A DNA stretch of 64,000 bases, from assembly GCF_003726095.1 (NCBI RefSeq), contig NZ_CP026031.1:1674001-1738000 (forward strand). Reading direction: 5' to 3'. The stretch comes from Niallia circulans (lineage in GTDB: Bacteria > Bacillota > Bacilli > Bacillales > Cytobacillaceae). A program made the position numbers and the translations under genes. This document shows, piece after piece, positions 1 to 64,000 of the stretch (its first letter is position 1; each line of letters starts with the position of its first letter). The notes below the pieces were generated by a model that did not search any database, was not told the DNA's origin, and saw only the letters and a program-made list of their open reading frames with translations.

Positions 1-2102
1 TTTTGTGCAGCTTCTAAAGAATTGGCCTCTTCCTTCACTAGCTGTAAATAGTCATTTATTTCTCTAAGCATTTCTGACTCTGACTTCCATTTTACAATAA
101 CTGTTTTATGTGGATGCTCTTCATCAATTGGTAATATTCTGTTTATGGTAGCAGTTGTTGGGTTTGGTGATACCGGCAAAATGGGATAATCAAGTAATGC
201 ATTGGCAAATGAAGATTTTCCAGCACTAAAAGCTCCAAATAAGCATATAGTATATGTTCGATTTTCAATAATGGCAGCTTTATGGAATAAATTCTTCGCT
301 ATATGCGCAAATCCCTTTACTTGTTGAAGCCTGCTGCTTAAAAAGCGCAACTGTTTTAATAATAAATCTGTATCCATTTCCTTCCTTTCGTTTTGTTTTT
401 GAACTTCAGCAGGTTTTAGATTCTTTTGTACGTTTTTTGTTTTGGAAGAGGATAGTGACCGATAAGTTATCTCTTCCTCGCTTGTATCAAGTAAACTTCG
501 CAAAATGCTCTCGTCTACGTTTTGTGCTTCACAAAGATGTTCCAGCTCTTCTTTCCACACTTGCCATTTAGTCTCTACTTCTTCTTTTTTCACCTTACAG
601 TTTACAAATGCTTGCCATTTCTTTTGTTCTTTTAGAAGGTTTTCTTTTTCAATCTGTAATTGTTGCTTTCGTTCTTCTTTCCACCTATTAAATAGTTGGG
701 TGATTTCCTTCCTGAAAGACTGCTTCAAATCATTTTCAACTGTTTCACAATAGACTAGAACATAATTTTCGGAAAGCTGTGCGTTTTTATTTACTAACGC
801 TTTTAATGTCTGGATACTTAAAATAGATGTCAGTCCTTTAATTAGCGAAAAAAACTCTGCCTTCCCCTGTTTCTCAAAAAACTGAGATAATGGTGTTATT
901 AATTGAATTTGAACAAGCTTTTCCAATTCTGTGTAAAAAGTTAAAAGTCTATCTTCTCTTTCCTTTTGCGTTTTGCTTTTACTACCAAATAGGCCAATTT
1001 TAAAATTTTTCTGTTCTGATTCTAGATATGATTTAGCCAGTTCCCGAAGATTATATGGCATGATATAGGCATTCTTAATAATTGAATGCCACTCATTTTC
1101 TAATGACATTACTGTTTTATTTTCAGTTTCATCCATTGTTTGAATGGCTTTTTTGGTTGACTCTAAGCTTGCTTCTAAAGAATGATACTCTTCTTCTGTT
1201 AATTCTGATAACTGATCTTCGAAAGGAGCGATTATTTCAGCATTCTTTGTTTCTATAAAGGAAATATGATCTTTATATAGCTTTTGAAAAGATTCTTCCA
1301 AGGAGTAAGGCAGTATTAACTCTTGTTCTTCCATTTTTCTTATAATATAGGTCTTTAATTCTGCCAATCCTTGATAGAAATAATTGGTTTCGATTAAGGT
1401 TGTAAAGAATATTTTCTCTGGCTTTATCCCATAGGATAAAAAAGAATCATATACACTTTGCTTAAAATCTGCAAACGAAATTTCTACTTCTCGATGTTTA
1501 TCCATCTGATTAACAATTAACACAAATTTCTTACCTGAATCCACAAGCTCTTTTGTAAAGTCAAAGTTGATTTCCGACTGAACATGATTATAATCAACTA
1601 CATAAAAAATAATATCTGCAAGATGGATACTAGATTCTGTTGCTAATTGATGAGCTTGATCTGTACTATCTATTCCTGGGGTATCCATTAAAATAGCATT
1701 CTTTATTAGCAGCTCCGTATCTAATTGAACCTCTAATTCCTTTATATCCTCCACTCTTTCTGTTGCCTGTAGAACTGTTTTGATATCAAGCACTTCTTTA
1801 TAGACATCTGCTTGATTAGAATGATATAAAACTTTCAGCTGCTTGCCACCCTTTTTTACTCGGATAATATTAGCTGTTGTTGGAATAGGACTTGTTGGTA
1901 AAACTGTTGTACCAACTAGGTTGTTAATCATGCTTGATTTCCCGGCAGAATAATGACCACAAAAAGTTGCAATAAATTCTTGTCTTGTCGCTTTTTTAAT
2001 AAGCTCTTGCAATCTTTGCGCAGTTTGTTGATCATCATATGCCAAAAAATATTGGTAATATGCTGCCCATTTATGTAATGTGTCTATATTCGTTGAAAGC
2101 AT
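1..2102 (-). CDS. dynA: Dynamin-like GTPase DynA/YpbR, N-terminal 700 residues
   Basis: Large bacterial dynamin of the YpbR/DynA type, cut by the window edge. The reading frame is open from the ATG to base 1. Two GTPase modules are visible: a first P-loop (GHYSAGKSS, about residues 49-57) with DTPG near 140 and NQMD near 198, and a second P-loop (GAFSAGKSS, about residue 626) after a long charged helical stalk. The two-in-one layout is typical of Bacillus DynA, a membrane-bound protein that tethers and fuses membranes and helps cells withstand phage and membrane stress (family knowledge). An AAGGAG-like RBS precedes the start. The second module's G4 motif and the C-terminus lie outside the window. 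Confidence 0.93.
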   Translation of the reverse strand, partial: MLSTNIDTLHKWAAYYQYFLAYDDQQTAQRLQELIKKATRQEFIATFCGHYSAGKSSMINNLVGTTVLPTSPIPTTANIIRVKKGGKQLKVLYHSNQADVYKEVLDIKTVLQATERVEDIKELEVQLDTELLIKNAILMDTPGIDSTDQAHQLATESSIHLADIIFYVVDYNHVQSEINFDFTKELVDSGKKFVLIVNQMDKHREVEISFADFKQSVYDSFLSYGIKPEKIFFTTLIETNYFYQGLAELKTYIIRKMEEQELILPYSLEESFQKLYKDHISFIETKNAEIIAPFEDQLSELTEEEYHSLEASLESTKKAIQTMDETENKTVMSLENEWHSIIKNAYIMPYNLRELAKSYLESEQKNFKIGLFGSKSKTQKEREDRLLTFYTELEKLVQIQLITPLSQFFEKQGKAEFFSLIKGLTSILSIQTLKALVNKNAQLSENYVLVYCETVENDLKQSFRKEITQLFNRWKEERKQQLQIEKENLLKEQKKWQAFVNCKVKKEEVETKWQVWKEELEHLCEAQNVDESILRSLLDTSEEEITYRSLSSSKTKNVQKNLKPAEVQKQNERKEMDTDLLLKQLRFLSSRLQQVKGFAHIAKNLFHKAAIIENRTYTICLFGAFSAGKSSFANALLDYPILPVSPNPTTATINRILPIDEEHPHKTVIVKWKSESEMLREINDYLQLVKEEANSLEAAQ

Positions 2103-2311
2103 GATATACTCCTTTTCATCTATGTATTTCTTTTATTTTAACTATTTTCCACATAACAATAAAGTAAAATAAACTGAAAATTGAAAGCGAAGACAAAATA
2201 ACTTGGTTCATTTTCCTTGTAATTTAAGTACTGACTAATGTGTGTGACGGTAAGATAAGAAATACCCTTATAACTTTTTCCCTCACTATAATTTACATAA
2301 TAAAATAAAAA

Positions 2312-2372
2312 ACTGTTTTTCCTTTACAGCACTATGTACCTACCTGTAGGAGTGCTGTAAAGGAAAAACAGT
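2312..2372 (-). terminator. Strong intrinsic terminator of the Fur-boxed small unit
   Basis: Perfect 22-bp inverted repeat (arms 2312-2333 and 2351-2372) around a 17-nt loop that itself holds CCTAC/GTAGG. Read on the minus strand the stem is followed by TTTTTATTTTATT, so it fits a Rho-independent terminator lying 27 nt after the stop of the 29-codon ORF and about 210 nt upstream of dynA. Confidence 0.8.
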
Positions 2373-2398
2373 ATAATCCTTTTTATATGTTATTTCCT

Positions 2399-2488
2399 TT
2401 ATTTCGTTGCATTTGTAGTATTATGTAAAACATATTTCATAATAAATAAATAACTGATAATCGTTACACCAATAGGAAAAGCTATCAT
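2399..2488 (-). CDS. Putative 29-residue hydrophobic peptide, Fur-regulated (unrecognised)
   Basis: Small ORF starting MIAFPIGVTIISYLF and ending NTTNATK. Residues 1-22 form one hydrophobic stretch long enough to span a membrane; the tail is short and polar. The ATG has a good RBS (AGGGGTG, 6-nt spacing). It lies inside a self-contained unit with a SigA promoter and Fur box upstream and a strong terminator downstream. No homologue is recognised. Fur-controlled small proteins (FbpA/B/C) and the sRNA FsrA act in iron sparing in B. subtilis, so an iron-starvation role is an inference from the operator only. The transcript of roughly 230 nt could also act as an RNA. Confidence 0.55.
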   Translation of the reverse strand: MIAFPIGVTIISYLFIMKYVLHNTTNATK

Positions 2489-2538
2489 TCGTTACACCCC
2501 TATCATTTTACCTGAGAATAATTCTCTATCTCAATTAA

Positions 2539-2568
2539 ATAATATCATTATTGAAAATCATTTTCAAT
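2539..2568 (-). promoter_or_regulatory. SigA promoter overlapped by a Fur-box-like palindrome
   Basis: On the minus strand a -35 TTGAAA (2562-2567) and a -10 TATTAT (2539-2544) are separated by 17 nt. A 19-bp palindrome at 2550-2568 covers the -35; its core TGAAAATcATTTTCA matches 12 of 14 positions of the 7-1-7 Fur consensus TGATAATnATTATCA. This arrangement predicts repression by Fur when iron is plentiful. Operator identity is inferred from sequence alone. Confidence 0.6.
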
Positions 2569-2736
2569 AAGAAAAAAGTTATCCAATTTTTAGTATTTTT
2601 TCTTATAAAGTCTGTTAAACCAACAAAAATAGGAAATATGTACCACGAAAAATAACCTATTTTCATAAAAAAATATAAACAAAATAGGTCTAATTTATGA
2701 TAAGATATTTTTATCAGACGGATGGGGGAATAGTTA

Positions 2737-3189
2737 GTGACATTAACAAAAAGTACTACTGAAATTTTAAACGCAACTATAGAAGCTGTAAAAGGTGTTA
2801 TTCCCTGCGAACTACAAATTGAGAAGCCAAGTTTAACTGTATCACCATTTATTTTACAATCTTTAGGGGTTTTAATAGGATTAACAGGTGATTTCCGTGG
2901 TCGAATTATTATTGACGGAAACGAACAGGTTTTTGGTAAGATTGGCGAATCCATGTATGGGATGTTCTTGGAAGGGCCAATGCTAGAATCATTCTCTGGG
3001 GAATTAGGTAATATGCTTGCTGGAAATTTATCTACCTTTGTATCTCAAAGTGGAATTGAAATAGATATTACACCACCTACTGTTTTAGCAGGTCAAACGA
3101 AGCTTTCTGGGTTTGATAAGGCTCTAACCCTGCCGATTTCGCTTCAAAATATTGGGCAATTAAACATTGTGCTAATTTTAGAGATTTAA
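2737..3189 (+). CDS. CheX-like chemotaxis phosphatase family protein
   Basis: 150-residue protein of the CheC/CheX/FliY phosphatase fold. The typical helix signature is seen as ELGNMLAGNLST around residue 90 (the E..N pair is catalytic in the family), followed by a Gly-rich beta sheet ending in LNIVLILEI. Family members remove phosphate from CheY-P. No chemotaxis gene is adjacent; cheR lies 53 kb away. The start is a GTG with GGGGGAA 6 nt upstream. It is transcribed away from dynA and ends at a bidirectional hairpin. Some single-domain relatives act outside flagellar chemotaxis, so the target is open. Confidence 0.8.
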   Translation: MTLTKSTTEILNATIEAVKGVIPCELQIEKPSLTVSPFILQSLGVLIGLTGDFRGRIIIDGNEQVFGKIGESMYGMFLEGPMLESFSGELGNMLAGNLSTFVSQSGIEIDITPPTVLAGQTKLSGFDKALTLPISLQNIGQLNIVLILEI

Positions 3190-3303
3190 AGTATTGTTTT
3201 GACAATCTTTTAGCTTGCCACATTTTTTTGTCTCATAACTTGTTTGTTATTTTCCACATGATGATAGATAACTCTTATTGCATATTATCATAGAACAAAC
3301 ACG

Positions 3304-3338
3304 AAAAAAGCAGAAGTAAATATTTCTTCTGCTTTTTT
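3304..3338. terminator. Bidirectional intrinsic terminator
   Basis: 13-bp perfect stem (3304-3316 and 3326-3338) with a 9-nt loop; the outer A/T runs give a U-tract in both directions. It sits between the convergent CheX-like gene and the 41-residue ORF and can serve both. Confidence 0.85.
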
Positions 3339-3344
3339 CACAAT

Positions 3345-3470
3345 TTACTTACTATCTGTATGGCTTTGTACTTCTATTTTTATTAGATTCTCCGCTTTAT
3401 GCCCACAGCATTTGCATTTTGTCTTTTCTTTATAGATGGTCAGGCAGTAGCTACAATAATAATTCACCAT
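3345..3470 (-). CDS. Small cysteine-rich (zinc-ribbon-like) protein, 41 aa
   Basis: Short ORF beginning MVNYYCSYCLTIYK with a second cluster KCKCCGH near residue 20. The CxxC pair plus the CxCC cluster suggest one bound zinc in a rubredoxin-like knuckle. It ends directly before the bidirectional hairpin, which supports a real gene. The RBS is weak (GAAGTGAG, rather distant). I do not recognise the family; function unknown. Confidence 0.5.
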   Translation of the reverse strand: MVNYYCSYCLTIYKEKTKCKCCGHKAENLIKIEVQSHTDSK

Positions 3471-3599
3471 ATATATCACACTCACTTCTTCATAAACATA
3501 TATTAGTATATTTATCAATTGTGGAATATGTGCCGAAACGAGAGAAGTTTACCCGCTTAGCTTATATTCTGGTTTATTGAGAGCTACCTTATAAAAATC

Positions 3600-3622
3600 C
3601 CTCCATATCGCGATCGGAGGAT
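3600..3622 (-). terminator. Probable terminator of ypwA
   Basis: Read on the minus strand, CCTCCGAT..ATATGGAGG folds into a short GC-rich hairpin followed by GATTTTTAT, just past the ypwA stop. The stem has one wobble pair and one bulge. Confidence 0.45.
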
Positions 3623-3629
3623 AGATCTA

Positions 3630-5153
3630 TTAAAGTTCAAGCTGATAAACATCACTATATTTTTTGTATAAATAATCAATTAAATATTGGGCGTTTAATC
3701 CTTCCCCTGTTACATCCTTTAATATTTCGAGCGGTTTTTTCATTTTCCCAAAACGATGAATTTTTTCATTCAGCCACTCTTTAATAGGAAGCAAGTTACC
3801 CTGCTCTAATAACGCATCGAAATCAGGTATATCTTTCACCATTACCTGCTTTAGTTGGGCAGCATACATATAGCCTAGAGCATAGGATGGGAAATATCCA
3901 AAGCTTCCCCCTGCCCAATGTACATCTTGGAGAACACCCTCTCCATCATTTTCAGGAACTACCCCCAAATAAGTTTTGTACTTTTCATTCCATATAGCCG
4001 GCAAATCCTTCACTTCGAAATCACCATCAAATAAGCCCTTCTCCATTTCATAACGGATCATAATATGTAGTGGATATGTTAGTTCATCTGCTTCGATTCT
4101 AATCAATGAAGGCTTTGATTCATTAATTGCTCGATAAAAGTCTTCCACAGTCACTTCATCAAATTGACCATTAGCAAATGATTTCAAAGCTTCATAATTA
4201 TGCTTCCAGAAAGCAAGATTTCTTCCCACAAAATTTTCATAAAATAGTGATTGGGATTCATGAATACCCATTGAGGTACCTGTGCATAATGGTGTTCCGA
4301 TTAGCTCTTTCGAAATATTTTGTTCATACAGTGCATGACCTGCTTCATGGATCGTTCCAAAAACTGCCACTCTAAAATCAGATTCATCGTATTTAGTTGT
4401 AATTCGAACATCTCCAGGATTGATTCCAGTCGCAAATGGATGCACCGTTTTATCTAGACGTCCAGCATCAAAATCGTAACCTACTTGTTTTAATACATCA
4501 AGACTAAACGCCTCTTGATTTTCTGCTGGAAATGGGTGAAATAAAAAGTCAGTAGTCGGGCTATTCTTTGAAGCAGCAATTTTATGTACTAACGGGATAA
4601 TTTTATCTTTTACATTTGAAAATACTTCATCTAAAATCGCAACCGTCATGCCTGGCTCATACATATCTAATAAAACATCATATTTATTTTCTTTATGTCC
4701 CCAATATTCAATGAATCGTTTATTCATCTCTACTAATTTTTCAAGATAAGGCTGAAACAAGGAAAAATCCGCTTTTTCTTTCGCTTCTTCCCATACACTT
4801 TCCGCTTTTGATTGGAGCATCACATATTCTTTATGTTCGTCTGCAGGAATTTTTTTATTGCGATCAAATTCCTTTTTCATTTCTTCCACTGTCTTTCTTG
4901 TAATTAGTGATAATTGATCTTGGATACTTTCCTCAGACAGGACAGTAAGATAGGATTCTAGCTCTTCAGAAGTTGATAATTCAAATAATTCAGAGGATAG
5001 GACACCAATTACTTCTGTTCGTTGGTCTACTCCCTTTTTTGGAGCACCTGTACGTAAATCCCAGTAAATTAGAGCAAGTGCTTCATTGTATGCCCCTATC
5101 TTTTTCACATAATTTAAAAATTGTTCTTCCATTTCTTTTTGATTAATAGACAA
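3630..5153 (-). CDS. ypwA: M32 family metallocarboxypeptidase YpwA
   Basis: 507-residue cytosolic zinc carboxypeptidase (Taq family, M32), close to the usual 500. All family signatures are present in order: HPFATG, DVRITTKY, the HEAGH zinc site near residue 267, HESQS, IRIEADELTYPLHI and GVLQDVHW. The family removes C-terminal residues from peptides with broad specificity, probably in peptide recycling. It has its own short upstream gap and a hairpin after the stop, so it is likely monocistronic. Context matches the ypwA position of Bacillus. Confidence 0.95.
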   Translation of the reverse strand: MSINQKEMEEQFLNYVKKIGAYNEALALIYWDLRTGAPKKGVDQRTEVIGVLSSELFELSTSEELESYLTVLSEESIQDQLSLITRKTVEEMKKEFDRNKKIPADEHKEYVMLQSKAESVWEEAKEKADFSLFQPYLEKLVEMNKRFIEYWGHKENKYDVLLDMYEPGMTVAILDEVFSNVKDKIIPLVHKIAASKNSPTTDFLFHPFPAENQEAFSLDVLKQVGYDFDAGRLDKTVHPFATGINPGDVRITTKYDESDFRVAVFGTIHEAGHALYEQNISKELIGTPLCTGTSMGIHESQSLFYENFVGRNLAFWKHNYEALKSFANGQFDEVTVEDFYRAINESKPSLIRIEADELTYPLHIMIRYEMEKGLFDGDFEVKDLPAIWNEKYKTYLGVVPENDGEGVLQDVHWAGGSFGYFPSYALGYMYAAQLKQVMVKDIPDFDALLEQGNLLPIKEWLNEKIHRFGKMKKPLEILKDVTGEGLNAQYLIDYLYKKYSDVYQLEL

Positions 5154-5340
5154 TATACTCTCCTCTTTTCTTATCTATATAATTTTATCTTAACATATTG
5201 TTTTGCGTTGAGATAGAAGTATTCCAAGCAAATATACAACCAAACAATTAGATGAATGTACTTAGAAACTTTGTATAACCTAAAAAAGTTTTATGGTATC
5301 ACGCACAGAATCGGACAATCCTATAAGAAAATAACCATAC

Positions 5341-5400
5341 AAAAAAACTCATAAGATTATTCATGCATTGTTCGATAACAACTTAGAATTTCTTATGAGT
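5341..5400 (-). terminator. Terminator of ypvA
   Basis: On the minus strand ACTCATAAG...CTTATGAG is followed by TTTTTTTG; the 36-nt loop contains an inner TTGTT/AACAA stem. It begins 20 nt after the ypvA stop. Confidence 0.7.
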
Positions 5401-5419
5401 CATTTTATTATTTAACCAA

Positions 5420-7333
5420 TTACATTGCTGTTACTGGTAATGCTTCGATTACAGCATTCTTTACTAGGTCTGCTACATTGGTATCCATACATAAATGAAT
5501 GGTACCTTTATCTTCATGTGTACGGATTAAACGACCAACACCTTGACGCAGTCTTAATACCATATATGGTAAATCGACTTCTAGAAAAGGATTTTCCACA
5601 TTTTCCCGTTTGCTTTTATAAACCGGATCATTTGGAGGGAATGGCAAAGAATAGATAAATACGTTTTCTAATGATCGCCCTGGTACATCTAGTCCTTCCC
5701 ATAGGTTTACTGCACAAAGGATTGATTGTTCCTCATTTTGAAATTTTGAAACAAGGGTACTAATTTCTCTTTCCCCTTCAAAATATATCGGCAAAGAAAA
5801 TTCCTGTGGCAGATTGTCCTTAAATCTAGCTAAATCTTCTTTACTATTGAAAAGAACAAGCGATCGACCATCTGCTTTTATTAACTCTTCATAACAATAT
5901 GCTTGTTTTTCTTTGTCTTCATTCTGATTGAATGACTTAATATATACAGCCATATTCTCTTCATAATCAAACGGAGAATCAACAGAAAACGATAAATAAT
6001 CAGCTGCGCCAATACTTTTGGCCATATATTCAAAGGATTTATTCTCAGATAATGTTGCCGAAGAGAAGACAATCGGTTTTTGTTGACTAAATACTTCTTC
6101 TTGCATAATATCTTGTACAAGTCTTGGCATAATAACAAGTGTTCTTTCCCCGTTATTTTCCTCAAACCAGGTTATTCCGTTCATTTCCTTTAAAAATAAC
6201 CCTAACGAATGAGAAATCTGCTCTAAATATTCTTCTACAACTTTTAAATCGTACTCATTGATAACATACATTTCACTTTCAAAGACAAGCTCTTCCTCTA
6301 GCTCAGAAATATAGCCTGCTAATTTTTTACCGGCTTGGATTACTCGATCCGTTTTTTTGATTTCCTGTTTATCTGAACCCTCTGTTTTATAGGAAGCATC
6401 TGTTAGTTCTCTAAAAAACTGTTCATTTTGATAAATAGTTTCTTCAATAATATTTAAGGTTTTCTCACGTACATCGTTTGCCATTAAACGCGTTAAGAGA
6501 TTTTCTAAGTTTTGCTCTGTCAATCGGTATGTTAATGCACTTTGGGCAGCATATTCTAATAAATGTCCTTCATCAAAAACAACACAAGCACTATCAGGTA
6601 ATAAAGGAAGCTGTCCTTCCCTTTTTCTAGCTTCTTTTGTCCAAATATGCTCCATATAAAAGTCATGAGAACAAATGATTAAATCCTTAGCATTACGATA
6701 GTAATCTCGATGTAATGTCTGCCCACAGCGATGTCTTTTATCACAAGTAAAACAATCTTGCATGGAATCCCATGCTACCCCTTCCCATTCCTTATCATTC
6801 AAATCTGGATAGTCTTTTCTGTCTCCATAGGGTGAAAAAGATTGTAATGAACCTGTTCCGTGCACAAAATCTGGAAGGCTGTCATAAATCGTATTATACG
6901 TATCTTCGAATGTAATTTTTTGATCCAGTTTAGTTAAGCATAAATATTGATTTCGTGATTTAGCTAAACGAACATCAATATTTAATCCAAGCGCCTCCTC
7001 TAACTTTGCAATATCGCCTTCTTTTTTAACTAGCTGTTCAATTAACGTCTCATCTGAACAAGCAATAATGGCAGGCTTGTTTACATAACGGGCATAACAA
7101 ATGCTATATAATAAATAGACAAAGGTCTTTCCAGTTCCTACTCCAGCCTCTGCAAAAATTGTTTTCCTTTCCTTAAACGCTTTTTCTAATTGATAAGCCA
7201 TATATACTTGCTCATCACGTAGTTCATAACCTGCTTCTGGAAGAATGTCATAAAAGACATCGCCAATCCATTCTCCCAGCTTCTCGTAAAATGATTCAGT
7301 TTTTGATACTTCAAATGGCATGCTATTTTGCAT
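5420..7333 (-). CDS. ypvA: DinG/XPD-like ATP-dependent helicase YpvA
   Basis: 637-residue superfamily 2 helicase. Walker A AGVGTGKT lies near residue 62, a DEGH box near 255, and the C-terminal motif VI reads GVGRLIRTHEDKG. Between motifs Ia and II are four cysteines (one in YLCLTK, then CFTCDKRHRCG), the pattern of the 4Fe-4S domain of XPD/DinG helicases, so it should be a 5'-3' iron-sulfur helicase. It has no exonuclease domain, unlike the DinG at 29-32 kb. The ATG codes MQNSMPF with GGAGGGG upstream. DNA repair or R-loop removal is inferred from the family. Confidence 0.9.
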   Translation of the reverse strand: MQNSMPFEVSKTESFYEKLGEWIGDVFYDILPEAGYELRDEQVYMAYQLEKAFKERKTIFAEAGVGTGKTFVYLLYSICYARYVNKPAIIACSDETLIEQLVKKEGDIAKLEEALGLNIDVRLAKSRNQYLCLTKLDQKITFEDTYNTIYDSLPDFVHGTGSLQSFSPYGDRKDYPDLNDKEWEGVAWDSMQDCFTCDKRHRCGQTLHRDYYRNAKDLIICSHDFYMEHIWTKEARKREGQLPLLPDSACVVFDEGHLLEYAAQSALTYRLTEQNLENLLTRLMANDVREKTLNIIEETIYQNEQFFRELTDASYKTEGSDKQEIKKTDRVIQAGKKLAGYISELEEELVFESEMYVINEYDLKVVEEYLEQISHSLGLFLKEMNGITWFEENNGERTLVIMPRLVQDIMQEEVFSQQKPIVFSSATLSENKSFEYMAKSIGAADYLSFSVDSPFDYEENMAVYIKSFNQNEDKEKQAYCYEELIKADGRSLVLFNSKEDLARFKDNLPQEFSLPIYFEGEREISTLVSKFQNEEQSILCAVNLWEGLDVPGRSLENVFIYSLPFPPNDPVYKSKRENVENPFLEVDLPYMVLRLRQGVGRLIRTHEDKGTIHLCMDTNVADLVKNAVIEALPVTAM

Positions 7334-7464
7334 GTAAACCCCTCCGACCTACGAATTATGCTGCTTGTCTTTAATCTTTATCTATTTAATAAGCAAAGAA
7401 TAATTTGCTTAATTTTTTCATGACGAACCTTAATCATAGTCAATTTGACTGCAATATTCAAGTG

Positions 7465-7501
7465 AAAAGAGGGTTGCCTTCAAAAGAATCAGGCACCCTC
7501 T
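7465..7501 (-). terminator. Terminator of the 56-residue ORF
   Basis: On the minus strand GAGGGTGCCT...AGGCAACCCTC forms a stem with one bulge followed by TTTTC. It lies about 50 nt beyond the stop of the small ORF. Confidence 0.6.
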
Positions 7502-7552
7502 CTTACATCATTTCATTATTATTTGTTTTGGATTATAACAGTTTGCTTTCTC

Positions 7553-7723
7553 TTACCCTCTATCCCTTGATAAGGAATAAGTCATGGCCTGCTGAACCAT
7601 TTGTTGTGCTGTAGATAATTGCTGTAAAACAGCTTGATCGGCAATACCTTCTTCTTCTATTAAATTCACTGATGAGTTTAAAGCACCGATTATTTTTGTA
7701 TAATCTATATTACTATCTTTCAT
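7553..7723 (-). CDS. Small helical protein, 56 aa, unknown
   Basis: ORF starting MKDSNIDYTKIIGAL with a textbook RBS (GGAGGGA, 7-nt spacing) and a terminator after the stop. The sequence is Gln/Ser-rich and predicted all-helical, ending TYSLSRDRG, with no cysteine and no membrane segment. It resembles the many short Bacillus proteins of unknown function. It sits between ypsC and ypvA, on the same strand as both. Confidence 0.6.
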   Translation of the reverse strand: MKDSNIDYTKIIGALNSSVNLIEEEGIADQAVLQQLSTAQQMVQQAMTYSLSRDRG

Positions 7724-7826
7724 AAAACTTCCCTCCAGAAAATTACGTATAGAATAAATATATACTGTTACTCAAAAAATATACTTATTTATCAGATGTA
7801 ACTTCCTAAAAAGCAGACTTTATGTA

Positions 7827-8960
7827 TTAGTCTCTTTTTCGCTTGCCCCAGTATTGATAATAATCTGTTCGAATGAATCCATTGAATAGTTTACGCTTTT
7901 TCGTCGCTTTCCTGCCATAATGTGTTTCAAACTCTTCATCACTTGTAAGCATATAAATAGACCATGTTTCAAGTGGTGCAAATGCTTGGCCCATTTCCTG
8001 ATACATTTTTTGAACAGACGGTTTATCGCCTAACCGTTCTCCATATGGCGGATTACCCACAATAACACCATTCTCTTTCATTGTGGTAAAATCTCTTACT
8101 TGCATTTGCTTAAATGTAATAAGGTCTCCCAATCCTGCTTCAAAAGCATTTTCTTGCGCTATTTGAATCATCCGATGATCGATATCTGTGCCAATGATTT
8201 CCAGTGGTTGATCATAGTTTGCAATTTCTTCTGCTTCTTGACGTACCTCTTCCCAGACTTCACTTGGCATCCAATCCCATGTTTCCGAGATAAAATCACG
8301 ATTAAAGCCAGGTGCAATATTTTGCCCAATTAAAGCTGCTTCAATTGGAATGGTACCAGATCCACAAAAAGGATCTACAAAAGGTCGATCCGCAGTCCAA
8401 TTGGTTAATAAAATTAAGGCAGCAGCAAGTGTCTCTTTTAAAGGTGCTTCCCCTTGCCCTGCACGATATCCCCTTTTATGGAGTCCTTGTCCTGAAGTAT
8501 CAATCGTTAATGTAACGATATCCTTTAAAATAGCAACTTCAATCTTAAATAACGCGCCGTTTTCCTCTAGCCAACCTGTTTTCTTATAATGAGTGCTTAT
8601 CCGATTAACAATCGCCTTTTTAACAATTGCTTGACAGTCCGATACACTAAAAAGCTTTGATTTCACAGATTTACCTGAAACAGGGAATTGTGCATTTACC
8701 GGAAGATATTCTTCCCATCTTATTGCTTTCGTTTTTTCAAAAAGCTCATCAAAGGTTGTGGCTTTAAATTCAGCAACTTTAATCTTTACACGATCAGCAG
8801 TACGAAGCCACATATTACTTTTTGCAATTGCCTTTTCGTCGCCTTTAAATAAAACTTTACCATTATCAACCGTACATTCATAGCCTAGCTCTCTTACCTC
8901 TTTTGCAACTATTGCTTCAAGTCCCATTGCTGCAGTAGCAATTAAGTCAAAATTTCTCAT
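7827..8960 (-). CDS. ypsC: RlmL-type RNA N2-guanine methyltransferase YpsC
   Basis: 377 residues, the usual length for YpsC. An N-terminal ferredoxin-like plus THUMP RNA-binding region (to about residue 165) is followed by a class I SAM methyltransferase domain with DPFCGSGTIPIEAA near 197 and the catalytic NPPYGERLGD near 304. The family (COG0116) makes m2G in 23S rRNA. The start is supported by GGAGTCGTT upstream. It is downstream of gpsB-rnpB as in other bacilli. The exact base modified cannot be read from sequence. Confidence 0.92.
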   Translation of the reverse strand: MRNFDLIATAAMGLEAIVAKEVRELGYECTVDNGKVLFKGDEKAIAKSNMWLRTADRVKIKVAEFKATTFDELFEKTKAIRWEEYLPVNAQFPVSGKSVKSKLFSVSDCQAIVKKAIVNRISTHYKKTGWLEENGALFKIEVAILKDIVTLTIDTSGQGLHKRGYRAGQGEAPLKETLAAALILLTNWTADRPFVDPFCGSGTIPIEAALIGQNIAPGFNRDFISETWDWMPSEVWEEVRQEAEEIANYDQPLEIIGTDIDHRMIQIAQENAFEAGLGDLITFKQMQVRDFTTMKENGVIVGNPPYGERLGDKPSVQKMYQEMGQAFAPLETWSIYMLTSDEEFETHYGRKATKKRKLFNGFIRTDYYQYWGKRKRD

Positions 8961-9157
8961 AACGACTCCTTTATCATCCTTTTAGCTGTATTTTCTTATG
9001 TATCATTATTACTCTTTCTGTAGCTTCAAATTAGTATGTATATTCCATATAAAAAGGATGACCAGATTATATGAATGACATACTGATTAGAAAAAATTCT
9101 CCCAGCATATCAGACACAAATCTACGTGTCACCCTTTGTCATGTTATTATCATCATA

Positions 9158-9558
9158 ATCAATATCACGCTCTATAAGCCATGTTCTGTTCCTTTGTACT
9201 CATGCGACTTTTTATCTCGTACTAAGGCGGTAATCATCTATCTACAGAAATTAATTTCTGTCCTTCTCTTCCGTTCATTTCCTCAGAGAAAGTTCCCCTA
9301 CCATAATTTGGGTTTCTCGCTCGTGGGGTTTACCTCGTTCCACCCTTGTCATTTCTGACAAAGCTACGTCACTGTGGCACTTTAAAAGTATTCATACCAT
9401 ATCCGAAGACTTAGGTATTTTCCCTGCCGTCAGCATTAATATGCTGCCCTAGCTTATTTTTTGACTAGGCACGAACACTACAAGCATCTCAGCTTGTGCG
9501 AGCATGGACTTTCCTCTACAAACAATGTTTGCAGCGATTACCAAAGCGTTTTATTGAT
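9158..9558 (-). ncRNA. rnpB: RNase P RNA, type B
   Basis: Catalytic RNA of RNase P, about 401 nt as in B. subtilis. Conserved pieces on the minus strand include GGTAATCGCTGCA, GAGGAAAGTCCATGCTCGCA, GTGTTCGTGCCTAG, GCCACAGTGACG, GGTGGAACGAGGTAAACCCC, GCGAGAAACCCAAAT and the 3' block ACAGAACATGGCTTA. The ends were set by the P1 helix: the ATCAATA near 9558 pairs with the TATTGAT near 9158. Lies between gpsB and ypsC, the standard Bacillus location. Ends are accurate to a few bases. Confidence 0.97.
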
Positions 9559-9567
9559 ACAATAGCT

Positions 9568-9596
9568 ATTATAGTTGTTTTACCTAGTTAATGCAA
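9568..9596 (-). promoter_or_regulatory. SigA promoter of rnpB
   Basis: -35 TTGCAT (9591-9596) and a perfect -10 TATAAT (9568-9573) with 17-nt spacing. The predicted start, about 7 nt downstream, falls within a few bases of the P1 5' end of rnpB. Confidence 0.8.
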
Positions 9597-9657
9597 TGGT
9601 TATTATAGGAATTTATAATCTTTCCAACTACAATAATGCACAGTCTATTAAATAACA

Positions 9658-9960
9658 TTAATCATATAGCTTACTTCCAAATACATGCTTTTCTAAATTA
9701 GATAATCTTTTTAAGATATCGAAGTTTGTAGTTCCAGCGGTCGTTGGAGCAGGCTGTCTACGACTAGCTTCCTCTGCTAGCTTCTTCAAACGTAAATTCT
9801 CTTGTTGCAGTTCTTCAATTTCTTGGTGAAGGGTTTCATAATCTTTAATAATTAAATCCAAAAACTTATCAACTTCTTCTGGTTTATAGCCTCTTACACC
9901 TGTTTTAAATTCTTTTTCTAAAATATCTTTTGCTGTTAGTTTCATTTTATCTGATAGCAT
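9658..9960 (-). CDS. gpsB: Cell-cycle protein GpsB
   Basis: 100-residue DivIVA-like cytosolic coiled-coil protein. The N-terminal lipid and PBP-binding domain is visible ([18 protein letters not shown], then [15 protein letters not shown]), followed by a coiled coil (residues 30-65), a Pro/Thr linker and the C-terminal hexamerisation helix ending [13 protein letters not shown]. In Bacillus it shuttles PBP1 (ponA, also in this window) between division site and side wall. The RBS GAGGTGAG precedes the ATG. ypsA lies upstream in the same direction. Confidence 0.97.
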
Positions 9961-10035
9961 TTATCGCTCACCTCAGTCGATTACCATTTATCTCAATTAT
10001 TTTTTCAAAGAAACGCCATTTTGTCAATAAATCTA

Positions 10036-10593
10036 TTAATACTCGTCCTGAAACCTTATTTCTTCAACAATATCTTGGAGATCTGAAAATTGAATTTTAC
10101 GAATTTCATACGTGTTTTGCTCTTGATACTTTTGTGCTAGCTCATATAAGTACTTAGGACTGCCAGGTTTCTCTTCATCATAAAAAAGCAGTAATGCATC
10201 ACTTTTTTTTAGTAAAAAAATATTCTTATCTTTTAATTGCTGGGGACTCTCATAGGGCTTCTTCGAAACAGAATCAACAAAATCAGCTTGCATGATTATT
10301 TCTTCATACCATTCTTGATTAGCCTCTTTCCAATTCTGTTCCTGTTCAAGGAAAGGCGTAATCACCCCTAGTTTTAAGTCTGGGTATTCTTCCATCTGCA
10401 AATCATATACTACTTCTGCAGCCCATAGCTCTGTTCCAAGCTGGCCACTAATTAATACCCACTCAAGTCCTTCTTCCAGCATTGCTAGCAAGTTCTTTCT
10501 AATTGCTATCTTTATGTATTCGGCTGCTAATTCGTCTCGCTTAAATATTCCAATTTCGAAAGGCTTATAGCCAGAAATGACGGCTATTTTCAT
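10036..10593 (-). CDS. ypsA: YpsA, SLOG-superfamily DUF1273 protein
   Basis: 185 residues, matching YpsA of Firmicutes. The N-terminus [17 protein letters not shown] and the later [13 protein letters not shown] give the Rossmann-like SLOG nucleotide-binding fold. In B. subtilis and S. aureus the protein affects cell division and oxidative-stress response (family knowledge); its ligand is unsettled, with ADP-ribose derivatives proposed. It precedes gpsB with a 75-nt gap, which suits a shared function in division. Confidence 0.93.
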
Positions 10594-10913
10594 AATAATA
10601 TAAGGAACTCCTTCACAATTACCGTAGTTACTTTAAAATATATCATAAATATATTAACCCATAAAGAATTTATACTTTTTTAGCCAAAGATTGCTTTTCC
10701 CAGCCAGTCTAACATTACAGATTCATTATATGATAAGTATTTGATAAAATGAATGAAAATAATCCACCTAATATATTTCCACTCATTTCCAGATAAAAAA
10801 GAAATGCTACACTACTTCTTCCTCGTATTCTCATTAATCTATAGCTTAAGGCTAATTTGTTCTGTTTTATAGCAAAAAACTCCGTATAATAATGAAAAAA
10901 ACAGACCCGAAAT

Positions 10914-10957
10914 GACAAAAGAGGACCAGAATGAAAACATTCCGATCCCTTTTTGTC
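10914..10957. terminator. Terminator of cotD, near-symmetric
   Basis: GACAAAAGAGGACCAGAATG / CATTCCGATCCCTTTTTGTC form a 12-bp stem with two wobble pairs, one bulged base and a 4-nt loop; T-rich flanks occur on both strands. It lies about 45 nt past the cotD-like stop. The rest of the roughly 410-base gap 10594-11002 shows no supportable gene. Confidence 0.7.
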
Positions 10958-11002
10958 TACAATCATCTACAAGGAACTGAAAAAGCCTCTTGCGTTTTTT
11001 CC

Positions 11003-11356
11003 TTATCGTTTTCTGAATGGAAATCCACCAGGCATTCCAGACATACCAGCTTGACCTGGGAAGAATTGACCAGTAGCTGTAAATGGAGTTCCTCCCATTT
11101 GAGGAAAAGCAGGTGCTGTAGGCGCAGTTGGGAATGGAGCTGGAGCAGGACCCATATTAGCTTGAGTATTAGTTACTACTGTCTCACTAGATTGAGTGTG
11201 CGGGAAGAAATGTTGGTGCTCGTAGTTCACATGATTTACAGTAGTAGTATGCGTTGGGTGAATATGTGGCACAATATTATTTGTAAAAGTGTTATTCACA
11301 CAACACTTTGTCGGATGAACTACTGCAGGTAAAATATTATTAGGTTTACAATGCAT
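11003..11356 (-). CDS. cotD: CotD-like spore coat protein
   Basis: 117 residues from the ATG that follows AGAGGAG by 8 nt; an in-frame ATG six codons upstream overlaps the RBS and is rejected. The N-terminal half carries the CotD pattern: MHCKP, ILPAVVHPTKCC, IVPHIHPTHTTTVNH and a HFFPHT block, rich in His and Cys pairs. The C-terminal half is a Pro/Gly/Met-rich extension longer than in B. subtilis CotD (75 aa). The protein belongs to the inner coat of the spore. A possible SigK promoter lies upstream. Confidence 0.88.
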   Translation of the reverse strand: MHCKPNNILPAVVHPTKCCVNNTFTNNIVPHIHPTHTTTVNHVNYEHQHFFPHTQSSETVVTNTQANMGPAPAPFPTAPTAPAFPQMGGTPFTATGQFFPGQAGMSGMPGGFPFRKR

Positions 11357-11397
11357 AAGAAAATCTCCTCTCAAATAAATTAGTTATCTTACAGTAA

Positions 11398-11426
11398 CAA
11401 CTTATGTTGAAAGGGATAATCTTGTA
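11398..11426 (-). promoter_or_regulatory. Possible SigK promoter of cotD
   Basis: On the minus strand a TACA (-35) and CATAAGTTG (-10) are separated by 16 nt. SigK promoters have AC at -35 and CATANNNTA at -10; one base of the -10 differs. Mother-cell SigK control is expected for coat genes. The rest of the gap 11357-11743 shows only a small GGAAAATA/TATTTTCC hairpin near 11670. Confidence 0.3.
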
Positions 11427-11743
11427 CTAATACAAACACCTATTTTGTTATGTTTTTTAAAGCTTTGTTTATCAATGCAAAAAATTGTATAAAAGGAAGG
11501 TATAAAAGCTGTCTTTTAGAGTTGAAAATAAAATCATGGTTAAACAAACTAGCACAAAAAATAAACACATAACTACTTTATACAATTCGTTCACTCCATT
11601 GTGTTTCAATTAGACTATTTATCATTCTATGAAATTACTTCTTTTTCCCTATCTTCATTCAGGAAAATAGTATTTTCCAATACTAATTTTAATAGGGAAA
11701 GAGAGTACATCCAACTAGGTTATTAATGGAATTATTGAATTCA

Positions 11744-12997
11744 TTAAATCGTATGCAGTTTTCTAATTAGACGTTCGTACCTTTTTTGGAGTTCCTGCTC
11801 CATCTTCGGTAAAGTTTCTTGTTCATAAAGTAGATTTTGCGCTTTTTTTGTGAGTTGCAATGCTTTTTGCGGATTTTTCTCTTTATGTTCAGCGAATTTT
11901 GCTAGTTCGATAAGTGATTGAATTACAATAATTTGATTCGTCTCCCATGTATATGTTTCCGTAATTTTTTGCCACAAGCTAAGAGCATCTTCAAACTTCT
12001 TCTCTCTTTTATATTCCTTAGCCAATAAAAAAGCTGCTTCTAAAAGCACTTCTTTATCCTGGTCCTTGATACTCTCTAGGTTTTGCTTGGCAACGTCCGT
12101 TTGCCCGATAATTGCGTACCATTTCCCTACCTCTAAAGTCTCTCTTGCACTGATTTCTTGATCTTTTCTTAGCAATTGACTGCTTAGATGGGTGTACAAG
12201 GTGATTAAAGAAAGAATATCTATTTCATTATGCTTTAAGATGCCAAGCATGCCTTCAGGATTTTTTCGTTCTACAAAATCAAAATAAATCATCGGAGCAA
12301 GAAACCCAGGAATGTCATCCTTCCGTTTTACTCCAAGAATTTCTTCTTCCACGATAGATAATTTTGTTCTTTCTAAACGATGCTTCCACATACGGCGGGA
12401 AGCGTGGTACAAATCAAAGTGACCAAATTCAGGAAGCTTTGGTACATGCTCCTTAATTAGCGTATGCCTTGTTTTTACTTGCGGCCAATCAAAGGCCTTG
12501 CCATTATAGGTTACGAGCGTTGTATAGTCTACATTTTCTAAAAAACTATTAAATAAAGGCACTTCTGCTCCAGGATGTGGCAATACATGCTGTTTTAAAA
12601 CGATCTCCTCTTGTTGTAGCTGAGCGTAACCAAGGATAAAAATAGTATTGCCTGCACCGCCTCCAAGTCCTGTTGTTTCTGTATCAAAAAAGAATAAATC
12701 CTTAGGCTGATGTCCTTTTGCAGAAAGGGGATGATCATAGCTTGCCTTATTCCATTCATCGACCACCCCACAAAAATCTCGAAACGTATAATTCCCGTGT
12801 TTATAATCAAGAGGATAGCGCACTTCCCGAATTAAGCAATATTCACTATCTAACCAATAAGGCGAGACATTTTCCTGTTCCCACTCCTTCATGAATGGGA
12901 TTGTCCCTTTTTTTGCTTCGGGATTTTTCACAGGAAGGGTTTGCTCTTCTTTTTTTAGATGCGTCTTCATTCTGTTCAATTTATTTTTAATAGACAT
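11744..12997 (-). CDS. mrfB: MrfB (YprB) DnaQ-like exonuclease with TPR tail
   Basis: 417 residues from the ATG after AAGGGGATT; the upstream in-frame ATG lacks an RBS and would overlap mrfA. The 3'-5' exonuclease (DEDD) core is visible: FFDTETTG near residue 100, TYNGKAFDWPQVK near 170, a FDLYH near 195 and a HNEIDILSL near 255. The last 140 residues are TPR-like helices. In B. subtilis MrfA and MrfB act together in excision repair of mitomycin C lesions, independently of UvrABC. The gene starts 10 nt after the mrfA stop, so the two are translated as a pair. Confidence 0.92.
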   Translation of the reverse strand: MSIKNKLNRMKTHLKKEEQTLPVKNPEAKKGTIPFMKEWEQENVSPYWLDSEYCLIREVRYPLDYKHGNYTFRDFCGVVDEWNKASYDHPLSAKGHQPKDLFFFDTETTGLGGGAGNTIFILGYAQLQQEEIVLKQHVLPHPGAEVPLFNSFLENVDYTTLVTYNGKAFDWPQVKTRHTLIKEHVPKLPEFGHFDLYHASRRMWKHRLERTKLSIVEEEILGVKRKDDIPGFLAPMIYFDFVERKNPEGMLGILKHNEIDILSLITLYTHLSSQLLRKDQEISARETLEVGKWYAIIGQTDVAKQNLESIKDQDKEVLLEAAFLLAKEYKREKKFEDALSLWQKITETYTWETNQIIVIQSLIELAKFAEHKEKNPQKALQLTKKAQNLLYEQETLPKMEQELQKRYERLIRKLHTI

Positions 12998-13007
12998 TTT
13001 AATCCCC

Positions 13008-15290
13008 TTATATGGAAATCTCACTATTCTCTAAAAGCGAGAGAATTTTCATTACATCTCTTTTACTGTTATGTGCATGGCTCTCTGTCCCTATGCAGGA
13101 AGGACAGCCGTATTCACAGGAACAATTTCCCACCATTTTTTTTGCTTCTTTTAATACTGCAGGCATTTCTTCATATATCTTCTTACTTAAACCAATCCCG
13201 CCAGGATATTGGTCATAGAAGAATATTGTTGCTTTTTCATTATGTTCTGCTTTAACTTGTGGGACTACATGCAAATCTTGTGGATCTGCCATGACAAGTA
13301 ATGGGGCAATATGCTTTAACGCATGAGCAGCCCCTAATAGCCCCTGTTCTGTTTGCTCTTGTTCCCATTCTAGATCACTTGGTTGGAAAGAGATCCATGC
13401 TGCATTTGTATGGAGCTCCTCTTCTGGCAGAGTAATCGGGCCAGATCCAATATTTTCGTGGGTTTCAAATTTTATTTTTTTAAAAATGGTGCTCATTGCA
13501 ACAATGCTGACATCACCAAATCCAGTTTCTGCTTTTTGATAGTTACTTTTATTGTCTTCTTCTAACACTTTTAAAGATACCGCTAAATTTGCATCTGTAT
13601 AATAATCGACACTTACCTCGCGGACATAGGCTTTCTTTTCTTCCCAATCAAGCTTTTCTACTTGATATTGAATTCCTTGATGCATATAAATTGCTTCTTC
13701 ATGCAATAACGTCATCGCTGAAAAGCGATCGCTTTCTCCAATTACTCTGCTTTTACTTACATCCGAGATATCAATAATAACAATATTTTCTTGAGAAGCG
13801 GAACGGAGACTAATATTATGAGCTGGAAAAGAATCATTCATCCAATACCATTTATCCCCATTTTGAAAGAGAATGCGCTCATCTGTTAAAAATTCAAGAA
13901 TTTCGGTAATTTCACAATTACCAAAGGTATCCCCTTCTTTAAAGGGTAGTTCATATGCTGCACATTTCATATGATCTATGAGAATAATAAGATTATCAGG
14001 ATTTATTCTCGCCGTTTCTGGATTTCTGCTAAAAAAATAATCTGGATTTGCCACCATATACTGATCAAGAGGACTTGAGCTAGCGACCATAATGACAAGA
14101 GATTCGTCATGTCTGCGACCTGCTCTTCCTGCTTGCTGCCACGAACTTGCAATTGTACCCGGGTATCCAGTCATGACACAAGCTTGAAGTTGTCCAATGT
14201 CTACTCCTAGCTCTAACGCATTTGTACTGACCACTCCATAAATATTGCCTTGACGTAATCCCTGTTCAATTTCTCTTCTTTCTGTTGGCAAATAGCCACC
14301 TCGATAGCCGCGAATAGACTTAGGTCCAAGTTGAAATTTGACAAGTTCCTGTAAATACGTAAGTAATATCTCTACTCGTACACGGCTTTTGGCAAAAATA
14401 ATTGTTTGAATTTTATTTTTTAGCAACTCACCTGCTAATTGGCGTACTTCTAAAGTAGCACTTCTCCTTATATTCAAAGGGATATTCACAATAGGAGGAT
14501 TATAAAAAACAAAATGTTTCTTTCCACTTGGAGCACCATTATTATTTATTAATTGAACCCGCTGTTCTGTTAAATTTTCCGCTAATTCTTTTGGATTTGC
14601 AATCGTAGCAGATGTACATATAAAGATAGGATTGCTGCCATAAAATGCACAAATCCGTTTTAACCTACGGATAACATTGGCTACATGACTCCCAAATACA
14701 CCTCTGTATATATGCAGCTCATCGATAATGACGTACTTAAGATTTTCAAATAGAGATACCCATTTTGTATGATGGGGCAAAATGGCAGAATGAAGCATAT
14801 CTGGATTGGTAATAACAATATGGCCAGCTTTTCGAACTTTTTGCCGAATAGAAGCTGGTGTATCTCCATCATATGTATAACTGTTTATTTGTAGTTCTGC
14901 ACTTTCAATTAATTCATTCAATTCACTTTTCTGATCCTGTGCAAGTGCCTTTGTAGGAAACATATATAATGCTCGGGCGTTTTTGTCCTCTGCAATCGAC
15001 TGGATGACCGGCAGATTGTAGCAAAGCGTTTTACCTGATGCTGTTGGGGTAACAGCAACGATACTTTTTCCTTCCCGAATTGCTTGATACGATGAATGTT
15101 GATGTGTATATAACCGGGTGACCCCGCGCTTTTGCAAAGCATCTTTTAAATTAGGAATTAAATCATCTGGAAGAGGAACGGTAACCGCCTCTTTCGCTTC
15201 TATTGTATGCCAAAAAGAAATTCTCTCTTTATATTCATCTTTTGTTTTTAAATCCCTTATAATTTCTTGAAGATTTTTACGTACTTTCAT
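13008..15290 (-). CDS. mrfA: MrfA (YprA) DEAD/DEAH-type DNA helicase
   Basis: 760-residue superfamily 2 helicase. Motif I PTASGKT is near residue 83, motif II reads DELH near 190, motif III SAT near 227, and the C-terminal core has VSTNALELGVDIG and QQAGRAGRRHD. The C-terminal DUF1998 region holds four cysteines (CSCEYGCPSC) that bind a metal in the family. MrfA is the translocase for mitomycin C repair in bacilli and works with MrfB downstream. RBS GAGGTGAAAC precedes the ATG. Length agrees with B. subtilis YprA (749 aa). Confidence 0.94.
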   Translation of the reverse strand: MKVRKNLQEIIRDLKTKDEYKERISFWHTIEAKEAVTVPLPDDLIPNLKDALQKRGVTRLYTHQHSSYQAIREGKSIVAVTPTASGKTLCYNLPVIQSIAEDKNARALYMFPTKALAQDQKSELNELIESAELQINSYTYDGDTPASIRQKVRKAGHIVITNPDMLHSAILPHHTKWVSLFENLKYVIIDELHIYRGVFGSHVANVIRRLKRICAFYGSNPIFICTSATIANPKELAENLTEQRVQLINNNGAPSGKKHFVFYNPPIVNIPLNIRRSATLEVRQLAGELLKNKIQTIIFAKSRVRVEILLTYLQELVKFQLGPKSIRGYRGGYLPTERREIEQGLRQGNIYGVVSTNALELGVDIGQLQACVMTGYPGTIASSWQQAGRAGRRHDESLVIMVASSSPLDQYMVANPDYFFSRNPETARINPDNLIILIDHMKCAAYELPFKEGDTFGNCEITEILEFLTDERILFQNGDKWYWMNDSFPAHNISLRSASQENIVIIDISDVSKSRVIGESDRFSAMTLLHEEAIYMHQGIQYQVEKLDWEEKKAYVREVSVDYYTDANLAVSLKVLEEDNKSNYQKAETGFGDVSIVAMSTIFKKIKFETHENIGSGPITLPEEELHTNAAWISFQPSDLEWEQEQTEQGLLGAAHALKHIAPLLVMADPQDLHVVPQVKAEHNEKATIFFYDQYPGGIGLSKKIYEEMPAVLKEAKKMVGNCSCEYGCPSCIGTESHAHNSKRDVMKILSLLENSEISI

Positions 15291-15369
15291 TTTGTTTCAC
15301 CTCTACTATATCTATTTTACCGAATAGACGTTCGATTTAAAAGAGATTTTAACAAGAAAAAAGCAACCA

Positions 15370-16158
15370 TTATTTACTATTTGACGAAATAAAGGAATAA
15401 ATGGCGTTTGCCAACTTCTGTGGGGCTTCCTGCATACTCATATGCCCTGTTTCTAATTGAACTTCTGACACTTTCGGATTTGAAGCAGAAGTAACGCGAT
15501 CTAAGGAAACCACTTTATCTTTCGTCCCCTTTATAAGTACAACAGGAACATTTGCCTGTTCAATTACACCATTTCTATCTGGTCTTTTTCTCATTGCTGC
15601 TTGTGTCTCCATCGCCGCAATTCCATCGGTTTGATAGCCAATTTTTTTCGCTTTTTCTATTTCATTAGGTAAATCCCTTAGTGATTCATCTGCGAATAAA
15701 TTAGGAATTAGCCCATTGACAAACTCTTTTATTCCAAGATCTTGGATTTTACGAATAGCCTTTAATCGTCCTTCTTTCCCTTCTTCTGTATCAGGATAAG
15801 CAGTGGAGTGTACTAAGCCAAATCCTTTTAAATGCTCGGCAAAAAGTTCAGCAAATGCCAATGTTACATAGCCGCCGAGCGAATGGCCAAACATATATAC
15901 TTTGTCTATCTCTAATTTTTCCAATAGTTTATTTATATCCTTGGCTAAATCTTCTATCTCAAATGATTCGCCCCTATAGGTAGAGCTGCCATGTCCTCTT
16001 AGATCTACTGCTATCACATGGAAATTTTCTGAAAGGAGTGGAATAATATACTCCCAATAATCAACACTGCCGCAAAAACCATGAATTAATATAACGGTTT
16101 CTCCTTTTCCTTCTTCTATATAGGATAGTTGTTCATTGTCAACTACAATATGATTCAT
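15370..16158 (-). CDS. Alpha/beta-fold hydrolase
   Basis: 262 residues, complete. Oxyanion-hole motif HGFCGSVDYW near residue 25, nucleophile elbow GHSLGG near 92 (Ser), the likely acid in KGTKDKVV near 212 and the catalytic His in ETGHMSMQEAP near 240. The fold is common to esterases, haloperoxidase-like and MenH-like enzymes; the substrate cannot be told. No signal peptide, so cytosolic. It is oriented like mrfA but separated from it by about 80 nt. Confidence 0.85.
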   Translation of the reverse strand: MNHIVVDNEQLSYIEEGKGETVILIHGFCGSVDYWEYIIPLLSENFHVIAVDLRGHGSSTYRGESFEIEDLAKDINKLLEKLEIDKVYMFGHSLGGYVTLAFAELFAEHLKGFGLVHSTAYPDTEEGKEGRLKAIRKIQDLGIKEFVNGLIPNLFADESLRDLPNEIEKAKKIGYQTDGIAAMETQAAMRKRPDRNGVIEQANVPVVLIKGTKDKVVSLDRVTSASNPKVSEVQLETGHMSMQEAPQKLANAIYSFISSNSK

Positions 16159-16267
16159 CTATAAAAACTTCCTTTCTTTCTTTTTCCTTTAATATATCAC
16201 TTTTTTCAATATGGATGAACGAAAAACCCACCTGAGCATATTGTATTTCAAAATATGAGAATCCAAA

Positions 16268-16296
16268 CACCAATTTAAGCTATTGGGCATAGGATA
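16268..16296 (+). promoter_or_regulatory. Possible SigK promoter of the Hsp20 gene
   Basis: CACC (16268-16271), a 16-nt spacer, then CATAGGATA (16288-16296), which fits the SigK -10 CATANNNTA exactly. It would give a leader of about 90 nt before the ATG and mother-cell expression late in sporulation. Confidence 0.35.
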
Positions 16297-16392
16297 GGAA
16301 AAAAAGGTATATCCCTTTCAGTTATCTTAAAAGTAATTAAAAAATGTTTGAATCTTTCATTCATGTTTTAAGTGTAAGGAGTGAATTTAATT

Positions 16393-16875
16393 ATGTCATC
16401 CAATTTCCCAATCGACCCAAACAAAAAAGAAAAAACACCGCAACCATTTAATGGATTCATGCGTTCCATGAATCAGTTTTTTCAGGAAAAGCCAGTGAAA
16501 AACTTCCTGCAGCAAATGGATGAATTTTTTAGTAACCCATTTCCAAATATGGCTTTTCCATTAAGTGTAAATGAAACAGAAGGTGCCACGATTATTAAAG
16601 CAGAACTGCCCGGAGTTAATAAAGAGCAAATTCAATTGGACATCTATGATCATTATTTAACTATCAGCATTAATCATCAGGAAATTCTAACAGAGGAAAA
16701 TTCGCAGACTAAAACATTTCATACAAGTAAAACGTATAAACGAAACAGCAGAAGCATTGCGTTTCCTCATCCAATTGATGAAAGAAAAGTAACAGCATCG
16801 TATCAAAATGGATTGCTTACAATTAAAGTCCCTAAACAAAAAGGGAAAAAAATTATGATTGAGGATAGAAACTAA
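16393..16875 (+). CDS. Hsp20/alpha-crystallin small heat-shock protein
   Basis: 160 residues from the ATG placed 11 nt after AAGGAG; the in-frame GTG four codons upstream overlaps that RBS. A 65-residue N-terminal arm with Phe/Met-rich helices leads to an alpha-crystallin domain (ATIIKAELPGVNKEQIQL through YQNGLLTIKVPK), with the usual A-x-x-x-G-L-L/I pattern varied to YQNGLLTI. Such proteins are ATP-independent holdase chaperones; CotM and CotP of B. subtilis are spore-coat versions. The possible SigK promoter favours a coat role, which is an inference. Confidence 0.85.
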   Translation: MSSNFPIDPNKKEKTPQPFNGFMRSMNQFFQEKPVKNFLQQMDEFFSNPFPNMAFPLSVNETEGATIIKAELPGVNKEQIQLDIYDHYLTISINHQEILTEENSQTKTFHTSKTYKRNSRSIAFPHPIDERKVTASYQNGLLTIKVPKQKGKKIMIEDRN

Positions 16876-16936
16876 TTCAGAAAGAGTAAATTCTCCTTTC
16901 TCTGCACATATTAATAGTGGGTGTTAAAAGAAAATC

Positions 16937-16971
16937 CTCTCCTTCTATACGCTAGAAGGAGAGATATCTTT
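16937..16971 (+). terminator. Terminator of the Hsp20 gene
   Basis: 10-bp perfect stem CTCTCCTTCT / AGAAGGAGAG with a 7-nt loop, followed by ATATCTTTTCT. Confidence 0.65.
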
Positions 16972-17017
16972 TCTATCCCTTCTACTTCTTTCTAATCTTA
17001 CTTCCTGAGGTGATATG

Positions 17018-17170
17018 ATGAGTTATAGAGATCAGTTAGATTCTCATTCTGCGCTTTTTCATCACAATTGGACGAGACCTAAACGTTCTAAATCCCAAGT
17101 AAATGGGCATACGCAAATGTCTCAGAATAATATCATTCTAAGAAGTAATGCAAAAGCACACCGCTGGTAA
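17018..17170 (+). CDS. Small basic His-rich protein, 50 aa, unknown
   Basis: ORF beginning MSYRDQLDSHSALFHH with the RBS GAGGTGAT 4-7 nt upstream (two adjacent ATGs, the second preferred). It is rich in His, Asn, Ser and Arg/Lys and ends KAHRW. Composition is like small acid-soluble or coat-associated spore proteins, and the neighbours (Hsp20, yppG) are spore-related, but no family is recognised. Confidence 0.5.
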   Translation: MSYRDQLDSHSALFHHNWTRPKRSKSQVNGHTQMSQNNIILRSNAKAHRW

Positions 17171-17186
17171 GTAGAGAAAAAGAAAT

Positions 17187-17210
17187 GGAGGCTGTCACAT
17201 GACAGCCTCC
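17187..17210. terminator. Terminator between the 50-aa ORF and yppG
   Basis: Perfect 11-bp stem GGAGGCTGTCA / TGACAGCCTCC with a 2-nt centre. On the minus strand it is followed by ATTTCTTTTTCT, so it mainly serves yppG; the plus-strand T-tract is poor. Confidence 0.65.
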
Positions 17211-17238
17211 GCTTATTACTTCGTATTAGTATGGTATG

Positions 17239-17751
17239 TTACACCTTAAAGATTCCACCGACTCCTTTTACCAAGCCTGTTACTTGGTTCATTGCATTCA
17301 TCATCATTCCTGCAGTATCCATCATTTTATTAAAATCTAAAGAACCATCTTGTGATTTAAAAGAATTCATGATGCTTTTCATATTTCCTTGTTTTTTTGG
17401 AATAAAGGACTGCTTTGGATATGGATTCATAAAGCCTTGATTTTGATTCATATAATTGGTTGTATATTGATTCTGTTCGCTGTTCTCCATATAATGAAGT
17501 GGATTTTGGAATATATCTTGTGTATTGTTTTTATAAGCATTTTGCGGGTGGTAATAACTTGATTGGTTATTTTGATAATTCGGCTGCATCGGTGGTATGT
17601 TATAGAAATTTTGCCCGTTCATGCCTGCTCCATTCCATTGACCTTGATTTAAATATGGATGATACTGTCTGTTATCAAAAGACACAGGATGCGTATAAGC
17701 GGTATGATAAGATGGTATGTTCCAGCTTTGTTGATTAGATGCTTTATGCAT
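17239..17751 (-). CDS. yppG: YppG-like Gln/Asn/Tyr-rich spore coat protein
   Basis: 170 residues. The first 110 are Asn/Gln/Tyr/His-rich and disordered; the C-terminal 40 form the conserved part, beginning DGSLDFNKMMDTAGMMMNA and ending LVKGVGGIFKV. This matches YppG-type proteins found in Bacillus spore coats. It is longer than the B. subtilis protein (about 125 aa), the extra length being in the low-complexity arm. The RBS GTGGGAGGA lies before the ATG. Confidence 0.8.
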   Translation of the reverse strand: MHKASNQQSWNIPSYHTAYTHPVSFDNRQYHPYLNQGQWNGAGMNGQNFYNIPPMQPNYQNNQSSYYHPQNAYKNNTQDIFQNPLHYMENSEQNQYTTNYMNQNQGFMNPYPKQSFIPKKQGNMKSIMNSFKSQDGSLDFNKMMDTAGMMMNAMNQVTGLVKGVGGIFKV

Positions 17752-17885
17752 GAAATTCTATCCTCCCACGTTAAAGATATCCTTATCTACTATATGATAA
17801 TACCGCCTATACTGTGCATTGATGTACAACTAATTTGACCTCTTTTGTTATCCCAAAAGGAACTGAACTTTATATTTATCAAAAA

Positions 17886-17920
17886 AGCAAAAAAAAAGAG
17901 AAATTTCATCTCCCTTTTGC
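17886..17920 (-). terminator. Terminator of yppE
   Basis: On the minus strand GGGAGA...TCTCTTTTTTTTT gives a short stem with a long U-tract directly after the yppE stop. Confidence 0.5.
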
Positions 17921-17926
17921 GATCCC

Positions 17927-18307
17927 TTATTTCGATTCACTTTTTAACGCATCCAGTAATGTTTGCAATATATATTTTACCGATTTAGCTGAATCAAGAA
18001 AGCGTTTTTTACTTGTTTGCGTAAAAAATGCTTGGATGGAAATAATTTCGATATGATCAGCCGCTGTATTTATTTGTATTGTATTCAAATAATCAGGCTT
18101 GGATTTCCGCACCCACTCTGTCGCCATTTCTTTCCATTTATCATTAAGCACTTTAATCTGATTGGCAAATGGTCGGACAACCTCATAAAAATCCTCATTT
18201 ACCCCTGATTCCTTCACTTTGTAAAACGTATCTACTGCATACTCTACTGCTTCTAGAAGCTTAGCTGTATGTTCCATCAACTGATGATTTTCCGTCAATT
18301 TTGCCAC
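17927..18307 (-). CDS. yppE: YppE family protein (DUF1798)
   Basis: 126-residue all-helical cytosolic protein, the normal size for YppE. It has an amphipathic four-helix pattern with no catalytic motif. The B. subtilis homologue has a solved helical-bundle structure but no known function. It follows the 84-residue coiled-coil gene on the same strand with a 42-nt gap, so they may be cotranscribed. Confidence 0.8.
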   Translation of the reverse strand: MAKLTENHQLMEHTAKLLEAVEYAVDTFYKVKESGVNEDFYEVVRPFANQIKVLNDKWKEMATEWVRKSKPDYLNTIQINTAADHIEIISIQAFFTQTSKKRFLDSAKSVKYILQTLLDALKSESK

Positions 18308-18349
18308 TCCATTTTTTGCTATTATCGTTAATGGTTTTATTTTAACGAT

Positions 18350-18604
18350 TTACTTTGCTAAGTTCAAGTAAAGAGGCATTCGTTGTCGTTGGCCATCTGT
18401 TCGAATATTTAATTTACTGCCTGCTATTTTTTTCTCCATTGCAGCGATTCCTCTTTCTATATCAGTTAAAGAAGTAATATGTTCTTTCACAAGTTGCATG
18501 TTTTGCTTACCGGAATTTAAAAGCACTTCATCCAATGTATCTAGCTCCTCTTGAATTTCCTCTAACATATTCAATAACTTTTCTTTTGTATAAGCATTTT
18601 CCAC
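18350..18604 (-). CDS. Small coiled-coil protein in the ypp cluster (YppD-like position)
   Basis: 84 residues, starting MENAYTKEKLLNMLEE; heptad-like Leu/Ile spacing through residues 5-60, then a basic tail. Upstream GGGGGGAT serves as RBS. Position between yppC and yppE corresponds to yppD in B. subtilis and the length is similar, but I cannot confirm homology. No enzymatic motif. Confidence 0.65.
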   Translation of the reverse strand: MENAYTKEKLLNMLEEIQEELDTLDEVLLNSGKQNMQLVKEHITSLTDIERGIAAMEKKIAGSKLNIRTDGQRQRMPLYLNLAK

Positions 18605-18749
18605 GCAAATCCCCCCAAGCTATTTTGATATATACTCATTTCTTTTTTTTTAGCAAATATCCTGCATCGTTGACAAAACTAGAAGAGATTCGGCAAAGAA
18701 AGTACATATTCTTATTACTTGTTTATATTTCGACAAGATTAAGCAAAAA

Positions 18750-19733
18750 TTAGTTAAACCATTTGTTTTCCTGACGAATAAGTGCATGTAACTGCCGCTG
18801 TTTTCTCAGATACCAATCTGTTATATGAAAAGGTTCTTTCTGTTCACTAAGGTTTCGCCACTTTTTCTTAATATGCTTTTTGAACCAATCCCCCCTTAGT
18901 ATATGTTGATGCCTTATCACTGGATAAGCAGCTCGCAAAATGGGTGTTGTATTGGCTAAATTAGGATATATATATTTTTCATAATCTCTCCTCGAACCTG
19001 TATGTTCATTTTTCCTTGCAAAATCATAGAACTCTTGATATAAATTAGGTTTAAATAAAAGACTTGCTAATGTATTGCCAAGCTTAATCCGTGCGCTTAG
19101 TGATGTGAAGTTAGAAACGCTTGCCCCATAAAGTGTTCCTTGTGTAGTTGGAAAAAGGACTGCATTAAAATGAAACAAATCTTGAAAAAGATATGGAAGA
19201 TAATGAAAAACATGATGTTTTATTCTTTTGTTTTCCATGACAGGCTGATGAATAACATTTTGTTCATTGATGATTAAGCTATTCATTAATCTTTTCTTGT
19301 CTTTTTCCTTCCAATAATGATTCCATTCTTCTTCCATAAAAGAGGACACTTGAAAAAATTTTAATAAATGAAACATTGGCAAGTTATTTTTCGTCGAATA
19401 TTCATAGAGTAATAATTGGGGGTATGCATCTTGAAAAATCAGCCAATTTGCTTTCTCGTAAGTTAAGTATATTTGCTGTCTTTTTTCTTGACTAACTACT
19501 TGTGGGAGCCAAGTTCCATTCAAATCGCACATATTCCAGCCTGCATTTCGGGAAACCTGACTCGCGAGAAACGCCCATTGTATTTCTTTATGTTTGTTAT
19601 AATAGTGGAGATATGCTTTCGTTCTTGAAATATTGTCAAAGTTGCGCATATCGGTAATTAGTCTTATTCTATTAATAAGTTTTTCTTCTTCCAAGGAAGA
19701 AAAATATGATTTTTTACCTATCAAATTGTTCAC
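18750..19733 (-). CDS. yppC: YppC family protein (DUF2515)
   Basis: 327-residue soluble protein of the DUF2515 family, found next to recU in bacilli and divergently transcribed from it, as here. It begins MNNLIGKKSYFSSLEEEKL, carries a conserved NISRTKAYLHYY near residue 35 and ASQVSRNAGWNM near 60. Rich in aromatic and basic residues, no known catalytic motif. Function unknown. RBS GAGGTGA precedes the ATG. Confidence 0.85.
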   Translation of the reverse strand: MNNLIGKKSYFSSLEEEKLINRIRLITDMRNFDNISRTKAYLHYYNKHKEIQWAFLASQVSRNAGWNMCDLNGTWLPQVVSQEKRQQIYLTYEKANWLIFQDAYPQLLLYEYSTKNNLPMFHLLKFFQVSSFMEEEWNHYWKEKDKKRLMNSLIINEQNVIHQPVMENKRIKHHVFHYLPYLFQDLFHFNAVLFPTTQGTLYGASVSNFTSLSARIKLGNTLASLLFKPNLYQEFYDFARKNEHTGSRRDYEKYIYPNLANTTPILRAAYPVIRHQHILRGDWFKKHIKKKWRNLSEQKEPFHITDWYLRKQRQLHALIRQENKWFN

Positions 19734-19758
19734 CTCTTATGAACGCTTTATGGTATTA

Positions 19759-19786
19759 TTGTTTGTTGATTGCACTAAGTTATACT
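19759..19786 (+). promoter_or_regulatory. SigA promoter of recU-ponA
   Basis: -35 TTGTTT (19759-19764), 16-nt spacer and -10 TATACT (19781-19786), 28 nt before the recU start. Confidence 0.5.
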
Positions 19787-19813
19787 TTGAAAGAATCTTT
19801 GTGAGGTGGAAAT

Positions 19814-20419
19814 ATGAAGATTCATTATCCAAATGGGAAAAGGTACACTCCCTTGAAAAATGTACATACCAAGTCGCAAAAAAAGGTAAGTTATAGTAAT
19901 CGGGGAATGACACTAGAGGATGATTTGAACGAAACCAACAAATACTATTTAGAATTTGGTAAGGCTGTCATACATAAAAAGCCAACGCCTGTTCAAATTG
20001 TTCAAGTCGATTACCCTAAAAGAAGTGCTGCAGTAATAAAAGAAGCCTATTTTAAACAAGCTTCCACTACAGACTATAACGGTGTTTATCGAGGTAAATA
20101 TATTGACTTTGAAGCGAAAGAAACGAAGCATACCACTTCCTTCCCGCTGAATAACTTCCATGAACACCAAATCAGGCATATGCGCTTGGTATGTGAGCAA
20201 CAAGGAATTTGCTTTGTCATTATCTCTTTTTCTGAAACGAATGAAATATTCTATTTAGATGCAGAAAAACTATTTATATTTTGGGAAAGAATGATAAATG
20301 GCGGAAGAAAATCGATTACAAAACAAGAATTAGCAAGCAATGGTCATTCCATCAGCCTAGGTTATCGACCTCGAATTGACTATATAAAAGTAATCGATAC
20401 TATTTATGGATTCAACTAA
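19814..20419 (+). CDS. recU: Holliday junction resolvase RecU
   Basis: 201 residues, full length for RecU. The nuclease core shows [15 protein letters not shown] near residue 35, the Asp in [16 protein letters not shown] near 100 with the E-x-K pair, and [10 protein letters not shown] near 120, all typical. RecU is the magnesium-dependent dimeric enzyme that cuts four-way junctions in Firmicutes and modulates RecA. RBS GAGGTGG is 4 nt before the ATG. It is cotranscribed with ponA, 36 nt downstream, as in B. subtilis. Confidence 0.97.
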
Positions 20420-20455
20420 TTCCTTTTGTTTTTAGAAAGAAAGGTAGGAATAATT

Positions 20456-23149
20456 ATGACAGATAAATATCAAACGCGAGAGGAGCGCCGTAAACAACTT
20501 GAAGCCTCTAAGAAAAAAGCTCCTAAAAAAGGAAAGAAAAAAAGCGGTATGAATTTGTTTAAGCGCGTTCTGCTTATTTTATTAACAATCGGTATTATCG
20601 GCATTATTGCCGGTGGAGTGGCCTTTGCTATTATGGTAAAAGACGCACCTGAATTAAATCCAGAGACATTAAAAGATCCTATTTCTTCTACTATCTATGA
20701 TAAAAATAATGAAGAAATAGCCAAAGTAGGTGCCGTTAACCGGGACTATGTAAACTATGAAGATATACCTGATTTAGTAAAAGATGCGTTTATCGCAACC
20801 GAAGATTCGCGATTTTTTAAGCATCATGGAATTGACCCTATTCGCTTAGGCGGAGCAGTTATTGCGAACTTCCGAGACGGGTTTGGTTCTGAAGGTGCAA
20901 GTACGATCACACAGCAAGTAGTGAAAAACTTCTTCTTTAACCAGCCACAAAAAACATTGAGCCGAAAAGCGCAAGAAGCATGGCTAGCTCTTGAATTAGA
21001 GCGCAAGTACTCCAAAGAAGAAATATTTGAGATGTATGTCAATAAAATCTTTATGTCTGAAAATATGAGCGGGGTGAAAACCGCAGCAAAGGTATATTTT
21101 GACAAACCTTTAGACGAATTAACGTTGCCTGAAGCAGCTCTTCTCGCAGGAATGCCACAGGCGCCAAATGCGTATAATCCGTTTAATAATCCCGAAAGAG
21201 CAGAGAAAAGACGGAATATCGTCTTATCTTTAATGCACCAGCATGGTTATATTTCTAAAGCAGAAATGGAAAAAGCACAAAAGACTTCTGTTGAAGATAC
21301 ATTAGTGAAAAAAGAAAAACGTAAATCAAATGACCTGCCATTTGATCCATTTATAAAACAAGTTATTGCCGAAATTGAGAAAAAATATCCAGATGTTAAT
21401 GTATTTACAGATGGATTAGAAATTTATACAACAATGGATATGAAAGCTCAGGAATATGTAGATAAATTAATGTATGAGGGAGAAATCGTTCCTTTCCCTG
21501 ACAAAGATTTCCAAGCTGGGATTACATTGTTGGATACAAAAACAGGCGGTATTTTAGCACTTGGCGGAGATCGTGATCCTAAAGTAAAGCTAGGCACAAA
21601 CTATGCAACAGATATGAAGCGTCCTCCAGGATCAACAGCTAAGCCTGTCCTAGACTATGGTCCAGCTATTGAACATTTAAAATGGGGTACTTATCAAACA
21701 ATCGTTGATGAACGCAGTACCTATTCAGACGGAACACCGATTAACAACTGGGATAATAAGTATAAAGGCTCTATGACTATGCGAAAAGCGTTAGAAATGT
21801 CAAGAAACATTCCTGCTCTTAAAGCGTTCCAAGCTGTTGGTGCGGAAAAAGCTATAGATTTCGCTGTAAATCTTGGTATCCCTCTTGATAAACAATATGA
21901 ATCTTATGCGATTGGATCATTTGAAGCTAGCACATTAGAAATGGCTGGAGCTTATAGCGCCTTTGGTAATGAAGGAGTATATAATGCCCCTCATGCTGTG
22001 CGATCCTTTAAATTAAAAGATGGTACAAAAATAAATATGGAACCTAAATCAAAAGTAGTAATGCAGGATTATACTGCATTCCTAATATCTGATATGTTAA
22101 AAGGGGTCCTTACAAGCAGCAACGGAACGGGGACACTTGCAAATATTCCTGGATTGCCTGTTGCTGGTAAAACTGGAACAACTAACTATACAGAAGAAGA
22201 ACGAACTAAATGGGGTATAACAGATTCAAGCAGTGTACCCGACGCCTGGTTCGCTGGTTATACAACGAATTTCACCATGGCTGTATGGACCGGATACACA
22301 GAACGAAAAAATCCAATTAAGCCTGGGCCTGATCAAAAAGTTGCTCAAAAGATTTTCAAAGCTGTCATGGGGCATATTTCCGAAGATGTAGAAACACCAG
22401 ATTTCAAGAAACCAGATAGTGTGGAAACCGTTAAAATTGAGAAAGGCACCTATCCGGCCCGGTTAGCAAGTTCCTATACGCCAAGTAGTCAAATACAGAC
22501 CGAGTATGCGGTAAAAGGAAATATTCTTAATGAAGTTTCACAGAAATATAATAAGCCAGACGCACCAAATGGAGTAAAAGCTAGTTATAATGAAAACAGT
22601 GATGAAATTGACTTATCTTGGAATTACGGCAAGAAAGATGGCATCAAATTTGATGTCAGCGTCAGTGTAGATGGTGGAGCTAGTGAGCAATTGACTGTTA
22701 CTTCTGACACAAGTTTAAAAATTGCTAAACCTACTCCTGGCAGCACCTATAATTTCGCCGTAAAAGTAATTAAAGGTGATCAAGAAAGTGATCCTGCGTC
22801 TGCAAGTATTACTGTCCCGGAAAAGATTGAGGAACAGCCGCCACAGGACCCAAATGAAACGATAGATGACGAAGAAAAGCCAGACGATTCAAATGGCGAA
22901 GATTCTGATGACAATCAAGATGATGGCGACAATGGCGATTCAGACAATGGAGATGAAAATCAAAACAATCAAGATAATAACAATGGGAACAACGGTGGGA
23001 ATGGAAATAATGGTGAAAACAACAATGGCAACAACAATAATGGGAACAATAATGGACCAAATAATCATCCTAACCCTAATGATACTAACCCAAACCCAAA
23101 CCAGAACCAAAACCGTAATAGAGAACAAAATCAAAATGATTCTCAATAA
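20456..23149 (+). CDS. ponA: Bifunctional class A penicillin-binding protein PBP1
   Basis: 897 residues from the ATG behind GGTAGGAA; ten in-frame codons upstream lack an RBS. A basic N-terminus and one membrane anchor (about 30-55) lead to the GT51 glycosyltransferase domain (EDSRFFKHHGID near 115, TITQQVVKN near 150) and the transpeptidase domain with STAKP (active Ser), SRN and KTGTT. A fibronectin type III-like module follows (about 710-800), then about 100 residues of Asp/Glu and Asn/Gly/Gln repeats, an extracellular disordered tail also present in B. subtilis PBP1. GpsB, its partner, is encoded at 9.7 kb. Confidence 0.97.
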   Translation: MTDKYQTREERRKQLEASKKKAPKKGKKKSGMNLFKRVLLILLTIGIIGIIAGGVAFAIMVKDAPELNPETLKDPISSTIYDKNNEEIAKVGAVNRDYVNYEDIPDLVKDAFIATEDSRFFKHHGIDPIRLGGAVIANFRDGFGSEGASTITQQVVKNFFFNQPQKTLSRKAQEAWLALELERKYSKEEIFEMYVNKIFMSENMSGVKTAAKVYFDKPLDELTLPEAALLAGMPQAPNAYNPFNNPERAEKRRNIVLSLMHQHGYISKAEMEKAQKTSVEDTLVKKEKRKSNDLPFDPFIKQVIAEIEKKYPDVNVFTDGLEIYTTMDMKAQEYVDKLMYEGEIVPFPDKDFQAGITLLDTKTGGILALGGDRDPKVKLGTNYATDMKRPPGSTAKPVLDYGPAIEHLKWGTYQTIVDERSTYSDGTPINNWDNKYKGSMTMRKALEMSRNIPALKAFQAVGAEKAIDFAVNLGIPLDKQYESYAIGSFEASTLEMAGAYSAFGNEGVYNAPHAVRSFKLKDGTKINMEPKSKVVMQDYTAFLISDMLKGVLTSSNGTGTLANIPGLPVAGKTGTTNYTEEERTKWGITDSSSVPDAWFAGYTTNFTMAVWTGYTERKNPIKPGPDQKVAQKIFKAVMGHISEDVETPDFKKPDSVETVKIEKGTYPARLASSYTPSSQIQTEYAVKGNILNEVSQKYNKPDAPNGVKASYNENSDEIDLSWNYGKKDGIKFDVSVSVDGGASEQLTVTSDTSLKIAKPTPGSTYNFAVKVIKGDQESDPASASITVPEKIEEQPPQDPNETIDDEEKPDDSNGEDSDDNQDDGDNGDSDNGDENQNNQDNNNGNNGGNGNNGENNNGNNNNGNNNGPNNHPNPNDTNPNPNQNQNRNREQNQNDSQ

Positions 23150-23232
23150 TACGAACTTCCAACAGTGGGGGCTTTCCTCCCCCTGTTGAATGGTTAGTTA
23201 AATTAACCTAACCTCTTTATTAATGAATAAAT

Positions 23233-23289
23233 AAACCCAATCAATTATACGAAGTTATCATCTCTGTATAATTGGTTGGGTTTATTTTT
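23233..23289. terminator. Terminator between ponA and ypoC, bidirectional
   Basis: AAACCCAATCAATTATAC and GTATAATTGGTTGGGTTT pair over 18 bp (one wobble) around a 15-nt loop, followed by ATTTTTG on the plus strand and ATTTATTC on the minus strand. A GC-rich AACAG/CTGTT hairpin at 23158-23186 directly after ponA may add to termination. The stem resembles the one at 43981-44030. Confidence 0.8.
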
Positions 23290-23323
23290 GTTGGAACATT
23301 TATGTTCTGGCTTCTTTTATTAT

Positions 23324-23839
23324 TTAATTGCTTCTTTTTAATTTAACTAATTTAATCGCAAACTGTTTTTCTAATTCTTTATATAACTCATCCAGTTGTT
23401 TAAAGGAATGATAGCCATTTAATCTTTTTAAAATAAACTGAAGTCGATCTTCTAAATTGAAAGGTTTTACTTCTAAACTAGGATCTACCAAACCATTTTT
23501 AAATGTGACTGGCTTTTCATTAACCCAATATAAACATTCTAAGAAGTATTCTGCTCCAATCGTTAGTCCTTGTTGAAGTCTATTAGAATCTCTTTCTTTC
23601 ACAAATAATTGTATTTCCTGTTTAAGCTGTCTCCACTTATCAAACACCAATTTTACACACTCAGGAAAGTTTTCTTTATTCCAAGGCTGATAAACTACCT
23701 TATTATGATAGTAATTAGCCTCATGTAAAAAAGCTGGCATTAGTTCAAAACTATCCGCAGCAATAAAAGGAAATTGTTTTATAACGGGGAACGGTCCATA
23801 TATAAGCTCAAGTGGTGCATCTAATTGATTGTTAGCCAT
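23324..23839 (-). CDS. ypoC: YpoC-like protein
   Basis: 171-residue protein located after nth as YpoC is in Bacillus. It has a conserved aromatic N-terminal part (ELIYGPFPVI, then YYHNKVVYQPW) and helical C-terminus ending in basic residues. The start codon overlaps the nth stop (TGATG), so it is translationally coupled to nth. No motif for a known activity; function unknown. Confidence 0.8.
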   Translation of the reverse strand: MANNQLDAPLELIYGPFPVIKQFPFIAADSFELMPAFLHEANYYHNKVVYQPWNKENFPECVKLVFDKWRQLKQEIQLFVKERDSNRLQQGLTIGAEYFLECLYWVNEKPVTFKNGLVDPSLEVKPFNLEDRLQFILKRLNGYHSFKQLDELYKELEKQFAIKLVKLKRSN

Positions 23840-24495
23840 CAGACAACACCCTTTGTCTTCATTCTCTTTTTCCCTTCTCTACACAATGCTAGTAGTGGAC
23901 AAACCTCGCATTGCGGGTTTTGAGCTTTACAATGATATCTTCCAAAAAAGATCATACGATGATGCGTTACAGACCATTCCTCTTTGGGAACTTTTTTCAT
24001 AAGTGTTTTCTCTACTTCTAAAACGGAGTCTTTCCAACGACAGATACCTAATCGCTTACTAACTCTTTCCACGTGGGTATCAACAGCTATAGCGGGAATA
24101 TTATAAGCGACAGAAACAACAACATTAGCCGTTTTCCTTCCCACACCTGGTAAGTTAATCAGTTCATCCCGGTCCATTGGTATCTCACCATTATATTTTT
24201 CTAAAACCATTTGGCATAGCTTTTGAATATTTTTGGCTTTATTTCGATATAAACCGATTGAACGAATATCATTCTGTAATTCTTCCAAGGGAACACTCAA
24301 ATAGTCTTCTGGTGTTTTATATTTTTGAAATAAATTTTTTGTTACCTTATTAACAAGGGCATCGGTACACTGGGCAGATAATGATACGGCAATCACTAAT
24401 TCAAACGGATTAGAATGAACTAATTCACAATGCGCTTCAGGAAACATTTCTCCCATCGTATCAAGACAATATCTAATTTCATCTTTTTTTAACAT
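23839..24495 (-). CDS. nth: Endonuclease III
   Basis: 218 residues. Bifunctional base-excision repair glycosylase/AP lyase acting on oxidised pyrimidines. The helix-hairpin-helix LPGVGRKTANVV lies near residue 112 with the catalytic Lys, VDTHVERVSKRLG supplies the catalytic Asp near 138, and four cysteines (C-x6-C-x2-C-x5-C) near the C-terminus bind a 4Fe-4S cluster. RBS GGAGGATCAC precedes the ATG. In the dnaD-nth-ypoC group, though 286 nt separate it from dnaD. Confidence 0.97.
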   Translation of the reverse strand: MLKKDEIRYCLDTMGEMFPEAHCELVHSNPFELVIAVSLSAQCTDALVNKVTKNLFQKYKTPEDYLSVPLEELQNDIRSIGLYRNKAKNIQKLCQMVLEKYNGEIPMDRDELINLPGVGRKTANVVVSVAYNIPAIAVDTHVERVSKRLGICRWKDSVLEVEKTLMKKVPKEEWSVTHHRMIFFGRYHCKAQNPQCEVCPLLALCREGKKRMKTKGVV

Positions 24496-24781
24496 GTGAT
24501 CCTCCGAAATGAATATACTATACTTACTCGCAATAAAAAAGAGTCATTCTACGAATAGTTAGACTAACATCTACCTAAGAAGTCTTTCTTTCTATTTGTA
24601 GATGTTTTTATGAAAATCTAAACGTTATTCTCTTGACAATCCTATCTTTCTATGTTAGCTTTTATTGCGCAAGTTTGCTGCTTTTTATCCTATATTAGGA
24701 AGAACCTAGTTCTCAGAAGGAAAGTTAAAAGGATCGGTCCCATTTATTTTCTCCTACACATTCTTCCTCTCCATCAAAAGA

Positions 24782-25492
24782 TTATTGATCCAACCAATTA
24801 TAAAAAGGCACTGTCTTTTTGTTAGAAGATTCTTCCGATTGTTCTGCTTTATAGCCAACAGATTGATGCTGTCTAAACTTTTTCCCATGGCTCTTTGCTT
24901 GCTCGATTGTCTTAATTCCATTCTTTTTCCATTCAAACAAGATTCGGTCAATATAACGAAAATTTAATTTACCTGAAATCACAGCTTCCCTAAGCGCTGC
25001 TTTTATAATTGCTATTTCATGCTGATCGTCGTCTACCCACATATTTAATGTTTCAATTTCAAAAGGAGACAATGGTCTTCCAAATTCTCTTTCAAAACAA
25101 GTATATAAATCTGATTCTTCTTTTTCTATTAAAGCTTCTTCTTCTTTTTTATTATTAAGGAGAAATTGCTCAATTAATTTATTCCAAAGAGGCTCCAAGG
25201 AATATCTCTCAAATCGGATTCCGGTATCACTATTTCCATCTAATATGTCGATAAAGCCTTTGCGGATAAGTTGACTTAATAATTCATGACATTCATTAAT
25301 ATCTATTGTCATTTGTGCAGCTATTTCTGCAGGGGTCGGAAAATCTTTCCCTCGCTCTAAGTAATAATGTACTTGCAGTAAAAGAACTAATTCTTTTTCA
25401 TTTATTTTTAAATGTTTATAATGTGTTAGAAGTGTGGAAGGAATATTTACATTCCCTTCTTGCAGCCATTTTAAAAAAATTGTTTTATTCAT
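24782..25492 (-). CDS. dnaD: DNA replication protein DnaD
   Basis: 236 residues from the ATG after AGAGGTG; the longer in-frame extension lacks an RBS. The N-terminal winged-helix DDBH1 domain (MNKTIFLKWLQEGN to about 105) and the C-terminal DDBH2 domain are both seen, the latter with the conserved YxxxFGRPLSPFE start and WVDDDQHEIAIIKAAL. A Lys/Gln-rich DNA-binding tail ends the protein. DnaD works with DnaB and DnaI to load the helicase at oriC and at PriA restart sites. The 286-nt gap to nth contains only weak hairpins. Confidence 0.95.
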   Translation of the reverse strand: MNKTIFLKWLQEGNVNIPSTLLTHYKHLKINEKELVLLLQVHYYLERGKDFPTPAEIAAQMTIDINECHELLSQLIRKGFIDILDGNSDTGIRFERYSLEPLWNKLIEQFLLNNKKEEEALIEKEESDLYTCFEREFGRPLSPFEIETLNMWVDDDQHEIAIIKAALREAVISGKLNFRYIDRILFEWKKNGIKTIEQAKSHGKKFRQHQSVGYKAEQSEESSNKKTVPFYNWLDQ

Positions 25493-25609
25493 AAGGACAC
25501 CTCTAATTAAGTATATCATGTTGACAATAAGCATGTAATAATGAAAATCACCCAAACCTAGCAATAGTTAACAAAAAGAAGAAGGGAGAAAACGAGGAAT
25601 GTTATCAAA

Positions 25610-25644
25610 GATGAAAACCTCACATTATCTATTCGCTGTGAGGT
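25610..25644 (-). terminator. Terminator of asnS
   Basis: On the minus strand ACCTCACA / TGTGAGGT (8 bp, 12-nt loop) followed by TTTCATC, about 45 nt past the asnS stop. Confidence 0.6.
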
Positions 25645-25687
25645 CCTCCACCTAAACTTTCCGTATTTTCTACCCTACTATTGTTTA

Positions 25688-26983
25688 TTAAGGATATAGA
25701 CGATTTAATAATCTTGGGAATGGGATGGTTTCCCGAACATGTTCCACTCCTGTAATCCAAGCAACTGTTCTTTCTAATCCGAGACCAAAACCAGAATGAG
25801 GTACTGAACCGTATTCTCTTAGTTCTAGATACCATTTGTATGTTTCCGGATCTAATTGATGCTCTTTTACTCGTTTATTTAATAGTTCCATATCATGGAT
25901 ACGCTCTGAACCACCAATAATTTCACCATAGCCTTCTGGAGCAATTAAATCTGCGCAAAGGACGACATCTTCTCTTTCATGGTCTGGCTGCATATAGAAA
26001 GGTTTAATTTTAGTTGGATAATGAGTGATAAATACAGGCTTATCAAAACTTTCCGCAATAGCTGTTTCATGCGGAGATCCAAAGTCATCTCCCCATTCAA
26101 TATCATCAAAGCCTTTTTCATGTAAGAATGTGATTGCATCGTCATAGCTTATTCTTGGGAAAGGAGCAGTGATTTTTTCTAATTTAGAAACATCTCTTCC
26201 TAGCGTATTAAGCTCAAGCTGACAATTTTTCAACACAGATTGAACAACATATGATACGTATTGTTCTTGAACTTCTAAATTCTCATCAAACTCTACAAAT
26301 GCCATTTCAGGCTCAATCATCCAAAACTCGATTAAATGACGGCGTGTTTTAGATTTTTCGGCACGGAATGTAGGGCCAAATGAAAATACCTTTCCTAACG
26401 CCATTGCTGCTGCTTCCATATAAAGTTGTCCACTTTGTGAAAGATAAGCATCTTCTTCAAAATACTTAGTTGCAAATAGTTCTGTTGTACCCTCAGGAGC
26501 ACTTCCTGTTAGAATGGGTGGATCTACTTTTACAAATCCATTTTCATTAAAAAATTCATACGTTGCACGAATTATTTCATTTCTAACTTTCATTACGGCA
26601 TGCTGACGCTTGGAACGTAACCATAAATGACGATTATCCATCAAGAATTCTGTTCCATGTTCTTTTGGCGTTATCGGATAATCTGTTGAAGTATGAATCA
26701 ATTCAATATTTGTTACTAATAACTCATACCCAAACGGGGAACGTTCATCCTTTTGAACAGTACCAGTAACATATACGGATGATTCTTGTGTAATTGATTT
26801 AGCTGTTTGGAAAACTTCTTCCGCTACGTCACTTTTAACAATAACTCCTTGTACAAATCCTGATCCGTCGCGAAGCTGTAAAAAGGCAATTTTTCCGCTA
26901 GATCGCTTGTTGGCAATCCACGCGCCTACTTTAACCTCTTTATCAACATATTTTGGTAACTCGGCAATAGTTGCTTTAATCAC
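25688..26983 (-). CDS. asnS: Asparaginyl-tRNA synthetase
   Basis: 431 residues, matching B. subtilis AsnS (430). The start is a GTG with GGAGGAG 6 nt upstream; an ATG-like extension of seven codons overlaps the RBS. An OB-fold tRNA-binding domain ([14 protein letters not shown]...) is followed by the class II core: motif 2 [21 protein letters not shown] near 220 (listed in part) and motif 3 GFGLGLERT near 405. Charges tRNA-Asn. Promoter upstream; no T-box elements recognised in the leader. Confidence 0.97.
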
Positions 26984-27135
26984 GATTAACTCCTCCAAAA
27001 ACAAATAAATATATGTACTTAAATAGATACTACGGCTTGCCCTATATAAAATTGGGTATTAAAAACCGATTGTCTACTATTAGTAGCAGATTTAATAGAA
27101 ATTATTCTACTCGATAAAAAATATTCTACCAAAAC

Positions 27136-27164
27136 ATTATACCTTTACATCTGTAGACAATCAA
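27136..27164 (-). promoter_or_regulatory. SigA promoter of asnS
   Basis: -35 TTGATT (27159-27164), 17-nt spacer, perfect -10 TATAAT (27136-27141). It gives a leader of about 145 nt before the asnS GTG. No AGGGTGGNACCGCG T-box sequence is present in that leader. Confidence 0.65.
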
Positions 27165-27270
27165 CACTATCGATCACCTTCTAGTATAATATTGGCGTGT
27201 ACAAAGACTTTTCTTTTTATTTAATCCTACTCCGATCAATTTCTCTTCCAAAATAAATAATAGAAAAAGA

Positions 27271-27307
27271 GAAAATGCCCTAAAAGATATAGTATCTTTG
27301 TGGGCAT
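27271..27307 (-). terminator. Terminator of aspB
   Basis: On the minus strand ATGCCC...GGGCAT encloses an inner AAAGATACTATATCTTT stem and is followed by TTTTCTC, about 20 nt after the aspB stop. Confidence 0.7.
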
Positions 27308-27324
27308 ACTCTACTAATAAAACT

Positions 27325-28524
27325 TTACTGGTTAACGACCATCTTTTTTTCGACAAATTGCTCCATTCGCGTTACTGCAGCTTCTAATTTTTCAAGTGAC
27401 GTTGCATAAGATAGTCGGATGTAGCTATCTGCTCCAAATCCTGAACCTGGAACAACTGCTACTAATGCCTCTTCTAATAAAGCTGTTGAAAACTCATCTA
27501 CAGACTTAAATCCAGTTAATTCTACTGCCTTTTGCACATTAGGGAAAAGATAAAATGCCCCTTTTGGTTTTAAACATGAAAATCCAGGAATATTATTTAA
27601 TTTTTCATGAATAATATCTAAGCGCTTATTAAATGCTTGACGCATTTCTTCGACTGATTCTTGCGGGCCTGCATAAGCTTCTATCGTTGCATACTGAGAT
27701 GGTGTCGTCGGGTTAGAAGTACTGTGGCTTGCTAGATTTGTCATCGCTGTAATAATTTCTTTAGAACCCGCTGCATAGCCAATTCTCCAGCCTGTCATAG
27801 AGTGAGATTTGGAAACCCCATTGATAATAATAGTGGCTTCCTTCAGTTCAGGGGATAGAGAAGCAATTGATACATGCTTGCTATCTCCATAAACTAATTT
27901 TTCATAAATTTCATCAGAGATAATTAAAATTTTATGTTCTAAACAAATCTCCCCAATTGCTTTTAACTCTTCTTCTGTATAGATCATTCCAGTTGGATTA
28001 CTTGGCGAATTGATAATGATTGCTTTCGTTTTTGAAGTTATAGCCTCTTTTAATTGTTCTGGGGTAATCTTAAATTCATTCGATTCGTAACCTTCAATAA
28101 AAACAGGCTCTCCTTCTGCCAGTTTCACTTGTTCTGGATAACTAACCCAATAAGGAGTAGGAATAATAACTTCGTCCCCTTTGTCCAAAATTACTTGGAA
28201 CAAAGTGTATAATCCATGTTTTGCTCCATTTGTGACGATAATCTGATTTGTTTCATAATCTAGTTTTTGGTCTCGCTTTAACTTTGCCGCAATTTCCTTT
28301 TTTAGTACTTGTAAGCCTGATGCAGGAGTGTATTTAGTATGTCCTTCATTCATGCTTCTAACCGCAGCGTCAATAATATTTTGAGGAGTGTTAAAATCAG
28401 GCTCTCCAGCGCCTAAACCGATCACATCATGACCATCTGCTTTTAAACTAGCTGCTTTTGCAGTAATGGCCAAAGTTGTTGATGGAGTTAATGCATTCAC
28501 TCTTTGTGCTAATTGAATTTTCAT
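27325..28524 (-). CDS. aspB: Aspartate aminotransferase AspB
   Basis: 399-residue class I/II PLP aminotransferase. The PLP lysine is in SKSHSMTGWRIGY near residue 238, with GAGEPDFNTP near 38, SPSNPTGM near 175 and ISDEIYEKLVY near 205; the C-terminal Arg for the substrate carboxylate lies in YIRLSYA. Converts oxaloacetate and glutamate to aspartate. It lies between ypmB and asnS, the B. subtilis order, which links aspartate supply with asparaginyl-tRNA formation. RBS GGAGTGG precedes the ATG. Confidence 0.95.
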   Translation of the reverse strand: MKIQLAQRVNALTPSTTLAITAKAASLKADGHDVIGLGAGEPDFNTPQNIIDAAVRSMNEGHTKYTPASGLQVLKKEIAAKLKRDQKLDYETNQIIVTNGAKHGLYTLFQVILDKGDEVIIPTPYWVSYPEQVKLAEGEPVFIEGYESNEFKITPEQLKEAITSKTKAIIINSPSNPTGMIYTEEELKAIGEICLEHKILIISDEIYEKLVYGDSKHVSIASLSPELKEATIIINGVSKSHSMTGWRIGYAAGSKEIITAMTNLASHSTSNPTTPSQYATIEAYAGPQESVEEMRQAFNKRLDIIHEKLNNIPGFSCLKPKGAFYLFPNVQKAVELTGFKSVDEFSTALLEEALVAVVPGSGFGADSYIRLSYATSLEKLEAAVTRMEQFVEKKMVVNQ

Positions 28525-28546
28525 TGTTATTTACCACTCCTATTGG

Positions 28547-29020
28547 TTAATAATTTTCAATTGTTAAAAGAATTTCTCCTGTTTCAAAATCAATCCAATG
28601 ATAGTTTATGGAATCTTTATCTGTATGAGAATAGATCTCCCATACAGGTATACCATCATACATTCCCAAACACACATGATTGACTTTTTCTGGTGTCTGC
28701 TTCGATAATAATATATTAAGCGCTTCTTGTTTGGTCAGCCCATCTTTTTTCAATTTTTCGGTAACTTTATGGGATTTTTCATTAATCCAAACAATAATAT
28801 CCTTATTATCATCGTTTTTACCTTCTAAAATATAATAGGCTTCCTTGCCATTATATAATTGAAAGCTGTCGACCTCTTTCAAATCGGCTTCTTTCTTAGC
28901 AATATTTTCTGCAACTTCTCTTGCAGATTTAACAGGCTTCATCGCTTGAACATATGTATTAATACTTACAGCTAGTCCAATAAGAACAACAACAACAATT
29001 ATCCAAATCCATTTCTTCAT
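28547..29020 (-). CDS. ypmB: YpmB, membrane-anchored PepSY-like protein
   Basis: 157 residues with an N-terminal membrane helix (KKWIWIIVVVVLIGLAVSI) and an extracytoplasmic part that resembles two PepSY-like repeats (DUF5590), each with the pattern EAYYILEGK or PVWEIYSHT. It is 22 nt upstream of aspB. Function unknown; PepSY modules often modulate proteases or bind cell-surface partners. In B. subtilis a small gene, ypmA, lies upstream; none is seen here. Confidence 0.85.
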   Translation of the reverse strand: MKKWIWIIVVVVLIGLAVSINTYVQAMKPVKSAREVAENIAKKEADLKEVDSFQLYNGKEAYYILEGKNDDNKDIIVWINEKSHKVTEKLKKDGLTKQEALNILLSKQTPEKVNHVCLGMYDGIPVWEIYSHTDKDSINYHWIDFETGEILLTIENY

Positions 29021-29218
29021 TTTACATCACTCTTTAATACATTATTTTATACATAGGTTATTATAACAGGATTTATAAACAGAAAGAAATAATAATAATA
29101 ATAATCGGTAGTTTTTTGCTAGAAATGACCAGCCGGCATCCACTTCCTCTTCTATTTTTTCTAGAAGATGATGTGCATGCAAGCTGCATTGATTAGAGAA
29201 CAAAATAGTTATCTACTT

Positions 29219-31999
29219 CTACTTCAGCCACTTTTCAATAAATTTGACCATTTCGGTATTATTTAGCTGCTTAATTGGCACAGCAGGAATAGATTTTAAA
29301 AAGGTTTCTCCATAAGAAGTGGAAACAATTCGGCGATCAAATACAATAATAAATCCTTTATCTTCTTCTGTACGAATTAATCTTCCGAATCCTTGTTTAA
29401 ATCGCAAAACTGCTTCTGGAAGACTATTTTCTAAAAAGGGATTTCCGCCCTCATTCTTAATACGTTCATTTTTCGCTTCTGTTAATGGATCTTCCGGTGA
29501 AGAAAACGGAAGTCTAACAATAATTAAGCAGGTCAAGTCTTCTCCTGGAATATCAATTCCTTCCCAAAAACTATTCGTTCCCAATAATATCGCCTTATCG
29601 TATCGTTGAAAATTACGTGTTAATCTCATTCGACTTCCATTGGTAATTCCTTGGGCCAAAATAGCATATTCTTCTAGACAGCCACTTTCTTTCATATAAT
29701 CATATGTCTTTTTCAGCATCTCATTTGCTGTGAAAAGAATAAGCATTCTCCCTTTCGTAGCTTGCGCGATGTTAATGATTTGTTCGCCAATAGTAGATAC
29801 ATACTCATTTAATGAGACTGTATTTACTTCGGGTACATCTGTTGGGATAAGCAGTTGTACTTGTTTCTCATAGTTAAATGGTGAATCTATTTGAACTTCT
29901 AATTGGTTTTTCCCTAGCCCTAAAACTTTCACATAATAATCAAATGAATTATTTACAGTTATAGTTGCGGAGGTAAAAACAATGCTTTGTTTCTGATTAA
30001 AAAAACGATTCTGTAAAGGTTCTGCAACAGAAGATGGCTGTGTATACAAAACAGCATTATTAGGAAAATTTTTCTTATCTGCTTCCAACCAGGCTATATT
30101 GTCTCCTTCGCGCAAAAACATTTCTCGCAAATGATTAATATATATTTGCCAGTCATTTAATATCGATTCAATTCGTTCAACTACAAGCATTTGCGAAGAG
30201 CTAAATTTCCTATTTTGCTCTTTTAATCGAAGCACTTTTTCTCTAAGCGCGTTTCTTCCATCCTTCCAGAGAAAAACCATTCTCTCTGCAACACTTTTGA
30301 CTGCATTCCAATCTCCTGTATCTGTTTTCTTTATACGATAGCTACCTTTTCCTTCTTTACTTGATTGATTTGTTTTTTTCACATAACGTAGAACAGCACG
30401 AAACAGTTCATCTAATTCTTCATGTAGCGATAAAATAAATTGATTGAATTCTATTTTATCCGTTAGAGATAAATCACCTAGCATATGTTCTAAATGATAC
30501 ATTAGCTGCTTTTGATCTGTCGTCCCAATCGCATTGATACTTAATCGTACGGCTACATATGAAAAGCGGAAACCAAAATGCTTAGTAGCTGTTTTTTCAA
30601 AATGGTGGCCCTCATCGATAATGGCATAATGATAAGATGGTAGCAAATGTTGATCGGCTGTTAAATCTTTTACAAGCAAAGCATGATTCGTAATAATCAT
30701 ATTAGCCTTTTGCGCAGCATTCCGGGTTCTCCGATAAAAATCCTTCAGGGCCCATTCTTTTGAAATTGGTAATGAAAAATTCCCATCATTTTTAATTTTT
30801 TCCCAATAATTTATTCCACCGCTTGTTAAATTTAATTCATCTTTATCACCCGTTTCCGTTTCGGTTAACCATATTAAAATCTGCATTTTTGTTAAAATAA
30901 TATCATAGTTATCCTCTTGCTCCTTTAAGGATACTTCAAATTTATCTAAACTAATATAGTGATTTCTGCCTTTTAAAAGCGTATAAGTAATTGGAAACGG
31001 AAGAATTCTTTTAAGCAAAGGCAAGTCTTTATGAAATAGTTGTTCCTGTAACTGAGTGGTAAATGTACTAATAATAACTTGCTCTTTGTTCTCTATCGAA
31101 AAATAAGCAGCTGGCACTAAATAACCAAGAGACTTTCCAACACCGGTACCCGCTTCAATAAGTCCATGCTGATTACTTGTTAGTGCTTGATGAACGGCAT
31201 TCATCATTTCGATCTGCCCTTCTCTTTTTTGATAAAAAGATAGAGTATCTTTCATCCGTTTTTCTACAGTATTAACATCAAAAGAATCGGTATAATCTTT
31301 ACTTTGGTTACTAATCAAATTACTAGGTAATTTTTTTAGCGTTAATCCACGATATACCTCCCAGCTTTCAGGAATATACTCAACTTTTGATTGTTTCTCT
31401 TGCAGCAATGATTGTAAATAAATATCTAAATCGCTTTTTAGCGATGAGCTTAAAAATTCTAATTGCTTTGTCGTAACTTGAGGCAGTTCTTTCAGTTTTG
31501 CTAGTAATAAAAGCAATAATTCTGCTGTCACATAAGCATCACTATCTGCCTGATGCGGTCTAGTATGGACAATTCCTTCCTGTGCGGCAAGGTCTGTTAA
31601 TTTATAACTATCTGCTGTAGGGTATAAAATCCTTGCCAGTTCAACTGTATCAAGGATAGGGCCATAAAATTGTCTACACCCTGCCTGCTCTAACTCCTCA
31701 TTTAAAAAAGATAAATCAAATAAAACATTATGTGCAACAAAATAAGCATCTTCTAATAAATGAACAATTTTGTCTGCTATTTCTTCGAAAATTGGCGCTG
31801 ATTCCACCATTTCATCTGTGATCCCAGTTAATTCTTCAATAAACGGTGTTATTGGCTGAAGAGGATTAAGTAAGGAAGAGTACTCCTCTACAATGTTCCC
31901 ATTCTCTATAACTACCGCTGCAAACTGTATGATTCGATCCCCTTTTCTCGGAGAATTACCGTTTGTCTCCAAATCAACTACTACAAATTTGTTACTCAT
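29219..31999 (-). CDS. dinG: DinG-type exonuclease/helicase-like protein
   Basis: 926 residues from the ATG after GAGGTGG. An N-terminal DnaQ-like 3'-5' exonuclease (VVDLETNGNSP near 8, HNVLFDLSFL near 90, HQADSDA near 153) is fused to an XPD-like ATPase (AGTGVGKSLGYL near 282, DEGHHFEKT near 460, FKQGFGRLIRTEEDKG near 870). The four Fe-S cysteines of E. coli DinG are absent. The S. aureus enzyme with this layout is a nuclease rather than a helicase, so the same is expected here. Lies upstream of ypmB-aspB-asnS. Confidence 0.93.
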   Translation of the reverse strand: MSNKFVVVDLETNGNSPRKGDRIIQFAAVVIENGNIVEEYSSLLNPLQPITPFIEELTGITDEMVESAPIFEEIADKIVHLLEDAYFVAHNVLFDLSFLNEELEQAGCRQFYGPILDTVELARILYPTADSYKLTDLAAQEGIVHTRPHQADSDAYVTAELLLLLLAKLKELPQVTTKQLEFLSSSLKSDLDIYLQSLLQEKQSKVEYIPESWEVYRGLTLKKLPSNLISNQSKDYTDSFDVNTVEKRMKDTLSFYQKREGQIEMMNAVHQALTSNQHGLIEAGTGVGKSLGYLVPAAYFSIENKEQVIISTFTTQLQEQLFHKDLPLLKRILPFPITYTLLKGRNHYISLDKFEVSLKEQEDNYDIILTKMQILIWLTETETGDKDELNLTSGGINYWEKIKNDGNFSLPISKEWALKDFYRRTRNAAQKANMIITNHALLVKDLTADQHLLPSYHYAIIDEGHHFEKTATKHFGFRFSYVAVRLSINAIGTTDQKQLMYHLEHMLGDLSLTDKIEFNQFILSLHEELDELFRAVLRYVKKTNQSSKEGKGSYRIKKTDTGDWNAVKSVAERMVFLWKDGRNALREKVLRLKEQNRKFSSSQMLVVERIESILNDWQIYINHLREMFLREGDNIAWLEADKKNFPNNAVLYTQPSSVAEPLQNRFFNQKQSIVFTSATITVNNSFDYYVKVLGLGKNQLEVQIDSPFNYEKQVQLLIPTDVPEVNTVSLNEYVSTIGEQIINIAQATKGRMLILFTANEMLKKTYDYMKESGCLEEYAILAQGITNGSRMRLTRNFQRYDKAILLGTNSFWEGIDIPGEDLTCLIIVRLPFSSPEDPLTEAKNERIKNEGGNPFLENSLPEAVLRFKQGFGRLIRTEEDKGFIIVFDRRIVSTSYGETFLKSIPAVPIKQLNNTEMVKFIEKWLK

Positions 32000-32132
32000 T
32001 ACGTCCACCTCAAACTTTCAGTCAATCAAACGGTATCATAAAAATGAAAAAAGGGAAAGATGTTCCTACTTTATGTAATGATTCTTTTATTGTGCTTTTT
32101 TCGTTTATTTTACACTTTAGAGAAAAATAAAC

Positions 32133-32163
32133 GAAAAAAGGTTGGAACACAAATATTCCAACC
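32133..32163 (-). terminator. Terminator of the pan operon
   Basis: On the minus strand GGTTGGAA / TTCCAACC (8 bp, 8-nt loop) followed by TTTTTTCG. A second 16-bp A/T hairpin (32096-32111 with 32124-32139) starts inside the U-tract. Confidence 0.75.
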
Positions 32164-32241
32164 AAATAGAAACCTGAACAATATACATACATGTTAAGAA
32201 ATATTTATATAATTATTTTGGCTTTTAAGAATTTTCAGTTG

Positions 32242-32625
32242 TTATAATACTGTTTTCTCTGGTTCTTGCTGAAGAATAGTTGTAATGCGATTATTTTCAT
32301 CCATAATCGCTACTTTAGGCTGGTGCTGGGTGAGCTCTTCATTTGAAACATAACAATAAGATATAATAATAACAATATCTCCTACTTGAACTAATCTTGC
32401 GGCTGCGCCGTTTAAACAAATCGTCCCAGTTCCTCTTTCTCCAGGAATAATATATGTTTCTAATCTTGCGCCATTATTGTTATTTACAATTTGAACTTTT
32501 TCATTCGCTACCATTCCAACCGCATCTAAAATATCTTCATCAATTGTAATACTGCCAACATAATTTAAGTTTGCTTCTGTTACAGTAGCTCGATGGATTT
32601 TTCCGTTCATCATTATCCGAAACAT
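32242..32625 (-). CDS. panD: Aspartate 1-decarboxylase proenzyme
   Basis: 127 residues, exactly the Bacillus length. Makes beta-alanine from aspartate for pantothenate. The self-cleavage site Gly-Ser is in NYVGSITID at residues 24-25, producing the pyruvoyl group; Lys9 (GKIHRA) and Tyr58-region residues are kept. Third gene of panB-panC-panD, 28 nt after panC, followed by a strong terminator. Confidence 0.97.
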
Positions 32626-32653
32626 AAGGATAACCCTCCATTTTTGTCAATGT

Positions 32654-33514
32654 TTACCTAGATGCATGGTCTAATTCAAAGATTATATTATCTATTAACC
32701 TTGCTTTACTAAAGTGGACAGCAATCGCTATAACCATCTTCCCATTTAGCTCCTTTAATGTCTCTAATTGGGGATAGGATAATATCTCAAAGTAGTCAAC
32801 CTTGCCGCTTGACTCTTTTTCAACGAAAGTGATAATAGATTTTTTTAATGCTTCTATATCTGCCGTTCCTTTTATTAACTCACTTCTAGCTATACTAAGA
32901 GATTTATATAAAATGCCTGCCTCTCGTCTTTCTATTGGCGTAAGGCGAACATTTCTAGAACTCTTTGCTAAGCCATCTTCTTCTCTGACCGTATTCACTG
33001 CAACTAGATTAATAGGAAAATGAAAATCTTCTATTAATCCATCTACCACTGCGACTTGCTGTGCATCCTTTTTACCAAAATAAACATTCGTCGGCTGAAC
33101 TAAATGAAATAATTTCGTTAATACAGTTGCGACTCCATCAAAATGACCAGGTCTTGACTTACCACATAAACAGTTCGTACGTCTTTCCACTTTTACAGTC
33201 ACAGACATTTGCCCTGGATACATTTCTTCCACCGAGGGATTAAATAAATAATCTACTCCTTCTTCCATTGCCACTTGTTTATCATGTTCAAAATCTTTTG
33301 GATAGGAAGCAAGATCTTCATTTGGTCCAAATTGCAGTGGATTAACAAATACACTCATAATCACAATTTCATTTTGTTCTCTTGCAGCTTTAAGCAGTGC
33401 TCGATGACCTTCATGTAGATACCCCATTGTCGGCACAAAGCCAATGGTTACTTTATTTTTTTGTAACGAAGTAGTTATATCCTGTAATTGTTTTGGATTT
33501 GTGACGATATTCAT
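32654..33514 (-). CDS. panC: Pantothenate synthetase
   Basis: 286 residues. Joins pantoate and beta-alanine with [13 protein letters not shown] near residue 28 is the HIGH-type ATP site, [17 protein letters not shown] near 57 binds pantoate, and [10 protein letters not shown] near 190 is the KMSKS-type loop. The ATG overlaps the panB stop by 4 nt, showing translational coupling. The C-terminal domain is intact. Confidence 0.97.
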
Positions 33515-34349
33515 TGGGTGTTTCCTCCATATAAGCTTTTTATTTCTTCCGCTTTCATCTGAAAGCTATGCTTCATTTCTGGAAAAGCCCCCATTTTCAC
33601 TTCAGAAATATATTGATCGATTGCAAGAGAAATAGCTTCATTGACATTTGCATATTGTTTTACAAATTTTGCAACTCGATCCACACCATAGGTGATCAAA
33701 TCGTGATAAACAAGAACTTGCCCATCTGTTTCACTTCCAGCTCCGATACCGATTGTAGGAATATCCAATCTCTTACTCACCTCTTTAGCAACTTGCATCG
33801 GCACACACTCCAATACTATCGCAAAAGCTCCTGCAGCTTGGCATTTTAATGCATTATCCATAAGCCGTTTCGCTTCATCCGAACTTTTTCCTTGTACTTT
33901 ATAACCACCTAATACACCTACTGACTGAGGGGTTAAACCTAAGTGTGCCATCACTGGAATACCAGCATTTGTTAAATAGTTGATTTGTTCAATTACATCG
34001 TCTGCACCTTCTATTTTCACTGCATTTGCACCTGTTTCTTGGATCAAGCGTGCCGCATTTATTAAAGTATCGCGACGAGATAAATGATAGCTCATAAACG
34101 GCATATCAATGACGATAAACGTATTTTCAGCACCGCGTTTAACCGCTTTTCCATGATGAATCATGTCATCCATTGTTACTGGTACAGTTGAATCATATCC
34201 ATGTACAACCATTCCCAAGGAATCCCTACCAATATTAAATCTGTTCCTGCTTGTTCAACTAATTTAGCAGAAGGGTAATCATATGCGGTGATCATCGTAA
34301 TCTTTTCACCCTTCTGCTTCATTTTGATAAAATCAGTTGTTGCTTTCAC
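33511..34349 (-). pseudogene. panB: Ketopantoate hydroxymethyltransferase panB, frameshifted
   Basis: The gene starts at a GTG with AAGGAGG upstream and reads [19 protein letters not shown]... to LILVG, then leaves frame: GTAGGGATTCC stands where GTAGGNGATTCC (VGDS) is expected, one base short. The correct frame resumes as [14 protein letters not shown] and runs to the end with [16 protein letters not shown] and the catalytic Glu region intact. The lost base lies at the C-run 34224-34226 (plus strand). The active-site Asp of VGDSLG falls at the break. It may be a sequencing error, since two more such shifts occur in this window. First gene of panBCD; converts ketoisovalerate to ketopantoate. 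Confidence 0.85.
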
Positions 34350-34393
34350 TAAGTTTTCCTCCTTTTAAATAGGAAGAGGGAATGGCTTTACAC

Positions 34394-34423
34394 GAAAAAA
34401 AACCTTCTACAAAGCATAGAAGG
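34394..34423 (-). terminator. Terminator after birA
   Basis: On the minus strand CCTTCTA / GTAGAAGG with a short loop followed by TTTTTTTTCG. It separates the ypjD-to-birA operon from panBCD. Confidence 0.8.
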
Positions 34424-34567
34424 ATTGTTTTATATGTCTATTTTCATCCCTCTGTCCTTGTCCAATTGTGGATCTAGGCAGATTAAATTATGGTTTATGC
34501 ACATTCAAACATACTGGTGCAGTTCATTAAGATACTGCCCGACAAAAGCATTATAACAAATATTTCT

Positions 34568-35570
34568 CTATCCTGACTATGGGCAAATTACGTTTCCAAC
34601 AAAATATCCGCAGAGTAAATCGAATGCATAGCCCTTGCTCATCTTCAAGTAGCAAAACACCATCTTCTGTAATACCCTTTGCAAGTCCCGCTATGCTTCC
34701 ATTCAGCGTATTAGCTGTCACTTTTTGTCCTAGGCTCACCGAATAGCTTTCCCACAGAAGCTTGATTGGATAAAAACCTTTCTCTAAATAAAGCTGATAT
34801 AATTTTTCCAGCTGCAACATGATTCCTTGGATAAGTTCTGCCCGATCCCAGCTCTTTTGTGTTTCCAGATAAATAGAAGTGGCACTTGATTGGAGATCTT
34901 TCTCAAAGTCTTCAAGCTGCTGATTCACATTAATTCCTATTCCGATGATCAACGAATGAACTCTATCACTATCTGCTTGCATTTCTGTTAAGATGCCTGT
35001 TAGTTTTTTCCCATGCAATAAAAGATCATTTGGCCATTTAATATCTGCTTGTACCCCAGTTACTTCTTGAATTCCTTGGACGACTGCAACAGCTGTCAGC
35101 AATGTCAGCTGCGGCGCTCTCATTATCGGTATGTTCGGTTTTAAAATAAGACTCATCCATATTCCCTTATATTTAGGTGATTGCCATTTTCTTTCTAACC
35201 GTCCTCTGCCACCTAATTGCTCTTCTGCTATCACTAAGGTTCCCTCTTCTGCTCCTTCTAGCGCAAGTTTCTGAGCGATAGTTTGAGTAGAATCAACCGA
35301 ATCTTCAAAATGGATATTTCTACCCATGTACATCGTATTTAAACCAAAGAATATTTTATCTGGTACAATTTTTTCTGGTGAACTGATAATTCGATAGCCC
35401 TTTTTTCGGACAGCTTCTAATATAAAGCCATCTTTTCGCAATGACTCAATATGTTTCCAAATGGCTGTTCGCGAACACCCTAAAAGTTCTGCTAGTGATT
35501 CACCAGATAAGTATTGATCAGGATTATTAGTAAAGGCTTCAATTAAACCTTTTCTTATATCTGATGACAT
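34568..35570 (-). pseudogene. birA: Biotin-protein ligase/repressor birA, C-terminal frameshift
   Basis: Bifunctional biotin ligase and biotin-operon repressor. From the ATG coding [13 protein letters not shown] there is an N-terminal winged helix (CSRTAIWKHIESLRKDGF), the ligase signature GGRGRLERKWQSP near 115 and KWPNDLLL near 175. Close to the end the frame is lost: after LLEDEQG the DNA reads CAAGGGCTATG, one base short of CAAGGNGCTATG. In the restored frame the usual end AMHSIYSADILLET appears, stopping near 34568; in the shifted frame a foreign 24-residue tail runs to 34551. The ligase core is intact. Since birA is essential, a sequencing error or a tolerated tail change is more likely than loss. 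15 nt overlap with cca. Confidence 0.8.
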
Positions 35571-36760
35571 CGTTTCAGCCACTCCTTTATTAATTGCTTG
35601 TCATTAGAAAGTTTTTCTTCCACGACATTCCTTTCCACTAAGGAGAGAACATCTTTTATCCATGGACCGGGTCTTTTTTCTGTCCAACTTAATAGATCGT
35701 TTCCGCAGATTTTTAGTTCTTCCATTGATTTAATCGGCAACTTCTCATACTTTTCTTCTAAATGAACAATATCTATGTTTACCTCGCAATTTTTTAACAA
35801 TTGATACATTTTTTCCGCACTAACCGCAACAGATAATGTTGCAAAATACAGCGCCTGATTAGACCAATTAGTCATCTGCTCTCTTTGCAGCATCCAATAT
35901 ATTATCTTTTGAATAGTCTTTATTTGCTTGACTGATAATTTCCACGCACGTAAAAACAATTCTATTTGCTGCTTTTCCTTCATTCCAAGACATAAAATTA
36001 AAACAGCCCATTTTTCTAGCAATCCAAGCTTGGTCAGTGGTAATTTCGCGAACATAGAAATCCCTTTTTCTTCTGATGATAGCATCGGTAAGAATTGATA
36101 TATTTTAGTTTCTACCATAATTTTTAAAGCTTCTAAACACCATGAACCTTGTAAAAGTTTTTCAAATTCAGCTGTTATTCTCTCTACCGCTATTTTTGAA
36201 AGAAGCTGTTGATTGTTTCTAATGCCATTTAGCGTGTCTTTCTCTAAGTGGAAGCCTAAAGTACTCACAAACCGAATTCCTCTCATTATTCTTAACGCGT
36301 CTTCTTGAAAACGTTCGTTCGGATTGCCAACTGTTTTAATTTCTTTTTTTTCTAAGGATTCTTTCCCATTAAAATAATCGATGACACGACCGTTTTTATC
36401 CATCGCCATTGCATTAATAGTGAAATCACGGCGTTTAAGATCTTCTTTTAACTCCCGTACAAAATGTACTTGCTCTGGTCTGCGGTAATCTCTATATGCG
36501 GATTCTGTTCGAAATGTTGTTATTTCATATGTATGTTGATCCCATATTACCATCACAGTCCCATGGGCAATCCCTACATCAATAGTGTGAGGAAAGATCG
36601 ATTTAATTTCTTCCGGTGTTGCGGAAGTAGCAATATCGATATCATGAATTTGCTTATTTAATAAATGGTCTCGAACTGCTCCTCCTACAAAATATGCTTC
36701 ATAACCTGCTTTCTCGATTTTATTAATAATCGGGAGAGCTTCTTCAAACGGATTTATCAT
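35555..36760 (-). CDS. cca: CCA-adding tRNA nucleotidyltransferase
   Basis: 401 residues, class II CCA enzyme of the Bacillus type. Motif [21 protein letters not shown] near residue 26 carries the two catalytic Asp; motif [13 protein letters not shown] near 108; the nucleotide-template motif [13 protein letters not shown] near 150. Builds or repairs the 3' CCA of tRNA. The gene overlaps bshA by 17 nt and birA by 16 nt, as expected in the compact bsh-cca-birA operon of bacilli. Confidence 0.95.
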
Positions 36761-37898
36761 TCATTTCACCAGTTTCTAAAATAGATTTATAAATCTCTAT
36801 ATATTGGTCAACGATGATATCGGCCCGGAAATAATCTCGTACTCTCGAAATAGAATGCTGCGAAAATTGGGCATGTTTCTTTTCATCCGTTAACAGCTTT
36901 ATCGAATGTTTAGCAATATCTTCTATATCCCCAAGTTCACAAATATACCCTGTCTCATTTGGAACAATTACCTCAGGAATACCGCCGACATTTGTTCCTA
37001 TGACGGGAACCCCGCATGCCATAGCTTCTAATGCCACCAAACCGAAGCTTTCTTTTTCCGAAAGAAGCAGCATGAGATCACTTAAAGAATAGAGCTCCTC
37101 CAAATTCTCTTGTTTGCCAAGAAATAATACCTTTTGTCTTAATTGAAGCTCATCCACTAATTTGGTCACCTTCGACATTTCAGGTCCATCACCAACAAGC
37201 AATAGTTTTGCGGGAATCTGATTTGCGATTTGATGGAATGCTTGTACAACATCTGTAACTCTTTTTACTCCTCTAAAATTAGAGACATGAATAACAACTT
37301 TTTCTGTATCGGAAATCGCCAGTTCTTTTTTCAAATGACTTGCATCGACTTTCCGATAAATTCGCTCATCAATAAAATTATAAACAGGGAGTATTTCTTT
37401 GTTTGGCTCAATTACTTCATAAGTTTGGGCGATTAATGAATTAGAAACTGCTGTTACGAGATCTGATTTTTCAATTCCAAAACGTATTCCCGCTGCAAGT
37501 GATGGATCATATCCTAGTACTGTTATATCGGTGCCATGAAGTGTTGTAACTATTTTGACATCCCTGTTGCTCATCTGTTTTGCTAATATAGCACAAACAG
37601 CGTGTGGGATTGCATAGTGAACATGCAACAAGTCTAACTCTTCTCGATTAATGACTTCCGCCATTTTGCTGCTTAATGCTAAATCATATGGCGGGTATTG
37701 AAAAACAGCATATTGATTTACTTCCACTTGATGGTAATAAATATTCGGATACATTTTATTTAAACGAAAAGGAATACTGGAAGAAATAAAGTGAATTTCA
37801 TGTCCTCTCTCAGCCAGCATCTTTCCTAATTCTGTTGCAATAACCCCTGATCCGCCAACTGTCGGATAACAGGTAATGCCGATTTTTAATTTTTTCAT
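36744..37898 (-). CDS. bshA: Bacillithiol glycosyltransferase BshA
   Basis: 384-residue GT4 glycosyltransferase that makes N-acetylglucosaminyl-malate, the first step of bacillithiol synthesis. The GT-B fold is clear: [21 protein letters not shown] at the N-terminus binds malate/UDP-sugar, VHYAIPHA near 110, and the C-terminal [20 protein letters not shown] carries the nucleotide-binding Glu residues. Overlaps bshB1 upstream by 4 nt. Length and neighbours match B. subtilis YpjH. Confidence 0.96.
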
Positions 37899-38608
37899 TT
37901 GTCTCCACCTAATAAATCTTGATTTAATAATATTGGCTTAGATTTAATAAATCCTTCTGCGTAAATCACACCAACTTCTTTGCCAAAAAGTTTTTCTCTT
38001 GCTTCTATTGTGTCAATATAGCCATTTGTTAACGGAGTTTCCACACTGTTTTCACCTTTAACAAATTGACTTTGATAACAATTAAGACTAGCTTGCTTTT
38101 GCTCCATATAATCACTAATATCAATAACAAAATCAGGTTTATGAAAACCGTTTATCATGTAATAGTATTGATTCTGTACTTTATGTGCTGATGTATTTCC
38201 AACCTGATAGTTTTTTATCCCTGCTGAAAAGACTGCTTCATTCACAATTTTGGTGCAATTGCCATGATCCGGATGTCTATCTTCCCAATAAGGAGAAAAC
38301 ACAATCTTTGGTTTGTATGTACGAATCACTTCCACTACTTTTTTTATAGCTTTTTCTTCTAGATATAAACCTCGATCAGGAATCTGCAATGTCATTCTTT
38401 CAGCAATTCCCAGCACTTCTCCTGCTTTTTCCGCTTCTTGTTTACGTCTTTTTACTGTGCCATTTGAAGAAAGATTACTTTCTGTTAAATCACAGATAAT
38501 AATCTTTTTCCCCTGTGCAGCATATTTTGCGATGGTTGCACCCATGCCGATTTCTACGTCATCGGCATGAGCACCAAAAGCGAGTATATCAACTTCATCA
38601 GTTTTCAT
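37895..38608 (-). CDS. bshB1: Bacillithiol deacetylase BshB1
   Basis: 237 residues from the ATG coding [17 protein letters not shown]; it overlaps the mgsA end by 11 nt, and no strong RBS is seen, so coupling is likely. LmbE-like zinc deacetylase: zinc ligands in AHADDVE (His, Asp) and in HPDHGN (His) near 112. Removes the acetyl group of GlcNAc-malate to give GlcN-malate, the step after BshA. A longer in-frame start 15 codons upstream sits inside mgsA with no RBS. Confidence 0.95.
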
Positions 38609-39044
38609 TGAGTTTTTCTGTGAATTTTTTTGCCACTGGTTCTGTCTTTCCATGAACTATCTTTCTCCAATCTATGTCACCTTGCTCGAGTCCTCGAATT
38701 AATACTTCTCCAGTTCCCATATTTGTTGCCAGCGGAACAGAATAAACATCACATAAACGGATTAATGCTGTAACATCAGGTTCATGAGGCTGTGCAGTTA
38801 GAGGATCTCTAAAGAAAAAAACCATATCCATATCATTATTAGCAATATACGAGCCTATTTCTTGATCACCGCCGAGTGGTCCTGAATGAAAACGATGTAC
38901 ATCTAATCCTGTTGCTTCTTGAATTCTACCACCTGTTGTTCCAGTTGCGTATAAAGTATGCTTTGCAAATATATTTTTATAAGCAACAACAAAAGCAACC
39001 ATGTCATTTTTCTTTTTATCATGAGCAATTAAAGCAATGTTCAT
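38598..39044 (-). CDS. mgsA: Methylglyoxal synthase
   Basis: 148 residues, slightly longer than the 137 of B. subtilis because of a Lys/Glu-rich C-terminus. Signatures: [10 protein letters not shown] at the start, [10 protein letters not shown] (phosphate loop) near 53, [11 protein letters not shown] with the catalytic Asp near 74, [15 protein letters not shown] near 90 with the His. It converts dihydroxyacetone phosphate to methylglyoxal. Its place beside the bacillithiol genes is meaningful, as bacillithiol takes part in methylglyoxal detoxification. Confidence 0.96.
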
Positions 39045-39057
39045 CCTAATTCCACTC

Positions 39058-39858
39058 CTACTCCATAATATTTTCTAAACCGTATATCAATACATTTAGC
39101 TTTAATACCTCTTCTACTGCAAATTTAACACCTGACATAAAGGAAGCCCGATTATAAGAATCATGTCTAATGGTTAATGATTCTCCATCTGATCCGAACA
39201 TAACCTGTTGATGGGCAATTAAGCCTGGTAGACGTGTAGAGTGTATTCTCATTCCATCGAAATCTGCGCCTCTTGCGCCTGGTATGGTCTCTTTTTCGTC
39301 TGGGTGTCCTTGTTTTTTGCTTTCTCTTACTTCTGCAATAAGCTCAGCTGTTTTCACAGCAGTTCCAGATGGTGCATCCAGTTTTTGATCATGATGCATT
39401 TCCATAATTTCCACATCGGCAAAATAGCGTGCAGCCATTTTAGAGAATTTCATCATTAACACAGCACCCAAAGCAAAATTTGGCGCAATGATACAGCCGC
39501 GATCCATTTCTTCACATAATTTTTCTAATTCGGCTAAGTTTTCTTTCGTAAACCCGGTTGTTCCTACTACTGGTCTAACACCATAGCTTAAAGCTGTTTT
39601 AGCATGATGCATGCCGAACTCAGGCGTTGTTAAATCAATAAGCACATCCGGTTTTTCTGTTTGTAGACATTTTTCTATATCCGTATATATTGGTACATCA
39701 TAAGAAGCAAAGCCTTCTATCTCTTTTAAGCTTTTCCCCTCATTCTTATGATCTAAAACTGCAACAAGTTCAAAATTCTCTGTTCTTCCCATTAAATAAA
39801 CTGCTTCTGTTCCCATTCTGCCTCTAGGTCCTGCGATTACGATTTTTACTTTATTCAA
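39058..39858 (-). CDS. dapB: 4-hydroxy-tetrahydrodipicolinate reductase
   Basis: 266 residues. NAD(P)-binding [11 protein letters not shown] near residue 10, [10 protein letters not shown] near 100, and the catalytic [15 protein letters not shown] near 155 with the two His and Lys. Acts in lysine and diaminopimelate synthesis, also the source of spore dipicolinate. 13 nt upstream of mgsA and 30 nt after ypjD, in the same operon. Confidence 0.97.
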
Positions 39859-39888
39859 TGTCCTAACTCCTTAATATGTATTTTGTCT

Positions 39889-40230
39889 TTATTGATCTTT
39901 CCTTGTCCAACGATCTTTATCCCGTGTGTTAAATTTATGCATAACACGATTATGTGCTTCTTCTAAATCGATATTAAGTGAATTGGCTAAACAAGTTAAC
40001 ACAAACAACATATCCCCAATTTCATCCGTAATTTCTTTCTCTGTTTCCGTTTCTTTTTTTGGTTTCTCCCCATAGTAATGGTTTACTTCTCTAGCCAGCT
40101 CTCCTAACTCTTCTGTCAGTCGGGCAAGCATGGCCAGCGGACTGAAATACCCTTCTTTAAATTGTCCGATGTATTCATCTACTTCTCTTTGTATATCTTT
40201 TACCGTTTTATCCTGATTCAATATAAGCAC
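39889..40230 (-). CDS. ypjD: MazG-like nucleotide pyrophosphohydrolase YpjD
   Basis: 113 residues, one MazG/all-alpha NTP-PPase domain. The magnesium-binding EExxE pattern appears in LARLTEELGELAREVNHYYG near residue 38 and the second pair EITDEIGDMLFVL near 66. Such enzymes hydrolyse non-canonical or excess (d)NTPs to monophosphates. First gene of the ypjD-dapB-mgsA-bshB1-bshA-cca-birA operon. Confidence 0.93.
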   Translation of the reverse strand: MLILNQDKTVKDIQREVDEYIGQFKEGYFSPLAMLARLTEELGELAREVNHYYGEKPKKETETEKEITDEIGDMLFVLTCLANSLNIDLEEAHNRVMHKFNTRDKDRWTRKDQ

Positions 40231-40376
40231 CTCAAGTCAATAAGTAATCTTATCCAATTCCATGTTAGCTAATCTAAACCATTTTTACAAACATTTTTGA
40301 CGATATTAATATAAGTGTCTAAAAATGCATGCTCTTCTTTTCCTAACATTAACTAATTGCTTGCTTATCTGCTAGA

Positions 40377-40405
40377 TTGCCCATCTGCATGTGATTCGAT
40401 ATAAT
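40377..40405 (+). promoter_or_regulatory. SigA promoter of the YitT-type gene
   Basis: -35 TTGCCC (40377-40382), 17-nt spacer and perfect -10 TATAAT (40400-40405), about 45 nt upstream of the start codon. Confidence 0.6.
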
Positions 40406-40453
40406 GGATACGCTAATAATAGTGCATTTTGTACTAAGAAAGAAGGCGAGTCG

Positions 40454-41332
40454 ATGTTTAAAAGTATTAAAGTTAAAAATATCTTGTTCATCCTTTTAGG
40501 ATCTGCGATATTTTCCTTCGGTATTGTTCATTTCAATATGCAGAACAATTTAGCAGAAGGTGGTTTTACCGGTATTACGCTTTTATTATATGCTGAATGG
40601 AATTTGGATCCTTCCATCACAAATTTACTACTTAATATCCCTTTGTTTTTCATCGGGTGGAAGTTATTAGGGAAAAACGTCTTTATTTACACGATTATTG
40701 GAACGGTTGCAGTCTCTATTTTCCTCTGGTTTTTCCAGCTTCCAGAGATCGAGTTACATATTCCCCTCACTGAAGATTTGACTCTAGCTGCTTTATTCGC
40801 AGGAACATTTATTGGTGTCGGCTTAGGTATTATTTTCCGCTATGGAGGGACAACTGGCGGAGTAGATATTATAGCTAGATTAGGGTTTAAGTATTTCGGA
40901 TGGAGTATGGGAAAAACCATGTTCTTCTTTGACTTTTGTGTCATTACGCTTTCGTTAATCACGTATCTATCATATAGAGAAGCGATGTATACATTGGTTG
41001 CTGTTTTTGTCGGGGCAAGAGTAATCGACTTTATTCAAGAAGGGGCATATGCAGCTAGAGGAGCAATGATCATTTCTGACGACAATGAAAAAATCGCCAA
41101 TAAGATAATGAGTGAAATGGATCGTGGTGTTACTGTCTTAAAAGGACATGGTTCCTTTACTAAACAAGATCGGGAAGTACTTTATTGTGTTGTCGCAAAA
41201 ACAGAAATTGTTCGTTTAAAAAGCATCATTACAAGTATAGATCCCCATGCGTTTGTATCGGTTAGTATCGTTCATGATGTAATGGGCGAAGGTTTCACTT
41301 TAGATGAATATAAACAACCTCTCGATAAATAA
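40454..41332 (+). CDS. ypjC: YitT family membrane protein (YpjC)
   Basis: 292 residues from the ATG following AGAAGGCGAG; an upstream in-frame ATG lies within the -10 of the promoter and is rejected. Five to six membrane helices (residues 10-200) with the family motif NLAEGGFTGITLLLY near 35 and RYGGTTGGVDI near 140, then a cytosolic DUF2179 domain of about 80 residues (VTVLKGHGSFTKQDREVLYCVV). Substrate unknown. On the opposite strand to its neighbours, as in B. subtilis. Confidence 0.92.
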   Translation: MFKSIKVKNILFILLGSAIFSFGIVHFNMQNNLAEGGFTGITLLLYAEWNLDPSITNLLLNIPLFFIGWKLLGKNVFIYTIIGTVAVSIFLWFFQLPEIELHIPLTEDLTLAALFAGTFIGVGLGIIFRYGGTTGGVDIIARLGFKYFGWSMGKTMFFFDFCVITLSLITYLSYREAMYTLVAVFVGARVIDFIQEGAYAARGAMIISDDNEKIANKIMSEMDRGVTVLKGHGSFTKQDREVLYCVVAKTEIVRLKSIITSIDPHAFVSVSIVHDVMGEGFTLDEYKQPLDK

Positions 41333-41340
41333 ACTAAAAA

Positions 41341-41398
41341 ATTGTATTCACTTTGCAATTAATATTAAATTACTTGCAACGATGAATACAATTTTTTT
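41341..41398 (+). terminator. Terminator of ypjC
   Basis: ATTGTATTCA / TGAATACAAT (10 bp) with an inner TTGCAA/TTGCAA pair, followed by TTTTTTTGC. Confidence 0.75.
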
Positions 41399-41413
41399 GC
41401 TCTTACTATTGAC

Positions 41414-42448
41414 TTAATAATCATTGCCAAAAATAGAATGATAGATCTCTCCTATTATCCCTTTCATTTGATGTACACCTAAATCAGTATTTGTCATAAT
41501 TATCGCCCCTTTTTTTAATAATGGGTAAGCTACAAGCATGCTCTGAAATCCAATCCCCCATCCTAATGCAGAAATTTCCACTTCTTTATTAGAGCTATCT
41601 AAAAACACGCTCAGTCCGATCCAATTTATGTTCCCTTGCGGACTGATTATCTCCTTAGCATTTTGCCTCGATAATCCTAATTGACTTCTACCTTCCAAAG
41701 CATTCATTAATTCCAATACTAAAATCGCTAAATCAGCAGGAGTAGTCCAAATATCACAGGCTGCTGGATAAGGATAAAAGGGGTAGTTTCCGTAGATAAT
41801 TTGTCCTTTATTATCATGACCAGAAGAAATATTTTCAACACCTCTTATATCAATACAGCTCTGATTCATATGTAAAGGCTGAAGGAGAAATTCTTTTAAT
41901 ACTATGTGAAAAGATTTCTGCAAAGTATCTTCAATCAGTTGTTGAATAATGCAAAAGCCAGCGTCCGAGTAATGAAATGCACTCATTGGTTCACAACTGA
42001 TCTGTATTTTCTGCCGATTGAATACGGAAGTTCCTTCTAATATGTCTATCATAGGAGGAACTTCCTCGTTTTCTTTCCATTCCCTAAAACTACCTTCTGG
42101 GTCAATAATCCCTGATTGATGACTCAAAAGATCTCTTAAAGTTACTTTTTTGCCTTTTATCCATTTATTTGCTGTTAAACGCCAAGAGCTAAGTTTAACA
42201 TTAACATCTTCATCTAAATCAAGCAGTCCAGTTTCTACTAGCTTTAAAACCAACATAGCTGTCACAAATTTACTTATAGAAGCAGAATGGAAGCGTGTCT
42301 GTTCATTAACAATATCCGTTTTACCTGCTTCCTTCACACCATACTGTTTGATACAATTAAGATTTGCATCTTGTATTACCGCTATGCTTAAACCAGCTAT
42401 TTTATAATGTTTCATTCGCTCTTCTACATTTAGATTTGTTAGTGCCAT
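41414..42448 (-). CDS. Serine beta-lactamase-fold hydrolase
   Basis: 344 residues of the class C beta-lactamase/transpeptidase-like family. The nucleophile motif SxxK is SISK near residue 58 and the second motif YSD (in place of YSN/YAN) near 160; the third motif is not a clear KTG or HGG (LGWGIGFQ near 298). No signal peptide, so it is cytosolic and probably an esterase or peptidase rather than an antibiotic-resistance enzyme. It is not part of the B. subtilis ypj cluster. RBS AGGAGG lies 6 nt before the ATG. Confidence 0.85.
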   Translation of the reverse strand: MALTNLNVEERMKHYKIAGLSIAVIQDANLNCIKQYGVKEAGKTDIVNEQTRFHSASISKFVTAMLVLKLVETGLLDLDEDVNVKLSSWRLTANKWIKGKKVTLRDLLSHQSGIIDPEGSFREWKENEEVPPMIDILEGTSVFNRQKIQISCEPMSAFHYSDAGFCIIQQLIEDTLQKSFHIVLKEFLLQPLHMNQSCIDIRGVENISSGHDNKGQIIYGNYPFYPYPAACDIWTTPADLAILVLELMNALEGRSQLGLSRQNAKEIISPQGNINWIGLSVFLDSSNKEVEISALGWGIGFQSMLVAYPLLKKGAIIMTNTDLGVHQMKGIIGEIYHSIFGNDY

Positions 42449-42576
42449 CCTAACTCCTCCTGTTTTCTTTTAGAGCAATCATAGCACAAAACGAACGTAT
42501 GGTCTATTTTAATTATAATTAGCTCAAGAACGAAGCTTATTACGGCGCCTATAAGTGATGTCATACTAACTATTAT

Positions 42577-43803
42577 CTATTTTAAAGTAGAATGTATTTC
42601 ACTAACTCGCTTATCCGTCGGCAGTAAATATGTCAATATTCCTAAAAGCGGCAGCAGGCTACAAATAATCATAATTGCTTGCAAACTAAATGTGTCTCCA
42701 ATAACACCAAAGATTACTCCACCTAGTGCCCCCATTCCAAATGCTAACCCTACAATTAAGCCTGACACAAGGCCAATCATACCTGGAAGCAGTTCTTGTG
42801 CATAAACAACGGTCACACTGAAACTAGACTGCAAAATAAAGCCAATAATAAATAATAAAGGCCCTATTAGCCAAAACGGCATATGTGGGAGCAGTAAAGC
42901 AAACGGTGCAGATCCGATTAAAGAAAAGAGAAGAATCGTTCTTTTCCCAAAGCGGTCTGCCAATGGTCCTCCAAGAAAAGTCCCAATTACACCAGCAAGT
43001 AAAAACACAAAAACAAATATTTGCGCATTTTCAATACTTAAGCTAAACTTCTCAATTAAATAAAAGTGAAGGAAATTACTAATTCCCGCTCCATACCAAG
43101 AACGTGCAAATACAAGGAAAATTAATAAACATATTGCCAGAATAATTTCTTTATTAACAACAAATTCCCGCTTTCCTTGTTGTTTCTTTTGTGGATTTCT
43201 AATATACAATTCTCTCTTATACCAAGTTGATACTTGAAATAATACAATCATGCCAATTGTAGCTAGAAGAGTAAACCAAATGGTTCCGAATTGACCTGTT
43301 CGTACAAAAATAAAAGCAGTAAATACAGGTGCTAATGATTGACCTGCATTTCCGCCCACTTGATAAATTGATTGGGCAAGCCCGCGTTTCGCTCCAGCTG
43401 CCATATAAGAAACACGAGATCCTTCTGGATGGAAGATAGCGGAACCAAATCCAATAAATAAAACGGATAATAAGACCAAGTAAAAATTTGGAGCGAGAGA
43501 AAGGCCTAGCATTCCGATTAAGCTTGAGAACATTGCAATCGGCAATAAATATGGTGCTGGCCTTTTATCTGCCAAAACACCAAACACAGGTTGTAGAATA
43601 GAGGATGTAATGTTTAAAGCAAAGGCAATCCAACCAATTTGGGTATAATTTAATTCCATTGACTTTTGGATAACAGGAAATAAGGCAGGCACAACCGATT
43701 GCATACAATCATTCAAAAAATGTCCAAGACTTATCGCAAATAAAATCCGATAAATGGTCATCTCCTGCCGCTTTTTCCCTTGTACATATTCAGCAGTTTG
43801 CAA
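42577..43803 (-). CDS. MFS exporter, fosmidomycin-resistance (Fsr) family
   Basis: 408 residues from a TTG placed 6-7 nt after GAAGGG; 19 in-frame codons upstream lack an RBS. Twelve membrane helices. The Fsr-type N-terminus is visible (SLGHFLNDCMQSVVPALFP), with the loop motifs GVLADKRP near 80 and GGPLADRFGKRT near 275 and IFHPEGSRV near 120. The family exports drugs such as fosmidomycin; the real substrate here is unknown. It sits with the serine hydrolase and protease genes inserted into the ypj region. Confidence 0.87.
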   Translation of the reverse strand: MQTAEYVQGKKRQEMTIYRILFAISLGHFLNDCMQSVVPALFPVIQKSMELNYTQIGWIAFALNITSSILQPVFGVLADKRPAPYLLPIAMFSSLIGMLGLSLAPNFYLVLLSVLFIGFGSAIFHPEGSRVSYMAAGAKRGLAQSIYQVGGNAGQSLAPVFTAFIFVRTGQFGTIWFTLLATIGMIVLFQVSTWYKRELYIRNPQKKQQGKREFVVNKEIILAICLLIFLVFARSWYGAGISNFLHFYLIEKFSLSIENAQIFVFVFLLAGVIGTFLGGPLADRFGKRTILLFSLIGSAPFALLLPHMPFWLIGPLLFIIGFILQSSFSVTVVYAQELLPGMIGLVSGLIVGLAFGMGALGGVIFGVIGDTFSLQAIMIICSLLPLLGILTYLLPTDKRVSEIHSTLK

Positions 43804-43976
43804 AAAAACCCTTCTTTCTTTTTGTTTTCTTTTATGTAAATGGCATTGTTTATTATACACCTAGCATTTTTTAAAATCTATAATTTTCTAAAAAATCAAA
43901 ATTCAAATAAGTTGATTCATCAATATATTTCGTTCCCATAAGAAGTTCCGTGTAATACCACAAATCTTCTTTTTTG

Positions 43977-44030
43977 ATGAAAAAAACCCAACCAATGATA
44001 CAAAAAACTTTCGTATCATTGATTGGGTTT
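43977..44030. terminator. Terminator of the YugP-like gene
   Basis: AAACCCAACCAATGATAC and GTATCATTGATTGGGTTT pair over 18 bp (one wobble) around an 11-nt loop; on the minus strand it is followed by TTTTTTCATC. Closely similar to the hairpin at 23233-23283. Confidence 0.8.
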
Positions 44031-44072
44031 AGTTTCGACTGAATAAATTAAAGCCCAGCTTATTTTTAATTT

Positions 44073-44747
44073 CTATTCATCTCTTAACATTCCTGTATAA
44101 ATCAACAGCAAACGAACTAGTTCGAGAACAGCAACTGCTGCCGCTGCCACATATGTTAATGCTGCTGCATTCAACACTTTTTTCGTTTCTCTTTCCTCAT
44201 CGTTTCTTATAATCCCTAATGACACAACTTGATCCATCGCACGGTTCGATGCGTTAAATTCCACTGGAAGTGTAACAAATTGGAACAGTACGCCGGCAGC
44301 CATTAAGATGATTCCTAATAACATCATTCCAGGAAGTTGTGCGAACATCCCTATTAAGATAAAGATCCATGATGCATTGCTTCCAAAGTTAGCAACTGGA
44401 ACTAATGTAGAACGAAAACGTAAAAAAGAGTATTCTTGCTGATCTTGGATAGCGTGACCAACTTCATGTGCTGCAATAGCTGCTGCTGCTACTGAATGAC
44501 CATGATAGTTATCAGTCGATAAACGGACAACTTTAGAACGGGGATCATAATGGTCAGATAATACCCCTCTTGTTTCCTCGACAGATACATCATAAAGCCC
44601 ATTAGAATCTAATATTCTTCTCGCTACCTCTCTACCGGACATATGGGAGGAAGAAGCTACTTTGGAATATTTTTTGTATGCACTCTTCACCTTCATTTGT
44701 GCCCAAATAGGGATGAGAATAATTAGAATAAAATATATAAAAATCAT
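44073..44747 (-). CDS. YugP-like membrane zinc metallopeptidase
   Basis: 224 residues of the neutral zinc metallopeptidase family (DUF2786-unrelated, YugP type). A membrane helix at residues 2-15 is followed by SGREVARRILDSNGL, the zinc site AAHEVGHAIQDQ (HEXXH) near 95 and then three hydrophobic segments. Substrates are unknown; the fold puts the active site near the membrane. It follows ypjB on the same strand with a 60-nt gap and ends at a strong hairpin. Confidence 0.88.
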   Translation of the reverse strand: MIFIYFILIILIPIWAQMKVKSAYKKYSKVASSSHMSGREVARRILDSNGLYDVSVEETRGVLSDHYDPRSKVVRLSTDNYHGHSVAAAAIAAHEVGHAIQDQQEYSFLRFRSTLVPVANFGSNASWIFILIGMFAQLPGMMLLGIILMAAGVLFQFVTLPVEFNASNRAMDQVVSLGIIRNDEERETKKVLNAAALTYVAAAAVAVLELVRLLLIYTGMLRDE

Positions 44748-44807
44748 GTTTTTCCCCCTATTATTTCTAGTAGTATATTTTTATTGTAAGCAGGAAAAAC
44801 ACCAAAG

Positions 44808-45620
44808 TCAAATATTATCCCTTTTTTGTTTTGTTTTTCTTTTTTCCGCTTTATCTCCGAGATATTTCCGCCAGCCAACGTAGGATAAAGTAAGAATAAT
44901 AATACTTCCCGTCGAAATAATTACCCACCATAAAGAGGGATCTGCCTCATCCTCATAGAGTTGATTAAAAACATCCTGCAATTCACTTTCTAATTGGGTT
45001 ACTTCCTCTAAATCTCCTTGTTGATTAAAAACTTGTAACCGATACGTATTCATAAACTCTACAAGGGAGTTTAATTCTTGAAATTGTGCAGCGGAAACAT
45101 CCAGCTTAAGACTCGGATAAATAATTTGATATAACGATAGAAAAGAATCTAACTTTTCATCAAATTTTTCTTTATCATCTAAAAGGATAGCATCCTTCAT
45201 CTCTCGATAGGTTGACATAACAGGTTCTTCCATCTGAGTCCATAAAGGTTGTTCACCTGATGAAACAGCATCAACCGCCAATCGAAATTTTGTTACCGAA
45301 TTTATCCGTTCGTCATTTTTAATCGATTGATTAGTGATTGCCTCTACCGCTTCATCATGTGTACCAGTTAAAATCCTCCGTTCATCTACTGTAAACGGAC
45401 TTCCATTTACACTAACTGAGCTAAACTGGTTTGAAAAATAATCAAGAATTTTTTTGGCATCCTCATAACGTTCTGATCGTACAAGCTGTAATACCTCATC
45501 TGAAAGCGTATCTAGTTCATCCAATTCCTTTGCAGGCGTTTTTTGGTCTGCATATACAGAAAAAGAAATAGGCAAAAGTAAAATCAATATCATTAACAAC
45601 ATAACCAATTTAGCCTTCAT
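44808..45620 (-). CDS. ypjB: Sporulation protein YpjB
   Basis: 270 residues. Signal peptide (residues 1-24, ending near VYADQ), a helical extracytoplasmic domain, then one membrane helix (about 235-253) and a basic cytosolic tail KAEKRKTKQK. This matches YpjB of B. subtilis (SigE/SigF-period expression, reduced sporulation on loss). RBS GGAGGGAC precedes the ATG. Located after ypjA as usual. Confidence 0.88.
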   Translation of the reverse strand: MKAKLVMLLMILILLLPISFSVYADQKTPAKELDELDTLSDEVLQLVRSERYEDAKKILDYFSNQFSSVSVNGSPFTVDERRILTGTHDEAVEAITNQSIKNDERINSVTKFRLAVDAVSSGEQPLWTQMEEPVMSTYREMKDAILLDDKEKFDEKLDSFLSLYQIIYPSLKLDVSAAQFQELNSLVEFMNTYRLQVFNQQGDLEEVTQLESELQDVFNQLYEDEADPSLWWVIISTGSIIILTLSYVGWRKYLGDKAEKRKTKQKRDNI

Positions 45621-45693
45621 TCTTGTCCCTCCTCTATCTACTATTAAAAATGTATGATGAGTTGGACAAGGTTAGACTAAAAAAAATGCAATT

Positions 45694-46287
45694 CTATTGA
45701 ATCCTCCATTGTAATTCCTCGCTCTTTTTATAGGCATAATAGGCAATCAATAGACTTAAAACACTGAGCCAGAAAGTAAAGTAGCCGATATTTGCCATAT
45801 ATTGATCTAATACGCTATATTTAGGCATCATTTTAAACACATAATCTATCACATCATTATGTAATGTCCAAATCGCTACGAGAATAATATGCCCCCATTT
45901 AAAACGATAAAAAGGAATATATAATAATCCTTGAATGGACATAGCCCCATGTGAAATTATGAGCATCCATGAATCAATGCCGATTGTTCCTGTTTCAAAA
46001 TAAACAAGGAAGTTCATAACTACTGCCCATATACCGTATTTAAATAATGTTACTAATGCCAGCGCTTCAATTAGTGGCCAGTTTTTTCTCCATAAAAACG
46101 CAATTAATACTAACACAAAAAAAAGGCTTGCCGTCGGACTATCAGGTACAAACAATAAAAATTTCGCAGGTGTTTCTGCTAACTGATATCTATACCAATA
46201 ATAGCCATACACAGTTCCGAAGAGGTTAATAGCGAGTAATAGTCCAATAAAAGATCGATTACTTAATATCATGTAAATGCTTCTCAC
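45694..46287 (-). CDS. ypjA: YpjA, DUF1405 membrane protein
   Basis: 197 residues with about six membrane helices, DUF1405 family. Conserved stretch GYYWYRYQLAETPAKFLLFVP near residue 28 (quoted to VP) and WTLHNDVIDYVF near 150. Function unknown. In B. subtilis it lies directly after qcrABC; here it follows ypiB, the qcr genes being absent. AAGGAGAAAA upstream serves as RBS. Confidence 0.9.
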   Translation of the reverse strand: MRSIYMILSNRSFIGLLLAINLFGTVYGYYWYRYQLAETPAKFLLFVPDSPTASLFFVLVLIAFLWRKNWPLIEALALVTLFKYGIWAVVMNFLVYFETGTIGIDSWMLIISHGAMSIQGLLYIPFYRFKWGHIILVAIWTLHNDVIDYVFKMMPKYSVLDQYMANIGYFTFWLSVLSLLIAYYAYKKSEELQWRIQ

Positions 46288-46363
46288 ACTTTTTCTCCTT
46301 TTACTATCTTTATCCTCCTATTTTACCATAGTTTATAAAGCATCGGAAAATCTATCGATATTA

Positions 46364-46401
46364 AAATAATCCCGCAAAGTCTATTATCGGCTTTACGGGA
46401 C
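46364..46401 (-). terminator. Terminator of ypiB
   Basis: On the minus strand TCCCGTAAAG / CTTTGCGGGA (10 bp, one wobble, 11-nt loop) followed by TTATTTTAAT. It lies where ypiF-qcrABC would begin in B. subtilis. Confidence 0.7.
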
Positions 46402-46412
46402 TACATGCTTTT

Positions 46413-46958
46413 TCATTTATTTTGAAAGAACTTCAATTGATTTGTTAAGGTAATGAACATCTCTTTATCACCATTATCTAGCGCCTCATCAATTAACTGG
46501 AGAAGTTTTTCTTTTTGGAATTTTTCTATACTCTTCACTAAAAATTGTTCTGCAATCATTTTATCTTTTTCGGTAATTTGCAGTTTTTTCGGCATAAATG
46601 GATTTTCTACTAACACAGCTGCATATTGATGAACTTGATTCGATGCATAAAAATTAAGCTGAATATAAATATCTTCATCACGATTAAGGCGAATATCATG
46701 AAAAGACTTTTCTGCATCTGTAGTCATCACATTTTCTTTATAAAATCTAAAAGGTACTTCATCAACACAATGCGTGGACATAATTAAACCTCTTGGACAT
46801 TTCTCTGCATTTTCAACAAAATGGACTTTTTCCATCAATTGATCATGACTCATTAAATAATTTAAAATCCATACACATTCCCGTCTCTTCAATTGATAGT
46901 GATTCAAAAACCAACGAATGAAGTCTTTTTTCTCGTTGACAGATACAGGGGTTTTCAT
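46413..46958 (-). CDS. ypiB: YpiB family protein (UPF0302)
   Basis: 181 residues, normal size for UPF0302. Conserved parts: [20 protein letters not shown] near residue 13 (shown in part), [13 protein letters not shown] near 58 and [13 protein letters not shown] near 93, with a C-terminal [14 protein letters not shown] segment. Function unknown; the homologue is conserved beside the aromatic cluster. RBS GAGGAGGGAA lies 7 nt before the ATG. Confidence 0.92.
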
Positions 46959-47093
46959 TTTGTAATTCCCTCCTCTGCTTGCAACAAATTTTTACTATCC
47001 AACCTGTTTTACCTGCGTCTAAGGAAATGACAATTCTCTTTGCACTCGATAAGCCTTTTACAACGTCAATTAAAACTTGTTCATCCAAAAACC

Positions 47094-48356
47094 TTATTCG
47101 TTATCCATAAGGCGTTGTAATATTTCAATATACTCTTCATTACTTGGATCTGTTTGTAAAAGCATATTAAAAATTTCGGCAGCATCCTTTCTTTTTCCTT
47201 CTTCTAAAAGAAAATATCCATAATCATATAGAAAATCTGGAAGTTCTTTAAAGAAAGTATATGCTAATTGATATTTGTTTAATGCCTCTGAATATTTTTC
47301 TATTCCATGAAATGCTTTAGCAGCATCCCAATGTAATTGAGGTTCTTCTATTTCTTGGTTATCCATCATCTCAATTAGCTCAAGAACATCATCAAATCGA
47401 TCTTGTGTTAAAAATAATTTATTCAATAAAAGAACTGCTTCTGTAAATTCAGGATCTATTGCAAGCGCTTCTCTAAAATGTTCCTCGGCTTTTTGTTCGT
47501 CACCACGTTTTAAAGCTAATTTACCACCATATAAGTATAAATCTTTATTAAACTCATCTTGCTTTATTCCCTCGATAACTGTATTATACGCTTCATTCAG
47601 CATTTCCTCCTGCTCATAGCTGCGAGCTAAATAAAGATATAAGGAATGATAAGAGGGATCCAATCCTTTTACCTCTTCAAACCGATTTATAGCAATTGTA
47701 TATAATCCTGCTTGCGATGCAGTCAAAGCGAGATTAAAGAGCGTATTGATCTCGACTTTTTCCTCGAGTGCTTTTTCATAATAAGGAATAGCATCCTCAA
47801 ATGCACCCCCAGCACTTAGATTATCTGCAATTCTCCCATTTATATTTACGCCAGCGATATTTTCCTCTTTGGGTAATACCTTTTGGTAGGACTTAATCGC
47901 CTCGGTAATTTTTCCTTGTTCTGCATATAATTCACCTAACGCAAAATCGATAATTACCTCATCTGGTAAGATTTTTTGCGCTTCTTTTAGTTTTTGTTCG
48001 CTAACCTCATATAACCCATCCATTTGATAGAGATCAGCAAGCAAAAGCAATGCTTGAGGAAATGAAGGATCATTTGGGTTTAATTGTTCTAAATAAGAAA
48101 TCGCGGCTTCTTCATTGCCTAATTCCATTTCTACTTCCGCGACAAGAACAAGTAATTCTCCTTCTTCTGGGTAACCTTCCAGTAAAACTAAGAATAAATC
48201 TTTTGCTTCCTCCAAAAAGCCTAACTGAAATAATTCTTCCCCCAGCACAAATCTTTCTTCATTATTCCCTGATTTTAATACATCCTGATAATATTTTAAC
48301 GCTTTGTCTTGTTGACCGTCCTCTAATAAAGATATAATTTCATTAACTCTTTCCAT
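47094..48356 (-). CDS. ypiA: YpiA, tetratricopeptide-repeat protein
   Basis: 420 residues made of about twelve TPR-like 34-residue repeats from the N-terminus to the C-terminus, e.g. EEGELLVLVAEVEMELGN and FRDALAIDPEF-type units (EHFREALAIDPEFTEAV near 293). A protein-protein interaction scaffold in the cytosol; partner unknown. Precedes ypiB on the same strand, as in B. subtilis. RBS AGAGAGGATT. Confidence 0.92.
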   Translation of the reverse strand: MERVNEIISLLEDGQQDKALKYYQDVLKSGNNEERFVLGEELFQLGFLEEAKDLFLVLLEGYPEEGELLVLVAEVEMELGNEEAAISYLEQLNPNDPSFPQALLLLADLYQMDGLYEVSEQKLKEAQKILPDEVIIDFALGELYAEQGKITEAIKSYQKVLPKEENIAGVNINGRIADNLSAGGAFEDAIPYYEKALEEKVEINTLFNLALTASQAGLYTIAINRFEEVKGLDPSYHSLYLYLARSYEQEEMLNEAYNTVIEGIKQDEFNKDLYLYGGKLALKRGDEQKAEEHFREALAIDPEFTEAVLLLNKLFLTQDRFDDVLELIEMMDNQEIEEPQLHWDAAKAFHGIEKYSEALNKYQLAYTFFKELPDFLYDYGYFLLEEGKRKDAAEIFNMLLQTDPSNEEYIEILQRLMDNE

Positions 48357-48380
48357 ATAATAATCCTCTCTAATCCCCTT

Positions 48381-49280
48381 CTATACTGTCAGGAAGGAAG
48401 GTACTTTTACTTCCAGTAATTCACCAAAGCCAGGGCGGTAAAACACTTTATCCCCTGCTCGAATACATTTACCTTTGTGTATGGTCATTTGTATTCTATC
48501 ATAATGATAATGAAACAAATCATTTTCTTCAATATTTATGATTGCATCATCCATAGCAAATAAATTATATGTTACTTCTCCACCTTGATATATATTACCT
48601 TTAAATGGATATATCCCCATTTTCACTAAATCCGGATAAGCTATCGCTATTCCTTCTTTTATCTCATGAGGAATAGAGGGTATTTTAACATCTCTCATTA
48701 AGCTTGACCACATTTTTTGTGCTATTTTCTTTTCTTGTTGATCTTTTGTTAAAAAAATGGGAACCAATGGAGCGTTATAGGGGAATAGGGCTTCTTTTAT
48801 CCATCCCCAAGGTACTCGGTATAACGCTTTTACATCTTCTACCTCGATAAATATAACAGGGATTTTTTCTCTTTTGCATCCTCGTATAAAACTTGGTGAT
48901 AGCAGTTTTAAAGGAATTTTCACGCCAGCAACAAAATCAATCGCACAGTTTAACAAAGGAGTCTTCATTTTTTTCACTTGTAACGGCAATTCCCTTTCTC
49001 TGTTAACCTCTAAATAAAACAGCAAGGTTGTACACCCTTTTTTAATTAAATTTTCTTCAATGTATTGTTTTTGTTGAGTATAGGAAAGAATTCTCGTGAC
49101 ATGATTATCAAGCATAACTGTGGTGGGAGCCATCATATAAGGAGAACCATCCATTCGCATATATTGATAGGAGTTAAAGGTATCTCTCATCAATTCCACC
49201 CTGTTATCCTCAATTAGAATGGATGTCTTTTTTACTCTTTGCCTCTTTAATAAATGTATATTTTCGATGATATATCGCAT
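48381..49280 (-). CDS. Unrecognised 299-residue protein next to aroA
   Basis: Complete soluble protein, starting MRYIIENIHLLKRQRV with the RBS GGCGGTGATTT. Notable pieces are RMDGSPYMMAPTTVMLDNH near residue 42, ILSYTQQKQYIEENLIKKGCTTLLFYLEV near 68 (in part), and a C-terminal beta-rich end MTIHKGKCIRAGDKVFYRPG. The N-terminal hairpin plus the DNH and the terminal beta segment hint at a degenerate amidohydrolase-like composite domain, but no metal motif is complete. No B. subtilis counterpart is known at this place. It lies between aroA (after a terminator) and ypiA, so it may be cotranscribed with ypiA-ypiB. Confidence 0.75.
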   Translation of the reverse strand: MRYIIENIHLLKRQRVKKTSILIEDNRVELMRDTFNSYQYMRMDGSPYMMAPTTVMLDNHVTRILSYTQQKQYIEENLIKKGCTTLLFYLEVNRERELPLQVKKMKTPLLNCAIDFVAGVKIPLKLLSPSFIRGCKREKIPVIFIEVEDVKALYRVPWGWIKEALFPYNAPLVPIFLTKDQQEKKIAQKMWSSLMRDVKIPSIPHEIKEGIAIAYPDLVKMGIYPFKGNIYQGGEVTYNLFAMDDAIINIEENDLFHYHYDRIQMTIHKGKCIRAGDKVFYRPGFGELLEVKVPSFLTV

Positions 49281-49371
49281 CTTAAATCACCGCCTAATCT
49301 TTTTAAGACAAGCTATGATTTAAGATTTGCAAATATTCCTCCAGCAAGAATTTAATCTTATTTACTGCCAG

Positions 49372-49408
49372 AAAAAAATCGCCGATAAACATACTATGTT
49401 CATCGACG
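49372..49408 (-). terminator. Terminator of the aro cluster
   Basis: On the minus strand CGTCGATGAACAT / TGTTTATCGGCG pair over about 13 bp with a 3-nt loop, followed by ATTTTTTTC, just after aroA. Confidence 0.85.
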
Positions 49409-49415
49409 GGCTCTG

Positions 49416-50720
49416 TTATTTTCTATTCGATAATTCATTGAGATGCTCGAAAAACGAAGGATAAGATACTGAAATTGCCTTAGCATTTTCAAGGGTAAGT
49501 TCGCCTTCACAAATCTGCGCAGCAATCGCCAGCATCATTCCGATACGGTGATCTCCATGGGAATCCACTTTCGTTCCGATAAGCTTCTTCCCTCCCCGGA
49601 TAATCATACCATCCTCTGTCGCTTGTATATCCGCACCTAATTTCTTTAACTCGGTTACTACTGTATCAATTCTATTCGTTTCCTTCACCTTAAGCTCATG
49701 CGCATCCTTTATAACCGTTACCCCTTCAGCCTGGGTAGCTAATAAAGCAATAATCGGAATTTCATCAATTAACTTCGGAATAATTTCTCCCTCAATCGTT
49801 GTTCCCTTTAAATCACTTGTAGACACAGTAATCGTTCCTGTAGGTTCAAATACATCGGTATCATTTTTATGAATCTCCATGCATGCTCCCATGTTATGAA
49901 GAACCTCTAAAATACCAGTCCTAGTAGGATTAAGCCCGACATTATTTAATGAAATTTTGCTGTTAGGAACGATGCAACCAGCTACAAGGAAGAAGGCTGC
50001 AGAAGAAATATCTCCTGGCACATGAATGTTGGTTCCAGAAAGCTTTTGAGCACCTTCTACAAAGATCTCCTTGTCTTTTCTGCTAATTTCGCCTCCAAAT
50101 CGCTGAATCATTCTTTCGGTATGATCTCTAGTAGGTACAGGCTCTATTATTTTTGTAACTCCATCTGCATTCAGACCTGCAAATAAAATCGCTGATTTAA
50201 CTTGAGCACTTGCTACTGGTAATCGATAGGTAATACTCTGTAAATTACCGCCTCGAACGGATAAAGGAGTATATTTTCCGTCTTCCCTGCCATCAATTTT
50301 CGCCCCCATTTCTCTTAGAGGAGCAACAACTCTTGTCATTGGCCGTTTCCCAATGGATGAATCACCAATTAGCGTACTATGAAATGGTAAACCGGATAAT
50401 ATTCCTGTTAGCAAGCGGATAGTCGTCCCCGAGTTCCCAACATCCAATATATCTTTTGGCTCTTGTAATGCTTCCATTCCTTTTCCGTGTATTACCACTT
50501 CTTTTTCATTTTGTTCTATTAGAACACCTAGCTTCCGGAAACAAGCGATCGTACTTAAGCAGTCATCGCCTAATAAAAAATTTGTAACCGTTGTTGTCCC
50601 ATTTGCTATCGATCCAAACATAATCGAGCGGTGAGAAATCGATTTGTCACCTGGGACTGCAATTTCTCCTTTTAAACCTCGATTTTTTGTTTTAAGTGTG
50701 ATTAAGTCCAATAGCTTCAC
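49416..50720 (-). CDS. aroA: EPSP synthase (5-enolpyruvylshikimate-3-phosphate synthase)
   Basis: 434 residues; named aroE in B. subtilis. Sixth step of the shikimate pathway. [10 protein letters not shown] near residue 23 binds phosphoenolpyruvate, [13 protein letters not shown] near 92 is the class II variant of the GNAGTAMR loop (a type often tolerant of glyphosate), KRPMTRV near 125, [12 protein letters not shown] near 315 and [12 protein letters not shown] near 345 complete the site. Last gene of the aro cluster, 6 nt after tyrA, before a strong terminator. Confidence 0.97.
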
Positions 50721-50726
50721 ATCCTT

Positions 50727-51830
50727 TTATCCAATCGTAGTATCATAATTAGAATAGGTAGCAATACACTTCTGTGCTCTTATTCTATCTTCTTCGGTTT
50801 GAAAACTAATTGCCAGAATTCCGAATATCTCTTCTCTGGTTTCCATTATTCTAATATTCGTTATACTTATTTTTTCTTGAGCTAAATAACCTGTAATCTC
50901 AGATATAACCCCTGGATAATCCGGTACATCTACAAATAAATCATAAAAAGCTGGGATTGCCCCTTTTTGATCTTGGGGCAAACCATCTCTTACTTTTTTT
51001 GCTCGGGAAAAATAGTCATATAATTCTTCGGCCCGTTCATTTTCAATGAGAGTAAGGACTCTGTCCATTTCTTTTTTCCATTCATTCATTAACTCAATTA
51101 ACACGTTTTTATTATGTATTAATATATCACGCCACATTGAAGGGCTGCTAGAGGCGATTCTCGTAATGTCTCTAAATCCTCCGGCTGCTAACCTAGTTAC
51201 TAGCTTATGCTTTTCACTAATCTGATCTGCTTGATGCACCAGTGATGCAGCAACTATATGCGGCATATGACTGATAGCCCCAGCTAACAAATCATGCTCT
51301 TCAGGAGAAATAACAAGAAATTTCGCATTTGTGCCTTGTAACCATTTTAATAAACACTGAACATGCTGATCCTTGATTTTTTCATGGGGAGTTAATAAAT
51401 AAAAAGCATTTTCAAAAAGAAGTACTTTTGATGCGGAAACACCACTTTTATGGGAGCCAGCCATTGGATGTCCCCCAATAAAAGTAACGTTTTTATCTAA
51501 TAGTACTTGTGACTTTTCTGTAATAACAGACTTAGTGCTTCCAACATCTGTGATGATAACATTTTCTTTCAATTCTATTTTAGAAAGTATTTCGATGATT
51601 TTTTCTGTTTCTTTAACTGGTGTAGAAAGAATAATCAAATCAGCAGTTTTTGCACCTTCTTCTATCGTTGTTGAAAGATTATCAATAACCCCCATCATAC
51701 TGGCTAATTTCAAATTATCCTCGGAAATATCAAAACCTGTAATGATGCTTTCTGGGTGTTCTTTTTTTATACATAAAGCTAACGATCCACCTATAAGTCC
51801 TAAACCTATTATGAAGACGCGACCGTTCAT
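50727..51830 (-). CDS. tyrA: Prephenate dehydrogenase
   Basis: 367 residues from the ATG coding MNGRVFIIGLGLIGGSLAL, which has GGCGGTGAT upstream; a TTG eight codons earlier lacks spacing. NAD-binding GLGLIGGS at the N-terminus, GGHPMAGSHKSG near 130 with the catalytic His region, and a C-terminal ACT domain (VDVPDYPGVISEITGYLAQ, from about 295) for feedback control by tyrosine. Makes 4-hydroxyphenylpyruvate, which HisC can transaminate. Confidence 0.96.
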   Translation of the reverse strand: MNGRVFIIGLGLIGGSLALCIKKEHPESIITGFDISEDNLKLASMMGVIDNLSTTIEEGAKTADLIILSTPVKETEKIIEILSKIELKENVIITDVGSTKSVITEKSQVLLDKNVTFIGGHPMAGSHKSGVSASKVLLFENAFYLLTPHEKIKDQHVQCLLKWLQGTNAKFLVISPEEHDLLAGAISHMPHIVAASLVHQADQISEKHKLVTRLAAGGFRDITRIASSSPSMWRDILIHNKNVLIELMNEWKKEMDRVLTLIENERAEELYDYFSRAKKVRDGLPQDQKGAIPAFYDLFVDVPDYPGVISEITGYLAQEKISITNIRIMETREEIFGILAISFQTEEDRIRAQKCIATYSNYDTTIG

Positions 51831-51857
51831 TCTATCACCGCCTTCTATTCCCAATTG

Positions 51858-52961
51858 TTATTGCGCCACTTTCTTTTCAGCAAGAAACTGTTTCATTGCT
51901 TCAATCAAACCATCGTTTTCTTCTTTTGAGCCTATTGTAATTCGAACAGAGGTTGGATAATTCAATGGAACACCTGAACGGACGATATACCCTTTACTCA
52001 TTAAGTATTGAAATACTTCATCCCCATCTATTTTGAAATCAACTAGCACAAAATTTGTTTGTGATGGGAAGTAGGATAAATTATTTTCCTCACAGAAACG
52101 ATATAACTGTTCAAGACCTTCTCTATTTTTCTGTCGACAAGACTCCACAAATTCTTGATCCTTTAAGGCCTCTTCTGTTGCGATTTGCCCTAATGTATTA
52201 ACATTAAATGGTTCTCTAACCGGGTCTAATGTGTTTAATAAGCTAGCATTGGCAACACCATATCCTACACGGAAGCTCGCAAGACCGTATATCTTTGAAA
52301 ATGTTCGTAAAACGATTAAATTATTAAACTGTCGTGTGAGCGAAATAGCTTCATAATAGTCTTCTGCCACTACATACTCGTAATACGCTTCATCAAGTAC
52401 TACAAGCACATCCTCTGGAACTTTTTCTAGAAAAGCAAGTAAGTCCTGCTCAGGGATATATGTACCGGTTGGATTATTTGGGCTGCATAGCCAGACAACA
52501 CTAGTATTATCATCAATAGCTTTAAGCATTGCAGGCAGGTCATGTTCTGCTTTTTCTGTTAGAGGAACTTCTCGAACCTCTGCTCCATCAACGACTGCAT
52601 TGTGCTTATATTGTCCAAATGTATGACTAGCCATTACCGTATTTAACCCTGGTCTTAATAAGGCTCTAGATATCATTAAGATAATTTCATCAGAACCATT
52701 TCCTAACACTAACTCTTCTGGTTTAACCTTTAAAAAATCAGCTAACGCATAGCGAAGGTTTGTTGCATATCCATCGGGATACAATGCATAAGAGCCATCG
52801 ACTTTTTTTAAAGCCTCTAATACTTTTGGAGAACTTCCAAATGGGTTCTCATTAGACGCAAGCTTAACAATATGTTCAAGTTTAAATTGTTTTTTCACTT
52901 CATCTATCGTTCTACCAGGCTGGTAAGCTTTCAACCCTAAAAGCTGCTGTTTCCATTTCAT
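51858..52961 (-). CDS. hisC: Histidinol-phosphate/aromatic aminotransferase
   Basis: 367 residues from the ATG 6 nt after GAGGTG; the upstream GTG overlaps the RBS. Class II PLP enzyme: LASNENPFGSSPKV near 36, NGSDEII near 93, SPNNPTGTYIP near 165, VLDEAYYEY near 200 and the PLP lysine in RTFSKIYGLASFRVGY near 225. In bacilli this enzyme serves both histidine synthesis and Tyr/Phe formation, explaining its place between aroH and tyrA. Confidence 0.95.
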   Translation of the reverse strand: MKWKQQLLGLKAYQPGRTIDEVKKQFKLEHIVKLASNENPFGSSPKVLEALKKVDGSYALYPDGYATNLRYALADFLKVKPEELVLGNGSDEIILMISRALLRPGLNTVMASHTFGQYKHNAVVDGAEVREVPLTEKAEHDLPAMLKAIDDNTSVVWLCSPNNPTGTYIPEQDLLAFLEKVPEDVLVVLDEAYYEYVVAEDYYEAISLTRQFNNLIVLRTFSKIYGLASFRVGYGVANASLLNTLDPVREPFNVNTLGQIATEEALKDQEFVESCRQKNREGLEQLYRFCEENNLSYFPSQTNFVLVDFKIDGDEVFQYLMSKGYIVRSGVPLNYPTSVRITIGSKEENDGLIEAMKQFLAEKKVAQ

Positions 52962-52977
52962 ATTTTTCACCTCAAGT

Positions 52978-53343
52978 TTATTGTTTTGTTAAATCAGGTC
53001 TTAATTGAATTGCTTTTTCTAAATAAGTATGCTGTATTTCCTCTTGCGGCAGCTCCGTGTTCCAATGCATCATAATCCGAATACACTTTTCTAATGAATG
53101 AGGAACTGCTATTTCTTTCATACACATAACTGGTACATATGTCCAATCTTCTTGCATACGAATAATTTTAGCTGGGAAAGCAGCATTTATATCATCTGTT
53201 ACTGACAAAAATACGGATGCCACATCACATGCTTTTATATTATTTGCGTTTATCATCTCTTTAAAAAGTCTTTCTGTTGCAGATAAAATTTCTGCTTCGA
53301 TATTGTGTTCAACCGTTATTGCTCCTCTAACGCCTCTAATCAT
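52978..53343 (-). CDS. aroH: Chorismate mutase AroH
   Basis: 121 residues; monofunctional AroH-type trimeric mutase. Active-site residues visible: RGVRGAITVE (Arg7), ATERLFKEMI, DDINAAFPAK near 51 to 57, and CMKEIAVPHSLEKCIRIM with the Arg near 90. Converts chorismate to prephenate. Starts right after the aroB stop. In B. subtilis the trp operon lies between aroH and hisC; here only 16 nt separate them. Confidence 0.96.
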   Translation of the reverse strand: MIRGVRGAITVEHNIEAEILSATERLFKEMINANNIKACDVASVFLSVTDDINAAFPAKIIRMQEDWTYVPVMCMKEIAVPHSLEKCIRIMMHWNTELPQEEIQHTYLEKAIQLRPDLTKQ

Positions 53344-54425
53344 CTACTTCCCACCTTTAAATAAACCTAATTCTTCTCTAATTACCGCTTCGTTCACTTC
53401 TACTAGTACAGGAGATCCTATTTCTTGTAAAAGGACAAAACGAATCGTCCCATTTATAGATTTCTTATCCTGTCTCATTCGATCAATTAAACGTTCTATT
53501 TCTAAATCATTGGGAATATCACAAGTATATCCTAACTGTTTAAGCCACTTTATATACTCCTCTAGCGAAAATGCTATGTCATATTTTCGCTTACTTAATC
53601 TTATCGCAAATATCATTCCAATCACGACAGCTTCTCCATGAGTAAATTTTCCATACCCCATCTCTGCCTCAATTGCATGACCTAATGTATGCCCAAAATT
53701 CAAAAAGGCACGTACACTTGTTTCCTTTTCATCTTCTTCAACAATCGCTTGTTTAACAAGAATACCTTTCTCAAGAATTTCAGACCAATAAGCAATTTTT
53801 ACTTGTGATAAATCACTTATCTTGCTACGTAGTTCATGATAAAAGCTTATATCGCTAATTAATGCATGTTTGATTACCTCACCAAATCCTGAGCGAAGTT
53901 CTTGAAGCGGCAGTGTAGATAGAAACGTTGTATCATAAAAGACAGCTTCTGGCTGATTAAAAACACCAATCATGTTTTTACCTAAAGGATGGTTAATAGC
54001 TACTTTTCCGCCAACTGCACTATCATGAGCTAAAATAGTGGTTGGGATTTGAATAAAAGGAATTCCTCTCATAAAGGAAGCAGCTACATAGCCTGCTAAA
54101 TCCCCAACGGCTCCGCCCCTAATGCTAACACTAGCGATTTACGGTCAAGGTGCTGTTCTAGCATATAGGTCAAACAAGCATAAAAAACATCAAATGTTTT
54201 TGCCTTTTCTCCTGCTGGCACTGTATAGCTAACGACAGGAAAGGAGGAAAGTTTCTTTTCAACCGTTTTCAGGTGCAGCTTTTCAACTGACTCATCTGTA
54301 ATAATTAAAATTTTTGTTACATCAGCAAATTCCTTTTGCAGAAATGCTGAAAGTTCTGCAATTACATTCTCCCCAATCCATACATCATAATGTTTTGACA
54401 TTGTTTGAATGGAAACAGTCTGCAT
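53344..54425 (-). pseudogene. aroB: 3-dehydroquinate synthase aroB, frameshifted
   Basis: The N-terminal third ([21 protein letters not shown] to LALG) and the remainder (DLAGYVAASFMRGIPFIQIPTTILAHDSAVGGK onward, in part) are in different frames. The join reads TTAGGGGCGGAGCC where TTAGGNGGCGGAGCC (LGGGA) is expected, one base short in a G run near 54113-54118; the shifted frame stops within about ten codons. Metal ligands and LNFGHTLGHAIE in the C-terminal part are intact. Broken at the NAD-binding GGGxxGD motif, the gene as given would be null. A sequencing error is likely. Starts 1 nt before the aroC stop ends. Confidence 0.88.
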
Positions 54426-55597
54426 TAGAATTCCCTCGCATGTCTATTGTGCTCAGCAATATTAGCTACAAGTCCTTCAAATCGATCAGCATAAAATTGA
54501 TCAACAATAGCTGCAGCAAGCTCCCAAGCAACTGCATGCTCTGCTACTACAGATGCCGCTGGAACTGCGCAGCTATCACTGCGTTCAATGCTAGCTGTAA
54601 ATTCTTCTTTTGTATCGATATCCACGCTTTTTAATGGTTTATATAGGGTCGGAATTGGCTTCATTACCCCTCTTACAACAATTGGCATACCGTTTGTCAT
54701 TCCACCCTCTAAGCCACCTAGACGGTTTGTTCTGCGAGAATAGCCATTTTCTTGATCCCATATAATCTCATCATGAACTTCACTTCCTGGCTTTCTAGCA
54801 GCTTCAAAGCCTATTCCAATCTCTACTCCTTTAAATGCATTTATACTCATGATTGCGGCAGCAAGCTTTGCATCTAATTTACGGTCATAGTGCACATAGC
54901 TTCCCACACCAATCGGCATACCTTCCACTATTACTTCTACTACACCGCCAATGGAATCACCATTTGCTTTCGCTTCATCGATGGCATTCATCATTTTTAA
55001 GCCTGCTTCTTCATCTAAACAGCGAACAGGAGAATTTTCCGTAATTTCCCTAAGTTTTTCAATCGACTCATAATTAGTTATATTTGATTTTATACCACCA
55101 ATTTCAACGACATGTGAGGCAACTTTAATCCCTAGTAAATCAAGGAGCTTTTTCGCCACTGCCCCTGCCGCTACACGAACTGTCGTTTCACGGGCAGAAG
55201 ATCTCTCTAACACATTTCTCATATCGCGGTGACCATATTTAATAGCGCCATTTAAATCTGCATGCCCTGGGCGTGGACGACTTATTTTTCGTTTTATTTC
55301 GTTTGCTTCCGCTTCATCAATTGGGTCCTGTCCCATAACTTTAGTCCAATGCTTCCAATCGTTGTTTTCTACAATCAATGAAACCGGTGAACCTAGCGTA
55401 TAACCATGTCTAATACCGCCGCCAATTTCAACGGTATCTGTTTCTATTTGCATTCTTCTTCCTCTGCCATGCCCTTTTTGTCTTCTAGCTAACTCCTTAT
55501 TTATATCTTCAGCTAATAAAGGCATTCCAGCAGGAAGTCCTTCGATAATTGTGATTAATTTGGGACCATGTGACTCCCCAGATGTTAAATATCTCAT
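54425..55597 (-). CDS. aroC: Chorismate synthase
   Basis: 390 residues; called aroF in B. subtilis. FMN-dependent last step to chorismate. Signatures: [14 protein letters not shown] at the N-terminus, [15 protein letters not shown] near 40, [32 protein letters not shown] region near 105-140 (seen as RPGHADLNG and [12 protein letters not shown]), and [12 protein letters not shown] near 305. First gene of the aroC-aroB-aroH-hisC-tyrA-aroA cluster. Confidence 0.97.
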
Positions 55598-55747
55598 AAT
55601 GAATCCTTTCTCCCTTCAACGCTTTAAAGTGATTATGTTCCAATATAACATACCAATCCTGTTATGAATAGTGAAAATCTAAAAATCTTCACAAAATATT
55701 ACAACGCGATAATCCTTTTCATAAGAAAAATAGCAATCATGTAAACA

Positions 55748-55787
55748 ATGGCAAAACAACGATAAATTTGCAGTGTTGTTTTGCCAT
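55748..55787 (-). terminator. Hairpin after cheR
   Basis: Perfect 13-bp stem ATGGCAAAACAAC / GTTGTTTTGCCAT with a 14-nt loop, directly after the cheR stop; the T-tract is weak (TGTTTAC). Confidence 0.55.
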
Positions 55788-55791
55788 TAAC

Positions 55792-56565
<774 letters not shown>

Positions 56566-56667
56566 TTAAAATTCCTCACAAGTATAATAAAATCAACTAC
56601 TTTTTAAGTATATACGATTTTCCCACAAAACGGCCAAATTTTATTCCGATAATTCATATAATTACTA

Positions 56668-57010
56668 GAAAAGCGGAAGCGACTGGTTATCGGCGTACAA
56701 ACTGGAGGGCGCTGACTGAGATAAAGGAAACACGGGGAAGCAGTGAGACGATGTTGACTTATCGTAGGGAAGCGACCGAAGTTTGCTAGAAGATAGGCGC
56801 TGAAGCTTGACATTGAAAAGCGGAGGGCACTCGGTAGGGGCGTGTGGGATGGAGCGACCGTTCCTGAGATATAGGATACACGATGAACGTTAGTGAATCG
56901 ATGTTGCCTTATCCTAGGGAACGGTCGAGAAGCCCATCAGCCCCTAGTGCCCGGAGCTAGACATCAAAAGCGGAAGCGGCTGGATATCATCGCCCATACT
57001 CCAAGGTAGC
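56668..57010. repeat. Tandem block of structured GC-rich intergenic repeats
   Basis: Two full copies (56668-56813 and 56816-56964) and a truncated third (56965-57010). Each begins with A/G-AAAGCGGA and the full ones end with AGCTTGACAT or AGCTAGACAT. Internal parts correspond, e.g. GATGTTGACTTATCGTAGGGAAGCGACC in copy 1 (in part GATGTTGAC) with GATGTTGCCTTATCCTAGG in copy 2. Copy 2 folds on itself: GGGCACT with AGTGCCC, TAGGGGC with GCCCCTA, and ACCGTTCC with GGAACGGT. It is much richer in G+C than its surroundings and has no gene. Looks like a dispersed Bacillaceae intergenic element family. The gap 56566-57075 holds nothing else except the ndk terminator. Confidence 0.75.
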
Positions 57011-57032
57011 CGGTCTCTTAGTTTAATCATTC

Positions 57033-57064
57033 AAAAAAAATAGCTGCCCTGCATAGGACAGCTA
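57033..57064 (-). terminator. Terminator of ndk
   Basis: On the minus strand TAGCTGTCCT / AGGGCAGCTA (10 bp, one wobble, 4-nt loop) followed by TTTTTTTTG. Confidence 0.85.
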
Positions 57065-57075
57065 AGTAAGCTATA

Positions 57076-57522
57076 TTAGTAAATCCAACTATCTAATAGT
57101 TTCTTATACTCTACTATTTCTTCTTCTTTAAAGAAAAGAGCAATTTCTCTTTGAGCACTTTCTATCCCGTCAGACCCATGGATAATATTTTTATGTTTTA
57201 CTACTCCAAAATCACCACGAACCGTACCAGGCAAAGCTTCCAAAGGATCCGTTTTTCCCATCATCAGTCTTGCCTTGGCAATAACTTCCTCTCCTTGCCA
57301 AACCATTGCAAAAACAGGACCTGAAGTAATAAAATCTACTAATTGTGTAAAAAACGGCTTGCCTTTGTGTTCTGCATAATGTTGTTCCGCTAAATTTTCC
57401 GTAATATGAATAAGCTTTGCTCCAACAAGTTGAAAACCTTTTTCTTCAAAACGGGTTACTATTTTCCCTATTAAATTTCTTTGTACCCCATCTGGCTTTA
57501 CCATTAGAAATGTTCTTTCCAT
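57076..57522 (-). CDS. ndk: Nucleoside diphosphate kinase
   Basis: 148 residues, complete. [13 protein letters not shown] at the N-terminus, FMVWQG-type VFAMVWQGE near 70, and the active-site His in [17 protein letters not shown] near 115. Balances NTP pools by phosphotransfer. Own terminator; RBS GAGTGAG upstream of the ATG. Confidence 0.97.
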
Positions 57523-57657
57523 AAGCTCACTCCTACCATATGTATTAGACTAGTAAACATGGTCATTCATGAAAAACTTACCACAAAAACCCAATTTATG
57601 CAAAAGAAATTTAAAAACGCTTTCATCAAAAACATGTACAAAAGGTATGCTTATTCC

Positions 57658-58620
57658 TTAAAATTTGCGCTTTCCTAAATATTTAGCGATATTATTAAGT
57701 GCAGATTTTGCTTTTCCATTTGGCAAATCATGGATAGTTTGCAAAGCCTTTTTTAAATACAAATCACTAACCTGCAAGGAACGATCGATAGCATCTGTAT
57801 TTTTGATCATGGAGATAATTTCCATTAACTCTTTCTTAGGCATTGCCTCATGAACAGTTATCACTTTATCGCGCACTTTTTCTTGTTCCATCGCGAATAA
57901 AACAGGCAAAGTAATATTTCCTTGAAGTAAATCTCCACCAGCAGGCTTTCCTAATTCTTCTTCCGTACCTACAAAATCGAGAACATCATCTATGATTTGA
58001 TAAGACATTCCAACATAATAACCAAATCGATATAACTTTTGTTGATAATCTTCCTCAACATCAGAAACAATAGCCCCTACTAACGAGCTTGCCGATATTA
58101 ATAATGCCGTTTTCCGTTTAATTCGTCGAAAATAATCCCTTATATTTTGATCAAATCGGTATTTATCTTTTATTTGCTGAATTTCACCGATACATACTTC
58201 CACTATCGTATTAGCAAGGACTTTGTGAGCAGCTGGCTTATCTATCTCACTCATAATTTCTATTGACCTAGCAAAAATATAATCCCCTGTATACATGGCT
58301 ACTTTATTATCCCATTTTGCTTTAATCGTCGGTTGGCCTCTCCTTAAATCGGAGTCGTCTATAACATCATCATGAACTAAGGATGCCATATGAATTAATT
58401 CTAATGAAATAGCTGCCTTTTTTATAACCTGAATATCATAGTTACCAAACTGTCCAGCAAGCAATACGAATATCGGACGTATTCTTTTGCCACCTGCTTG
58501 CAATAAATGTAACGATGATTCTCTTAAAATGGAAGAGTTCGCCTGTACCGTTTCTTCCAAAGCTTTCTCAATCTTATCTATATCCGAATTCAAAAATGAG
58601 TACATCATTTTTAATTTCAC
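57658..58620 (-). CDS. hepT: Heptaprenyl diphosphate synthase component II
   Basis: 320 residues from a GTG with GGGTGAG upstream. Catalytic trans-prenyltransferase: first Asp-rich motif DDVIDDSDLRRGQPT near 84, second motif DDVLDFVGTEEELGKPAGGDL near 215 (shown in part). Forms the C35 side chain of menaquinone together with HepS (component I, also here). 200 nt downstream of menG. Confidence 0.95.
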   Translation of the reverse strand: MKLKMMYSFLNSDIDKIEKALEETVQANSSILRESSLHLLQAGGKRIRPIFVLLAGQFGNYDIQVIKKAAISLELIHMASLVHDDVIDDSDLRRGQPTIKAKWDNKVAMYTGDYIFARSIEIMSEIDKPAAHKVLANTIVEVCIGEIQQIKDKYRFDQNIRDYFRRIKRKTALLISASSLVGAIVSDVEEDYQQKLYRFGYYVGMSYQIIDDVLDFVGTEEELGKPAGGDLLQGNITLPVLFAMEQEKVRDKVITVHEAMPKKELMEIISMIKNTDAIDRSLQVSDLYLKKALQTIHDLPNGKAKSALNNIAKYLGKRKF

Positions 58621-58703
58621 TAACTACTCACCCAACTTGTATCGATATTTTAAAATAATTATCCAGCATAAAAATGCTTATATATAAATTTAATCCTATT
58701 TAT

Positions 58704-58808
58704 GAAAAAAAGAGGTCTAAATACAAGGACAAGAATACAGGATTAAAATGTAGTCCTCCCATCTTGATCCAAATATTGCTTATTGGATTTTGATTTAGAC
58801 TCTCCTCT
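58704..58808 (-). terminator. Large stem-loop with U-tract between menG and hepT
   Basis: On the minus strand AGAGGAGAGTCTAAAT pairs with ATTTAGACCTCT across about 75 nt that contain further short stems, and is followed by TTTTTTTCAT. It lies after the menG stop and before hepT, so it may be a terminator or an attenuator inside the hepS-menG-hepT operon. Confidence 0.5.
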
Positions 58809-58820
58809 ATGATTGCACGA

Positions 58821-59522
58821 TTATTTATATCCTATATGAACCGCAGCAACACCACCAAAATAAGGCTTATATGTCACTTTCTTTAGTCCAGCTTCTTGAA
58901 ACATCAGAGCAAGTTCTTTCATACCCGGAAAGTCACGTGCCGATTCTTGAAGCCATGAATATTCCTTATAGCTTTTCGCAAACAATTTCCCGAAAACCGG
59001 CATGATATATCGAAAATAAAAGTAGTATCCCTGTCTAAAGATCGGCATTGTCGGCTGGGATGTTTCTAAACAAACTACCAATCCACCTGGCTTTACCACT
59101 CTTCGCATCTCTTTTAAAACAGTTAAATAATCTGGAACATTTCGTAAACCAAAGCCGATTGTCACAAAATCAAACTGATTATCATCAAATGGCAATTCCA
59201 TAGCATTCCCGTGAATAAGCTCAATATTCTCATATCCCATTGTCTTTTGTTTACCGATACTCAACATATTTTCACTAAAATCAAGTCCAACTACTTTGCC
59301 GTTTGGTCCAACTTGCTCTGCTAGGCTAATTGTCCAATCAGCTGTTCCGCAGCATACATCTAAACATGCTGCTCCTTTAGGCACATTCATTCTCTTCATC
59401 GTGTCTTTTCGCCATAGTTTATGTTGCTGAAAGCTGATGACTGAATTCATTTTATCGTAATTACTATAAATTTTTTCAAATACATTATGTACCTTTTCTT
59501 CTTTAGATTGCTGCTCTTGCAT
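58821..59522 (-). CDS. menG: Demethylmenaquinone methyltransferase
   Basis: 233-residue class I SAM methyltransferase (ubiE/menH/menG type). [14 protein letters not shown] near residue 52, GLDFSENML near 75, [13 protein letters not shown] near 118 and [17 protein letters not shown] near 140. Catalyses the last step of menaquinone synthesis. Lies between hepS and hepT, the standard Bacillus arrangement; 6 nt after hepS. Confidence 0.96.
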
Positions 59523-59528
59523 TTTTAA

Positions 59529-60320
59529 TTACCCTTCCTCTACGTACAATTGTTGTTTGTTTATTGCATTTAATAACTGATAGGTATTTTCTCTAAACAC
59601 TGCTTGTAATTCAGGAAGATTTTCTAGCATCTCTTCTAGTCGTGAACTTGTCTCTTTTAAATATTTATCTAATACGGCTGTTTTAGCACTTATAGATAAT
59701 AAATTGTTCTTATTCTCATACTTATAAAATGTTTCGACAACGATTGATCCTTGCGTGCGGTCATATAATTCTTTTTCTTTTTGTATTCGATAAAGAAACA
59801 AATATTCCTCTACAAGCGATTTCCATCCATCTAATTGATAAAAGTCCACAAGCTTTTTAATTAATGCTCCCTCAATATTTTTCAGGCTTTCTATTACCTG
59901 CTCTATTGTTTTCGCATTCTGATGATAAAAGAATATTTTATTCTCATTTACCTCTTTAATTCCTTCTGCAAGGAATTTAAGCATTTTAAGGTCTTCGATT
60001 TCAGCTAATATTTTATAATATTGCCCACTATATAAATCCCCTGCTAATACTGTTAACTGTCGATTTCTTTCGTTCCCTTTATGCATCTTTTCATTTGTAA
60101 CAAGCTCATGGGTATCAAGGGCAATTTGTATAAGTGTAATAGTTGTTGCATATGTAATTATTTCTTGTTTTTGTATATTTGCCTCTAAAAGGACAGATAT
60201 AATTAGTAAAATCTTATGTTCATCTATAACCGGATTTGGTATATGTTTTTGCAAATAATGATTCGAAGTTCGCTCAATCACTCTTTTTTTTACACTCTCT
60301 ATTAATTCCTGCATAACCAT
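59529..60320 (-). CDS. hepS: Heptaprenyl diphosphate synthase component I
   Basis: 263 residues from the ATG after AAGGGTGA; a longer in-frame start has no RBS. All-helical regulatory subunit that pairs with HepT and sets chain length; no DDxxD motif, as expected. Conserved region ISVLLEANIQKQEIITYATT near 48 (in part) and LAGDLYSGQYYKILAEI near 98. In B. subtilis folE-mtrB lie between hbs and hepS; here the 350-nt gap has no such genes. It holds the promoter below and a 14-bp palindrome ATCTTTCGAAAGAT at 60404-60417. Confidence 0.9.
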   Translation of the reverse strand: MVMQELIESVKKRVIERTSNHYLQKHIPNPVIDEHKILLIISVLLEANIQKQEIITYATTITLIQIALDTHELVTNEKMHKGNERNRQLTVLAGDLYSGQYYKILAEIEDLKMLKFLAEGIKEVNENKIFFYHQNAKTIEQVIESLKNIEGALIKKLVDFYQLDGWKSLVEEYLFLYRIQKEKELYDRTQGSIVVETFYKYENKNNLLSISAKTAVLDKYLKETSSRLEEMLENLPELQAVFRENTYQLLNAINKQQLYVEEG

Positions 60321-60496
60321 AACATCACCCTTGTTCCCCATTTATTCCTGGTTTTCTATAATTTCGTTTCTCGCATCTGCTTTTAATTAAGACAGGTGAA
60401 ACTATCTTTCGAAAGATTGTCTATCTATCTTAGAGCTACAAATTAACAAAGCAAACTTAAAAAAAATACTTTCCATTTCTATCACATATTCTAATT

Positions 60497-60505
60497 ATTA
60501 TATCA
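60497..60505 (-). promoter_or_regulatory. Possible extended -10 promoter of hepS operon
   Basis: TGATATAAT on the minus strand, a full extended -10 element; the -35 is weak. It would give a leader of about 170 nt. Confidence 0.35.
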
Positions 60506-60615
60506 CAAGAAAAAGTAAAGGGATACAATTGGCACTTAGGAAAGGGTCTGCTTTATCTTTTCCGAATTAAATGAACATAATTCAGCTTTGTTTCTTTGCA
60601 CCATTAAAAATAACA

Positions 60616-60646
60616 GAAAAAAACCGCGATAATTTTCGCGGTTTTA
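60616..60646 (-). terminator. Terminator of hbs
   Basis: On the minus strand AACCGCGA / TCGCGGTT (8 bp, 6-nt loop) followed by TTTTTTCTG, about 25 nt after the hbs stop. Confidence 0.9.
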
Positions 60647-60670
60647 GTGAAATACTATCATTGTATGTAA

Positions 60671-60943
60671 TTATTTCACTGCGTCTTTAAGTGCTTTACC
60701 TGGTTTAAAAGCAGGAACTTTACTTGCTGCGATTTCAATTTCTTCACCAGTTTGTGGGTTACGACCTTTACGAGCCGCACGCTCACGTACTTCAAAGTTA
60801 CCGAAACCGATAAGTTGTACTTTATCACCATCTTTTAAAGCATTCAAAATTGTATCGAAAACAGCGTCAACTGCTTTAGTAGCGTCCTTTTTTGATAGTT
60901 CACTTGCTTCAGCAACTGCATTGATTAATTCTGTCTTGTTCAT
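60671..60943 (-). CDS. hbs: Histone-like DNA-binding protein HBsu
   Basis: 90 residues from the ATG 7 nt after GGAGGTG. HU-family dimer that wraps [22 protein letters not shown], then the beta-arm [20 protein letters not shown] with the intercalating Pro near 63, ending KALKDAVK. Strong RBS, strong terminator and its own long leader suit a very abundant protein. The upstream 445-nt gap has no gene. Confidence 0.97.
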
Positions 60944-61364
60944 GCCTTTCACCTCCTCCCGAGTGTTTCAAATAAAAGCTAAAAATTAGTTTCATATCTT
61001 TATTTGTAAACAAATTAACGGAATTATATACGTCCTACTGAATTTTTTCTTAATTGAGACCAATTGGTTTCTACTAAAAAGAAATTCCAGTATGAAAAGC
61101 CTTAAGCTTTTAATAAAGATTAAGAAACCTTTTATAACGCTAATTCCTTTAAAAGATTATCATAATCATTTCTGCATATCAAGAAATTTTATATATTGAT
61201 AGCAATATTTTCTTATTTTGAAATAAAAGCGTAACATTAAAACCATATTTTTACCAATTTCATCCATAATTTGAGCAGAAATGGAACTATTCTCCCGTTG
61301 TTTCAACAAAGTTATAAACGGGTATATATCTAATAAAAGAAATGCCTTTTTATTTATTCATCAA

Positions 61365-61388
61365 AAAAAGAACTCTAAAATAGAGTCC
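61365..61388 (-). terminator. Terminator of spoIVA
   Basis: On the minus strand GGACTCTA / TAGAGTTC (8 bp, one wobble, 3-nt loop) followed by TTTTTTTGATG, beginning at the stop codon of spoIVA. Confidence 0.85.
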
Positions 61389-62867
61389 TTACAAAATAAT
61401 TGCTATGAGTCCACCAGAGCCTTCGTTAATAATTCTTTCTAATGTCTCTTTCAGTTTATAACGTGCATTTTCTGGCATTAATGACAATTTTGCTTGTATG
61501 CCTTCTCGGACGATGGAACTTAAACTTCTTCCAAAAATATCCGAATTCCAGATAGATAATGGATCATCCTCAAAATCTTGCATTAAGTATCTTACTAATT
61601 CCTCACTTTGCTTTTCAGATCCAATGATTGGGGCAAATTCACTTTCCACATCCACTTTAATCATATGGATGGATGGTGCAACGGCTTTTAATCTAACCCC
61701 AAATCTCGAGCCTTGACGAATGATTTCCGGTTCATCTAAACTCATATCCACTAATGAGGGGGCAGCAATGCCATACCCAGTTTGTTTCACCATTTTTAAA
61801 GCATCTGAGATTTGATCATATTCCGTTTTAGCATGTGCAAAATCTTGCATTAATTCTAGTAGGTGGTCTTTTCCTCTAATTTCCACACCTACAATTTCTT
61901 TAAGGATATCATCATATAATTCATCTGGTGCAAACAAATCAATTTCTGCGATACCTTGCCCCATTTCTATACCTGCAAGACCAGCATTTTCAATGAATTC
62001 ATATTCACTAAATTGCGAAACGACTCTATCCACATCTCTTAATCTCTTAATGTCTTTAACTGTTTCTTTTACTGCTTCTTGATAATTATCTCTTAACCAA
62101 TGATTTTCTCTTAATACCATTACCCAGCTTGGTAAGTTTACATTTACCTCTAAAACTGGAAACTCGAATAATGCTTCTCGCATAACATTTAATACATCTG
62201 TTTCACGCATACTTTCTACACTCATGGCAATAACTGGAATATCATATTTTTCGGAAAGCTCTTGTTTTAGAGCATCAGTATTAGGATGATAAGGCTGAGC
62301 ACTATTAATAATCATAATAAATGGTTTACCAACCTCTTTTAACTCTTCAATTACTCTATTCTCAGCTTCTAGATAGTTACTTCTTGGAATATCACCAATC
62401 GTACCATCTGTTGTAATAACGACTCCAATTGTACTGTGTTCTTGAATAACCTTTCTTGTTCCTATTTCAGCAGCTTCATGAAATGGAATAGGCTCTTCAT
62501 ACCATGGTGTATTGATCATTCTAGGACCGTTTTCATCCTCATAACCTTGTGCACCCGGCACAGTATACCCGACACAATCTACAAGCCTAATATTCACTTC
62601 TAATCCTTCATCTACTTTAATAGAGGCCGCTTGATTTGGAACGAACTTTGGCTCTGTTGTCATAATTGTTTTTCCTGCTGCACTTTGTGGAAGCTCATCT
62701 TTAGTCCGAGCTCTATCACCTTCATTGTCCATGTTTGGGATAACAACCAATTCCATGAATTTTTTTATAAAAGTTGATTTTCCGGTACGCACTGCTCCTA
62801 CTACACCTAAGTAAATATCACCGCCCGTTCTTTCGGCAATATCTTTAAAAATATTTACCTTTTCCAA
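61389..62867 (-). CDS. spoIVA: Spore coat morphogenetic ATPase SpoIVA
   Basis: 492 residues, exactly the B. subtilis length, from a TTG with AGGAGGGGA 6 nt upstream; the upstream in-frame ATG has no RBS. TRAFAC-type ATPase: Walker A GAVRTGKSTF near 23, DCVGYTVPGA near 97 and TDGTIGDI near 152. The C-terminal part (ENARYKLKETLERI to LIAIIL) anchors to SpoVM on the forespore. It polymerises to form the base of the coat. Very high conservation. A SigE-like promoter lies upstream. Confidence 0.98.
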   Translation of the reverse strand: MEKVNIFKDIAERTGGDIYLGVVGAVRTGKSTFIKKFMELVVIPNMDNEGDRARTKDELPQSAAGKTIMTTEPKFVPNQAASIKVDEGLEVNIRLVDCVGYTVPGAQGYEDENGPRMINTPWYEEPIPFHEAAEIGTRKVIQEHSTIGVVITTDGTIGDIPRSNYLEAENRVIEELKEVGKPFIMIINSAQPYHPNTDALKQELSEKYDIPVIAMSVESMRETDVLNVMREALFEFPVLEVNVNLPSWVMVLRENHWLRDNYQEAVKETVKDIKRLRDVDRVVSQFSEYEFIENAGLAGIEMGQGIAEIDLFAPDELYDDILKEIVGVEIRGKDHLLELMQDFAHAKTEYDQISDALKMVKQTGYGIAAPSLVDMSLDEPEIIRQGSRFGVRLKAVAPSIHMIKVDVESEFAPIIGSEKQSEELVRYLMQDFEDDPLSIWNSDIFGRSLSSIVREGIQAKLSLMPENARYKLKETLERIINEGSGGLIAIIL

Positions 62868-62936
62868 GTGATCCCCTCCTGAACTTTTCCTAGTACATGG
62901 GATAGAATTATCCATTTAATACTATTAGACAATATA

Positions 62937-62966
62937 TATTTATGATGTTGTCCTATCTCTTTATGC
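62937..62966 (-). promoter_or_regulatory. Possible SigE promoter of spoIVA
   Basis: On the minus strand GCATAAA (-35, 62960-62966), 15-nt spacer and CATAAATA (-10, 62937-62944), resembling the SigE consensus (-35 with ATA, -10 CATACANT). SigE control of spoIVA is known in B. subtilis. Confidence 0.35.
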
Positions 62967-63135
62967 CTTATTTTTTATTTTCCTCCCCTTTTTTTTGCTA
63001 GTTTTTATTTTAAAGTAATAAGACCTTTGTTTATGAACGTAAAAATGATGCCCATCTATACGTTTTCTTTTTATGAAACTAGCATGAATTCATTTATAAA
63101 CTATATTAATCCCATTTGTTCTGTGTATGAATAAA

Positions 63136-63171
63136 TAAAACCTTCTCTTCAATATATACAAGAAGAGAAGG
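63136..63171 (-). terminator. Hairpin upstream of spoIVA
   Basis: On the minus strand CCTTCTCTT / AAGAGAAGG (9 bp, 13-nt loop) followed by TTTTATTTATTC. It backs up the stronger gpsA terminator, and no gene lies between the two. Confidence 0.6.
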
Positions 63172-63311
63172 GATATGACACTTTTTGTTTGGAATCACCT
63201 ATAAAAGACTAGAAAAACTAATCTGATTATCAGCCAGTCTATTAAACTTGCCAAACTGTTACAAAGACATATATCGTTCAAACAATATAGGATAATGTAA
63301 AGCGTCGAAAA

Positions 63312-63361
63312 ACAAAAAAAAATCAAAGTAAGAAGTAGGGGAAACTTCTCACTTTGATTTC
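63312..63361 (-). terminator. Terminator of gpsA
   Basis: On the minus strand AAATCAAAGTGAGAAGT / ACTTCTTACTTTGATTT (17 bp, one mismatch or wobble, 9-nt loop) followed by TTTTTTTTTG. It lies about 165 nt after gpsA. The gap 62868-63524 shows no other gene. Confidence 0.85.
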
Positions 63362-63524
63362 CATTGACTATTTGACCCAAACCCTGTTCATTCCACTAGG
63401 TTGCTTCAAGGCATTTTATGTTATTACATCCATTTTCGAACCATTAAAACGCCTAAATTTCCATAAAAAGATTTCGTTCATTCTCCTTTCATAAGAAAGG
63501 ATTTACAAAGTACACATCTTTTCC

Positions 63525-64000
63525 TTATTCTATGTACTGAGAAGCAAGAATGTTTATTAAATCTTCCATTTCGTTCGTTTTTCCTCTGGCCATTAAGCTT
63601 TCGACTGCTGCTTTTGCATCTTGGCCATTGAATAAAATTTCGAATAATGCATTTGTGATAGGCATCGTAACATCGTATTTTTCGGAAAGCTGATGGGCTG
63701 CTTTCGTTGTTCGAATTCCTTCTACAACCATTCCCATTTGCTCCAGTACTTCTTCTAGTGCATGACCTTTTCCAAGCATATTACCTGCTCGCCAGTTTCT
63801 TGAATGAACACTTGTACAAGTAACAATTAAATCTCCAATCCCAGTCAAACCAGCAAAAGTAAGTGGATTTGCGCCCATTCTTGTTCCAAGTCTTGCCATT
63901 TCAGCAAGTCCTCTTGTAATTAATGCGGCCTTTGCATTATCACCAAAACCTAATCCATCTGCAATCCCTGCACACACTGCAATAATATTTTTCAACGCCC
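63525..64000 (-). CDS. gpsA: NAD(P)-dependent glycerol-3-phosphate dehydrogenase, C-terminal half
   Basis: The reading frame is open to the window edge, so about 158 C-terminal residues are seen. Catalytic domain: [18 protein letters not shown] (with the active Lys), [14 protein letters not shown], and [19 protein letters not shown] (substrate phosphate loop), then the end [13 protein letters not shown]. Makes sn-glycerol 3-phosphate for phospholipids. Upstream of spoIVA-hbs, the usual Bacillus order. Confidence 0.96.

Follow-up and report, generated by a model that had tools for sequence, protein, structure and literature searches.

An unannotated micro-gene lies on the minus strand at 2570-2299 of the window (the whole stretch of 64,000 nucleotides that was analysed), between dynA and a CheX-like gene. 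The next gene downstream is dynA, which encodes a dynamin-like GTPase; its 5' part occupies positions 1..2102 of the minus strand (PF00350, E 2e-45) and the gene runs off the window. On the other side the CheX-like gene (2737..3189, plus strand; PF13690, E 6e-12) is a divergent neighbour. A sigma-70-type promoter (2539..2567, minus strand) consists of TTGAAA at 2567-2562, 17 nt and TATTAT at 2544-2539, with an extended -10 TG. As an earlier note on this sequence had described, this promoter lies under a Fur palindrome, Fur box 1, which covers the -35 element and whose 7-1-7 core (TGAAAATCATTTTCA, 2552-2566) matches at 12/14 positions; the palindrome is, however, 23 bp long (2548..2570) rather than the 19 bp given there. 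A second Fur-like box had been overlooked: TGAGAATAATTCTCT at 2513..2527, with 11/14 matches, lies immediately downstream of the predicted transcription start, spanning roughly positions +5 to +19. Also present as described are the ribosome-binding site AGGGGTG (2495..2501, minus strand), which precedes the ATG at 2488 by 6 nt, and a 29-codon ORF (2399..2488, minus strand; stop 2401-2399) encoding the 29-residue peptide MIAFPIGVTIISYLFIMKYVLHNTTNATK; the ..GGTG.. context ahead of the start codon recurs in many relatives. The unit ends at an intrinsic terminator (2299..2372, minus strand) with a perfect 22-bp stem (2312-2333 / 2351-2372), a 17-nt loop and the U-rich tail TTTTTTATTTTATT. Both stem and U-tract are as first reported, and only the spacing needs correction, since the stem starts 26 nt and not 27 nt past the stop codon. 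On its own the promoter match lacks significance (15 in the region against 14.3 expected), in a scan that allowed hairpin loops of 3-8 only and did not detect the 22-bp terminator hairpin as such.

The predicted transcript folds with a z of -5.0 and beats all 200 shuffles, which is largely due to the terminator, whose stem is retained, with some pairs broken, in four other Niallia genomes. A short, strongly folded RNA of this kind, together with the known Fur-controlled sRNA FsrA of bacilli, would suit the suggestion that the transcript has a dual function as a Fur-controlled regulatory sRNA that also encodes a peptide. Against this, the five Niallia genomes conserve the promoter and operators, the ribosome site, the ORF and the outer terminator stem, but not the body of the 3' UTR; changes on both sides were seen in 8/77 predicted pairs, seven of these eight in the terminator hairpin; and the locus gave no Rfam match, so that a known RNA family was also rejected. 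With no conserved RNA element beyond the ORF and terminator in the five genomes, this alternative from the earlier note finds no support and is considered very improbable.

The peptide belongs to a widespread family. In a DNA search of 41 genomes some match was found in 21, and all 15 loci that were kept encode the same kind of peptide. A profile of 14 peptides gave a match in 189/193 genomes of the window's GTDB family, covering 24/25 genera; six of these 189 genomes had more than one match. A 20-peptide profile matched 22/398 genomes sampled from the class, and a 55-peptide profile 166/397 sampled from the order (47/133 genera); the genomes of the order sample with no match may reflect true absence or divergence. 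The loci comprise a first set of 97 and 59 further rows, giving 156 rows; L085 was dropped as the same place as L094. Some peptides of the further rows are identical to ones in the peptide set A4; these come from other genomes and are not fully independent sequences. Two of the 59 (L194, L232) represent one place in genome G605, so the 156 rows stand for 155 places and the 138 rows used below for 137.

Selection on the codons was estimated from 36 disjoint pairs of relatives selected so that their first 26 codons are 70-99% identical; the pooled values are pS 0.32, pN 0.06 and dN/dS 0.15. The closest named relative at the locus is Niallia circulans NBRC 13626 (L016; 83% peptide identity); between the window and N. 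circulans pS is 0.33 and pN 0.07. It is clear that the codons are under purifying selection and that the micro-gene is a real coding gene. Codon conservation, for which a Ka/Ks near 1 had been named as the contrary outcome, is thus borne out, and a dN/dS of 0.15 rules out a chance ORF. A repeat element was likewise rejected; in the DNA search the window's genome showed no second matching place apart from the hairpin's own reverse complement.

The predicted Fur-type operator is present at the micro-gene promoter, and it recurs throughout the family. Since the peptide profiles contain no promoter information, the 138 rows found by peptide alone (that is, excluding 18 rows whose genomes also matched in the DNA search) were compared with control stretches drawn from the same loci, counting boxes with at least 11/14 matches. 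A Fur box within 110 bp upstream was found in 138/138 of these rows compared to 82/4692 controls, and two boxes 30-46 bp apart in 104/138 compared to 0/4692. Among the first 97 loci a box is present in all 97 and a pair at this spacing in 83, where dinucleotide shuffles average 6.0 and 0.04; all 59 further rows have a box and only 37 of them a pair, and so the paired operator is less constant in the more distant relatives. In the 37 loci where the boxes are exactly 39 bp apart, as in the window, the layout is identical, box 1 lying over TTGAAA and box 2 just past the start, and TG.TA...T is kept 17 bp after TTGAAA in 37/37.

The 5.18-Mb single-contig genome has seven zero-mismatch TGAWAATNATTWTCA sites, box 1 of the window among them. 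With one mismatch allowed the pattern occurs at 46 places and a backward-read control at 29; weaker sites are therefore often due to chance. The other zero-mismatch sites include one flanked by Peripla_BP_2 and FecCD genes, one ahead of an AraC+Peripla_BP_2 gene, a third at a DUF2573 gene and a fourth ahead of an ABC ATPase gene (Pfam: ABC_tran only) that we read as siderophore-type. Another is intergenic, at about 1501-1515 of locus L107 (C1:1155755), upstream of an ABC exporter gene and with no obvious adjoining gene; this stretch is possibly an unannotated small gene or sRNA. A further one, at about 1501-1515 of L108 (C1:1442143), lies between a YitT-family gene and a 126-aa ORF with no Pfam match.

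The peptides share a simple plan. Across the 156 rows the most hydrophobic 17-residue stretch has a hydropathy of 1.58-2.88. Residues 1-15 have no net charge in 152 rows and a charge of -1 in four, and the part that follows them is positive in 151. A simplified insertion scale rates the best 17-residue stretch as marginal (+0.42 in the window; below zero in 88/156). AlphaFold modelled a 32-residue relative as one helix over residues 3-28 (mean pLDDT 81.5). Conservation along the helix is periodic, its moment peaking at 100 degrees per residue with a p of about 0.002, a value that is indicative as the sequences are related. The conserved face comprises, in family numbering, F5, T9, Y13, V20 and V24; the window peptide deviates on it with P5 and T24, and L21, which is not part of this face, shows high conservation as well. 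The strongest conservation falls within the helix and not in the basic tail, which in most peptides is short and weakly conserved. These features predict a single-span membrane micropeptide with charge asymmetry, and the conserved T/Y stripe within the putative membrane helix suggests docking on another helix. Together, the conserved codons, paired Fur-type operators and hydrophobic helix lend strong sequence support to the proposal that the micro-gene encodes an iron-regulated membrane micropeptide.

Type I toxins are similar in size and have one hydrophobic helix. The peptide could by this likeness be a membrane-active, toxin-like product that lowers membrane potential or growth in iron starvation. 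However, the family occurs mostly at a fixed chromosomal locus and nearly always once per genome, and conservation of T9 and Y13 within the helix is likewise at odds with such a role; the idea is judged highly unlikely.

A long-tailed form was also seen. At least 38 residues are present in 23/156 rows, and 19 of these 23 peptides end in TR, compared to 11 of the 133 shorter ones. Peptides of this form, 42-56 aa in length, occur in several Bacillales families (L182, L185-L188, L191, L195-L197, L201, L205, L212, L225, L227, L228, L233, L235, L236, L242, L246 and L101) and often end in ..HxTR or ..TTR, as if the C-terminus bound something.

The earlier note recognised no homologue, but profiles reveal a relation to FbpC, whose gene in Bacillus subtilis occupies the same place upstream of dynA. 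The window peptide itself matches no Pfam or NCBIfam model, including the FbpC model NF033217, and hence belongs to neither the FbpA (PF13076) nor the FbpB (PF13040) family of Pfam. A relative from another genus (G024) gives a full-length match to NF033217 (E 3.2e-4; 20.4 bits), the best score in the window's GTDB family; in another genus the best is 34.2 bits (G261). Among the matches listed for the 41 relatives, those of G024, G018 and G021 lie at the fbpC locus; the other, weak ones listed lie elsewhere and were not used, nor was a weak match in G243 (L088, 22.2 bits), which had no Fur box in the scanned stretch. The 60-bit curated cut-off is passed by 0/41 relatives and by 4/299 genomes of the class, all of one genus; the B. 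subtilis control passes. The window peptide is therefore not a member of the NF033217 equivalog. At lower stringency than this cut-off, common descent is indicated by profile-profile alignment (hhalign) of 14 relatives with six FbpC or near-FbpC peptides, which gave an E of 5.2e-7, ungapped over 29 columns; the score of 28.0 was reached by none of 200 block-wise column shuffles (best 19.5). Furthermore, peptides intermediate between the window type and FbpC are present in other genera, and the loci that exceed the FbpC cut-off are alike in size, paired Fur boxes (33-36 bp apart in these four) and a helix-then-basic-tail plan.

In the portions of the literature available, FbpC is 29 aa long and B. 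subtilis fbpC is among the sites where Fur binds with NsrR/ResD (PMC6212828, PMC8464778). B. subtilis FbpC thus resembles the window peptide in size class, and the two have in common one hydrophobic segment with a small basic tail, paired Fur boxes and dynA next downstream on the same strand. Unlike the window peptide it matches NF033217, the two being 17-21% identical with cores of IGFVL in FbpC and MKYVL in the window, and its neighbour is a ypbQ-like gene where the window has the divergent CheX-like gene. Given the profile match to FbpC and the position upstream of dynA, with the cut-off not reached, we call the micro-gene a distant FbpC homologue and positional orthologue outside the NCBIfam equivalog. 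Other candidate relations were rejected: the best hit among solved structures had an E of 2.4, and DUF2788, Flp_Fap, RhoGEF67_u2 and EYxxD gave weak single-member matches (E 0.009 to 0.14; 1-2 of 14 members).

Position upstream of dynA is the strongest sign of kinship with FbpC. The same-strand downstream neighbour is dynA in 86/97 loci, the four that exceed the FbpC cut-off among them, and in 54/59 further rows; one locus (L156) holds two dynA pieces, so that 87 cluster members represent 86 loci, and L066, L149 and L161 lie near contig ends. In L205, L207, L231, L237 and L240 the flank examined, of 2 kb or less, showed no dynA. Upstream, two further genes precede fbpC in some three quarters of these 97 loci (clusters of 74 and 75 members), which we take to be ypbQ-like and bcsA-like. 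A CheX-like upstream neighbour is found in 17 loci, of which 13 belong to the window's genus, two to family f25 and two to other groups; it is common to all 13 examined genomes of that genus, and dynA is also downstream in 16 of the 17. The ypbR gene of B. subtilis is presumably dynA. Part of one source, a table in PMC4448311, gives the gene order ypbQ-ypbR in B. subtilis.

This arrangement could mean that FbpC is a dedicated partner of DynA that tunes dynamin-driven membrane remodelling under iron shortage, hence the genes lie side by side. Consistent with this, the adjacency persists when the upstream neighbour is CheX-like, dynA is still 1.5 kb downstream of fbpC in G024, and none of the 15 sampled genomes that lack dynA has an fbpC match. 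However, dynA is present in 382/397 sampled genomes and fbpC in 166, and nine of the 15 dynA-less genomes are of one family; because dynA is nearly universal, co-occurrence with it tells little about function. In G018, from a fragmented assembly, dynA is on another contig than fbpC. Furthermore, the upstream neighbours are nearly as stable as dynA, and therefore the link can be accounted for by slow decay of gene order. In 65/96 loci fbpC is followed by a terminator-like hairpin (17/96 after shuffling), a rough count as the scan overlooked the 22-bp hairpin of the window and gave none in N. circulans (L055); this too speaks against a DynA-dedicated role, which is considered quite unlikely.

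In the sections of published papers available to us, fbpC forms, with the genes of FbpA and FbpB, a trio of Fur-regulated genes for small proteins in the iron-sparing response of B. subtilis (PMC7430163, PMC8464778), and FbpC is assigned to FsrA-dependent RNA regulation (PMC7430163, PMC8464778, PMC12871923, PMC9037510). Grouped with FbpA and FbpB, it is suggested or postulated to be a chaperone in the relevant text of PMC7430163, PMC8464778 and PMC12871923, and is said to have been shown to act so in that of PMC9037510. FbpC would then be a small basic RNA chaperone that aids pairing of FsrA with its targets, its hydrophobic stretch being incidental or no more than a tether by which FsrA targets reach membrane-bound RNase Y. 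A net charge of +2 or +3 in 101/156 peptides agrees with such a role, as does the presence of FbpA- and FbpB-type genes, Fur-regulated small proteins of the same response, in the window's genome. Most of the FbpC-type peptide is, however, a conserved hydrophobic helix, unlike FbpA and FbpB, which are separate families and whose eight domain matches examined are not hydrophobic (hydropathy maximum at most 0.31 on their own strand). Conservation that is strongest in the helix, and not in the basic tail, also counts against RNA chaperone activity. In the excerpt of PMC8464778, moreover, RNA binding is stated to be unconfirmed for any Fbp. No FsrA exceeded the Rfam cut-off in the window's genome, which is no proof of absence as the model may be narrow. 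The features of the peptide fit a partner-docking membrane helix better than a soluble RNA chaperone, and we consider the chaperone reading unlikely. Within the text returned by searches of the open-licence literature with FbpC terms, no mention of a membrane location for FbpC was found.

From the coding gene with its paired Fur-type operators, FbpC relation, dynA locus and hydrophobic helix, we infer the following course for an iron response in this Niallia. Iron-loaded Fur, bound to the two operators over the -35 element and just past the start, would shut the promoter; under iron scarcity a short mRNA of about 230 nt, ending at the strong hairpin, would be made. The 29-residue peptide would insert into the membrane with the N-terminus facing outward and the tail, mostly positive, in the cytoplasm, and the conserved helix face is probably laid against a membrane-protein partner. 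Docking would alter the activity or stability of this partner and so could form a protein-level arm of the iron-sparing response. Taken as a whole, this view of a stand-alone, Fur-repressed fbpC-type gene whose product is a membrane micropeptide that docks on a partner seems to us rather likely. For a broader form of the idea the chances are about even: that FbpC is not an RNA chaperone and founds a large, mostly unrecognised family of Fur-controlled membrane micropeptides, present in many Bacillales families, that dock one helix face on a partner and so provide iron sparing at the protein level within the membrane, several lineages having a long cytoplasmic ..TR tail.

The putative mode of action of FbpC is likened here to that of the transporter-acting small proteins MgtS and MntS. 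In the text of PMC10710835 that was available, MgtS (31 aa) and MntS (42 aa) act under depletion of their metal. MgtS, MntS and AcrZ of Escherichia coli, like the proposed FbpC, are small proteins, and they act on transporters; the analogy would be functional only, as these proteins differ from FbpC in their metals and regulators, have known or proposed partners, and no sequence relation is claimed.

FbpC is already known as a kind of protein. Within the reach of our searches, what is new is its distribution across the order, the frequent doubling of its operator, its membrane-helix nature with a conserved face, its nearly constant dynA neighbour and its long-tailed form. The homologue set displays what selection keeps, namely a one-faced membrane helix and usually a doubled Fur operator, and makes the role of FbpC approachable by experiment; with the new profile, annotators can find a gene that escapes the NCBIfam model in all but one genus.

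Several minor observations were made at or near these loci. In the part of the riboswitch-prediction paper PMC4448311 that was available, the B. subtilis ypbQ-ypbR intergenic region is among the RNA switch candidates; to judge from the gene order, it is probably the fbpC transcript. A stretch of approximately TTTTGAAGGA..GTTGCTGTGC, on either strand, lies beside fbpC in six loci of Niallia genomes (L006, L007, L009, L012, L010 and L015). Elsewhere in the window, a class B RNase P RNA is present at 9170-9549 and a pan motif at 34448-34541, both on the minus strand.
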